A stretch of 41,592 nt of DNA, taken from Elusimicrobiota bacterium (GTDB lineage Bacteria > Elusimicrobiota > Endomicrobiia > CG1-02-37-114 > XYA2-FULL-39-19). Below, piece by piece: positions 1 to 41,592 of this stretch (position 1 is its first letter; each line of letters opens with the position of its first letter). The translations under genes were made by a program, and so were the position numbers. The notes under the pieces are model-generated. The model made no database searches and was not told the DNA's origin. It worked only from the letters and a program-made list of their open reading frames with translations. The stretch covers positions 1 through 41,592 of the forward strand of contig JAHIVV010000001.1 in the NCBI GenBank assembly GCA_018816525.1. Direction: 5' to 3'.

Positions 1-49
1 GCGATGCGACCAATTGACAAAACAATACCTTTTTTTGTATATTAAAAAC

Positions 50-1852
50 ATGACAGTATTTTCAAAGAGAAAAACCGTTACAGAAATTATACGGGATGCC
101 AAACTGCTTCCTGAAGATAAACTGAACAAAGCAGAAGAGGAATCCAAAAAAAGCGGAGTACCCGTACAGCAAATCCTTGTAAACCAGAAATTACTTGATA
201 AAACTACTCTCCTGCGCACGCTCTCGCAGGAATGGGAAATAAAAGCTGTAGACCTTTCTGAAGTTGAACTGGATTCAGATGTTATAAAACTCATCCCGAA
301 AACCGTCACAAAAAGGCACCACATAGTACCATTCGCAAAAGAAGAAAATATCCTTTTTATAGCCATGAGCGACCCCAGGAATATTTTTGCCATTGAAGAT
401 ATCCAGCTGCTCACCGGCTACCAGATCGAACCCTACTTTGCAATGCCGGAAGATATAAACAAAGCCTTCGCTCAAATGTACGCGGACCAGGAAGCCGCTG
501 CCGCGAACATTGAAGAATCCCCGGATGAAGTAGAAGCTGCCCCGTCGCCGGATACAGGCGACATGGTCACCGAATCCAAAGAAGTAATGGATGACCTGCT
601 TTCCAGCCTGAGCGATGTTCCCGCGGAAGAGCTCAAACTTTCCAAAGGCGACGAAAAAGTCGATATTATGGAAGTTGACGCATCCGCGCCTGAAACAGAA
701 AAACTTGTAAACGCAATCCTTCTGGAAGCACTAAGGCTGAAAGCTTCCGATATTCATATAGAACCGCTGGAAAAAAGGTTCAGCATCCGGTACAGGGTAG
801 ACGGGTTACTGCGAAAATCATCCTTCAAAGTTCCTTTAAGCTTCAAAAGTTCCGTAATAGCAAAACTAAAAATTCTTTCCGGATCCATGAACATCACCGA
901 ACGCCGCAGGCCCCAGGACGGACGTATAATGCTGATGGCCAGAGGTAAACCCATCGAGCTTCGTATAAATATTATCCCGACAGTTTTCGGAGAAAGCTCG
1001 GTTATGCGTATCCTTGACCGTTCCAGCGTCAAAGTAAGCCTGGAAAGACTGACATTTTTACCCGATACCCAGGAAAAAATCATAGAATGCCTGAATAAAC
1101 CTTACGGGCTTTTGCTTGTATGCGGGCCTACCGGAAGCGGAAAATCGACAACACTTTATTCAATGCTTAATCATATAAATACCCCTGACACAAAAATCCT
1201 TACCGCTGAAAATCCGGTAGAATACAACCTTGACGGCATCATGCAGATGGGTATGAACCCCGAAATAGGCGTGACCTTTCCTGAAGCATTAAGAGCATTT
1301 TTGAGACAGGACCCGGACGTTATAATGGTCGGTGAAATTCGTGACCAGGAAACAGGCCAGATAGCCATGGAAGCCGCCATGACCGGGCATCTTGTGCTTT
1401 CAACAATACACACGAATGACGCGCCCACGGCCGTATCCCGTTTATCTGAAATGAAAATCCATTCTTATTTGATAGCCTCCACGCTTGAATGCGTGCTGGC
1501 GCAAAGGCTTGTCCGAAGAATCTGTGAAAAATGCAAAGTTCCTGATCCCAATCCTTCTGAAGATTTGCTGAAAGAATGCGAAAAATACAAAGTAGATATA
1601 AAGAAAGCAACCTTTATGAAAGGCGAAGGCTGCCAGTATTGCATGAAAACCGGTTACAAAGGCCGTGTTGGCGTTCATGAACTTCTGCTTTTGGATGACG
1701 AACTACGCGCTCTTATTTTGAAAGAAGTTGCAGCCGGCCCTATAAAAGAATTAGGAATAAAACACGGCATGAGAACGCTTATGGGCGACGGCGTTACAAA
1801 AGTTGCAATGGGTTTAACCACCTATTCAGAAGTGTTATCTGTATCAACCTAA
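50..1852 (+). CDS. pilB: Type IV pilus assembly ATPase PilB (GspE/PilB family)
   Basis: Cytoplasmic hexameric ATPase that powers pilus extension (type IV pili) or the related type II secretion pseudopilus. An N-terminal MshEN/T2SSE_N-like domain (about residues 1-150) is followed by an acidic linker and the secretion ATPase core. The core has a Walker A GPTGSGKST near residue 358, a Walker B region with DPDVIMVGEIRD, a His box GHLVLSTIHTND, and a CEKC...CQYC tetracysteine zinc site near the C-terminus. The frame is open to the window edge and a TTG lies at position 14, but ATG 50 puts the start where MshEN domains normally begin and gives 600 aa, slightly longer than typical PilB. The matching retraction ATPase pilT is 23 kb away on the other strand. 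Function is confident; the exact start is less so. Confidence 0.93.
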   Translation: MTVFSKRKTVTEIIRDAKLLPEDKLNKAEEESKKSGVPVQQILVNQKLLDKTTLLRTLSQEWEIKAVDLSEVELDSDVIKLIPKTVTKRHHIVPFAKEENILFIAMSDPRNIFAIEDIQLLTGYQIEPYFAMPEDINKAFAQMYADQEAAAANIEESPDEVEAAPSPDTGDMVTESKEVMDDLLSSLSDVPAEELKLSKGDEKVDIMEVDASAPETEKLVNAILLEALRLKASDIHIEPLEKRFSIRYRVDGLLRKSSFKVPLSFKSSVIAKLKILSGSMNITERRRPQDGRIMLMARGKPIELRINIIPTVFGESSVMRILDRSSVKVSLERLTFLPDTQEKIIECLNKPYGLLLVCGPTGSGKSTTLYSMLNHINTPDTKILTAENPVEYNLDGIMQMGMNPEIGVTFPEALRAFLRQDPDVIMVGEIRDQETGQIAMEAAMTGHLVLSTIHTNDAPTAVSRLSEMKIHSYLIASTLECVLAQRLVRRICEKCKVPDPNPSEDLLKECEKYKVDIKKATFMKGEGCQYCMKTGYKGRVGVHELLLLDDELRALILKEVAAGPIKELGIKHGMRTLMGDGVTKVAMGLTTYSEVLSVST

Positions 1853-1874
1853 AACTTTTCCTCGAATTATTTAA

Positions 1875-3110
1875 TTGAAAAACATTCCGAAAGGCTTCTT
1901 ATTTACCGGTATACGTTGCGGAATATCGGCCAGGAAAGACAAGAATGACCTGGCTTTATTTTATTCCGGCCAACCATGTATAACTGCCGCCGTATTTACT
2001 AAAAATTTGTTTAAAGCCGCGCCGATATTAGTCAGCCGGGAACACCTGAAATCCTCATCAAAAAATATTCACGCAATCATAGCAAATTCAGGGTGCGCAA
2101 ATGCCTGCACGGGCAAGCAGGGCATGATTGACGCAAAAGAAATGTGCTCATTAACCGCACAAAACCTGAAAATAAAACCGCAGCAGGTTCTGGTTGCTTC
2201 AACTGGCGTAATTGGCAGGTTGCTTCCTATGAACACTATGAGAAACGGAATAAAAATAATTTCGAAAAAAATTTTACAGTCGTCATCCGATTCTTCCCTG
2301 GAAGCTGTCAAAGCTATAATGACAACAGACACTTTTCCGAAATTAGCATCAACAAATTTCAAATTTCAAATTTCCCAGCCCAAGGCTGGTCCGCTTCAGG
2401 CGGAAAATGCTTCTATCTGGGGCTGTGCAAAAGGCTCGGGCATGATTCACCCTGACATGGCAACCATGCTTGCTTTCATCTTCACTGATGTTAACATATC
2501 AAAAAACTTATTGGCTTTAGCGCTTAAAACAGCGGCGGATGAAACCTTCAACTGTATAAGCGTTGACGGCGATACATCGACAAATGACACTGTATTCCTG
2601 CTTTCAAACGCTCAGGCGCAAAATAAAATTATAAATTCAGAAAAAAGCCGTGAATTTGAAATATTCTCTACAGAACTTACAAAAGTTTGCAGGGAGCTGG
2701 CTAAAAAAATAGTTCGCGACGGCGAAGGCGCGACTAAATTCGTTATTATAAAAGTAAATTCAGCAAAAAACAAGAACGAAGCAAAACAAATAGCCAAAAC
2801 AATTGCCACCTCGCCCCTGGTTAAAACCGCCATATTCGGCTGCGATCCAAACTGGGGCAGAATAATTGCCGCGGCAGGCAGAAGCGGTGTTGATTTTAAC
2901 CCGGATAAGGTTCAAATTCATATTAACGGCCACTGCGTTACAAAAAATGGAACAATGACAGAAATATCCGAAAAAGACTTAAGCAAATCCTTTAAACAAA
3001 AAGAAGTCGAGATAAAAATAGATTTGAATTGCGGCAAGGAAAAATTTGAATACTATACCTGCGATTTAACCTATGATTACGTCAAGATAAACGCGAGTTA
3101 CACCACGTAA
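1875..3110 (+). CDS. argJ: Bifunctional glutamate N-acetyltransferase / ornithine acetyltransferase ArgJ
   Basis: ArgJ transfers the acetyl group from N-acetylornithine to glutamate in the cyclic arginine pathway. Some members also use acetyl-CoA. The precursor cleaves itself into alpha and beta chains at a conserved Ala-Thr bond. Here the site is in KGSGMIHPDMATML, with the nucleophilic Thr near residue 197. The 411-aa length is normal for the family. The start is TTG at 1875, immediately after an in-frame TAA. The protein begins MKNIPKGFLFTGI, which fits the family's N-terminal PKGF motif, and no better start exists. No clear Shine-Dalgarno is visible, so translation may be weak or coupled to pilB, which ends 22 bp upstream. 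The next gene starts on the base after its stop codon. Confidence 0.95.
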   Translation: MKNIPKGFLFTGIRCGISARKDKNDLALFYSGQPCITAAVFTKNLFKAAPILVSREHLKSSSKNIHAIIANSGCANACTGKQGMIDAKEMCSLTAQNLKIKPQQVLVASTGVIGRLLPMNTMRNGIKIISKKILQSSSDSSLEAVKAIMTTDTFPKLASTNFKFQISQPKAGPLQAENASIWGCAKGSGMIHPDMATMLAFIFTDVNISKNLLALALKTAADETFNCISVDGDTSTNDTVFLLSNAQAQNKIINSEKSREFEIFSTELTKVCRELAKKIVRDGEGATKFVIIKVNSAKNKNEAKQIAKTIATSPLVKTAIFGCDPNWGRIIAAAGRSGVDFNPDKVQIHINGHCVTKNGTMTEISEKDLSKSFKQKEVEIKIDLNCGKEKFEYYTCDLTYDYVKINASYTT

Positions 3111-3593
3111 ATGAAAATACTGTTCGTCTGCGCAGGCAATACCTGCAGGAGCGTCCTTGCTGAAGGGTATCTGCGGAAATTCATTAAGAAAAATAAAATA
3201 ACCTGGATGGATGTAAAGTCCTGCGGTACCGTGGCATCGCCTAACTTCAAAGTTCCAAAGATTGTTTTAAAGTTATTGTTGGATGAAGGAGTAGATTTAT
3301 CAGGCCATATTTCTACATCGGTAAATAAACTGCTCGTTGACGTTTCGGAATATATTTTTGTGATGGAAACGCGCCATAAAGAAGAACTTTTAAGAAGATA
3401 CCCGGAAAATAAGAAGAAAATTCACCTGCTTAAAGAATTCGCTGAAAACATGAAACTGGACGACCCGGAAGTACCCGACCCGATAGGGCAGCCGGATGAA
3501 GTTTATATAAAAGCTGCCGGAGTAATGGAAGAATTGGTAAAAAAATCTTTTGAAAGAATTATAGAAACTAAAAGAACAGGAGCGCCTCAATGA
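3111..3593 (+). CDS. Low-molecular-weight protein tyrosine phosphatase family protein
   Basis: A 160-aa cytoplasmic phosphatase of the LMW-PTP/Wzb/ArsC fold. The P-loop CX5R reads C-AGNTC-R at residues 7-13 and is followed by Ser. The general-acid Asp lies in VPDPIG near residue 120. The substrate could be protein phosphotyrosine or phosphoarginine, the latter known for the YwlE branch. It starts directly after argJ and overlaps glyA by 4 bp (ATGA), so translation is probably coupled. An LMW-PTP beside glyA is also seen in the ywlE-glyA region of Bacillus, where rpiB lies between them. Here rpiB is at 27 kb. The adjacency to polysaccharide precursor genes (4834-7071) also allows a Wzb-like role. 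Confidence 0.9.
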
Positions 3594-4837
3594 ACTTTTT
3601 AAAAAAATCTGATCCGGAACTTTACAGCGCCATCGCCAATGAAATCCGCAGACAAAAAGACGGGCTCGAACTTATCGCCTCGGAAAACTATACTTCGGAA
3701 GCGGTTATGGAAGCGCAGGGCTCAGTGCTGACAAACAAATACGCGGAAGGGTATCCCCAGAAAAGATATTACGGCGGGTGCGTAAATGTTGACGTAGCAG
3801 AAAGCCTGGCCATTGAACGCGCAAAAAAGATTTTCAGCGCTGAACACGCCAATGTCCAGCCTCATTCCGGCACGCAGGCGAATATGGCGGTATATTTTTC
3901 AATATTAAACCCGGGCGATACTATTATGGGAATGCATTTATCGCACGGCGGGCATTTATCGCACGGGCATCCGACGAGTTTTTCAGGAAAATATTTTCAT
4001 ATTGTGCCTGTCGGAATCAGGAAAGATACCGAACAAATTGATTACAAGGAAATTTTATCCCTGGCAAGAAAACACAAACCGCATTTAATAGTTGCAGGAA
4101 GCTCGTCATATTCACGCATAATTGATTGGCAGAAATTCCGCGAGGTTGCCGATGAAGTAGGAGCGTATTTTATGGCAGATGTAGCCCATTATGCCGGTCT
4201 TATTGCGGCAGGGATTTATCCTTCGCCTGTCCCTTATGCAGACTTTGTGACCTTCACCACCCATAAAACTTTAAGAGGGCCCAGGGGCGGCATGATCCTT
4301 TGCAAACAAAAATATTCCACATTGCTTGATAAAATGATTTTCCCCGGCATCCAGGGAGGGCCGTTAATGCACGTAATAGCGGCCAAGGCAACAGTACTAA
4401 AAGAAGCAATGAGGCCGGAATTTAAACTTTATCAAATCCAAGTATTGAACAACGCGCGCAGGTTTGCGCAAAATCTTTCAAGCCGCGGATACAGAATAGT
4501 TTCCGGCGGGACTGACTGCCATATGTTCGTAGTGGATTTAAGGCCCCTACAGATTACAGGAAAGGAAGCAGAAAAAGCTTTAGACCTGATCCATATAACC
4601 GTGAATAAAAATTCCATACCGCATGACCCCCAGAAACCTTTCATTACTTCTGGTATAAGAATCGGGACGCCAGCAATAACCACGCGGGGAATGAAAGAAA
4701 AAGAGATTGACAAGATAGCCGAATTTATTGATACCGCTTTGAAAAATATGAAAAATAAGAAAAAACTTGAAAGGGTAAAACAAGGAGTTATTAACCTTAC
4801 AAAACAATTCCCGCTTTATCCTCAACTTAAAATATGA
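3590..4837 (+). CDS. glyA: Serine hydroxymethyltransferase
   Basis: This PLP enzyme interconverts serine plus tetrahydrofolate with glycine plus 5,10-methylene-THF, the main source of one-carbon units. It has the family start [14 protein letters not shown], the [17 protein letters not shown] segment and the PLP-binding lysine in [12 protein letters not shown] near residue 225. Length is 415 aa, as usual. Its start overlaps the phosphatase stop (ATGA), and its TGA stop overlaps the ATG of the next gene by 4 bp. It therefore sits inside a translationally coupled string. A purine-rich AGGAG precedes the ATG. Confidence 0.97.
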
Positions 4838-5898
4838 TTTTAGTATACATTTTTTGTTTCTTCGTCAGTATTTTTTTTGCGCTGCTTTTCACGCCGGTAG
4901 CTATTTTTTTAAGCCGTAAATTCAATGTATACGATATGCCCAACCGGCGCAAAGTTCATACCCGGCCTATTCCCCGTTGGGGGGGGCTGGGAATTTTTCT
5001 TTCCATATCTGGTTGCCTTTTACTTGTCTACTATTTGTTCCCTCAATTCAGCCAATTGCTTGCATCTGAACTTAAACAAAAAAGCAAACTAATAGGAACC
5101 CTCACACTGTTTGACCAGTTGATGGGTATTCTCACCGGAGGCGTGTTTGTTCTTATACTTGGAATGATAGACGACAAAAAAAATGTTCAGGCTCTTATAA
5201 AACTCCTTGTACAAATAATCGCGGCATTATGCGCCCTGGAATATGGAGTAAGAATTTTCGGGCTTACAATACCATTTTTCAATACATACATTGAGTTGCC
5301 TATAATACTTACTTTGTTTATAACAGTATTATGGCTTGTGAGTTTCATGAACACTATAAACCTTGCAGACGGGCTGGATGGCCTGGCAACCGGCCTGGTA
5401 ACTATTGCCGCAGGAACATTTTTCATTGTGTCGATGCTTATGAAACCAACCCTTATGAACAGTCCGGACAAACTCTGGCTGGCAAACCAGCTTCAATTAA
5501 GCGCTATTCTATCAATAACACTTTGCGGGGCGGGCATAGGGTTTCTTTTTTTTAATTTTAATCCTGCAAGAATTTTTGTCGGAGACGGCGGAGCGTTGTT
5601 TATGGGGTTCATGCTGGCCAGTATCAGCATTATTGGAACACTTAAGATGCCGCTGGTTGTGGCGTTGTTCATACCTATTATTATCGTGGCGCTTCCTGTG
5701 CTGGATGTATTTTTGTCAATATTGAGGCGTTTCAGCCGCGGCGGCGATATTATGGCGCCTGATAAAGAACATATACACCATCGTCTTCTTAAATTAGGCT
5801 GGACCCATCGCGAAGTTGTTCTTATAATGTACGTTATAACTCTGATTCTCTCGATAGTCACTATTTCCCTTACCAGCTGGAAATTAACCCTGAGGTAA
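4834..5898 (+). CDS. Undecaprenyl-phosphate sugar-1-phosphate transferase (WecA/MraY family)
   Basis: A polytopic inner-membrane enzyme (354 aa, about 10-11 hydrophobic segments) that moves a sugar-1-phosphate from a UDP-sugar to a polyprenyl phosphate carrier. Family motifs are present in order: MIDDKKN near residue 112, [12 protein letters not shown] near 175, [16 protein letters not shown] near 245-255, and the C-terminal cytoplasmic HIHHRLL near 312. HIHHRLL is typical of WecA/TagO-type rather than MraY proteins. The neighbouring wecB supports UDP-GlcNAc as substrate and a role in surface polysaccharide or teichuronic-like glycan synthesis. The start overlaps glyA by 4 bp. The exact sugar is inferred. 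Confidence 0.9.
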
Positions 5899-5901
5899 TA
5901 A

Positions 5902-7071
5902 ATGTCTCAACTGAAAAAAATATTTTTTGTTTTTGGGACGAGGCCGGAGGCCATTAAAATGGCGCCGGCGGTTAAAGAACTAAAAACTCATAAAAAAAAT
6001 TTTATGGTAAAGGTATGCGTTTCTGCGCAGCATCGAGAAATGCTGGACCAGGTACTGGAAATATTTAATATAAAACCGGATTATGATTTGAACTTGATGA
6101 AAAAAGGCCAGTCTCTTGAGCATATCACTTCAAAATGCCTTTTGGGGTTTACGGAAATATTCAAAAAAGACAGGCCTGACCTGATATTAGTCCACGGCGA
6201 CACCACAACATCCTTTGCGGCAGCGTTGTCTGCATTTTACCAAAGAATTCCCGTAGGCCACGTGGAAGCGGGCTTGCGTTCTTTCGACCTTAACAACCCA
6301 TACCCGGAAGAAGCTAACAGATTACTTACTGACCGGCTTTGCGATTTGTTTTTTGCACCCACTTATCTTTCAAAACAAAACCTATTAACTGAAGGCATTC
6401 CAAAAGATAAAATTTATATTACCGGCAACACAGTAATAGACGCGCTTTTTATGGCAATAAAGAAAAAACGTTCCTTCGAAAACCCGGAATTAAAAAAGTT
6501 TTTCAATAATAAACAAAATACACACAACGCGCGACTTGTACTGGTTACTGCTCACCGCAGGGAGAACTTTGGCAAACCTCTTGAAGATATTTTTCTTGCA
6601 TTAAAAGAAATCGCCGATAAATACGAAGACGTTAAAATAATTTATCCCGTACACATGAACCCAAACGTGCTGATAGCGGCAAATAGAATCCTCTCTAACC
6701 ATAAAAAGATACACCTGATCCCTCCTGTAAACTACCTGGACCTCATCAACCTTATGAAAATGTCTTATTTGATTATTACGGACTCAGGCGGAATACAGGA
6801 AGAAGCTCCTGCATTAGGAAAACCAGTACTAGTTTTACGCAAAGTCACCGAGCGCCCGGAAGGCGTAAAAGCAGGAACAGTAAAAATTGTTGGAACTAAC
6901 AGGCAGAAAATATTCAATTCAATCAAAGAATTACTTGAAAATAATAAAGCATACAATGCCATGGCAAAAGCCAGAAACCCTTATGGTGACGGCAAAGCAG
7001 GCGCCCGCATAGCCCAGGCAATAAAATACTATTTTTCCCTCTCCAATACCAAACCGATAGATTACCACTAA
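5902..7071 (+). CDS. wecB: UDP-N-acetylglucosamine 2-epimerase (non-hydrolyzing)
   Basis: A cytoplasmic enzyme converting UDP-GlcNAc to UDP-ManNAc for surface glycans. The 389-aa protein has the start motif GTRPEAIKMAP near residue 12, HVEAGLRS, HRRENFG near 218 and DSGGIQEEAPALGKP near 294, all typical of the GT-B-like epimerase family. It begins 3 bp after the transferase stop, with GAGGTAA as Shine-Dalgarno. With the upstream WecA-like gene it makes a two-step module (carrier loading and sugar epimerisation). The downstream glycosyltransferases that would use ManNAc are not in the window. It is the last gene of the first plus-strand block. Confidence 0.95.
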   Translation: MSQLKKIFFVFGTRPEAIKMAPAVKELKTHKKNFMVKVCVSAQHREMLDQVLEIFNIKPDYDLNLMKKGQSLEHITSKCLLGFTEIFKKDRPDLILVHGDTTTSFAAALSAFYQRIPVGHVEAGLRSFDLNNPYPEEANRLLTDRLCDLFFAPTYLSKQNLLTEGIPKDKIYITGNTVIDALFMAIKKKRSFENPELKKFFNNKQNTHNARLVLVTAHRRENFGKPLEDIFLALKEIADKYEDVKIIYPVHMNPNVLIAANRILSNHKKIHLIPPVNYLDLINLMKMSYLIITDSGGIQEEAPALGKPVLVLRKVTERPEGVKAGTVKIVGTNRQKIFNSIKELLENNKAYNAMAKARNPYGDGKAGARIAQAIKYYFSLSNTKPIDYH

Positions 7072-7085
7072 ATTAACGCGGGCGA

Positions 7086-7124
7086 CGCCAAAGTGGCGGA
7101 GTCCAATTATTTCGAAATAATTGG
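7086..7124. repeat. Hairpin plus perfect 22-bp palindrome downstream of wecB
   Basis: In the 124-bp gap between wecB and radC there are two adjacent foldable elements. The first is a 5-bp stem CGCCA/TGGCG with a 3-nt loop (7086-7098). The second is a perfect 22-bp palindrome at 7103-7124, with half-site CCAATTATTTC. No run of T follows, so a classical intrinsic terminator is not well supported. It could act as an mRNA 3'-end stabiliser, a REP/MITE-like repeat, or a protein-binding site. I see only this copy in the window. Confidence 0.5.
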
Positions 7125-7163
7125 GAACTATTTTACCTTATCTGCGTCTATTTAGTTGCGTGT

Positions 7164-7192
7164 TTGATAAATATATAAGGATATGGTAAAAT
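7164..7192 (+). promoter_or_regulatory. Candidate radC promoter (TTGATA-N17-TAAAAT)
   Basis: A -35 hexamer TTGATA (7164-7169) and a -10 hexamer TAAAAT (7187-7192) are spaced by exactly 17 bp. The -10 ends 3 bp before the radC ATG, so initiation would fall within or next to the start codon. That is tight even for a leaderless mRNA, and the assignment is tentative. There is no Shine-Dalgarno at a usable distance; the only AAGG is about 17-20 nt upstream. Confidence 0.4.
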
Positions 7193-7195
7193 CAT

Positions 7196-7858
7196 ATGAA
7201 AGAGAAACCCAGAGAAAAATTGACAAGATTGGGCGCGCAAGGCCTGAAAGATAACGAACTCCTGGCTTTGCTTTTGCGCACAGGGTACAAAGGCAAAAAT
7301 GTATCTGTTTTAGCCGATGAAATTCTTGCAAAATACCCGCTAACCGAGCTTTTGAAGCTTACTTATGGGGAATTGAGCGCCCTGAAAGGCGTAGGCAAAT
7401 CAAAAGCAGCAGGAATAATTGCAGGGCACGAATTTTCAAAACGCACGATAAACAGGCCAGACAAGGTAATTATTTCCAAGCCGCAGGATGTTTTAGTACT
7501 GCTTCATGGCATAAGAGCAAAACAAAAAGAGCATTTCGTAGTTCTTTACCTTAACGCAAGAAATGAACTGATTCACAAGGAATATATTTCCATCGGAATT
7601 TTAAACGCAAGCATCGTGCACCCAAGGGAAGTATTCGCTCCGGCAATTGAACACCTTGCAAGCAGTATTATAGTTGCCCATAACCATCCTTCCGGGGATA
7701 CTACTCCTTCGGAGGATGATAACAAACTGACAAAACGGCTTATAGAATCAGGAAAATTGCTCGGGATTGAAGTGCTTGACCATATAATAGTAAGCGAAAA
7801 GGAACATTTTAGTTTCACCTCAGGCGCTGACAATTTGTTTTGTGCATCGAATGAATAA
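7196..7858 (+). CDS. radC: RadC family JAB/JAMM-domain protein
   Basis: A 220-aa member of the RadC (UPF0758) family. Despite the name, a role in DNA repair is not established. The N-terminal half has the family start KPREKLTRLGAQGLKDNELLA and a helix-hairpin-helix (LSALKGVGKSKAAGI, about residues 60-75). The C-terminal half is a JAB domain with the metal-binding motif HNHPSGDTTPSEDD, so all JAMM ligands are present. The start at ATG 7196 matches the family N-terminus, which often has a few more residues before ERPREK. Its last codons overlap the vanZ-like gene. Confidence 0.93.
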   Translation: MKEKPREKLTRLGAQGLKDNELLALLLRTGYKGKNVSVLADEILAKYPLTELLKLTYGELSALKGVGKSKAAGIIAGHEFSKRTINRPDKVIISKPQDVLVLLHGIRAKQKEHFVVLYLNARNELIHKEYISIGILNASIVHPREVFAPAIEHLASSIIVAHNHPSGDTTPSEDDNKLTKRLIESGKLLGIEVLDHIIVSEKEHFSFTSGADNLFCASNE

Positions 7859-8258
7859 GACGAATAAAATCCGTAAATTAATTTCACTCTGGCTCCCCGT
7901 ACTTTTTTGGTGCTGGCTGATTTATTTCTTGTCCAGTATTCCAAATCTCAGGATAGAAGCTTTGGGTTTTTGGGATTTTATTTTTAGAAAATTTGCCCAT
8001 ATCGGCGAATATGCAATTTTAGTGCTCTTTTTATTCCGGGCTTTCAGAGGCAGGCTCTACTTTTGGCCAGGTTTTTTAAGCTTTGTTTATGCCTCAACAG
8101 ACGAACTTCACCAACTATTTGTGCCCACCCGGGGGCCTAGTTTGGTTGATATGCTCATAGATACGAGCGGTGCGGCAATTATGCTTATTGTCATCAAAAT
8201 TTCAGAAAAGAACTCAAAAAAGGTGGTAGAAAAAAATGAGCAGCTCAGAAAATCTTAA
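7851..8258 (+). CDS. VanZ-like family membrane protein
   Basis: A small inner-membrane protein of 135 aa with about four hydrophobic segments. The family pattern is present: KFAHIGEYAILVLFLF in the second segment, then STDELHQLFVPTRGPSLVDMLIDTSGA, with conserved Asp-Glu, His, Gln, Arg and Asp. VanZ-like proteins are linked to teicoplanin resistance and envelope biology, but their biochemical role is unknown. GTG 7842 would add three residues. I prefer ATG 7851, which overlaps the radC stop by 8 bp. The tail overlaps the following mutase start by 23 bp. Confidence 0.82.
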   Translation: MNKTNKIRKLISLWLPVLFWCWLIYFLSSIPNLRIEALGFWDFIFRKFAHIGEYAILVLFLFRAFRGRLYFWPGFLSFVYASTDELHQLFVPTRGPSLVDMLIDTSGAAIMLIVIKISEKNSKKVVEKNEQLRKS

Positions 8259-9591
8259 AATCGGCGTTTCCGGCTTAAGGGGAGTGGTAGGCGATACCCT
8301 CACTCCGGAGTTGATACTTAATTTCGCCCAGGCATTCGGAACTTATTTAAACGGCGGAACAGTTGTTGTCGGAAGAGATACCCGCCCTACCGGCATCATG
8401 ATAAAGTATTCGATATTTTCCGGGTTGATTTCTTCGGGCTGTAAAATCGTTGACCTGGATATCTGCCCCACCCCGACAGTTCTTATGATGGTGAAAGAAT
8501 TAAAAGCTGCCGGCGGGATTGTCATCACTGCAAGCCATAACCCCCTGCAATGGAACGGTTTAAAATTTGTAAAAAACACCGGCATGTTTTTAAACCCTGA
8601 TGAAAATAATAAATTATTACAAATCTATAGCGACAAAAACAATTTTAAAAATAACGAATGGGCAAAACTCGGAAACTTAATAAAAAGCAGCAAAAACCCG
8701 GAAAAAACACATTTCGGCAAAATCTTTAAACATGTAGACAAAAAAGCAATAAGAAAAGCAAAACTAAAAGTTGCTTTTGATTGTGTTAACGGCGCAGGTT
8801 CGGTTTTTACTCCTTTGTTTTTAAAAGAACTCGGCTGCAGGCTCATTCCGATTAACACTAAGCCTGACGGAATTTTTCCACATACTCCTGAACCAGTGCC
8901 CGAAAACCTTAAAGACCTATGCAAATTGGTTAAATCGAAAAAAGCCGATATCGGCTTCGCGCAGGACCCTGACGCGGACCGGCTTGCTATAGTAGATGAA
9001 AATGGCAATCCTATTGGCGAGGAATACACCCTTGCTCTTGTTCTGGACTATATTTTGAGTAAAAAGCGGAGCAGCAAAGTAGTTTTAAATCTTTCCACAA
9101 GCAGGGCATCGGAAGATGTTGCAAAAAAACATGACTGCGAAGTAATCCGGACAAAAGTGGGCGAGGCAAATGTCGCGGAAGGAATGATTGAACACAATGC
9201 ACTCATAGGTGGGGAAGGCAACGGCGGGGTAATTTACCCCGCAATAAATTTTTGCAGGGACAGTTTTGTAGGCATGGCTTTCGTGCTTTCATACTTGGCA
9301 GAAAGCAAAAAGAAGCTTTCAGAAATTATTAAAACCCTTCCGCAATATAAAATAGTCAAAGCAAAATTTGAACTCCCGAAAAGTAAAATCGAAATAGCGC
9401 TAAAAACAGTAAAAGAAAAATACAGAAATGAAAAAATAACTACAATTGACGGAATAAAAATCGACTGGAACGATTCCTGGGCGCATATCCGCGCATCCAA
9501 TACCGAACCTGTTATAAGAATCGCGGCGGAAGCCAGGACGAATGAACAGGCAGAACAAATTGTAGAAAAAATCTGCAGAGAAATTATTTAA
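8236..9591 (+). CDS. glmM: Phosphohexomutase (phosphoglucosamine mutase / phosphomannomutase family)
   Basis: An alpha-D-phosphohexomutase of 451 aa. The active phosphoserine loop is TASHNP near residues 97-102, the Mg site DPDADRLA near 244, the sugar-specificity loop GGEGNGGVIYP near 324, and the phosphate-binding loop RASNTEPVIR near 418. The GEGNGG specificity loop differs from the GEQSGH loop of classical bacterial GlmM and is closer to archaeal-type phosphoglucosamine or phosphomannomutases, so the substrate is uncertain. A role in supplying GlcN-1-P for UDP-GlcNAc would fit the wecB module upstream. An AGGTGG precedes the ATG. It converges with the next gene, overlapping tail to tail by 8 bp. 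Confidence 0.85.
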   Translation: MSSSENLKIGVSGLRGVVGDTLTPELILNFAQAFGTYLNGGTVVVGRDTRPTGIMIKYSIFSGLISSGCKIVDLDICPTPTVLMMVKELKAAGGIVITASHNPLQWNGLKFVKNTGMFLNPDENNKLLQIYSDKNNFKNNEWAKLGNLIKSSKNPEKTHFGKIFKHVDKKAIRKAKLKVAFDCVNGAGSVFTPLFLKELGCRLIPINTKPDGIFPHTPEPVPENLKDLCKLVKSKKADIGFAQDPDADRLAIVDENGNPIGEEYTLALVLDYILSKKRSSKVVLNLSTSRASEDVAKKHDCEVIRTKVGEANVAEGMIEHNALIGGEGNGGVIYPAINFCRDSFVGMAFVLSYLAESKKKLSEIIKTLPQYKIVKAKFELPKSKIEIALKTVKEKYRNEKITTIDGIKIDWNDSWAHIRASNTEPVIRIAAEARTNEQAEQIVEKICREII

Positions 9592-11794
9592 CTTTAGGGC
9601 CAGTTTTTGATGCGGGTTTTTGGATCACACTTTCAAGTTTTATCAATGCTTCTTTTATTTTTTTGTTCTTTTCTCTTTTTTGCATGCTTTTAATAGCTGG
9701 GACTATTTTCTTGTTTCCTATTTTGGCTAAAGTTTCAATAGCAGAAAGTTTAACATCTATATCTTTATCATATAAATTAATCATGACTGCATTCATGGCA
9801 GTTTTTTCCTGAGCATCCGCAACAATTCTCATCAATTCTATTTTTACCGGTTTTTCACCCATTCTTATATCATAAAGAATCCTGTCCATGGTCAGTTCAC
9901 ACATAAGGCTATTCACCAGTTTCCTTGCTGTATCCTTTACCTCTGGCGCAGGATCTGCTAAAGCGCCTGTTACCAGGCCGATAAATTTTACTCCCCCGAT
10001 TTTACATAATGAAGAGAGTGCGGCTACCCTTACTTTCGGGGATGGATCTTTCAAAGCTTCACGTAAGGGAGCAACCACGGTAGAATTATTAAATTTACGC
10101 AGAGCTTCGCATACGTTTACTCTTACGGATTCATCTTTGTCGTTAAGCATCTGGATAATATATTCCAAAGATGCCAGGTCGCTTTTCTCTCCCAATGCCA
10201 GCGCAGCACTAATTCTAATTACAGGGTCAGAATGTTTCAGCGCTTCCCTGATTTTGGGGACATTTGCGCTGTCACCCACCCGGCAGAGCGCGGTAACGAT
10301 ACTGGCTTTCATCTGGATATCGGTTTCTTCATCAAACATTTTTACGAAAAGCCGAGTAAGTTTTGAATCGCCTATTTCGCCTAATCTTTCAATTGCGGCT
10401 TTTTTTACAAAAATATTTTTGCTATTCAGCGCCCTTTTTAAAAGATTTATGTCATAAATTCGAAAAAATTGTTCTGTGGCGCTAGGCATGTCTTTTGATT
10501 GGGAGCTTATGCCGGAAAGTTTAAAATATGAAGAAAAATAGGTAAAACCAAAATAACCGCTGGTCGTTACAACCGCTGCAATTAACACAACAATTCCGCC
10601 TTTAAGCATGGTTTTCGTAAATACGCCAATTTCAATTTTGTTGGCGGTTTCGGCAGATTCTTCTTCTGCTGTCTTAGGAGGATTTATTTCGCATAAGTTC
10701 TGGTAAACAAGGTAATAGAATACCATTCCCAGCAACCCGACGAACATGTTTCCTGTTTGGGAAATAATAGGGCCTATAATAGGAATCAAACCTACCAGCC
10801 TTAAGACAATCATCCAAAGCCAGGCTACAAAAAAGAACCAGCAATAACGCGAATTTATCGACCAGAAAAAACCTGTCGTAAGCTTTTTAGAACGTTTAAA
10901 CGCTTCAAGAAAACCGGTATCTTCTAAAACCATGCCGGAAAAGACAAACATAAACCAAACAGCAAAAATAAATGCCGGAATAATCAATAACACAAGCCCG
11001 GCAGCCACAATTAAAATGTACACAATACAGACAACGGACATCGGAAGGGTTTTTATGGCACCCTGCAGTAATATTTTTGTGAAAGGGACCTTTTTTTCTT
11101 TATCTACGCTGTCAAGTGCAAGCAAAGTGATTGCAAAGGTCCAGCAGAAACTTACAAGATATATAAAGCCGCCGGTTAAAAGGATCGAACTTGAATTTTT
11201 AAAAAATTGAATTATTTCATTGACCAACTGCTGCTGATTTGGATTATTCCCCTCTGTTATAATTTTCTGTAAAAGAGCTCCGCCCCCAGTAATAAAGAAT
11301 ACACCTAGGATAATTGCAACCTGCACTGCTGAACCTAGGGCGTATACCCCGAACAAAGTCCAGAAACCTTTTTCGAGCAATTTGAACATTGCGTTATAAA
11401 GGATTTTAAATTTCGGCAGGTTATTCCACTCTCTTGAATACTTTGTCCAGCCGGGATTTTTCTTATCCCTGCTGCAACCAATGCAAACCAGTTCATTTTC
11501 GAAATGAACTAGGCATTCTTTGCAGAAATCGGCCCCGCATATTGCGCAATATTTTTCTGCGGGCCTGTCAGGATGGTTTTTGCAGACTACCATCCTTGAA
11601 AACCCGGTTACAGGTAAATTTGGAGGTTGTACTGCTGGTTTTGTTTTTGGTGTTGGGGCTGGTTCTGCTGACGGCGCTATATCCGGCGGTACGACTGGGA
11701 CCGGTTTTTCATTTTTAGGTTCAAATGTTTCGAAACAAATTTGGCAGAACGCCGACCCCTCAGAATTTTTAAAACCGCATTTTGGGCATTTCAT
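9584..11794 (-). CDS. Zinc-ribbon, multi-pass membrane, HEAT-repeat protein of unknown function
   Basis: I do not recognise a named family for this 736-aa architecture. It opens with a zinc ribbon (CPKC...CQIC, residues 3-20). A Pro-rich linker leads to a B-box-like zinc module near residues 72-110 (CKNHPDRPAEKYCAICGADFC..C). About four to six hydrophobic segments (residues 145-375) resemble DUF/GDPD-type membrane domains. One more transmembrane segment lies near 395-420. The C-terminal 300 residues are HEAT repeats, with recurring (V/I)R..A..AL..(I/L)G patterns. It probably sits in the inner membrane with both ends as protein-binding modules. It starts 21 bp after tRNA-Lys on the same strand, too close for its own promoter, so it may be transcribed with the tRNA. 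No Shine-Dalgarno precedes the ATG. Confidence 0.75.
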   Translation of the reverse strand: MKCPKCGFKNSEGSAFCQICFETFEPKNEKPVPVVPPDIAPSAEPAPTPKTKPAVQPPNLPVTGFSRMVVCKNHPDRPAEKYCAICGADFCKECLVHFENELVCIGCSRDKKNPGWTKYSREWNNLPKFKILYNAMFKLLEKGFWTLFGVYALGSAVQVAIILGVFFITGGGALLQKIITEGNNPNQQQLVNEIIQFFKNSSSILLTGGFIYLVSFCWTFAITLLALDSVDKEKKVPFTKILLQGAIKTLPMSVVCIVYILIVAAGLVLLIIPAFIFAVWFMFVFSGMVLEDTGFLEAFKRSKKLTTGFFWSINSRYCWFFFVAWLWMIVLRLVGLIPIIGPIISQTGNMFVGLLGMVFYYLVYQNLCEINPPKTAEEESAETANKIEIGVFTKTMLKGGIVVLIAAVVTTSGYFGFTYFSSYFKLSGISSQSKDMPSATEQFFRIYDINLLKRALNSKNIFVKKAAIERLGEIGDSKLTRLFVKMFDEETDIQMKASIVTALCRVGDSANVPKIREALKHSDPVIRISAALALGEKSDLASLEYIIQMLNDKDESVRVNVCEALRKFNNSTVVAPLREALKDPSPKVRVAALSSLCKIGGVKFIGLVTGALADPAPEVKDTARKLVNSLMCELTMDRILYDIRMGEKPVKIELMRIVADAQEKTAMNAVMINLYDKDIDVKLSAIETLAKIGNKKIVPAIKSMQKREKNKKIKEALIKLESVIQKPASKTGPKVK

Positions 11795-11815
11795 ATGGTT
11801 GGAATTAAATTAACT

Positions 11816-11888
11816 TGAGCCCGGCGCGGGTCGAACGCGCGACAACTTGATTAAAAGTCAAGTGCTCTACCAACTGAGCTACGGGCCC
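11816..11888 (-). tRNA. tRNA-Lys (anticodon TTT)
   Basis: A full cloverleaf reads on the minus strand. The acceptor GGGCCCG pairs with CGGGCTC (one G-U), the D arm is GCTC...GAGC, the anticodon stem ACTTGA/TCAAGT holds the loop CTTTTAA, and the T arm carries TTCGACC. The discriminator is A. The 3' CCA is not encoded (AGT follows), so a CCA-adding enzyme is needed. Confidence 0.96.
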
Positions 11889-11911
11889 GTCATTTATTTT
11901 CGGCGCTCATT

Positions 11912-11939
11912 ATTATACTATATTATTAATAAAAGTCAA
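11912..11939 (-). promoter_or_regulatory. Promoter for tRNA-Lys and probably the HEAT gene
   Basis: On the minus strand, TTGACT (11934-11939) and TATAAT (11912-11917) are separated by 16 bp. Transcription would start near 11905, 17 nt before the tRNA. No other promoter fits in the 21 bp between the tRNA and the following gene. Confidence 0.7.
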
Positions 11940-11952
11940 ACCGTTTGACTTT
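11932..11952. repeat. Inverted repeat joining two divergent -35 boxes
   Basis: Half-sites AAAGTCAAAC (11932-11941) and GTTTGACTTT (11943-11952) form a perfect 10-bp inverted repeat around one central base. Each arm contains the -35 hexamer TTGACT of one of two diverging promoters, so one protein dimer bound here could block both. It may also simply be two back-to-back -35 boxes. Confidence 0.6.
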
Positions 11953-11973
11953 CCGGCCATTTTATTATATTTT
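11945..11973 (+). promoter_or_regulatory. Promoter for mfd
   Basis: TTGACT (11945-11950), a 17-bp spacer and TATTTT (11968-11973). Transcription would begin near 11980, only about 4 nt before the mfd ATG at 11984, where no Shine-Dalgarno exists. This suggests a leaderless message. Confidence 0.55.
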
Positions 11974-11983
11974 ACTCTATATT

Positions 11984-14900
11984 ATGAAGATTTCGGGATT
12001 GACGACTGACGGCGCAAAAGCCTATTATTTAACAGAAAACTTCCACAGGACAGGCAAATCCTGCCTGTGCATTTTAAGCGATGACGAAGCGATAGATATT
12101 TACACTGACAACCTCTCTGCAATCGGGGCCTGGCTTGAAAAACCTCCTGGGGAAATTGCGGCCTTCCCCGAAGAAGACGCTAAAAGAATTGCCGCCATTT
12201 ACTCGATACTCAATCGTCCTAAGGATAGCCCTATTTTTCTGCTCTCCAGCGCCTCATCAATTTCGAAAAACACCGCTTCAATAGAAAAATTCGAAGTGCT
12301 GCATTTAAAAACATCCACCGTTTATCCGCGCGAAAAAATAATACAGTTCTTAGGAGATACCGGCTACGCCAGGGAGGATTTTGTCAGCGACACCTGTCAA
12401 TTCTCAGTGCGCGGCGAAATAATAGATGTCTGGCCTCCGCAGAGCGCAAATCCTTACCGGCTTATATTTTTAGATAATGAAATTGAGCAAATAAAGGAAT
12501 TTGAAATTGAATCCCAGCGCTCAAAAAAGACGCTTATGGAATGCGCTGTTCTTCCCGCATCCGAAGGTAAAAACAATTCCGCCAGTTTGGAAGAATTCCT
12601 GCCGAAAGACATAACCATATTTATTGACGAAAATGTGGCCCAGGAAACCTTACCGGGTTGGATTGCCGGCTATAAAACAATCGAACTTCAGGCATTAACG
12701 GAAACCCCTCTCGATTTTTTTCCAAACTCAAATTATCGCGGGAATTTAAACTTATTTTTTAACCAACTGAAAACCCTGCGTGAAGAATGCTACAAAATAA
12801 TAATATTCTGCGCCAATATGGGCGAACAGGAAAGGTTGCTTGAAATCTTTGACGATAAAAGCACCGCTCCTGTCCCTGTTTTCATAGCCCCGCTTACTCA
12901 GGGTTTCTATAACCCCGGGAAAAAAATTGCGCTAATTACCTACAATGAAATTTTCGGCAGATATGACCGGCCTATCCGGCTTCCAAAGTTCAAATCTGGC
13001 AAACCATTGGACGCACTTTGGGAAATTTCAGCCGGCGATTTCGTAGTCCACGAAAAACATGGGATAGGCAAATACCGCGGTTTAAAACAAATAAACACCG
13101 GAGAAAGCATTTCGGAATATCTTTTTCTTGAGTACCGCGGGGGCGACAAACTGTTTGTACCCGTAACGGATTTTCATAAAGTACAGAAATATATCGGAGT
13201 TGAAGGCAGGCGCCCAAGGCTTTATTCACTGGACAGCATCAGTTGGGAACATGCGAAAGAACGTGCAAAAAAAAGCGCAAGCGATATAGCCAAACACCTT
13301 TACGAACTTTATACGGCACGCAAAAGCTTGCCAGGTTATAAATTTCCGCAGGATAATGAATTTGAGAGAGTGCTGGCAGACTCATTTTTATATAACGAAA
13401 CACCTGACCAGGTCCGCGCCATTGAGGAAGTTAAAAAGGATATGGAAAGTGCTCATCCCATGGACAGAGTTGTGCTGGGAGACGTAGGGTTCGGTAAAAC
13501 CGAGGTCGCCTTGCGCGCGGCATTTAAAGCGGCGCTCGATTCCAAACAGGTTGGCTTGATTGCTCCTACAACAGTCCTCGCTGAACAACATTATAATGTA
13601 TTTATTGAACGATTAAAATCTTTCCCGGTTACCCTAGGTTTGATGACCAGGTTTCAGACAAAGAAGGAACAGAGAGACACTCTTGAAGCTTTAAAAAAAG
13701 GATTGATTGATATCGTTATCGGCACACACAGGCTGATCCAAAAAGATGTTGAATTTAAAGAATTAGGCCTTTTAATAATTGACGAAGAACACCGGTTTGG
13801 GGTAAAACAGAAGGAACACATTAAAATGATGAAACAAAATGTCGATGTTCTATCCCTTACCGCCACACCCATCCCAAGAACATTATCAATGTCTCTATCA
13901 GGAATAAAAGATTTATCAGTAATTGAATCCCCTCCTGAAGGCAGGCTGCCGGTAGATACTTATATCGGCGGGTATGATGATAATTTGATCAAAAAATCAA
14001 TTCTTGCCGAACTTAACCGTAGCGGCCAGGTTTTTTATGTGCATAATTACATCCATAGCATTTTCGCCAGAAAAAATTATCTTGAGAAATTATTGCCCGG
14101 CGTGCGTTTTTCTGTCCTGCACGGCAGGATGCATTCCGGTGAAATAGAAAAAACTATGTATGAATTTACGCATAAGAAAATTGACTGTCTGATTGCAACA
14201 ACGATTATTGAAGCCGGAATAGATTTACCCAACGCAAATACGATGATAATTGAACAGGCAGAAGAATTCGGTTTGTCTCAGCTATATCAGCTGCGCGGAA
14301 GAATCGGCAGAAGCAGGACCAAAGCCTACTGTTACCTCTTTTTTTCACAAGGAGAGCTGACTGAAGACGCCAAAAAACGCCTTCAGGCGCTGTATGAATT
14401 CATGAATCTCGGTTCCGGATTTAAACTGGCTTTGCGTGATATGGAAATCCGCGGCGCAGGAGAAATTCTCGGTGACAAACAGCATGGTTTTGTGCAGGAT
14501 GTGGGGCTGGATATGTACTGCAAATTTATTTCCGAAGAAATGCACCTCCTGAAAAACGGAGGGCTCAAGGGCAGCGCTTCTCCCAGGCAGAAAGAAGATA
14601 AAACCCCTTCAATTGACCTTAATATCGCCGCTTTTATCCCCGGCGACTATATCACGCAGGACGATATCAGAATAGCCTACTATAGAAGATTCATGGCAAC
14701 GGAAAATGACGAAGAACTGCAGAAAATAATTATCGAACTTGAAGACCGGTTCGGTAAATTTCCGCACGAACTAAAACAGCTTATTCATGTTGTAGAATTG
14801 CGTACGATTTTAAGAAAACTTGAAGTCTCTCTGGTTAAAGAACAGTCAAAATTTGTCGATGTTCATTTTTTTAGTAACAATATAGCTCCAAAAATGGTAG

Positions 14901-15031
14901 AATACCTATACAAAAACATGGGGCAGGTCATTGAGTTCAGTTCCTTCGGCTTTAAAATCAAAAAGAAACTTATTCCGGATGAACAGCCGGTGTTGATATT
15001 CCTGAAACAATTTTTCAGAAGCCTTTTATGA
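11984..15031 (+). CDS. mfd: Transcription-repair coupling factor Mfd
   Basis: A superfamily 2 translocase that displaces RNA polymerase stalled at lesions and recruits UvrA. In order, it shows a UvrB-like N-terminal region (PREKIIQFLGDTGYAR...GEIIDVWPP), a CarD-like RNAP-interaction domain (GDFVVHEKHGIGKYRGL through LFVPVTDFHKVQKY, about residues 345-405), helicase motif I GDVGFGKTEVA near 499, motif II DEEHRFG near 600, motif III TATPIPRTL, the QLRGRIGRS motif VI and a C-terminal TRCF domain. At 1015 aa it is shorter than the E. coli protein (1148 aa), with the loss in the N-terminal modules. The first ATG with good family fit is 11984; an upstream in-frame TTG at 11945 lies inside the promoter. 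Confidence 0.96.
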   Translation: MKISGLTTDGAKAYYLTENFHRTGKSCLCILSDDEAIDIYTDNLSAIGAWLEKPPGEIAAFPEEDAKRIAAIYSILNRPKDSPIFLLSSASSISKNTASIEKFEVLHLKTSTVYPREKIIQFLGDTGYAREDFVSDTCQFSVRGEIIDVWPPQSANPYRLIFLDNEIEQIKEFEIESQRSKKTLMECAVLPASEGKNNSASLEEFLPKDITIFIDENVAQETLPGWIAGYKTIELQALTETPLDFFPNSNYRGNLNLFFNQLKTLREECYKIIIFCANMGEQERLLEIFDDKSTAPVPVFIAPLTQGFYNPGKKIALITYNEIFGRYDRPIRLPKFKSGKPLDALWEISAGDFVVHEKHGIGKYRGLKQINTGESISEYLFLEYRGGDKLFVPVTDFHKVQKYIGVEGRRPRLYSLDSISWEHAKERAKKSASDIAKHLYELYTARKSLPGYKFPQDNEFERVLADSFLYNETPDQVRAIEEVKKDMESAHPMDRVVLGDVGFGKTEVALRAAFKAALDSKQVGLIAPTTVLAEQHYNVFIERLKSFPVTLGLMTRFQTKKEQRDTLEALKKGLIDIVIGTHRLIQKDVEFKELGLLIIDEEHRFGVKQKEHIKMMKQNVDVLSLTATPIPRTLSMSLSGIKDLSVIESPPEGRLPVDTYIGGYDDNLIKKSILAELNRSGQVFYVHNYIHSIFARKNYLEKLLPGVRFSVLHGRMHSGEIEKTMYEFTHKKIDCLIATTIIEAGIDLPNANTMIIEQAEEFGLSQLYQLRGRIGRSRTKAYCYLFFSQGELTEDAKKRLQALYEFMNLGSGFKLALRDMEIRGAGEILGDKQHGFVQDVGLDMYCKFISEEMHLLKNGGLKGSASPRQKEDKTPSIDLNIAAFIPGDYITQDDIRIAYYRRFMATENDEELQKIIIELEDRFGKFPHELKQLIHVVELRTILRKLEVSLVKEQSKFVDVHFFSNNIAPKMVEYLYKNMGQVIEFSSFGFKIKKKLIPDEQPVLIFLKQFFRSLL

Positions 15032-15843
15032 AAAAAATATTTTTGTTTATAACCCTTTCAATTATATATCCAACGATCGCTTCCGGCACTGATTCTATTT
15101 TACCTTTTTTAAATCAGGCGATTTCAGCCAGAGCCCACTCCATGGGAACTATCGCCGGCGGTTTATATGACGGCGCGAATACTATCTACGCAAATCCAGC
15201 AGGTTTGTCAACCGTAACCGGCGCTGAATTTAATTACTCATTTTTTAAAACCTGTACTTCTTACACTTATGCAAAAAAGGGATTCGGTATTGGTTACTTA
15301 AAATATGACAGAAATGAAGAATCCACTGAATCAGCATCGTTAACAACAATTTCTATTTCTGCTGACGGGTATATTTCCGAACACTGGGGAATAAACTATA
15401 AATTTATTAATGACACTATTTCGAGCACGAACACAGTTGAAATGCAGGTTTATGATGTAGGAATAGCGTATAAATTTTTTGGGGATTATACGGTCGGGAT
15501 ATATTCTCAGAATATAGGTTCGCCGGTAAAACTAAGGAATGGGCAGGAGATTTTGCCCAAAGCTACTATTGCGGGCATCGGATACAAAACTCAAAAAATT
15601 TCTTTAGGAATTGACAATATTTTCGAACAAAGCGGCACAAACACGATTAACTACGGCATGGAATTGGCTCTTACTAATTCAATTTTGCTTAGGGTAGGGT
15701 ATAAGGATGGAACTGATGCTAAAGAAAAGATCACACTTGGGGCTGGAATTATTATAAATAAGCTTCAATTTGATTACGGAATAAATATGTCTGATGATTC
15801 CAATAAATCGCAAAAAATATCGCTATCAATTAAGTTCGGATAA
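15028..15843 (+). CDS. PorV/UPF0164-like outer-membrane beta-barrel protein
   Basis: A 271-aa predicted secreted protein with a signal peptide (MKKIFLFITLSIIYPTIASG). The mature start QAISARAHSMGTIAGGLYDGANTIYANPAGLS matches the N-terminal signature of the PorV/PorQ/UPF0164 family. The rest is alternating polar/apolar beta strands and ends in SLSIKFG. PorV relatives in other phyla act as type IX secretion shuttle proteins, but nothing else of that system is visible here, so the role is open. Its ATG overlaps the mfd TGA by 4 bp. Its last codons overlap a decayed gene on the other strand. Confidence 0.75.
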   Translation: MKKIFLFITLSIIYPTIASGTDSILPFLNQAISARAHSMGTIAGGLYDGANTIYANPAGLSTVTGAEFNYSFFKTCTSYTYAKKGFGIGYLKYDRNEESTESASLTTISISADGYISEHWGINYKFINDTISSTNTVEMQVYDVGIAYKFFGDYTVGIYSQNIGSPVKLRNGQEILPKATIAGIGYKTQKISLGIDNIFEQSGTNTINYGMELALTNSILLRVGYKDGTDAKEKITLGAGIIINKLQFDYGINMSDDSNKSQKISLSIKFG

Positions 15844-15968
15844 TTTACCTACAAACTCCTGTATTTCCTGCTCGGAGAAAGGCTTGTCCACTCTTCATTT
15901 GCTTTTCTAAGAAATTCAATTCCGTACATTTTTGGCATGATTAAATCAATAATATTATTTGAAATTTG
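15826..15968 (-). pseudogene. Decayed response-regulator receiver (REC) fragment
   Basis: On the minus strand one frame (15849-15968) encodes IIDLIMPKMYGIEFLRKANEEW, equivalent to the DLxMPxMDGIEFL block around the phospho-acceptor Asp of receiver domains. A second frame beginning at 15891 encodes VDKPFSEQEIQEFVGKL, equivalent to the KPF block near the receiver C-terminus. The stretch normally lying between these blocks is missing and the frame is shifted, so this is a remnant with an internal deletion. There is no start region, and its end overlaps the 3' end of the barrel gene. I infer horizontal or duplicated DNA in decay. Confidence 0.65.
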
Positions 15969-15994
15969 TTAAATCCGGAGAAAATGTATATAAT
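15966..15994 (+). promoter_or_regulatory. Promoter for the ABC-F gene
   Basis: TTGTTA (15966-15971), 17 bp, TATAAT (15989-15994). The expected transcription start is near 16001, giving a leader of about 9 nt without Shine-Dalgarno before ATG 16010. Confidence 0.65.
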
Positions 15995-16009
15995 ACTTAG
16001 TCAAATAAT

Positions 16010-17878
16010 ATGATACATATAATTAATCTTACAAAATATTTTGGTAACCAGCTTCTCTACGACAATATCACCCTGGGTATCAACCCAAGGGAAAAAATAG
16101 GGCTTGTCGGTAGAAACGGCCACGGTAAAACCACCTTGTTTAACCTCATACTCGACAAAATACAACCTGATTCCGGCGAACTAGCTATTCCAAAAGGGTA
16201 CAGACTAGGGCACCTGGAACAACATATGAACTTTACTCAGGATTCCGTACTAAAGGAAGCCTGCCTGGGTTTAAGAGAAGAGGACAAATATAGCACTTGG
16301 AAAGTTGAAAAAATTCTTTCCGGCCTGGGTTTTTCAAAAGAAGATATGCAAAAACCCTGTTCAGTATTTTCCGGCGGTTACCAGATAAGACTGAACCTGA
16401 CAAAAGTTCTTGTTTCTGAACCCAATATGCTCCTGCTTGATGAACCAAATAATTATCTTGACATCGTGGCATCAAGATGGCTGATAAGTTTTCTGCAAGA
16501 ATGGCAGGGCGAATTGATACTTATCACCCATGAGAGAGGTTTCATGGACAGCGTAACCACCCACACTGTAGCCATTCACCGCGCAAAAGTGAAAAAAGTA
16601 AAAGGCGGAACCCAAAAACTATACGACCAGATAGCCACGGAAGAAGAAGTTTATGAAAAAACTCTAGTAAACGAAGAAAATAAAAAACGCCAGCTGGAAG
16701 TTTTCATAGCCAGATTCAGGGCCAAAGCCAGTTTGGCCAGCCAAGTTCAGTCAAAAATGAAACTCCTTGAAAAAATGGGTGAAAAACAACATCTTGAAAG
16801 AATAGAATCTCTGAATTTCTCCTTTAACTCAATACCCTTCATATCAACTCATATGGTGAATGCAAACGAAATTATATTTTCCTATACAGGAAGCGAACCT
16901 TACCTGATAAAAGATTTTTCCTTAACTGTCGGAAAAAGAGAAAGAATCTGCGTTATAGGAAAAAACGGTAAAGGTAAATCCACGTTATTAAAAACATTCG
17001 CCGGCGAAATTCAGCCACTTTCAGGCACAGTTAAAATTAACCAAACCCTGCAAACCGGTTACTTCGGACAACCCAATATATTGAGATTAAACCCTAAAAA
17101 TACTGTTTTAGATGAGATCATGTTATCCAACCCGGCCTGCAACCTACAGACAGCCAGAAATATAGCCGGAATGTTCATGTTTAAGAAAGATGACGCCTTT
17201 AAACCTGTTTCAGTGCTATCTGGCGGCGAAAAAAACAGGGTAATGATGGCAAAAATGGTGGTTACCCCGTGCCAACTGCTGCTTTTAGATGAACCTACAA
17301 ACCATTTGGATATGGATTCCTGTGATGCACTCCTCAAAGCTATAGACGAATTTGACGGCTCAGTGGTTATGGTAACCCACGATGAAGCTTTTTTAAAGCG
17401 TATAGCTAAGCGCCTCATAATTTTTGATAAAGATAAAATAACCCTTTATGAAGGCGGTTACCAGGACTTCCTGGAAAATATAGGCTGGGATGATGAAAGA
17501 AACCTGGATCCGGAAGCCCAGCCTAAAAAAGTTTCTTTAAGCCTGAACAACACCTTCCACAACAAGAAGACTTACAGGAAACTGAGGGCCGAAATAATGA
17601 AAGAACGGGATAATATCCTGCGCCCGCTCAAAACAGAGATAAATAAACTGGAGAAGGGCATCTCTGAAATGGAACAGGAAATAAACGCTAATAATGAATT
17701 GCTTATCAAGGCTTCGTCAGAAGGTTATAGCCCCAAGATGACGGAAACATCAAAAAGAAACAGTTATCTTAATCAGGAAATAGAACAATTTTTTGAAAAG
17801 CTGTCAAAATACAGCACCGAATATGAAACCAGCCAGAAGGAATTCGAAGAAAAACTCAACAACTTCCAATCAGCATAG
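16010..17878 (+). CDS. ABC-F family ATPase (Uup/YheS-like)
   Basis: A soluble protein of 622 aa with two ABC domains in tandem and no membrane segment, the layout of ribosome-associated ABC-F factors. Domain 1 has Walker A GRNGHGKTT near residue 35, signature FSGGYQIRL near 123 and Walker B LLLDEPNNYLD near 143. Domain 2 has Walker A GKNGKGKST near 318, signature LSGGEKNRV near 404 and Walker B LLLDEPTNHLD near 425. Between them lies the charged interdomain linker (about 200-265). A C-terminal coiled-coil arm (about 530-622) resembles that of Uup. The likely role is on the ribosome E site or in translation quality control. Antibiotic resistance cannot be judged from sequence. It stands alone behind its own promoter. 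Confidence 0.9.
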   Translation: MIHIINLTKYFGNQLLYDNITLGINPREKIGLVGRNGHGKTTLFNLILDKIQPDSGELAIPKGYRLGHLEQHMNFTQDSVLKEACLGLREEDKYSTWKVEKILSGLGFSKEDMQKPCSVFSGGYQIRLNLTKVLVSEPNMLLLDEPNNYLDIVASRWLISFLQEWQGELILITHERGFMDSVTTHTVAIHRAKVKKVKGGTQKLYDQIATEEEVYEKTLVNEENKKRQLEVFIARFRAKASLASQVQSKMKLLEKMGEKQHLERIESLNFSFNSIPFISTHMVNANEIIFSYTGSEPYLIKDFSLTVGKRERICVIGKNGKGKSTLLKTFAGEIQPLSGTVKINQTLQTGYFGQPNILRLNPKNTVLDEIMLSNPACNLQTARNIAGMFMFKKDDAFKPVSVLSGGEKNRVMMAKMVVTPCQLLLLDEPTNHLDMDSCDALLKAIDEFDGSVVMVTHDEAFLKRIAKRLIIFDKDKITLYEGGYQDFLENIGWDDERNLDPEAQPKKVSLSLNNTFHNKKTYRKLRAEIMKERDNILRPLKTEINKLEKGISEMEQEINANNELLIKASSEGYSPKMTETSKRNSYLNQEIEQFFEKLSKYSTEYETSQKEFEEKLNNFQSA

Positions 17879-17906
17879 GGGGCGTTCGTCATTTTTTTTG
17901 CGCCTA

Positions 17907-17935
17907 TTGACATTTAAAACATAACATGCTATATT
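17907..17935 (+). promoter_or_regulatory. Promoter for the cold-shock gene
   Basis: A consensus -35 TTGACA (17907-17912), 17-bp spacer and TATATT (17930-17935). Transcription from about 17942 gives a leader of about 150 nt, as is common for cspA-type genes. Confidence 0.75.
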
Positions 17936-17941
17936 ATTAGT

Positions 17942-18090
17942 GCAGTGAAGTTTGAAATTACAAAATTCTTCAAGTTACAACCCCGATTGAGCTGTTTATC
18001 ACATCAGAAAGCAGTATCACATCATGTTGGACCCACAGTTCTTGTACGTTTCAAAAATCATACCTTCACAAAAGTAGGTGAATTTTTTAA
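17942..18090 (+). promoter_or_regulatory. Long 5' leader of the cold-shock gene with repeats and an SD hairpin
   Basis: The leader holds a direct repeat TATCACATCA at 17997-18006 and 18015-18024. Near the start codon, TTCAC (18065-18069) can pair with GTGAA (18078-18082), and alternatively ACCT (18062-18065) with AGGT (18076-18079). Both stems would mask the Shine-Dalgarno AGGTGA (18076-18081), which is spaced 9 nt from the ATG. This resembles the temperature-dependent leaders of cold-shock mRNAs, but the regulatory role is inferred. Confidence 0.45.
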
Positions 18091-18288
18091 ATGAAAGGTA
18101 AAGTTAAATGGTTCAATTCCGGCAAGGGATATGGATTCATCACACCAGAAGAAGGCGCAGACGTATTCGTACACTTTTCATCCATAAAGGGTGAAGGTTA
18201 CAAAAGCCTGAATGAAGGTGACAATGTTGAATTCGAAGTTATCACCGATGAGAAGGGCGCCAAAGCCAAAGACGTTGTAAAGATATAA
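18091..18288 (+). CDS. Cold-shock protein (CspA family)
   Basis: A 65-aa single-domain OB-fold nucleic-acid chaperone. It has the start [23 protein letters not shown]1 KGYGFI (residues 12-17) and RNP2 VFVHF (26-30), both intact. Such proteins melt RNA secondary structure at low temperature or constitutively. It is monocistronic, between a consensus promoter and a strong terminator. Base composition is slightly richer in GC than its flanks, as expected for a highly expressed gene. Confidence 0.97.
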
Positions 18289-18314
18289 TAATCTTTAAAC
18301 TCTTAAAAAAAGAT

Positions 18315-18348
18315 AAAAACCATCTTGGATTATATCCGGATGGTTTTT
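18315..18348 (+). terminator. Intrinsic terminator after the cold-shock gene
   Basis: Arms AAAAACCATC (18315-18324) and GATGGTTTTT (18339-18348) pair perfectly over 10 bp. An inner GGAT/ATCC stem extends the hairpin, and the 3' arm ends in TTTTT. The A-rich 5' arm would let it work in both directions, although the opposing operon ends at 18462. The rest of the 173-bp gap shows only weak AT-rich hairpins (for example 18401-18414). Confidence 0.85.
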
Positions 18349-18461
18349 GTTTGCCCTGATGGTAGACTGCCCTGCAGTGAAACTGTCCACTTAAGGTAAA
18401 ACTATACAAATAGTAAAAAAAGGATTGAAGAAGCCCTGGCTTTAAGGTATAAAAAAGTTCC

Positions 18462-19370
18462 TTAAAAAACAGTGAGTTCTTTTATTTCTTTATATCTTTT
18501 TTGGATATCTTTTTGGGAAATTTTGCAGAGTTTATCCAGGCTGAAACCCTGGCAGCAGAAAGAACCCATGACAGTTCCGTAAATCATTGCCTGCCTGACA
18601 GTTTTATCATCCAGCTTGCCTTTTTTTGCCAAATATCCAAAAAATCCGCCGGCAAAACTGTCTCCGGCTCCAGTAGGGTCGCAAACACTTTCCAGTAAAT
18701 ATGCAGGCGCGCTAAAAACCGTAGTTTTACTGAAGTAGAGAGCACCGTATTCACCTTGCTTAATAACCACTGCTTTGGGGCCGTGGGCTAAAATAATATT
18801 TGCCGCTTTAACCAGATTGTGTTCCTGGGCAAATTGCCTGGCTTCAGACTCGTTAATAAGGAGGATATCCGCTTTTTTAAGGACTTTTATAAGAGATTCC
18901 TTCTTTATATCTATCCACAAATTCATTGTATCCAAAGCTATAAGCTTTGGCCTTTTTCTGCGGCTTACTTTATCCAGCACGTCATACTGTAAGTCCGGGT
19001 CAATATTTGCTAAAAATAAATAAGGAATATCCTGGTAACTTTCAGGGATTTTCGGCGAAAATTTCTCAAACACATTCAGGCAGGTGCTTAGGGTGCGCCT
19101 GTTGTTCATATTCGTTTCGTAAACCCCAGCCCATCTGAAAGTTTTTCCTTCCATTTTTTCCAGGCCGGTGGTATCTATCTTGTGTTTTTTTAAAAGATCA
19201 ACATGTTTTGCTGGGAAATCCGTTCCTACTGCAGCAACAAGTTTCACGGGCGTAAAGGAACTTGCCGAAACACCAAAATAGGTGGCTGACCCGCCTAAAG
19301 CATCTTCAACTTTACCAAAAGGTGTTTCAACACTATCAAGCGCAACAGAACCTACAACGAGAATGGCCAC
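18462..19370 (-). CDS. PfkB-family sugar/nucleoside kinase
   Basis: A ribokinase-like kinase of 302 aa with the N-terminal VVGSVALDSVETPFG, the glycine pair GGSATYFGVSAS and the C-terminal signature DPTGAGDSFAGGFFGYLA, including the catalytic Asp. The substrate is not evident. It follows mtnP in the same operon, so a sugar or nucleoside arising from methylthioadenosine salvage is a reasonable guess. An open frame reaches ATG 19442 inside mtnP, but GTG 19370 has an AAGGGGGG Shine-Dalgarno 5 nt upstream and gives the normal family N-terminus. It is the last gene of the 13-gene operon. Confidence 0.85.
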   Translation of the reverse strand: MAILVVGSVALDSVETPFGKVEDALGGSATYFGVSASSFTPVKLVAAVGTDFPAKHVDLLKKHKIDTTGLEKMEGKTFRWAGVYETNMNNRRTLSTCLNVFEKFSPKIPESYQDIPYLFLANIDPDLQYDVLDKVSRRKRPKLIALDTMNLWIDIKKESLIKVLKKADILLINESEARQFAQEHNLVKAANIILAHGPKAVVIKQGEYGALYFSKTTVFSAPAYLLESVCDPTGAGDSFAGGFFGYLAKKGKLDDKTVRQAMIYGTVMGSFCCQGFSLDKLCKISQKDIQKRYKEIKELTVF

Positions 19371-19422
19371 TTTTACCCCCCTTAATACCCCATTCTGCCT
19401 GCTAGGAAAGGCCTGGGGTATA

Positions 19423-20298
19423 TTATCTCCAATATTTGCCAATAAGCAAATCCAATTTTTTTACTGTAGCCTTATTAGCTTTTTCTTTACTTGTGAAAAT
19501 AGCATATTTCAAAGTTGAAGAGCATTTGCATATTCTTTCTTTTAAAGGAATCCTGGGAATAAGAATTTTGAGCATATTTTTTACATTATTCACATTCGCG
19601 TTCAAATTTCCAATAACCATATCACTGCTTACTTCCTCCCCTTCCTTCCAAACATCATAGTCCGTCACTGCCGCAACCGTTACGTAACACATTTCTGCTT
19701 CCCGGGCAAGTTTTGCTTCAGGCAGCGCAGTCATACCGACCACACTAAACTCAAGTTTGCGGTTTACTTCAGATTCAGCCTTTGTAGAAAATTGCGGCCC
19801 TTCAATACAAACATAAGTCCCGCCAAAGTGGACATTCGCGCCGGCTTCCTTCAAACAATCGTACGCCAATTTTCTTAAATTTTTGCAGTAGGGTTCGGCA
19901 AATTCTATATGGGCTACAAGACCGTTGCCAAAAAACGTAGGCCTTCTCAGGCGGGTCCTGTCAAATATCTGGTCCGGGATGACAAAGTCCCTGGGTTTTA
20001 GTTCTTCTTTAAGAGAACCGCAGGCAGAAATGCTTATAACATGCTCAACCCCTAAAGATTTCAGCGCATATATATTTGCCTGGGAATTAACTTCAGCGGG
20101 GAGAATTCTATGGCCTTTGCCGTGCCTGGGAAGAAATGCAACCCGGCGGCCCTGTAATGTGCCGAGAACTATTTTATCAGATGGGTTGCCGAACGGCGTC
20201 TTGATAGCTATTTCTTTAACACCTGTTAACCCATCTATGTGATAAACACCGCTCCCGCCAATAATACCAATTTTTACAATCTCTGTTTGTTTTACCAC
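19423..20298 (-). CDS. mtnP: S-methyl-5'-thioadenosine phosphorylase
   Basis: This enzyme cleaves 5'-methylthioadenosine with phosphate to adenine and methylthioribose-1-phosphate, clearing the by-product of polyamine and related synthesis. The family motifs are GGSGVYHIDGL (residues 14-24), PRHGKGHR (57-64), YVCIEGPQFSTKAES and MTALPEAKLAREAEMCY followed by TDYDVW. The TDYD motif favours MTA phosphorylase over purine nucleoside phosphorylase. The start is GTG 20298, behind an AAAGGGGGAA Shine-Dalgarno. It begins 11 bp after the recJ-like gene and precedes the PfkB kinase. Length is 291 aa, slightly longer than usual because of a C-terminal tail. Confidence 0.93.
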   Translation of the reverse strand: MVKQTEIVKIGIIGGSGVYHIDGLTGVKEIAIKTPFGNPSDKIVLGTLQGRRVAFLPRHGKGHRILPAEVNSQANIYALKSLGVEHVISISACGSLKEELKPRDFVIPDQIFDRTRLRRPTFFGNGLVAHIEFAEPYCKNLRKLAYDCLKEAGANVHFGGTYVCIEGPQFSTKAESEVNRKLEFSVVGMTALPEAKLAREAEMCYVTVAAVTDYDVWKEGEEVSSDMVIGNLNANVNNVKNMLKILIPRIPLKERICKCSSTLKYAIFTSKEKANKATVKKLDLLIGKYWR

Positions 20299-20309
20299 AC
20301 TTCCCCCTT

Positions 20310-22478
20310 TTACAATACTGGTTTAATATCCAATAATTGCAACTGCACATTTTCCCTGTTTTGCCAGCGGTTTATTTCCAATTGCGCCACCGCATCAATA
20401 TATTTTGAAACGCTGAATACTATCGAAGACAAATCCGCTAAATTCCATCCTATTGCATAAAGGTTGTGTCCATTTTCAGACATCTTTAATTTTAAATGGT
20501 TGTTGCCTGTGCCGACTAAAGAATGTTCGTCAACTTTTACGTTATTAATTAAAAATATCGGATACGGATTTTCTATTCCAAAAGGCTCCAGCGCGTTCAA
20601 TTCATTAACGAGTTCCATATTTACTTCCGAAAGTTTTAACTGTGAATCAATTTCCAAAATAGGTTCCAGCATCTCGCTGGTAACTTCCTGGTTAGCAATT
20701 TCAATCATCCTGTTTTTAAACTCTGCTATCTTATCCACCGCTACCGTAAACCCAACCGCCTGGGAATGCCCGCCGAATTTTACGAGTAAATCCCCGCACC
20801 TTTCCAGGGCTTTGTGAATATTAAAACCGCCGATGGACCTGCCTGTTCCCACAGCTTCCTGGCCCTCAATAATAAGCAAAAGAGTCGGCCTGTTATATTG
20901 CCTGACTATCTGGGATGCTACAATTCCCGTAACACCGTGTTCTATCCCGGTACTTGAAACAAAAAAAAGTTTGTCCTTTTCTGTGTCGCACTGTTTTTTC
21001 AGCAGTTCAATAAATTTATCGATATTTTCTGACTGAAGTTCTTTGCGTTCCTGGTTTAACTTTATAATTTCATCAAGTATTTTTTCGGCTTTTGTGACAT
21101 CTTCAGCAATAAGCAGTTCCACCGCTAACTCTGCGCGGCCCAGCCTGCCGCAGGCGTTGAGCAACGGAATTATATTGAACGATATGGACTTCGTGTTTAA
21201 ATCTTCTTTTTTTGAAAACTGCTCTATTAAAAGCTTCAATCCTATCCGGCGTGTTTTTTTAAGCGATTCGATGCCCTGTTTTACTATAATCCTGTTTTCG
21301 CCCACAAGAGGCATCATATCGCTGATAGTTGCAATACTGGCTACATCCAGGTTGTCCTGCAGGAAAAATTTCAGCCGGTTATTTCTGATTTTCTCCAATC
21401 TTTCGAAGACCTGCAGCGTCAAAATAGCATCATCAATGGCATGCCCGGAATGGATTTGTTCAATTCCCAAAGTTCCTGTAAGCGAGCCAAGCCCATAAGA
21501 TTCGAACGGGAAATATTCTCTGGAAAGAGTAAGTGTATCGATGACAGAATTATCAAACTCGCGGTTATAGAACTTTTTAGTTAACTGCCTGATGAACCCT
21601 ATATTAAATTCCGCATTGTGCGTTATTACAGTATTTTCTCCGATAAATCCAAGCAATTTTTCTGACGCGGATTCAATATCGCAGCAATCCGCGCCTGTGC
21701 CGACAAATATTTGCAATTTTTCCCGGATAACAAAATCCTTTATTTTTAAAACACCGATTTCCGAAATATTATCAAAAACCGGATGAAACCCTGTAGTTTC
21801 TATGTCCAGCACAAACATTTCCTTGTCATAATATTTGTCGTAAGACATTAACAATCCTTCGGTAAACTTTAAAGCCACAGAACAGCCTGAGAGGTCATTG
21901 AAATTATATTTACTGTCTTTTCTTTTCGGGTCTATGAGCGCTACTGCTTCCAGGGGCATATTTTTAGGGGGCTCATGATGATCGGTAACTATCACTTCTG
22001 CGCCTTTGGATTTAGCATAAGCAATTTCCTCAGAGTTTGTAATGCCGCAGTCTACCGTGATAATAAGAGTCACACCCTGTTCAATATATTTATCTATAAC
22101 GCTCTTATGCATGCCGTATCCTTCAGTAGAAGGAATGTACCACAACGGCGTTACCCCAAGAAGTTTTAAAGTGCTGTAAACCACCGTTACGGAAGAGACC
22201 CCATCCAGGTCCCTGTCGCCATAAACCAGTATTTTTTCTTTATTGTCGACCGCGCGGCGGGTTCTCTTAACCGCAGTCTCCATATCAGGAAGCAAATAAG
22301 GATTATTTAAATCGTAAAATGAAAGGTTCATGAACATATTCGCAGCTTTAATGCTCTTAACACCCCTGTTTACCAAAACTGTGGCTACGGTTCTCGAGAT
22401 GTTAAGCCCCTGAGAAATTTCATTCACCAGATTTTCATTTTTTGTTTTAACAATCCATTTTTTTGGAATAATAGCCAT
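20310..22478 (-). CDS. recJ: RecJ-type DHH exonuclease with an inserted DnaQ-like (DEDDh) domain
   Basis: A single-strand-specific 5'-3' exonuclease family protein (722 aa; RecJ is typically about 570). DHH motifs: GDRDLDG (87-93), VDCGI (142-146), TDHHEPP (165-171), LSGCSVALKF (196-205). The DHH domain is interrupted at about 218-365 by a DnaQ-like fold: MFVLDIETTG (ExoI, D225/E227), HNAEFNIGF (ExoII, 287-295) and GHAIDDA (ExoIII, 345-351). RecJ then resumes with LDVASIATISDMMPLVGENR and the DHHA1 motif GGHSQAVGF. In ExoII the usual Asp is Asn292. In ExoIII the catalytic His of HRALDDA is displaced by one residue, so the insert may be catalytically dead. It follows the DnaA-like gene by 4 bp. 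Confidence 0.92.
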   Translation of the reverse strand: MAIIPKKWIVKTKNENLVNEISQGLNISRTVATVLVNRGVKSIKAANMFMNLSFYDLNNPYLLPDMETAVKRTRRAVDNKEKILVYGDRDLDGVSSVTVVYSTLKLLGVTPLWYIPSTEGYGMHKSVIDKYIEQGVTLIITVDCGITNSEEIAYAKSKGAEVIVTDHHEPPKNMPLEAVALIDPKRKDSKYNFNDLSGCSVALKFTEGLLMSYDKYYDKEMFVLDIETTGFHPVFDNISEIGVLKIKDFVIREKLQIFVGTGADCCDIESASEKLLGFIGENTVITHNAEFNIGFIRQLTKKFYNREFDNSVIDTLTLSREYFPFESYGLGSLTGTLGIEQIHSGHAIDDAILTLQVFERLEKIRNNRLKFFLQDNLDVASIATISDMMPLVGENRIIVKQGIESLKKTRRIGLKLLIEQFSKKEDLNTKSISFNIIPLLNACGRLGRAELAVELLIAEDVTKAEKILDEIIKLNQERKELQSENIDKFIELLKKQCDTEKDKLFFVSSTGIEHGVTGIVASQIVRQYNRPTLLLIIEGQEAVGTGRSIGGFNIHKALERCGDLLVKFGGHSQAVGFTVAVDKIAEFKNRMIEIANQEVTSEMLEPILEIDSQLKLSEVNMELVNELNALEPFGIENPYPIFLINNVKVDEHSLVGTGNNHLKLKMSENGHNLYAIGWNLADLSSIVFSVSKYIDAVAQLEINRWQNRENVQLQLLDIKPVL

Positions 22479-22482
22479 ACAA

Positions 22483-24156
22483 CTATCCTGCAGTATCTTT
22501 GTGTTTTGTTAAAGTTATATCCAGGGCCAGGTTAAGATACCTGTAATCTTTATTTAATTCGTCCCAGGAAATATACTGCAAAGATATTTTTTCGCTTTCC
22601 ATAAAGCTTGAAATTGAAGTCATAAATTCATCATTTGATATACAGGAATCAGGAGGCGGCCCGACTACTATAGCTATATTAGCTTTATTTGTTTTACAGA
22701 GTTCCGTGAACATATTGTAATTTATTTTTATCTGCAGATTATACATCCTGTCAAAAATACTTTCCAGCCTGAATTTAAGGTTATGTTTTTTAATGACGTC
22801 CCGGAATTTCTCTTTTGTTTTATTAAGATCCTGTTCTTTACCTTCAGGATAAAAGAAGACTACATCTACGGGCCTGAAAGTCTTATCAATTCCCTCAACT
22901 GACTGGGAACTCACAGGCTGGCTTGGAGCCTGGACAGGTACTTCAACGTGTTGTTGCACAGGCGCCTGAACAGGATGTTGAAAAACGGGCGGAGGCACAA
23001 CAGGAATCACTGGAACTGCGGGTTCTGACGGGGCCGGGGAAGGCGGAAGATATTCATCCATATATTCTGCCGGCATCAAATCTTTCATTAACGATTTAAC
23101 CATTTCCATATCGACGTTCTGTTTGGTTATGGACGCATAAGCATTTATTCTTTTTAAAAAACCCTCAAGTTCCCTTATATCTGATTTTAATTTCGATGCC
23201 ACATATAACAACATATTATCGTCGAGCTTCACATGCTCGAACTCGCCTTTTCTTTTTAAAATAGCTACGCGAGTTTCCAGCGTGGGTGATTTAATATCCG
23301 CAATAAGGCCCCACTCAAACCTTGACCTTAAACGGTCTGCAAGTGTATTTAAAAGTTTTGGAGGGCGGTCGCTGGTAAGCACAATCTGTTTATTATGCTG
23401 GTGCAAAATATTGAACGTGTGAAAAAATTCATCCTGAGTAGATTCTGATTCTGCTAAGAATTGTACGTCATCGACAAGCAGCAAATCTACCTGCCTGTAC
23501 CTGTCCCGAAACTGCTGCAAGGTCCCGCGGCCTACAGAATCTATAACTTCGCTTACAAATTTTTCTGAAGTTACATAAAATATTCTTAAATCAGGAAACT
23601 TTTTTCCCACATAATGACCGATAGCCTGCATTAGATGCGTTTTGCCCAGTCCTACACCGCCATAAATAAACAAAGGATTATAAACTTTCCCATGATTTTC
23701 TGCCACAGCCAAAGCAGCAGCGTGGGTGAACATGTTATTTGAACCTACGACAAATTCTTCAAAAGTATACCTTGGATTTAAATAAAGTTCCCAAAATTCT
23801 TCTTTTTCTGTTTTTTCTGAGTTGGACGAAGTCCCAAATCCGCTACCATTTGGATTTGGGGCAGAGTTAGACGCCGCGGGGGCTGATGGCTCTGGTTTTG
23901 GGATAGGTGCCTGCGTTGTTTTCCCTGATTTTTTAGCGAGAATATTATTTAAGCTTTCAATTTTTGTTTCATTGAGACCATATATGTATAATCCCCAACT
24001 GTACCCGTCACTGAAGGCGGCAAAAGGGCTGTCGCTGTCAACTTTTAATTCAGTCAGCAATGCCGGCAGCTCGTGCTCTTCAATTTTAAGCTTTAATCTA
24101 TATCTATTCTGGTCCTTGTCACTGGGCGAATGCACCAGTTCCCATTTTTCAAGCAT
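22483..24156 (-). CDS. DnaA-like AAA+ ATPase lacking DNA-binding domain IV, with a novel C-terminal domain
   Basis: Residues 126-345 are a full DnaA-type AAA+ domain: [15 protein letters not shown], Walker [10 protein letters not shown] (166-174), Walker [10 protein letters not shown] (225-233), sensor 1 VLTSDRPP, the arginine-finger box LADRLRSRF and sensor 2 DIRELEG. Residues 1-75 do not resemble DnaA domain I. After the AAA+ lid comes a Pro/Val/Gln-rich linker (about 369-425), where domain IV with its helix-turn-helix and GGRDHSTV should be. The C-terminus (about 428-555) is an alpha/beta domain starting [12 protein letters not shown] that resembles the C-terminus of the preceding gene product. 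It is therefore not the replication initiator. An Hda-like regulator or an AAA+ partner of the upstream pilT are possibilities. Its place 4-27 bp from its neighbours indicates co-expression. Confidence 0.85.
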
Positions 24157-24171
24157 ACATTAAATCCTTCA

Positions 24172-24924
24172 TTATTCCTTGTGAAGTATCAATTCTATGA
24201 CTAAATCTACATAGGTTAATTTGCGGTTTATATGCACCGCAGGAATGCTGTAAAAAAATATCCCTGCGCCCAATATTTTATTTTTTATTTCTGCCGGGTC
24301 ATAGCCTTCGGGATGAACCATGAAAATAACTTTAACATCTTTTTCCCTGCACTTGCTTATTAAATCTTTCCATTCGGTAGAAAAAACATCTACGCCAAGT
24401 TCAAGCACACTTTCAGGAGTAATCGGTTTTTTACTGGTTTTTTTAAAGACATCAACTAGGTTACTAATAAACGCTTCTTTCAAATCTTCCTTACCTATCG
24501 GGTAGAAACATGCAAATTTAAGCATGCCTTCCTGTATTTTGGGAAGAGGGGTTTGTTTTGGCAACTCTACAACAACACCCTCAGCTTTAGATTTGATAAT
24601 TTGCGGAGCCTGGGCGATAGCAACATCATCAACAGACGGCGCAGGTTCCCTGAAAATCGGTTTAAAAGAACTCCCACCAGCTGTTGGGGCTGCCGGCTTT
24701 GCAGGCGTAATTCTTTGTATGGAAATTGTTTTTTGAGTTTCTTGTTTTAGTGCAGGGTCCGGGGCGGAAACAGGAACTTTTGTATTAGGGTAAAATAAAG
24801 AACCAACCTCTCCGAGTTTTTTTTCTATTTTTTCAACTACCTGTTCCTTTTCTTCCTTGGTCAGGCCGCCTAAAACTTTTTTTAGTTCAGATAAAACATT
24901 CTGCAAATTTTCTTTGTCGTCCAT
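24172..24924 (-). CDS. Unknown protein sharing its C-terminal domain with the DnaA-like neighbour
   Basis: Not a family I can name. Residues 1-40 form a charged amphipathic helix (ELKKVLGGLTKEEKEQVVEKI). Residues 45-130 are a Pro/Ala-rich low-complexity linker. Residues 134-250 are an alpha/beta domain beginning LKFACFYPIGKEDLKE and ending TYVDLVIELILHKE. The DnaA-like protein carries [17 protein letters not shown] at the matching place and ends [15 protein letters not shown]. The order of hydrophobic strands between (FMVHPEG here, IVVGPPP there) also agrees. The genes are 15 bp apart, and pilT ends 27 bp upstream. Likely cytoplasmic, with no signal peptide or membrane segment. Interaction with the DnaA-like protein through paired domains is my inference. 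Confidence 0.7.
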   Translation of the reverse strand: MDDKENLQNVLSELKKVLGGLTKEEKEQVVEKIEKKLGEVGSLFYPNTKVPVSAPDPALKQETQKTISIQRITPAKPAAPTAGGSSFKPIFREPAPSVDDVAIAQAPQIIKSKAEGVVVELPKQTPLPKIQEGMLKFACFYPIGKEDLKEAFISNLVDVFKKTSKKPITPESVLELGVDVFSTEWKDLISKCREKDVKVIFMVHPEGYDPAEIKNKILGAGIFFYSIPAVHINRKLTYVDLVIELILHKE

Positions 24925-24951
24925 AATCTATCCCCGTTTTATCCGGCAGAA

Positions 24952-26034
24952 TCACATCATTTCCTGGAACATACCTTTCAACTTCAATTGCAGGTCTTCC
25001 GGGTTTGTGGCCTTATCAAGGGCTTCTTCAAGTTTAATTTTTTTCTCTATATACAATCTGTTTAAATCCTGGTCAAAAGTGTGCATCCCATAATATTCAC
25101 CCTGTTCCATGGCTTTATAAATTTCCGGGGTTTTATTTTCCAAAATCATTTTTCTTACTAAAGATGTGCCGATAAGAATTTCAGTTGCCGGGACCCTGCC
25201 TTTGCCATCAGCTGAAACGCAAAGCCGCTGGGCGACAATACCTTTTAAGACATTTGACAATTGGATTCTGGCCTGATGCTGCTGGTGTTCCGGGTAAGTA
25301 TCTATAATACGGTCTATTGTTTGAACTGCGTCGATAGTATGGATTGTTGACAAAACCAGATGGCCGGTTTCTGCGGCAGTGATGCCTGAAGTTATTGCTT
25401 CGTATTCTCTCATTTCGCCTATGACAACAATGTCCGGATCCTGCCTCAAAACATATTTCAAGGCATTCTTGAATGATTTCGTATCTAAACCTATTTCCCT
25501 CTGCGAAAGCGAGGATTTTTTGTCTTTATGGTAAAACTCAATAGGGTCCTCGACAGTAATTATATTGTAACTGAAAGTAGCGTTGATATGATCAAGAATT
25601 GAATTCATGGTAGTGGTTTTCCCGGCGCCGGTTACTCCCGTAACAAGAATAAGGCCCCGGGACTGCGCAGCAAGTTTTTTCAAGGTTTCAGGCGGAAGAT
25701 TCAATTCTTCAAAGGTTTTTATTTTTACAGGAACCACCCTTAAAGTAAGGGCCACTGTATTTCTCTGGCGGTAAACATTCACCCTGAATCTTGAAACTCC
25801 TTCAACCGAATAGGACACATCCAGTTCGCTTTCAGTTTCAAATTTTTCTTTTTGTTCCTTATTCAACAATGAATACGCCAATTCTTCAATCTGCTTACCG
25901 GTAAAGACATCAAATTCCGAAGACATTAATTTACCGTAAATGCGGATAAGCGGCGGAGACTCTGATTTAAAATGGATATCGGAAATTCCCGCTTTTACCA
26001 TCAGCTTCAGTAGTTCATTAATATTCATTGCCAT
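24952..26034 (-). CDS. pilT: Type IV pilus retraction ATPase PilT
   Basis: A cytoplasmic hexameric motor for pilus disassembly and twitching. The 360-aa protein starts INELLKLMVKAGISDIHFKSESPP. It has Walker A GVTGAGKTT (133-141), the Asp-box region ITVEDPIEFYHKDKKSSLSQREIG, Walker B DPDIVVIGEMREYEAI and the His box GHLVLSTIHTIDAVQTIDRIID. The C-terminus GMHTFDQDLNRLY with ATNPEDLQLKLKG is of PilT/PilU type. I do not see the canonical AIRNLIRE motif clearly; MILENKTPEIYKAMEQG stands in its place, so a PilU or PilT2 paralogue is possible. A GGAGGG Shine-Dalgarno precedes ATG 26034 by 5 nt. Confidence 0.9.
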   Translation of the reverse strand: MAMNINELLKLMVKAGISDIHFKSESPPLIRIYGKLMSSEFDVFTGKQIEELAYSLLNKEQKEKFETESELDVSYSVEGVSRFRVNVYRQRNTVALTLRVVPVKIKTFEELNLPPETLKKLAAQSRGLILVTGVTGAGKTTTMNSILDHINATFSYNIITVEDPIEFYHKDKKSSLSQREIGLDTKSFKNALKYVLRQDPDIVVIGEMREYEAITSGITAAETGHLVLSTIHTIDAVQTIDRIIDTYPEHQQHQARIQLSNVLKGIVAQRLCVSADGKGRVPATEILIGTSLVRKMILENKTPEIYKAMEQGEYYGMHTFDQDLNRLYIEKKIKLEEALDKATNPEDLQLKLKGMFQEMM

Positions 26035-26048
26035 AGCAGCCCTCCGGC

Positions 26049-26630
26049 TTACTTTTCTTTTTTTCTTCCTGAAAATGAATTTACCAGGTAATTCACAGTG
26101 CTTTCGATAGCTCCCTTGAGTTCAAAACTTTCATAGGAATAGGAGTTGGCCCAAACAATATCATGAGTCTTCGCGTCTACCAATCGCGCGGTAATACCGA
26201 TAGAAGCATTACTGACTATTACTTCCGCTTTATCGTTCAAACCGGAAGCTTTTCCAAGGGAATAAGTATTTGTGCCGCTTATTTCAGCTATTGGCGGCGT
26301 GACAACTACAGTGTTTGCATTATTGCCGTTATTATAAAACAGATACTGCTTCTTCGGGACATACTGGTCAACATTGCCTTCAAGTATTAAATCTACGTCT
26401 CTGTCCGTTGCCGACATTTTTACATTGTATCCGCTGCGCAACAATTGCCTTACAAACTCACCGCTGACAGAAGCGCTTGAATCCCCGCTGAAATTGCCGA
26501 TACCTACTGTTTGAACTTTTGAAAAATCATAACCCGGTTTTATGGCGCTGCGGTTAACAGTTGCGCAGCCGCTTAATAACATCAATAAAAACATAGAGGC
26601 TAGGGCGGACGCAAAAATATTGTTTTTCAT
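26049..26630 (-). CDS. CsgG-like lipoprotein
   Basis: A 193-aa lipoprotein: a hydrophobic signal ends in the lipobox LLSGC (Cys near residue 22). The mature part, KPGYDFSKVQTVGIGNFSGD...GEFVRQLLRSGYNVK, resembles the periplasmic alpha/beta domain of CsgG/LpoB-type proteins. Later it has ITARLVDAKTHDIVWANSYSYE, the typical strand pair of that fold. It lacks the extra segments of the CsgG secretion channel. A periplasmic role in envelope or pilus assembly is possible. It overlaps the TPR gene by 4 bp (ATGA) and is 14 bp before pilT. Confidence 0.8.
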   Translation of the reverse strand: MKNNIFASALASMFLLMLLSGCATVNRSAIKPGYDFSKVQTVGIGNFSGDSSASVSGEFVRQLLRSGYNVKMSATDRDVDLILEGNVDQYVPKKQYLFYNNGNNANTVVVTPPIAEISGTNTYSLGKASGLNDKAEVIVSNASIGITARLVDAKTHDIVWANSYSYESFELKGAIESTVNYLVNSFSGRKKEK

Positions 26631-27055
26631 TGTTTTTTCAGCTGGGTTATATGTTTTGTTGCCAGATTTTTCAATTCCTTTTTATGAGCCAGCAACAAAA
26701 CCTTTTCCCATTGGCTTAGTGCTTCAGGGTTATTCTTTTTCTTTTCATAAAGCATTGCAAGGCTGTAGCGGGCAGGCAGAGAGTCAGGGCTTTCTTTAAC
26801 CACCTGCAAAAGACAATCTTCTGCCAGGTCATATTTTTCTGTCTGCAGGTAAGCAAAAGCAAGAGATAGTTTTTTTTCATTCGAATCAGGCAGCGTCTGA
26901 AGAAACTGAATTGCTTCTTCGTATTTCCCTTGATTGATAAGATCCCGGGATTTATCAACATTCTCATCAGCAAGTATCAGTTTAGGAGAAAGCATCGCGC
27001 AATTCAAAAAAAAGAAGGCGGCTGAAAACAACAATTTATTATTTAATCTGTTCAC
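26627..27055 (-). CDS. Secreted TPR-repeat protein
   Basis: A 142-aa protein with a signal peptide (LLFSAAFFFLNCAMLSPKLILA) and about three TPR-like helical pairs (DLINQGKYEEAIQFLQTL; AFAYLQTEKYDLAEDCLLQVV; AMLYEKKKNNPEALSQWEKVL). It probably acts as a periplasmic scaffold. An open frame begins at ATG 27073 inside rpiB. I choose GTG 27055, because it overlaps the rpiB stop as GTGA and has an AGGAGA Shine-Dalgarno 6 nt upstream. Together with the following lipoprotein and pilT it may form an envelope/pilus subset inside the operon. Confidence 0.8.
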   Translation of the reverse strand: MNRLNNKLLFSAAFFFLNCAMLSPKLILADENVDKSRDLINQGKYEEAIQFLQTLPDSNEKKLSLAFAYLQTEKYDLAEDCLLQVVKESPDSLPARYSLAMLYEKKKNNPEALSQWEKVLLLAHKKELKNLATKHITQLKKQ

Positions 27056-27510
27056 TTGCTTCTCCTGGCGCACTTGTTGTCTATTGCTTTAATTTTGTCA
27101 ATTCTCTTTGTGTGCCTATTGCCTTCAAAAGGCGTAGCTATCCATATTTTTATCCATTTGTTTATTTGCTCTGACGAGAAAAACCTGGTTCCTACGCACA
27201 AAACATTGGCGTCATTATGTTTTGACGCAAGGGAAGCAATTTCATCCGAATAACACAGCGCGGCGCGGATGCCATAAAATTTGTTCGCCGCTATGCTCAT
27301 TCCCACACCCGAACCGCAGGCAAGGATTCCTTTTTCGCATTCACCCTTTTCTACGTACCTGCAGACTGTTTGCGCATAATCAGGATAATCAACGCTCTCA
27401 GCGCTGAAACAACCGCAATCGATGACCTTATGGCCTTCGGACTTTAAATAATCTATTATCTTCTCTTTTGCAGGAAAAGCCGCATGGTCACATCCGAAAG
27501 CTATAATCGT
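27052..27510 (-). CDS. rpiB: Ribose-5-phosphate isomerase B, with a non-canonical start codon
   Basis: RpiB interconverts ribose-5-phosphate and ribulose-5-phosphate (some members use other pentose or hexose phosphates). The frame encodes IIAFGCDHAAFPAKEKI at the N-terminus and the active-site block ACGSGVGMSIAANK, with catalytic Cys near residue 65. At 152 aa it is full length, with no internal stop or frameshift. No ATG, GTG or TTG lies in frame before the conserved N-terminus: an in-frame TGA at 27520-27522 precedes GAG GCG CTT ACG ATT ATA. Homologues begin M(K)IAIGSDHA, placing the start at ACG 27510 or ATT 27507. The GAGAGG Shine-Dalgarno is 5 or 8 nt upstream of these codons. ATT initiation is known for infC. 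A sequencing error turning ATG into ACG is the main alternative. Confidence 0.88.
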   Translation of the reverse strand, partial: TIIAFGCDHAAFPAKEKIIDYLKSEGHKVIDCGCFSAESVDYPDYAQTVCRYVEKGECEKGILACGSGVGMSIAANKFYGIRAALCYSDEIASLASKHNDANVLCVGTRFFSSEQINKWIKIWIATPFEGNRHTKRIDKIKAIDNKCARRSK

Positions 27511-27523
27511 AAGCGCCTCTCAA

Positions 27524-28549
27524 TTATCTGTTTGGTTCTATAATAACCTTTATTGATTCTTTTGCTTCGCTTACTAATTTAAATCCAAGTCCGGCTTGCG
27601 CAAGGCCAAGCCTATGTGTAATCATTTTATTTACAGGAATTCTTTTTGAGCGGATCATCTCTACGGCCAATAAAAGGTCATAAGGGGCTCCGCCGTAGGA
27701 AAATACAAATTTTATTCCGTCACGCCAGTAATCATTTATCGGCAATGAAACCGGTTCGCCTGTTGAGGTTGGCGCAAAAAATAATACCGTTCCGCCTTTA
27801 TCTATGCATTGCAATGCCTGCGCAAAAGCGGCAGGGGCGCCGGTGGAAACAACTATATAATCAGCTTTTCTGTTGTCGTTAACTTTTAGTAACTGTTCAA
27901 GAACGTTTTCTTTGGAATTTATCACGAAATCCGCTCCGGCTTGTTTTGCTGCGTTCATGCGGTAATCACTGACATCCGTTGCAATAATTCTACTGAGGCC
28001 TGTTGCGCGCGCATACGCGATGTGCAGTAAACCGGCCATGCCGCTGCCTAAAACAAGCAAAGTTTTCGCGCTCTGAAAACCCGCTGTTCTTTGGCCGCGG
28101 ATTATACATGCCAGGGGTTCAATGAAAGTGCCATCCTCAAAAGACATTTCTTCAGGGATAATATAAATCCCGCGGTCAACGTTTAATTGCGGCACCTGTA
28201 TATATTCTGAAAAACCGCCGGGATAAAAATTTGTTTTTTGCAGGGTTTCACAGGCCGTGTGCTGCCCTTCTAAACAATAGCGGCAGGTGTTGCAGGGAAC
28301 ATGGTGCGATACAAAAACCCTGTCACCAATTTTATATTGCTTTACTTCGCTGCCTGTGGAAACAATTTCACCGGTTATCTCATGCCCGAGGACCAGAGGA
28401 GCTTTCTTTATACGATACCATTCAAGCACATCACTGCCGCAAATACCGCTGGCGGCAACTTTTACAAGAACCTCGCCCGGGCCAATTTCAGGCTTGGGCA
28501 TTTCCTGTAAACGCACGTCCCGGTTGTTATAATACATTGCAACACGCAT
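27524..28549 (-). CDS. Zinc-dependent medium-chain dehydrogenase
   Basis: An alcohol/polyol/threonine dehydrogenase family protein of 341 aa. Catalytic zinc ligands are Cys37 (GICGSD), His56-Glu57 (GHE) and Glu in FIEPLACI. The structural zinc site is Cys86, 89, 92 and 100. The nucleotide-binding fold has VLGSGMAGLLHIAYARATG. The substrate cannot be deduced; relatives oxidise sorbitol, threonine or other secondary alcohols with NAD(P). It lies between the LsrF-like aldolase and rpiB in the operon (gaps of 4 and 13 bp), which favours a sugar or polyol-phosphate pathway. Confidence 0.88.
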   Translation of the reverse strand: MRVAMYYNNRDVRLQEMPKPEIGPGEVLVKVAASGICGSDVLEWYRIKKAPLVLGHEITGEIVSTGSEVKQYKIGDRVFVSHHVPCNTCRYCLEGQHTACETLQKTNFYPGGFSEYIQVPQLNVDRGIYIIPEEMSFEDGTFIEPLACIIRGQRTAGFQSAKTLLVLGSGMAGLLHIAYARATGLSRIIATDVSDYRMNAAKQAGADFVINSKENVLEQLLKVNDNRKADYIVVSTGAPAAFAQALQCIDKGGTVLFFAPTSTGEPVSLPINDYWRDGIKFVFSYGGAPYDLLLAVEMIRSKRIPVNKMITHRLGLAQAGLGFKLVSEAKESIKVIIEPNR

Positions 28550-28553
28550 ATTT

Positions 28554-29339
28554 TTATTTTTTCCTGCTTAAAGATTTAAACAGACCAAACGCTTTTTCTA
28601 CGCTTGCTTTTTCATGAACAACTGCCCTTACCGCCTGAATCATTGCCACCGGATGGGCGGATTGAAATATATTCCTTCCCATATCAACACCGGAAGCTCC
28701 GCTTGAAATAGCATTGTAGGCAAGCTTTAGCGCATCCTTTTCTTCCAGTTTTTTACCGCCTGCAATAACTACCGGTACCGGGCAAGTTTTCACAACCTTT
28801 TCAAAATTATCGCAATAGTAGGTTTTGACAATGTGCGCGCCAAGCTCTGCGCATATCCTGCAGGCTAAACTTAAATACCTGGCATCACGTACCATATCTT
28901 TACCTACGGCCGTTACAGCTAAAACCGGTATGCCGTATCTTTGGCCTGCATCGACAAGTTTTCCTAAATTGATTAATGTTTCTTTTTCGTTGGGCGCTCC
29001 GACAAAAATTTGAAGAGCCGCACCGCAAACATTTAGGCGTATAGCATCTTCCATGGCTACCGTGAGGCTTTCGTTCGACAATTCGCTTAAAATACTTGTT
29101 CCACCGGAAACTCTCAAGACAATCGGAATATCATTGCCTGCATCTACGCAGGAACGCAATACTCCCCTTGTAAGCATCAAAGTATCGGCATAAGGTAAAA
29201 GAGGTTTGATAGTTTTTGAAGGAACTTCAAGGCCGCTTGTAGGCCCAAGAAAATATCCATGATCAACCGCCAGCATCACGGTTTTGTTTGTTTTTGGCTT
29301 GATTATTCTTGAAATACGATTTTTTAATCCCCAATCCAT
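28554..29339 (-). CDS. LsrF/DeoC-family class I aldolase or thiolase
   Basis: A 261-aa TIM-barrel enzyme. It closely follows E. coli LsrF (3-hydroxy-5-phosphonooxypentane-2,4-dione thiolase) along its length: start [35 protein letters not shown], the Schiff-base lysine region [26 protein letters not shown] and [14 protein letters not shown]. No lsr transporter or kinase genes are present, so autoinducer-2 breakdown is unlikely. The same family includes archaeal-type FBP aldolase and ADH synthase. With tpiA two genes upstream, an aldolase step yielding triose phosphate is plausible. A full AAGGAGGAAT Shine-Dalgarno precedes the ATG. Confidence 0.85.
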
Positions 29340-29357
29340 TTATTCCTCCTTAATACC

Positions 29358-29942
29358 CTACAAAATAATTATCTTGTCTCCATTTTTTAATCCGCATGCA
29401 TTTGCTTCATCAGTATCCAGGTGGCATTCAGCTGCATAATCCTTATTTACACGACAGACTACGTCGCAAAATATTGTTTCTCTCCCAGTGCCTATGCCCG
29501 CCTTGACCTGCACTATTTCTGAATCCTTGATTCCAAGAACTTCTGCATCCACAGGCGTCATGTGAACATGTCTTTTTGCTATGACACAGCCTTCTTTTAA
29601 TTCAACTTTGCCTTTAGGCCCTATTAGAGTAATCGGAGCAGAAGCTTCAAGTTTTCCTGATTCCCTTACCGGAGGATTGATTCCCAACGGAAAGCTGTCT
29701 GTTCTCGAAATTTCTACCTGGGTTTGTTTTCTTACCGGCCCGATTATTCTTACGTTATCAATTTTATTTCTTGGGGTGGCTATAGTGACTGTTTCTTTGC
29801 AGGCAAACTGGCCCGGCTGGACCAAGTCGCGGATATTTGTAAGCTTTGCGCCTGTTCCGAATAAAACCTGCAGGTCCTGTTCAGAAACATGAAGATGCCT
29901 GTTTGATATGTTTGCCATTATCGGTTTTTTTGATCTGTCCAT
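29358..29942 (-). CDS. pduL: Phosphate propanoyltransferase-like protein PduL (PTAC)
   Basis: A 194-aa acyl-CoA:phosphate acyltransferase, non-homologous to Pta. Paired PduL domains carry the metal-binding His clusters SNRHLHVS (residues 13-20) and AKRHVHMTPVDAE in the second half, plus the acidic ECHLDTDEANACGL segment. PduL makes propanoyl- or acetyl-phosphate from the CoA ester. It is best known from bacterial microcompartments, but no shell-protein gene is in the window and no obvious N-terminal encapsulation helix is present. It therefore probably acts in the cytosol in substrate-level phosphorylation or acetate metabolism. Confidence 0.92.
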   Translation of the reverse strand: MDRSKKPIMANISNRHLHVSEQDLQVLFGTGAKLTNIRDLVQPGQFACKETVTIATPRNKIDNVRIIGPVRKQTQVEISRTDSFPLGINPPVRESGKLEASAPITLIGPKGKVELKEGCVIAKRHVHMTPVDAEVLGIKDSEIVQVKAGIGTGRETIFCDVVCRVNKDYAAECHLDTDEANACGLKNGDKIIIL

Positions 29943-29970
29943 GATATTTTTTACCCCTTTAATATTCCTT

Positions 29971-30726
29971 TTACCCTTGGTATTTTATAAGTTTTGTATA
30001 TGAATCCACTTCCAATGCCGCTCCTCCTACAAGCCCGCCGTCAATATCAGTTTGTTTCATGAGTTCCGACACATTGTCCGGCTTTACTGAACCGCCGTAA
30101 AGAATTCTTACATTGGCTCCGGCATCTTTTCCGTACATTTCAGAAAATAATTTTCTTACGAACTGGTGTACTTCCTGCGCTTGGGCGGGTGTTGCGGTTT
30201 TTCCGGTTCCGATAGCCCAAACCGGCTCATAGGCAATGACAACTTCAGAACTTTGACTGCCTGTTAAACCTGCAAGCCCTTCTTTTATTTGTTTTCCCAG
30301 CACATCAAACGTGATATTTTTTTCCCTTTCTTCCAGAGTTTCACCGACACAAACTATCGGAATAAGCCTGAATTTGAAAGCAGAAACCATTTTTTTGTTT
30401 ACTGTCTGGTTTGTTTCGCCGAAATACTGCCTTCTTTCTGAATGCCCGATGATGACATATTTGCAGCCGGCGTCAATAAGCATTTTCGGAGATATTTCTC
30501 CGGTGAATGCGCCCTTTTCTTCCCAGTGCATATTCTGGGCTCCGATAGAAATATTAGTGCCCTGTGCCGCTTCTTTTACTGAATTCAAGGCTGTGAAAAC
30601 GGGGCAAATTACAATTTCACAATCTTTTACGTCAGAAATATTGCCTTTTAAATTCTTTACAAAATCAACAGATTCTCCGACTGTTTTGTGCATCTTCCAA
30701 TTACCCGCCATTATTGGTTTTCTCAT
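29971..30726 (-). CDS. tpiA: Triosephosphate isomerase
   Basis: A glycolytic TIM-barrel enzyme interconverting DHAP and glyceraldehyde-3-phosphate. At 251 aa it carries GNWKMHKT (catalytic Lys near residue 11), YVIIGHSERRQYFGET (His near 95), AYEPVWAIGTGKTATPAQAQEVH (Glu near 165) and the phosphate-binding YGGSVKPDN and GLVGGAAL. It is the first gene of the minus-strand operon. The start has a GGAG Shine-Dalgarno, and the leader is about 42 nt from the predicted start site. Confidence 0.97.
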   Translation of the reverse strand: MRKPIMAGNWKMHKTVGESVDFVKNLKGNISDVKDCEIVICPVFTALNSVKEAAQGTNISIGAQNMHWEEKGAFTGEISPKMLIDAGCKYVIIGHSERRQYFGETNQTVNKKMVSAFKFRLIPIVCVGETLEEREKNITFDVLGKQIKEGLAGLTGSQSSEVVIAYEPVWAIGTGKTATPAQAQEVHQFVRKLFSEMYGKDAGANVRILYGGSVKPDNVSELMKQTDIDGGLVGGAALEVDSYTKLIKYQG

Positions 30727-30774
30727 GGTATAAACTCCTCTCTTTATAATTAGAACTGCTTATACAACGCTGTA

Positions 30775-30803
30775 ATTATAATATATTACAAACACAAAGA
30801 CAA
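30775..30803 (-). promoter_or_regulatory. Promoter of the tpiA operon
   Basis: On the minus strand, TTGTCT (30798-30803) and TATAAT (30775-30780) are spaced 17 bp. The expected start is near 30768. All 13 genes from tpiA to the PfkB kinase follow with gaps of at most 52 bp or overlaps, so this is the likely main promoter. Confidence 0.7.
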
Positions 30804-30809
30804 GATACG

Positions 30810-30828
30810 GTACATGTGCGTACATGTG
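30810..30828. repeat. Tandem GTACATGTG repeat upstream of the tpiA promoter
   Basis: GTACATGTG occurs at 30810-30818 and 30820-30828, one helical turn (10 bp) apart, directly upstream of the -35 box. Each copy contains the palindrome ACATGT. The position suits an activator site, but no cognate regulator is identified. Confidence 0.45.
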
Positions 30829-30854
30829 ATAGCTAACAGCAAATCCGTGATTTG

Positions 30855-32321
30855 TTACTTTTTCAGTTCGGTTAGGAGATCTTTTAGGTTAATAACGGCG
30901 ATGGTTGTGGTATTATCCGACTTGGCATAGGGCAATATCAGGTTTTGGTTGTGAATCAGTACCCCGCAGGTATAAACAACATTGGGTACATATCCAGACA
31001 TTTCAGTTTTGTCAGGCATTATTAAAGGTTCTTTCAGGCGCCCTAACACAATAGTGGGATCGTTTTTGTCTAACAAAACTGCGCTGATACAGTATCTTCT
31101 TACGGGGCCGACTCCGTGAGTAAGCACAAGCCAGCCGGCGTCGGTTTCAACCGGGGAACCGCCATTGCCGACTTGAATAAACTCCCACTCGTAGGCCGGT
31201 TTCATTACAAGCTGGGTTTCCTGCCAGAAATGAATATTATCCGAATACATTAAAAAAAGATTTTCGTTGTCCTGCCGGGAAAGCATCGCGTATTTTCCGT
31301 TAATTTTACGTGGAAATAAGGCCATTCCTTTATTTTCTACTGCCTTTCCGTTGAGTGTTATCATCTTGATATGCGAAAAGTCTCTTGTTTCCACAAGCTG
31401 GGGCAAAATGATCCTGCCGTCATAAGCTGTATAGGTCGCATAGTAGGTTTTCGTGCCGTCATCGTCTGTAAAAAGAACAAACCTCGCGTCCTCAATACCG
31501 TTTTGTTCCGCAGGGGAAGCAGGGAATATTACTAAGTCAGACAGTTTTTTGGATGCAGGAAGCTCGGTTTCATAATTGGATAAAGCAAGCAAAAGTATTT
31601 TTTCGTATGCCAGGGCGTCTGCCTGTGTTTTTTTTCTGCTGCCGTCAAACGCCACCTTTTTTAAACTGTCCGTCAGCTCTAAAAACGCAAACGTATCCTT
31701 GAGCGAATCCAATACGCACACGGAAAAATCATTTTCCAGATCCATTTCCAAAAGTTTCATATGAAAAGTTTTTTTATCATAAAACGGGTTCTGCACATGC
31801 AGAGCCGGTATGGCAAATTTTCCCGGATTATCTATAATAATGGAATTATTTCTGTCGATAGTTCCGATTCTGAAGGTTAACGATGAAATATGCCCTTCGC
31901 CCGTGGCCCTGAGGCTCATTATAAAACGTAAAGCTCCTTCGGGAAGATTGGCCTGGTCCGGATGAGGGATTATGGACGGGTTGAAAAGGGCGGCTGATTC
32001 AAAAGTATATTCGCTTGAAAAGTACGAACCAATTAACAATTTTCTTTCTTTGGATGGCTGTAAGTCGGTAAACAAATGTGACTGAATCATTTTGTAATGT
32101 TCCAGAAATATCGATTCTATGTTTTCGTGCCGTCCCGCAAAATCTTTTAAAATTTTATTGAGCTGATTTAAAACAGAATTCTCGGACAGCGACATTACAC
32201 GTGAAATAATATTAACAATTTGTAATTCATTTCTTGGTACGAAAGGCCTTAGTATGGTTCTGGTTTTGTCAGGAGTGAGCGAAATATTTGAATTTTGAGC
32301 GAAAGACGCGATTGTTGTCAT
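30855..32321 (-). CDS. GH130-family glycosidase/phosphorylase (mannoside phosphorylase-like)
   Basis: A 488-aa protein with an N-terminal helical extension (about 1-120) and a five-bladed propeller of GH130 type. Family motifs include NGIEDARFVLFTDDDGTKTYYATYTAYDG (general-acid Asp), GNGGSPVETDAGWLVLTHGVGPVRRY and GYVPNVVYTCGVLIH. GH130 enzymes mostly phosphorolyse beta-mannosides (beta-1,4 or beta-1,2), releasing mannose-1-phosphate. The longer N-terminal version is common beside glycosyltransferases. It follows the GT4 gene by 16 bp with a GGGAGA Shine-Dalgarno, so the two probably build and recycle one manno-oligosaccharide or similar glycan. Linkage and sugar are not determinable here. 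Confidence 0.85.
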   Translation of the reverse strand: MTTIASFAQNSNISLTPDKTRTILRPFVPRNELQIVNIISRVMSLSENSVLNQLNKILKDFAGRHENIESIFLEHYKMIQSHLFTDLQPSKERKLLIGSYFSSEYTFESAALFNPSIIPHPDQANLPEGALRFIMSLRATGEGHISSLTFRIGTIDRNNSIIIDNPGKFAIPALHVQNPFYDKKTFHMKLLEMDLENDFSVCVLDSLKDTFAFLELTDSLKKVAFDGSRKKTQADALAYEKILLLALSNYETELPASKKLSDLVIFPASPAEQNGIEDARFVLFTDDDGTKTYYATYTAYDGRIILPQLVETRDFSHIKMITLNGKAVENKGMALFPRKINGKYAMLSRQDNENLFLMYSDNIHFWQETQLVMKPAYEWEFIQVGNGGSPVETDAGWLVLTHGVGPVRRYCISAVLLDKNDPTIVLGRLKEPLIMPDKTEMSGYVPNVVYTCGVLIHNQNLILPYAKSDNTTTIAVINLKDLLTELKK

Positions 32322-32337
32322 ACTTCTCCCTGGGATA

Positions 32338-34632
32338 TTATTTGGATGCCGGCAATTTCTGGCTTCTAAGTATGTTTTGTACTGTAGTCAACTCTGCCAA
32401 GGAGGCGTAAAAAGAAAGGCTTGATTCGGCTCCTTCGTTCTGGTTAACGCGGTCAACATGAAGCGCATCGCGGCAGCCTCCGGTTAAAGCGTCATATAAA
32501 GGAATGTCCAGGTCGTTGCGTCCCATGAACCACTGAAAAGCTTTTCGCGCTTCGGTATACCACATCAGGCCGCCGGTGGTATGAAAAGCTTCAATACAGG
32601 CTGAAATCATTGTGAAAGCTTCAACCGGCTGCTGGTCAGCTATTGAAATTTCTTCGCCCCGTTTGTAGAATCCGCTGGATCCGACCGGACGGAAACGGTT
32701 TTTTGAAGATGTCTGGATTTTAATCAGCCACGCAAGCGATTTGAGCCCCGAGTCAAGCATTTCCTGATTTTCAAGCCATCTGCCGCTTAAGATGAGCGCA
32801 TGAGAAAGCCTCGCGTTGCAATAAGTAACAACGGGTTCAAACCAGGGCCAATCTTCGGAGCTATGCACTTTAAAAAGTTCAAAAAGTTTTTTGGCTAAGG
32901 ACTGGCGTATCTGGTGGACGCGGCGGTCTCCGTCAAAACATCTCAGGTATTCGTGCAGGCCTATGATACAAAAGGCCCACGCCCTGGGCGAGCTAAAATC
33001 ACAGACGGGCTGTAATGATTTTTCAAAAAGCATATTTGCAAAATTTCTGAAGCCCGCGTTTGTAGTCCTGCCGATACAAGTACCCAGCGCCCAAATAGCC
33101 CTGCCGTGAGAATCTTCCGAGCCGACGCCGTTTGCTTCATCTACCCAGGTACGGTTATAATTCATAAAATTTCTATAACGGTTGGTTTTTACATTAAAAG
33201 CGCTGTTGAGGAAAGCCAGGTATATGGTTGCCATGTCCGCAAGTTTTGTTTTATCGCCTTCTTTGAGTTCATCAAGAAAAATCGTAAGAATAAGGGCCCG
33301 GGCATTATCGTCGGTACAGTAACCTTCGGCCAAATTGGGTATATTGTAAGTCGCGTGCTGGATAATTCCTGTTGAATCGGTCATTCTGTATAAATGATCA
33401 AGCTTGAAAGCTGGCAATTCGGGCAATTCCTGGTCGAGTGAAGCCAGGACAAGTTTTTTGTGGATTAGCGTGGGGTGTTTTAACCTGGCTTCTTTGAAAG
33501 TCTCCATGTAGAGCTTTCCTGTATTGTTCCAGGTCATTTCTCTTCCCAAAATAAAAGCATTTTTACGCAGGGTGTTGCGTTTATTGTCATCGCGGATAAG
33601 GCCCAATACTTCCCGTGATATTGCTTCTGGGTTATTAAAAGGCACCAGTATTCCTCTTCCTTCGTCAAGCAATTCTGCGGCATGCCAGTAGGGAGTGGAA
33701 ATGACGGCGTTACCCGCGCCGAAAGAGTAAGCGAGAGTTCCTGAAACGGCCTGTTTTTCGTCAAGATAAGGAGTTATATAAATATCAGCCGTTACAATGA
33801 ACTCTTTCAATTCTTCCATCGTGACAAACCTGTTATAAAAAATTACGTTTTTAACAATACCCAATTCTTCCGCCAGGTTCTGAAGTTTTAGACGGTAGGC
33901 CTCGCCTTCTTCACGCAAAAGATTGGGATGAGTGGCTCCAAGGATCACATAAACTACATTTGGATATTCTTTTACGATAGAAGGCAAAGCATGAAGTACG
34001 TTTTCTATTCCTTTGTTAGGCGAAAGAAGCCCGAAAGTCAGCAGGACGAATTTTCCTGCCAGCCCGAACTGATCTTTGTAGAAATTAGAGTCAATAAAGG
34101 GGATGTCGGGAATACCGTGAGGGATTAAACGAACCTTGTTTTCTGGAACTTTATAAATATCTGTGAGAAAATCAGCTGATCTTTTTGTCATAACCACAAA
34201 TATATCCGATAATTCCGTTAATCCTTCCATTACATGCATTTGTTCGGTATTCGGGTTTTTAAGGACGGTATGCAAGGTAGTGACTACGGGCATTTGCAAT
34301 TTTTTAAGAAGTGAAAGGATGTAAACTCCGGAAGGGCCGCCGAAAATGCCGTACTCGTGCTGTAAGGAAACAATGTTGACGGCATTAATGTTGATAAAAT
34401 CCGCAGCGCGTTTATAGGAATCAATTTCCTGTTCCCTGATTTCAAATCTTACGCAATCAGGATAGTCGTAGCCTTCTTTGGTGTCATTGACGGGAATAGC
34501 AAAACAGTTAATGTTGTGGAATTGGTTTGCAATGGATTCATAAAGGGTTTCTGTAAACGTGGCGATACCGCATTTACGGGGCAAATAGTTGCCGATAAAA
34601 ACAATCTTTTTGATTTCAGGAATATTGTTCAT
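32338..34632 (-). CDS. GT4 glycosyltransferase with a C-terminal (alpha/alpha)6-like domain
   Basis: A two-part protein of 764 aa. Residues 1-385 form a GT-B glycosyltransferase of family 4: RKCGIATFTETLYES, LQHEYGIFGGPSG, the hinge region TFGLLSPNKGIENVL, and the donor-binding YLDEKQAVSGTLAYSFGAG. Residues 395-764 resemble all-helical glycan-processing domains (YCTDDNARALIL, DSHGRAIWALG, DWPWFEPVVTYCNARLSHALI). It is probably cytoplasmic. Architecture and the adjacent GH130 gene point to making an oligosaccharide or storage glycan. It begins 13 bp after brnA, so it could be partly transcribed with the toxin-antitoxin operon or from a promoter within it. Confidence 0.83.
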   Translation of the reverse strand: MNNIPEIKKIVFIGNYLPRKCGIATFTETLYESIANQFHNINCFAIPVNDTKEGYDYPDCVRFEIREQEIDSYKRAADFININAVNIVSLQHEYGIFGGPSGVYILSLLKKLQMPVVTTLHTVLKNPNTEQMHVMEGLTELSDIFVVMTKRSADFLTDIYKVPENKVRLIPHGIPDIPFIDSNFYKDQFGLAGKFVLLTFGLLSPNKGIENVLHALPSIVKEYPNVVYVILGATHPNLLREEGEAYRLKLQNLAEELGIVKNVIFYNRFVTMEELKEFIVTADIYITPYLDEKQAVSGTLAYSFGAGNAVISTPYWHAAELLDEGRGILVPFNNPEAISREVLGLIRDDNKRNTLRKNAFILGREMTWNNTGKLYMETFKEARLKHPTLIHKKLVLASLDQELPELPAFKLDHLYRMTDSTGIIQHATYNIPNLAEGYCTDDNARALILTIFLDELKEGDKTKLADMATIYLAFLNSAFNVKTNRYRNFMNYNRTWVDEANGVGSEDSHGRAIWALGTCIGRTTNAGFRNFANMLFEKSLQPVCDFSSPRAWAFCIIGLHEYLRCFDGDRRVHQIRQSLAKKLFELFKVHSSEDWPWFEPVVTYCNARLSHALILSGRWLENQEMLDSGLKSLAWLIKIQTSSKNRFRPVGSSGFYKRGEEISIADQQPVEAFTMISACIEAFHTTGGLMWYTEARKAFQWFMGRNDLDIPLYDALTGGCRDALHVDRVNQNEGAESSLSFYASLAELTTVQNILRSQKLPASK

Positions 34633-34645
34633 GCAGGTTCACCGC

Positions 34646-34924
34646 TCAAACCTTATGGAATTCTTTTTCTATGCGATCCGCTAAATATGTTTTTATCAAA
34701 GATTGGTAAGGTATATTGTTTTTATTGGCTAACACTTTTATTCTTTCCAGCAACGGAACCGGAAATCTAATAGGTATGGATTTTGAGCTTGGTTTTAGGT
34801 TGGGAAGTATTACCTTTTTTGCTTTAGACCAATCAACATATTCTGTTGAGTCGTGTTTTGCCCAAAATTCCGTTTCTTCTGATTCATTTCTAAATTTAGG
34901 AATGTTTTTTAGTTTTTTCATCAT
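34646..34924 (-). CDS. brnA: BrnA/CopG-like antitoxin
   Basis: A 92-aa antitoxin. The N-terminal part EETEFWAKHDSTEYVDWSKAKKV is the toxin-facing segment. The C-terminal part PIRFPVPLLERIKVLANKNNIPYQSLIKTYLADRI is a ribbon-helix-helix DNA-binding domain of the CopG type. It binds and neutralises BrnT and represses its own operon. The start ATG 34924 (or 34921) overlaps the brnT 3' end by 29 (or 26) bp, so translation is coupled. The toxin-first gene order is typical for brnTA. Confidence 0.9.
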   Translation of the reverse strand: MMKKLKNIPKFRNESEETEFWAKHDSTEYVDWSKAKKVILPNLKPSSKSIPIRFPVPLLERIKVLANKNNIPYQSLIKTYLADRIEKEFHKV

Positions 34925-35210
34925 ACATTTTCCTCTCTTTTTTGCTCATATTTCTTGCAGAAATTACTCTTATTTTGTTTTTTCTTATTGTAAAAACAAC
35001 GAATAAACGTCTTTCAGCTAATGTGGCGCCCAATGCGTAATATCTTTGTTCTGCTACTGAATGTGCCTCATCCGGCATGACAGTTAAAGGCTCATTGAAA
35101 AAGATTTCTTCGCACTCGAATATCTCAACGCCGTGTTTCTTGAATATTTTGTCTTTGTTCCAGGCGTCCCACTCAAATTCGTGAATGTTAAGTATAAAAT
35201 CTATTTTCAT
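34896..35210 (-). CDS. brnT: BrnT-family ribonuclease toxin
   Basis: A 104-aa RelE-fold RNase toxin. Family features are EFEWDAWNKDKIFKKHGVEIFECEEIF at the N-terminus, a middle EQRYYALGATLAERRLFVVFT strand pair, and KIRVISARNMSKKERKMY, with the conserved Arg residues, at the C-terminus. All expected regions are present, so it appears intact. The ATG lies 14 bp after a TATAAT box and lacks a Shine-Dalgarno. The pair may stabilise the chromosome region or respond to stress. Confidence 0.92.
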   Translation of the reverse strand: MKIDFILNIHEFEWDAWNKDKIFKKHGVEIFECEEIFFNEPLTVMPDEAHSVAEQRYYALGATLAERRLFVVFTIRKNKIRVISARNMSKKERKMYDEKTKKHS

Positions 35211-35224
35211 GTTGTATATACCAT

Positions 35225-35253
35225 ATTATACATCAGGAGTTGCAACTAGTCAA
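35225..35253 (-). promoter_or_regulatory. brnTA promoter with a palindromic operator in the spacer
   Basis: TTGACT (35248-35253), 17 bp, TATAAT (35225-35230). The spacer holds the perfect palindrome AGTTGCAACT (35238-35247) abutting the -35 box. An imperfect TGTATA/TATACA inverted repeat covers the -10 and the start site. Either could be the BrnA operator. The predicted leader is about 8 nt. Confidence 0.7.
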
Positions 35254-35329
35254 GGCCTTTTAGGCGGATTTTGCTGATGATAACCTTCACTTCTATGTTA
35301 CTGTTTTTTGAGGGGAAATTCAAGGAATT

Positions 35330-36268
35330 TTAAAAAGTATCAAACAATAGCTTTGCTTTTTTCCCACCATTCAATAAATGGCGGAAAATTGGCGGTTTTT
35401 TTACTTCGCAGTACTGTCCCCTGGCAACAGTATCAGTTGAAGGAGTGTTGTAACAAACATTTTTTGCAATAATCCATCTATCATGAATGCAGGCATTCAA
35501 TTTATGATCGGTTATAGTCCTTAATTCAATTTTCACGCCTTCGCTTTTAAATTCTTTCCTTAAGTCACGATACAAAGAGATGAAAGTATCGTCTATTTTT
35601 TCCGAGGACATCAATATTTTTACATTTTTTACTTTTCCAGGATTAAGTGACTTCGCCAACAAGTCCAGCCCTACCTTAGAAAAATATTTATCAACCCAGT
35701 GAATATGCTCGCTGCAGGAACTAATAATATCCCTAATGACCATTTTATTTGAAAAAGGCTTTTCCGGAGATAATAATTTCGTTTCTGAAGGTCTGTGAAT
35801 AATTTCAAAAATTGTTTTTATCTTATTATCGTGTGATTTAAATTTATTCTCCAATTGATTCAATTTACCGATTATTCCTCTGTTTGCTGAGATTACATTC
35901 CGTATATTAACAAACACTCGCATAATTTGAATGTTAACCTGAATAGCTCGTTCGCTATGCAGAACTCCTGACAACATTGCAACACCTTCTTGAGTGAAAG
36001 CATAAGGTCTTTTTCTTAAACCCATTTTAATAGAATTGGATGTCGCAATATGCGACTTCCAATTTTCTATTTCCTCGCTGGTTAATTGAAACATAAAGTC
36101 TTCAGGGAACCTTTTTATGTTTCGTCTTACTTGTTCATTTAATCTTTTTGTTGGAACCCCGTAAAGAAACGCTAAATCTTTATCCAAAATGACCTTGCTG
36201 CCACGAATAATCAATATTTTATGCTTAATTCTTTCTGCAAAAACAAGCGTAACTTTTTTTGGGTCCAT
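35330..36268 (-). CDS. ORF6N-domain protein with a PLD-like C-terminal domain
   Basis: A 312-aa protein. Residues 14-100 are an ORF6N DNA-binding domain (ILIIRGSKVILDKDLAFLYGV, RRNIKRFPEDFMFQLT, RPYAFTQEGVAMLS), known from phage antirepressor-type proteins and common in bacterial mobile regions. Residues 125-155 look like a coiled coil. The C-terminal part (175-312) has alternating strands and helices with HIHWVDKYF, KVKNVKILMS, KIELRTI and IHDRWII, resembling phospholipase D-like domains that carry an HxR-type motif. It is not a standard ORF6N architecture I can name. AAAGGA lies 9 nt before ATG 36268. It neighbours a toxin-antitoxin pair, hinting at a small accessory island. Confidence 0.72.
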   Translation of the reverse strand: MDPKKVTLVFAERIKHKILIIRGSKVILDKDLAFLYGVPTKRLNEQVRRNIKRFPEDFMFQLTSEEIENWKSHIATSNSIKMGLRKRPYAFTQEGVAMLSGVLHSERAIQVNIQIMRVFVNIRNVISANRGIIGKLNQLENKFKSHDNKIKTIFEIIHRPSETKLLSPEKPFSNKMVIRDIISSCSEHIHWVDKYFSKVGLDLLAKSLNPGKVKNVKILMSSEKIDDTFISLYRDLRKEFKSEGVKIELRTITDHKLNACIHDRWIIAKNVCYNTPSTDTVARGQYCEVKKPPIFRHLLNGGKKAKLLFDTF

Positions 36269-36419
36269 AGGTGATATCCTTTACTTCAAATAGTTTTTTA
36301 TACTCACCTAAATAGACGCAATTGTTGTCAATTAGTTCCCGGAATTAGAAAAAGCGTTAGTTTAGTCTGGTGTTTGAGAATGGGATTTTAAGGAAATTTG
36401 AGAAACGAGGGATGGAAAC

Positions 36420-36491
36420 CTGGGGTGGAAGGGATCGAACCTTCGTATGCGGGATCCAAATTCCCGTGCCTTACCGCTTGGCTACACCCCA
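36420..36491 (-). tRNA. tRNA-Gln (anticodon TTG)
   Basis: A cloverleaf on the minus strand. The acceptor TGGGGTG/CACCCCA has the U1-A72 pair usual for bacterial tRNA-Gln, with discriminator G. The anticodon stem CGGGA/TCCCG encloses loop ATTTGGA, and the T arm has TTCGATC. CCA is not encoded. Apart from this tRNA, the 327-bp gap 36269-36595 shows only the candidate promoter at 36552. Confidence 0.96.
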
Positions 36492-36551
36492 AAAAGTTTG
36501 TGTGTTTATTCTACAAATTTTCAAATTAAAGTGCAAATTATTAAGATTGTT

Positions 36552-36560
36552 TGGTATAAT
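36552..36560 (+). promoter_or_regulatory. Extended -10 promoter before the hydrolase gene
   Basis: TGG-TATAAT (36552-36560) is an extended -10 element. The region 17 bp upstream has no good -35 box. The leader would be about 30 nt, AT-rich, without a Shine-Dalgarno. Confidence 0.4.
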
Positions 36561-36595
36561 CAGTATAAACAAACTACGAAATATTTAATTAAAAA

Positions 36596-37768
36596 ATGAT
36601 GATTAAAAAACGTTTTTCTGATGTGGGGAATTATTACGGTTTTTTTAAAAAGGAATTAGAAAAACACGGGCAACCGCTGTCATATCTGAATAATTGTTGG
36701 GAAAACCTGGAATCCTGGCGCAAAAAAGCAAAAGGAAAAGTTTTTGAATTGCTTGCTTTTGAACCGGGAAATGCCCCCTTGAAAGCAACTGTTGATGGAT
36801 TAATAAAATACGATGGACTGGTGATAGAAAAAATTTCTTATAGCCTGCCCTACGGCCCGAGAATGAAGGGTTTGTTTCTATACCCTGAAGGGAAAAATAG
36901 AAAGCTGCCCTGCATAATAGCCCTGCATGCCCATGGCGGGTTAAAATATTACGGAAAAGAAAAAATTACAGGACTGCCCGATGAACCTATAACCATAAAG
37001 GAACATAAAAAACAGTATTATGGCGGTAGAAGCTGGGCCAACGAGATAGCAAAAAGAGGTTTTGCTGTTCTCGTAATAGACGTTTTCCCGTTCGGCAGCA
37101 GAAAAGTGGCGGTTGAAGCTCTTCCAGAGAATTTCCGCAAGGATTTTGAGGGCAAAAAAAAGGATTCTAAGGAATATATAGCCGCTTATAATCATTTTGC
37201 CAATGAGCATGAACATATACTTGCAAAAACCATATTTACTTCCGGATTAACCTGGCCGGGCATATTTTCCTACGAAGACAGAAGAAGCGTTGATTATGTT
37301 CTTACAAGAAAAGAAGTTGACCCCGATAAAATCGGGTGCGCAGGTTTGTCCTGCGGGGGTTTAAGAACGATATTTTTAGGCGGGCTGGATTCAAGGATAA
37401 AATGCGCTGTATGTATAGGGTTTATGACCACATTTGAAGAGCTGTTGTTAAATAATGTAAAATTCCACACCTGGATGCTCTACCTGCCGCATTTAACCAG
37501 ATTTATGGATCTGCCCGATCTGATTTCTTTAAGAGCGCCTCTTCCATTAATGGTTCAGTATGACACCGAGGATCAGCTTTATACCTTAAAGGGACAGCAA
37601 AATGCCCATAGGAAAATTCAATCCATTTATAAAAAAACCGGATACAAGAGCAATTACTCGGGAAAGTTTTTTCCTGGGCCGCACAAATTTGACATAAAGA
37701 TGCAGGAAGACGCTTTTGCCTGGCTTGAAAAATGGTTAAAAACGGAAAAGAAAACAGAATTGAAGTAA
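36596..37768 (+). CDS. Alpha/beta hydrolase (acetyl-xylan esterase / dienelactone hydrolase type)
   Basis: A 390-aa serine hydrolase without a signal peptide. It has an oxyanion region ALHAHGG, the nucleophile elbow GLSCGG near residue 250 (Ser nucleophile, a standard G-x-S-x-G), an acid in QYDTEDQLY near 322 and His in FPGPHKFD near 360. The long N-terminal part and the YEDRRSVDYVLTRKEVDPDKIGCAG block are typical of the acetyl-xylan esterase/DUF-type clade acting on small esters. The natural substrate is unknown. ATG 36596 is directly followed by a second ATG. The gene stands alone between two tRNAs and ends before a strong terminator. Confidence 0.82.
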   Translation: MMIKKRFSDVGNYYGFFKKELEKHGQPLSYLNNCWENLESWRKKAKGKVFELLAFEPGNAPLKATVDGLIKYDGLVIEKISYSLPYGPRMKGLFLYPEGKNRKLPCIIALHAHGGLKYYGKEKITGLPDEPITIKEHKKQYYGGRSWANEIAKRGFAVLVIDVFPFGSRKVAVEALPENFRKDFEGKKKDSKEYIAAYNHFANEHEHILAKTIFTSGLTWPGIFSYEDRRSVDYVLTRKEVDPDKIGCAGLSCGGLRTIFLGGLDSRIKCAVCIGFMTTFEELLLNNVKFHTWMLYLPHLTRFMDLPDLISLRAPLPLMVQYDTEDQLYTLKGQQNAHRKIQSIYKKTGYKSNYSGKFFPGPHKFDIKMQEDAFAWLEKWLKTEKKTELK

Positions 37769-37795
37769 ATTTAATTTGAGGCATTATTACCTTAA

Positions 37796-37819
37796 AAAAA
37801 CCACCTGTTGGTGGTTTTT
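37796..37819. terminator. Bidirectional intrinsic terminator
   Basis: AAAAACCACC (37796-37805), loop TGTT and GGTGGTTTTT (37810-37819) form a perfect 10-bp hairpin with A and T tails. It ends the hydrolase gene on the plus strand and, on the minus strand, the tRNA-fMet transcript, which ends only 10 bp away. Confidence 0.88.
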
Positions 37820-37829
37820 GTTATTTTCT

Positions 37830-37906
<77 letters not shown>

Positions 37907-37911
37907 GATAT

Positions 37912-37940
37912 ACAATACTATATTATATCAAGTGTGTCAA
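37912..37940 (-). promoter_or_regulatory. Candidate tRNA-fMet promoter
   Basis: TTGACA (37935-37940, overlapping the stop codon of the upstream ATPase gene), 17 bp, TATTGT (37912-37917). A TATAAT at 37922-37927 could be an alternative -10 but has no good -35. The first choice would start transcription at or next to the tRNA 5' end. Confidence 0.5.
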
Positions 37941-39040
37941 TCGTTTATTGTTTTTTCGGTTACCGGATGGAACAGGTGCATTTTTCCCAGGTCAAATGCT
38001 ACTTCTACAGATTGGCCTGTTTTTAGGGTTGAGGATGTTTTTGTACGGACTACAAAAGAATTTTTGCCTGTATTTAAGTGTAAGTGAGTTTCCGGGCCCA
38101 TTGGATCGATAAAATCTACATTAATGGTTGCAGTGTTTCCTTCAATTTTTCCGGAATAATCGGATTTAACGTGAATATCTTCCGCTCTTATTCCAAAGGT
38201 CAGTGATTGCCCTTCAAACTGTCCGACTTTATTTTTCAAAGGCTCAGGAATCAACAGCTTAAAAGTTCCTTCGTCAATGTAAACACCGTTGTTTTCTTTT
38301 GTTACTTTAACTTTTGCCAGAGGCATGGAAGGAAACCCGAAAAATCCTGCAACAAATTTGTTTGCCGGATGGTTATATAAATCCATGGGCGCGGCAGACT
38401 GTTGGGCTGCACCGTCTTTCATTACACATATTTTATCTCCCAGGGTCATGGCTTCTATCTGGTCATGGGTAACGTAAAGCATGGTTGTTTTAAGTTTGTC
38501 GTGTATTTTTTTAAATTCAGCGCGCATCTGGGCCCTTGATTTTTCATCCAGGTTTGAAAGGGGTTCATCCAATAAAAATAATTTAGGGTCTCTTACCAGG
38601 GCTCTGCCTACGGCTACTCTTTGTCTTTCTCCGCCAGAAAGGTCCTGGGTGCGTTTTTTTAATAGATTTGTTATATTTAAAATTTCAGCGGCTTCTTTTA
38701 TATGGGCGTCTATCTCAGTTGCTGATACTTTTCTCAGCATCAACCCGAAAGCCATATTTTCGTAAACATTCATATGCGGATAAAGTGCATAGTTCTGGAA
38801 AACCATGGCAATATTCCTGTCTTTTGGCTGAATCTTACTGACGTCTTTTCCCTCAAGGATTACCTGGCCTTCACTTGCGCCGGTTAACCCGGCAATTATC
38901 CGGAGAATAGTGGTTTTTCCGCAGCCGGAAGGCCCGGTAAGAACACAGAATTCATGATCATTAATTTCTAATGAAAAATCTTTAATAGCGGTTGTTTTCC
39001 CGTATTTCTTTGTTATATTTTTCAGTTCTAATTTTGCCAT
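37937..39040 (-). CDS. ugpC: UgpC/MalK-type sugar ABC transporter ATP-binding protein
   Basis: A 367-aa ATPase of carbohydrate importers (CUT1). It has Walker A GPSGCGKTT (36-44), Q-loop FQNYALYPHM, signature LSGGERQRVAVGRAL near 135 and Walker B LFLLDEPLSNLD. The C-terminal 130 residues are the TOBE/regulatory domain (FGIRAEDIHVKSDYSG). No permease or binding-protein genes are beside it, so it is probably a shared ATPase serving several sugar importers, as MsmX does in Bacillus. The substrate cannot be predicted. The leader contains a hairpin (39043-39062). Confidence 0.92.
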   Translation of the reverse strand: MAKLELKNITKKYGKTTAIKDFSLEINDHEFCVLTGPSGCGKTTILRIIAGLTGASEGQVILEGKDVSKIQPKDRNIAMVFQNYALYPHMNVYENMAFGLMLRKVSATEIDAHIKEAAEILNITNLLKKRTQDLSGGERQRVAVGRALVRDPKLFLLDEPLSNLDEKSRAQMRAEFKKIHDKLKTTMLYVTHDQIEAMTLGDKICVMKDGAAQQSAAPMDLYNHPANKFVAGFFGFPSMPLAKVKVTKENNGVYIDEGTFKLLIPEPLKNKVGQFEGQSLTFGIRAEDIHVKSDYSGKIEGNTATINVDFIDPMGPETHLHLNTGKNSFVVRTKTSSTLKTGQSVEVAFDLGKMHLFHPVTEKTIND

Positions 39041-39042
39041 AC

Positions 39043-39062
39043 AAAAATCTTATCAGATTTTT
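39043..39062 (-). promoter_or_regulatory. Hairpin in the ugpC leader
   Basis: AAAAATCT (39043-39050) and AGATTTTT (39055-39062) pair perfectly around TATC, a few bases upstream of the ugpC ATG. On the minus strand the 3' arm ends in T-rich sequence, so it could attenuate transcription or hide the ribosome site. It is AU-rich and weak. Confidence 0.35.
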
Positions 39063-39092
39063 CAGGTTAAAGCAAATTTGAGTTGGACGAAA

Positions 39093-39123
39093 TACTAAAA
39101 CCGCTTCCTTGCTGGTTTTAGTA
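39093..39123. repeat. 10-bp inverted repeat between the divergent ugpC and 39166 genes
   Basis: TACTAAAACC (39093-39102) and GGTTTTAGTA (39114-39123) are perfect inverted copies separated by 11 bp, so their centres are about two helical turns apart. It lies 7 bp upstream of a -35 box. An operator for a dimeric regulator is more likely than a terminator, because no upstream plus-strand gene needs one. Confidence 0.5.
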
Positions 39124-39130
39124 CAATTTT

Positions 39131-39159
39131 TTGACATCGAAGCAAAAAAAACATAAAAT
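39131..39159 (+). promoter_or_regulatory. Promoter for the small unknown gene (leaderless)
   Basis: Consensus TTGACA (39131-39136), 17 bp, TAAAAT (39154-39159). The predicted start coincides with the second of two in-frame ATGs, at 39166. The first ATG (39160) would lie before the transcript. Confidence 0.7.
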
Positions 39160-39165
39160 ATGGCA

Positions 39166-39432
39166 ATGAAATTCGTAGTCAAAAAAGCTATTGCAAAAGT
39201 CTCCTTTTACGATAACACTATCATAGAATGCAACTCTCTTGAAGAATTGCTTAAAACGGTTTATGAAGAAAATGATTCAAAAACCGCCCGGGCCGTGGAA
39301 ATTGAAGGAATAAGCGAAAAAGGCGATATTTGCCGGGCGTGGTTTGATTTTAATAACTTGGTTGTGCAGGAAAACAAACCGGTATTTTTATCCAATTTCA
39401 GAAAGCAGACACAGAGAAAAAATAAAGTATGA
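39166..39432 (+). CDS. Small protein of unknown function
   Basis: An 88-aa protein (90 aa if ATG 39160 were used) that I do not recognise. It looks like a compact alpha/beta fold: strand MKFVVKKAIAKVSFYDN, helix SLEELLKTVYEEND, strands ARAVEIEGI and CRAWFDFNNLVVQ, then a basic tail (FRKQTQRKNKV). There is no signal peptide or membrane segment. The promoter geometry points to ATG 39166 on a leaderless mRNA. It overlaps the following zincin gene by 4 bp, so the two proteins are made together and may act together. Confidence 0.7.
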   Translation: MKFVVKKAIAKVSFYDNTIIECNSLEELLKTVYEENDSKTARAVEIEGISEKGDICRAWFDFNNLVVQENKPVFLSNFRKQTQRKNKV

Positions 39433-39791
39433 CTTTTGAAGAATTTGAAAATATTATTGACCAAACGTTGGAAAAAATACCGCAGCAAGTTAAAGATATT
39501 TTAAAGGAGAAACAGGTCGCGGTAGTTGCCCGCGAAAAAGCCCCGGATGAAATGCTTCAAAGAAACCCGGGAATGGTTATTTTCGGGGCATTTATCGGAA
39601 TGCACTACGGGCGATTTTTTTTGGCTAATTTGCAGTCAGAACCTACGCGTGTTGAACTTTATAAAGATAGTTTTGAAATGATGTTTAAAAAAGAGGAAGA
39701 AATAAACAGCCAGATTGAAAGAACAGTTGTACACGAAATTGCCCATTATTTAGGATTCTCAGAAAAACAAATAAGGGATTTGGGATACTAA
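39429..39791 (+). CDS. Zincin-like metallopeptidase family protein (PF06262/DUF1025 type)
   Basis: A 120-aa minimal zincin with the motif HEIAHYLGFSEKQI near residues 103-116, giving the HExxHxxG zinc ligands plus a downstream Glu. The N-terminal FEEFENIIDQTLEKIPQ and the middle VIFGAFIGMHYGR match the small possibly proteolytic family common in bacteria. Activity has rarely been shown. It starts on the stop of the small unknown gene (ATGA overlap). It lies just upstream of a recombination scar that destroyed the next gene. Confidence 0.85.
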   Translation: MTFEEFENIIDQTLEKIPQQVKDILKEKQVAVVAREKAPDEMLQRNPGMVIFGAFIGMHYGRFFLANLQSEPTRVELYKDSFEMMFKKEEEINSQIERTVVHEIAHYLGFSEKQIRDLGY

Positions 39792-39792
39792 C

Positions 39793-39912
39793 ATTAACGC
39801 ACTTACATTAATTATCACTGCTTTGTTGGTTTTTGCGTTGGCTTACAGGTTTTATGCAAAATTCATTATCACAAAAATTCTTGTTATTGACGACAGCAGG
39901 CCCACACCGGCT
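39793..39912 (+). pseudogene. cstA: 5' fragment of cstA (carbon starvation protein)
   Basis: The frame reads NALTLIITALLVFALAYRF then YAKFIITKILVIDDSRPTPA, matching the first transmembrane segment and the conserved AYRFYxxFI...DDxRPTPA start of CstA peptide/pyruvate transporters. Homology stops after PTPA (39912), and a TGA follows three codons later, at 39919. There is no ATG, GTG or TTG upstream. The expected initiator position is ATT (39793), 7 nt after GGGA. Only about 40 of several hundred residues remain, so this is a broken gene. The break adjoins an RND fragment. Confidence 0.8.
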
Positions 39913-40040
39913 CGGAAATGAGCTCTCCCATGGCTGTTTCCGTGGTAGGCGGGCTGACCGTATCAACTATCCTTACACTGGTATTCATACCGACGCTGTA
40001 CATGATAGTAGAACAGAGGGTAAAGAAGTCGAAGGTATAA
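39906..40040 (+). pseudogene. 3' fragment of an RND (AcrB/HAE1-type) efflux pump
   Basis: In another frame the sequence encodes TGSEMSSPMAVSVVGGLTVS followed by TILTLVFIPTLYMIVEQRVKK, the highly conserved last transmembrane region and C-terminus of RND multidrug pumps. It ends at TAA 40038-40040, 1 bp before the ABC ATPase gene. The other 1000 or so codons are absent. The fragment begins at the same bases where the cstA homology ends (ACCGGCT, 39906-39912, fits both), marking a deletion or misjoin. The intact pump would have been the natural upstream partner of the ATPase and TolC genes. Confidence 0.82.
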
Positions 40041-40041
40041 A

Positions 40042-40710
40042 ATGACAAAAACTGTTATAGAATTAAAAAATATAACAAAAATTTATAAAACAGGCTCAGT
40101 AGATTTCAGAGCTCTCGACGATGTAGGCCTTACGGTAAATGAAGGTGATTTTCTTGCAATCATGGGCCCTTCCGGGTCGGGCAAATCAACCTGCATGAAT
40201 ATCATTGGCTGCCTGGACCGACCCACTACCGGGTCCTATCTGCTTGACGGCAAAGAAGTTGCAACGCTCAGCGATGATGAATTGGCCCATATTAGAAATA
40301 AAAAAATCGGGTTCGTTTTCCAGACCTTTAACCTTTTGGCCAGAACAGACGCTGTAAAAAATATAGAGCTTCCTTTAATATATAGCGGAGTAAAGAATAA
40401 AAGGGAGCGAGCTCTTGAATGTTTGAAGATGGTTGGCCTGGAAGACAAGGCAAAAAATAAGCCCAATGAACTCTCCGGTGGCCAGCAGCAGAGAGTAGCC
40501 ATTGCCCGGGCCATAGTTAATGACCCGTCTATTATACTCGCTGACGAGCCTACCGGAAACCTGGATTCAAAATCGGGCGAAGAAATTATGAAAATATTTG
40601 TTGATTTAAACAAAAGGGGAAAAACAATCATTCTTATAACTCATGAACCGGATATAGCCTTATATGCACATAAAAAAGTTCATTTCAAAGACGGCAAGAT
40701 TCTTCCTTAG
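40042..40710 (+). CDS. LolD/MacB-type ABC transporter ATP-binding protein
   Basis: A 222-aa stand-alone ATPase of the MacB/LolD/FtsE group. It shows Walker [10 protein letters not shown] near 40-48, Q-loop FQTFNLL, signature [15 protein letters not shown], Walker [12 protein letters not shown] and the H-loop THEPD. These enzymes drive mechanotransmission permeases that expel drugs or peptides or release lipoproteins. The FtsX/MacB-type permease is not adjacent; the next gene is a TolC-family channel. A MacA-like adaptor and the pump that should precede it are missing, apparently lost at the scar upstream. Confidence 0.92.
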
Positions 40711-40719
40711 GAGTTGCGC

Positions 40720-41592
40720 ATGTACAAAAAAATATCAGTAACTATTTTCACAATCATTGCATCAGTTTGTTTGTTATTCTCTGAAGAAATCAAATTAAGG
40801 GAATATATTGATATTGCTCTTGCGAATAACCCTGAATTAATTGCTCTCCAAAACAATTATATTTCCGCCAAATTCAAATTCTGGGAAGCCAGGTCCATGT
40901 ATTTCCCTCAGGTATCTGCCAATATGTCCGCCTCAAGACGCGTCAGCCCGCTTTCGGTAACATTTGGAGACACCGCGCTTTTTCCCGGCCTTCCGGACAA
41001 AACTGATGTTACAACTTATTCCCAGGGCTTATCGGCCCAGCAAAATATCTGGGATTTCGGCAAGACGGGCTCACTTGTTTCTAAAGCAGGTATAAGCAGA
41101 GAACTTAGCTGCATAAGTTACGAAAAGAAAAAACAGGAAGTCGTTTATAATGTTAAAAAGAGTTATTATAACCTTATGCAGGCGATAACAATTCAGAATT
41201 TGGCGTCTTTTAATTTGAAAGAAATTGAGAGTCTTTATAATTCTGTCCGGGAAAGAGAAAAAGAAGGTTTAGCTACACCAATAGACGTTCTTAATATTGA
41301 AGCACAGTATATGAATTTTAAAGCAAATGTTGAAACTGCAAAGCATAATCTTGACATTGCGATGCTTTCTTTCACAAACATTCTTGGAGAAGAGTTAGAT
41401 CATCCTGTTCTAATTAGCCAGGGCAATTTTCCTCAACCGGAAGAAAATCCTCTGAATTTCAAGAATTATGAAGAATGCAAAGAAAAAGCTGTTGCTTTGC
41501 GGTTAGATTTTCAGGAATTGGTTCTGCAGGAAAAGCTTGCCCAAAAGGATGTTAAAGGAGCCTACAGCGAGTGGCTTCCTTCATTAAGTGCA
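40720..41592 (+). CDS. TolC-family outer-membrane efflux protein (partial, cut by the window end)
   Basis: The frame is open from ATG 40720 to the last base (291 codons). It has AGGAG 6 nt upstream, a signal peptide (about 20 residues, ISVTIFTIIASVCLLFS) and the OEP repeat start LREYIDIALANNPELIALQNNY, followed by ARSMYFPQVSANMSASRR. Later it has NIWDFGKTGSLVSKAG, VKKSYYNLMQA and EGLATPIDVLNIEAQYMN, typical of TolC helices. This is about the first two thirds of a usual 440-aa protein. It forms the trimeric outer-membrane exit duct for the ABC ATPase system encoded just upstream. Confidence 0.9.
   Translation, partial: MYKKISVTIFTIIASVCLLFSEEIKLREYIDIALANNPELIALQNNYISAKFKFWEARSMYFPQVSANMSASRRVSPLSVTFGDTALFPGLPDKTDVTTYSQGLSAQQNIWDFGKTGSLVSKAGISRELSCISYEKKKQEVVYNVKKSYYNLMQAITIQNLASFNLKEIESLYNSVREREKEGLATPIDVLNIEAQYMNFKANVETAKHNLDIAMLSFTNILGEELDHPVLISQGNFPQPEENPLNFKNYEECKEKAVALRLDFQELVLQEKLAQKDVKGAYSEWLPSLSA

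Follow-up and report, generated by a model that had tools for sequence, protein, structure and literature searches.

A DnaA paralogue that lacks domain IV, encoded in a pilT-containing operon of Elusimicrobiota

The 41,592-nucleotide stretch of Elusimicrobiota DNA analysed here (the window) carries a paralogue of dnaA, termed DPAR. Judged from its sequence and gene neighbourhood, DPAR is best explained as an AAA+ protein that descends from DnaA, is specific to this phylum and serves signalling in a type IV pilus operon. The gene (22483..24156, minus strand, as are all its parts) is intact and encodes 557 residues, as indicated by its open reading frame, its Pfam and NCBIfam matches and its orthologues. 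It specifies, in order, an N-terminal domain (approximately residues 1–80; 23917..24156), a DnaA-type AAA+ domain equivalent to DnaA domain III (residues ~124–366; 23059..23787), a Pro/Gln/Val-rich linker recognized from the sequence (residues ~367–423; 22888..23058) and a C-terminal domain that resembles the MID domain of Argonautes (residues 424–557; 22486..22887). These parts are of known kinds; their combination, its conservation across the phylum and its setting are new. The first-pass annotation knew of no description of such an architecture, and we found none in the open literature that we searched.

The DnaA-type core and its distribution

DnaA is the initiator of replication, and Hda and a small number of helicase loaders reuse its core domain. 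DPAR has a DnaA-type AAA+ core but no domain IV. Bac_DnaA (Pfam) matches residues 126–286 with an E value of 2.4e-70, and the NCBIfam model for DnaA, TIGR00362, is matched with 361 bits against a cut-off of 343.9. The latter alignment covers only profile positions 87–340 of 437, which is the AAA+ part, and because it stops at position 340 domain IV must be missing. No domain IV family of Pfam or NCBIfam matched the protein, and the same absence is seen in an alignment with the DnaAs of Elusimicrobiota. Pfam gave no match to DnaA domain I, no KH-like domain I was detected, and in the PDB the closest relatives, which align just to the AAA+ region, are structures of DnaA. DPAR is not the sole DnaA-type gene of its genome: an ordinary full-length dnaA is also present (G000:C5), and the two are 47% identical in the AAA+ region. 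The DPAR core is 47–54% identical to DnaA of Elusimicrobiota. Elsewhere, a genome that has a normal dnaA and lacks DPAR (G011, of the family with working label f4; labels run from f1 to f29) encodes a second DnaA in which domain IV is apparently complete (L131, 2679–4799, minus strand).

All of the ATP-site residues are in place in DPAR: K172 in Walker A, D229 and D230 in Walker B, D263 as the sensor 1 Asp, R279 as the arginine finger and R328 as the sensor 2 Arg. These motifs are invariant in all 34 close DPARs. DPAR also shares the ISM region with DnaA domain III. The two differ in the residues for contact with DNA. K243, which is next to R245, is known as a contact for single-stranded DNA from A. 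aeolicus DnaA structures. In E. coli, domain III of DnaA contacts single-stranded DNA through residues that include V211 and R245 (PMC5835720). At the positions of K243 and R245 (E. coli numbering) DPAR has S237 and S239. Position 243 is Lys or Arg in 37 of 37 DnaAs and in none of 49 DPARs, where it is Ser, Ala, Asn or another residue, within a loop that reads ESEST in most members. With domain IV gone and the basic residue at position 243 lost, both known DNA-binding surfaces of DnaA appear to be missing from DPAR, and the chemistry of ATP and subunit contacts is kept. Divergent DPARs (families f15, f16, f25 and f26) often lack the arginine finger and the residues of sensors 1 and 2, and ATP-driven assembly may therefore not be universal in the family.

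A search of relatives recovered full-architecture orthologues in 17 genomes, including the window's own, with C-terminal domains 45–69% identical to that of the window's DPAR. Within the class, the only family without them is f4, many of whose genomes are small; one f10 genome also lacks them. The first-pass annotation had proposed profile searches for the architecture across genomes. When the C-terminal-domain profile was widened to 37 diverse members (A6) and applied at E≤0.01, it matched 242 of 341 Elusimicrobiota genomes and none of 63 from outside the phylum (14 covered by an Omnitrophota-centred search, plus 49). Seventy-six of the 99 negative Elusimicrobiota genomes belong to f4, as counted from genome handles, and outside f4 matches were found in 241 of 264. 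Among the loci examined, 49 have the domain C-terminal to a DnaA-type AAA+ domain. The phylum-wide occurrence of orthologues with all domains shows that DPAR is not an artefact of assembly or annotation. Family f4 may correspond to the gut Elusimicrobiaceae and f15 to the Endomicrobiaceae; nothing rests on these names.

In a tree of AAA+ domains, a branch with 100/100 support separates the DPARs as a whole from every DnaA, among them those of Elusimicrobiota. The two lineages thus parted long ago and, on the present data, only once, although the divergent DPARs form long branches. On these points the analysis upheld the first-pass annotation, which had described a DnaA paralogue with intact AAA+ motifs, no domain IV and a domain I unlike that of DnaA, and had raised the question of a normal dnaA elsewhere in the genome. 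Divergent DPARs in L178, L179, L183, L184, L188, L189 and further f15 genomes are 860–1190 residues long and have long N-terminal extensions. They show degenerate AAA+ residues and no adjacent pilT, and are encoded next to tpiA and deoC; in several cases a comM-like member of the Mg-chelatase family, dprA and a topA-like gene lie downstream.

The terminal domains and the helper proteins

Single-sequence searches of Pfam, the PDB and PHROGs with the C-terminal domain returned nothing convincing. Structure predictions used the window and L032 sequences only, so their alignments are shallow; the AlphaFold2 model of this domain, built from just 4 sequences, has a pLDDT of 74 and a pTM of 0.68 and consists of four alternating strands and helices. 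Foldseek against the PDB gave 16 matches with E≤0.001. Argonaute/PIWI MID domains rank at the top and make up most of these, with TM scores of 0.53–0.66, and the rest are lumazine synthase, the other top match. Profile comparison was negative for lumazine synthase and also for a response-regulator receiver.

Independently of the fold search, we compared profiles with hhalign, using as MID reference nine prokaryotic Argonautes (TtAgo and relatives, and haloarchaeal and Hydrogenophilus Piwi proteins) that were drawn from Thermus and other plasmids and Thermaceae genomes. All C-terminal domains together matched MID with a probability of 92.9, an E value of 3.7e-7 and a score of 44.3 over 112 colinear columns. 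Scores did not exceed 16.7 with 200 column-shuffled MID profiles, or 15.8 with seven other gene families, lumazine synthase and the receiver family. Subsets agreed, although the match was weaker with DPAR rows only (probability 55–61, E ~1e-4) than with rows from the helper proteins described below (92.0, E 6.5e-7); with the haloarchaeal and Hydrogenophilus Argonautes as the only reference, the E value was 7.7e-8. From the fold search and the profile comparisons we consider it likely that the domain is MID-like, probably through remote homology. The first-pass annotation had called it a new domain that could not be assigned. Its novelty is borne out, yet an assignment is possible, as a likely relative of the Argonaute MID domain, and genes nearby encode it as well.

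The DPAR C-terminal domain and the MID domain of Argonautes have in common the order of beta and alpha elements, a PP after strand 3, a Gln in strand 4 and a final helix that contains Asn. They differ in that DPAR lacks the PIWI, PAZ and N domains; Pfam found no PIWI domain after the MID-like domain, and the protein ends just past the last MID helix. In further contrast to Argonaute, the MID-like domain is either fused to AAA+ or occurs by itself next to a Pro-rich linker. No Argonaute turned up when the 50 genomes from which the DPAR loci come were searched for Piwi. MID domains bind 5′ phosphates through the motif (Y/H/R)KQK (PMC9360449, PMC4390867), which is not kept here: in the alignment, TtAgo R418 is replaced by a hydrophobic residue, K422 by Ile or Leu and K457 by Thr, Leu or Ser, and the sole partly conserved position is that of Q433, which is Gln or Glu. 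PliAgo binds a 5′ phosphate without the motif (PMC9360449), so the C-terminal domain may bind a ligand despite this loss.

A helper gene of 250 codons lies between pilT and DPAR in the window (24172..24924, minus strand) and has equivalents in most pilT-DPAR operons. Its product has a helical N-terminus, a Pro-rich linker and a MID-like C-terminal domain (24175–24549), and this C-terminal half corresponds to the DPAR C-terminal domain (hhalign, A1 versus A2: probability 97.4, E 1.5e-11). Other classes have one or two helper genes at this place, and these also encode the DPAR N-terminal domain, without AAA+. A free-standing protein of 253 residues with a DPAR-type C-terminal domain (E 7e-27) is encoded away from the DPAR operon in G220 (L170, 7137–7898, minus strand).

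The DPAR N-terminal domain is predicted to be a small ferredoxin-like alpha/beta fold of the order beta-beta-alpha-beta-alpha (AlphaFold2 pLDDT 84), and its model gave no match in the PDB with E<1e-3. HMM searches also detected it in products of adjacent genes that have no AAA+ domain, and in a single GGDEF protein; in some lineages it is a separate gene, and in L115 it is doubled. The GGDEF protein, a diguanylate cyclase whose N-terminal part is this domain, is encoded directly upstream of pilT (L117, 4551–5984, plus strand). This fusion is a direct hint of c-di-GMP input.

Gene neighbourhood and the PilT-X ATPase

DPAR belongs to a conserved operon that consists of pilT, one or two helper genes, DPAR and a multi-GAF histidine kinase gene. 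In the window, the pilT-type ATPase gene (24952..26034, minus strand; TIGR01420, E 2e-137), whose product we call PilT-X, is upstream. Among 37 strong loci, pilT lies upstream of DPAR, directly or via helper genes, in 27, and the kinase gene is directly downstream in at least 22. The kinase is present in 29 of 49 loci overall, often with a start/stop overlap of 1–4 bases. The first-pass annotation had tied DPAR to pilT; the linkage holds, with the correction that in the window the two genes are not directly adjacent, the helper gene standing between them. No kinase gene adjoins DPAR in the window's lineage (f1–f3) or in f5. In the window, its usual place is taken by recJ (20310..22478, minus strand), and because recJ replaces the kinase in this lineage the kinase was invisible to the first reading.

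Some PilT-family ATPase is encoded in 315 of 341 Elusimicrobiota genomes, so the general presence of pilT is useless as a test of co-occurrence, and we scored it at the level of orthologues. PilT-X orthologues, defined by at least 55% identity to the window's pilT product, were found in 15 of 60 relatives. Fourteen of these 15 have DPAR, and in the fifteenth the contig ends inside the helper gene. Three of the same 60 relatives have DPAR without PilT-X and 42 have neither (Fisher P 5e-11, shared ancestry ignored). Thus, at this level, the co-occurrence with pilT that the first reading had proposed to score is found, and on its distribution PilT-X is dedicated to the DPAR operon: apart from the case at a contig end it was never seen without DPAR, whereas DPAR does occur without PilT-X. 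G021, G034 and G038 keep DPAR and the kinase in the absence of PilT-X, so the role of DPAR cannot be confined to PilT-X. The window's genome (G000, 1.6 Mb) has at least 5 PilT/GspE-type ATPase genes that match TIGR01420, of which four show a strong relationship to the pilT in the window, and these paralogues probably have different jobs.

Genes for tpiA, rpiB, deoC and nucleoside phosphorylases are found near DPAR, joined in some families by comM-like genes and dprA, and part of the neighbourhood may therefore be inherited gene order. In L115, L116, L119, L120 and L172, deoC, a phosphopentomutase-like gene and genes for purine and pyrimidine nucleoside phosphorylases adjoin the pilT-DPAR-kinase operon on the same strand. 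The window's RecJ carries, at residues ~222–370, an inserted DEDDh (PolC/DnaQ-type) 3′–5′ exonuclease domain whose motifs DIETTG, HNAEF and HAIDD look intact by eye; it may hold both 5′–3′ and 3′–5′ nuclease sites, and the RecJ proteins of L112 and L118 are about as long. A defence system was considered and rejected, PADLOC giving only a weak AAA+ match to mad8.

Proposed role and alternatives

We regard the chances as evenly balanced that DPAR is an ATP-dependent oligomeric signalling switch or scaffold that acts on the dedicated PilT and is not a replication protein. ATP-bound DPAR would assemble into an oligomer like that of DnaA, but without DNA binding, and its N-terminal domain would dock it onto partners. 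The MID-like domains of DPAR and the helpers would sense a phosphate-containing ligand, for example a nucleotide, or bind each other. Assembly driven by ATP or ligand would switch or position the dedicated PilT retraction motor, with input signals received through the histidine kinase or c-di-GMP enzymes. Regulators associated with PilT and PilU include PilZ, PilG/PilH, MglA-type and c-di-GMP systems. With these DPAR shares the association with a retraction ATPase and a sensor kinase, and in one lineage with a GGDEF protein; it differs in that no Pfam or NCBIfam model of those families matches it. More tentatively, we envisage a DnaA-derived polymer, restricted to Elusimicrobiota, that controls type IV pilus retraction through MID-like sensing of nucleotides or nucleic-acid 5′ ends. 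This would be a signalling or DNA-uptake system in which MID domains operate outside Argonautes, in at least two proteins per operon.

The main rival to the switch or scaffold reading, which we think rather unlikely, is that DPAR acts on DNA imported by the pilus, for natural transformation or as food, with an AAA+ filament coating the strands and the MID-like domain holding their 5′ ends. Binding of nucleic-acid 5′ ends is what MID domains do (PMC9360449, PMC4390867), recJ adjoins DPAR in the window's lineage, a ComM-like Mg-chelatase-family gene and dprA are close downstream in several divergent families, and DPAR often has genes for deoC, phosphopentomutase and nucleoside phosphorylases nearby. 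Yet the basic residue that contacts single-stranded DNA is lost in all 49 DPARs, the 5′-phosphate motif retains just one of its four residues, in part, and recJ, comM and dprA appear only in some families, whereas the histidine kinase and PilT are recurrent. That the polymers are purely structural, a polar scaffold or spatial organizer of pili or other machinery without control by ligand, seems to us improbable. DnaA-type AAA+ cores do form ATP-dependent helical assemblies (PMC5835720), such a filament could be capped or decorated by the helpers, which share its end domains but have no AAA+, and DPAR persists without PilT-X in three lineages; the frequent linkage to a kinase nevertheless suggests signalling, and the assembly residues are lost in divergent members.

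A part in replication, one of the roles suggested by the first-pass annotation, fares worst. DPAR might be an Hda-like regulator of DnaA or of replication initiation that forms mixed oligomers with the real DnaA, as its closeness to the phylum's DnaA in the core and its intact arginine finger and sensors would allow. Hda, too, has a DnaA-type AAA+ domain and lacks domain IV, and its model TIGR03420 matches DPAR with an E value of 1.8e-30. The score of 106 bits is far under that model's cut-off of 194.8, whereas the DnaA model is passed, and Hda, which acts together with the beta-clamp, is short and has a single domain, whereas DPAR has two extra domains. Nothing in the genomes ties DPAR to dnaA, dnaN or an origin, its Lys/Arg contact for single-stranded DNA is gone, its operon partners are pilus and signalling genes, and its phyletic tie is to PilT-X. 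We therefore hold an Hda-like role to be very unlikely.

In DPAR, the AAA+ core of DnaA has stayed strongly conserved across much of a phylum although both of its known DNA contacts appear to be gone; it is combined with a domain familiar from Argonautes and linked to a pilus motor and a sensor kinase. Since DPAR passes the NCBIfam cut-off for DnaA, automatic annotation will call these genes dnaA. If the switch or scaffold reading is true, DPAR would represent a new use for the DnaA fold and for a MID fold without PIWI, and a candidate system for pilus control in a little-studied phylum.
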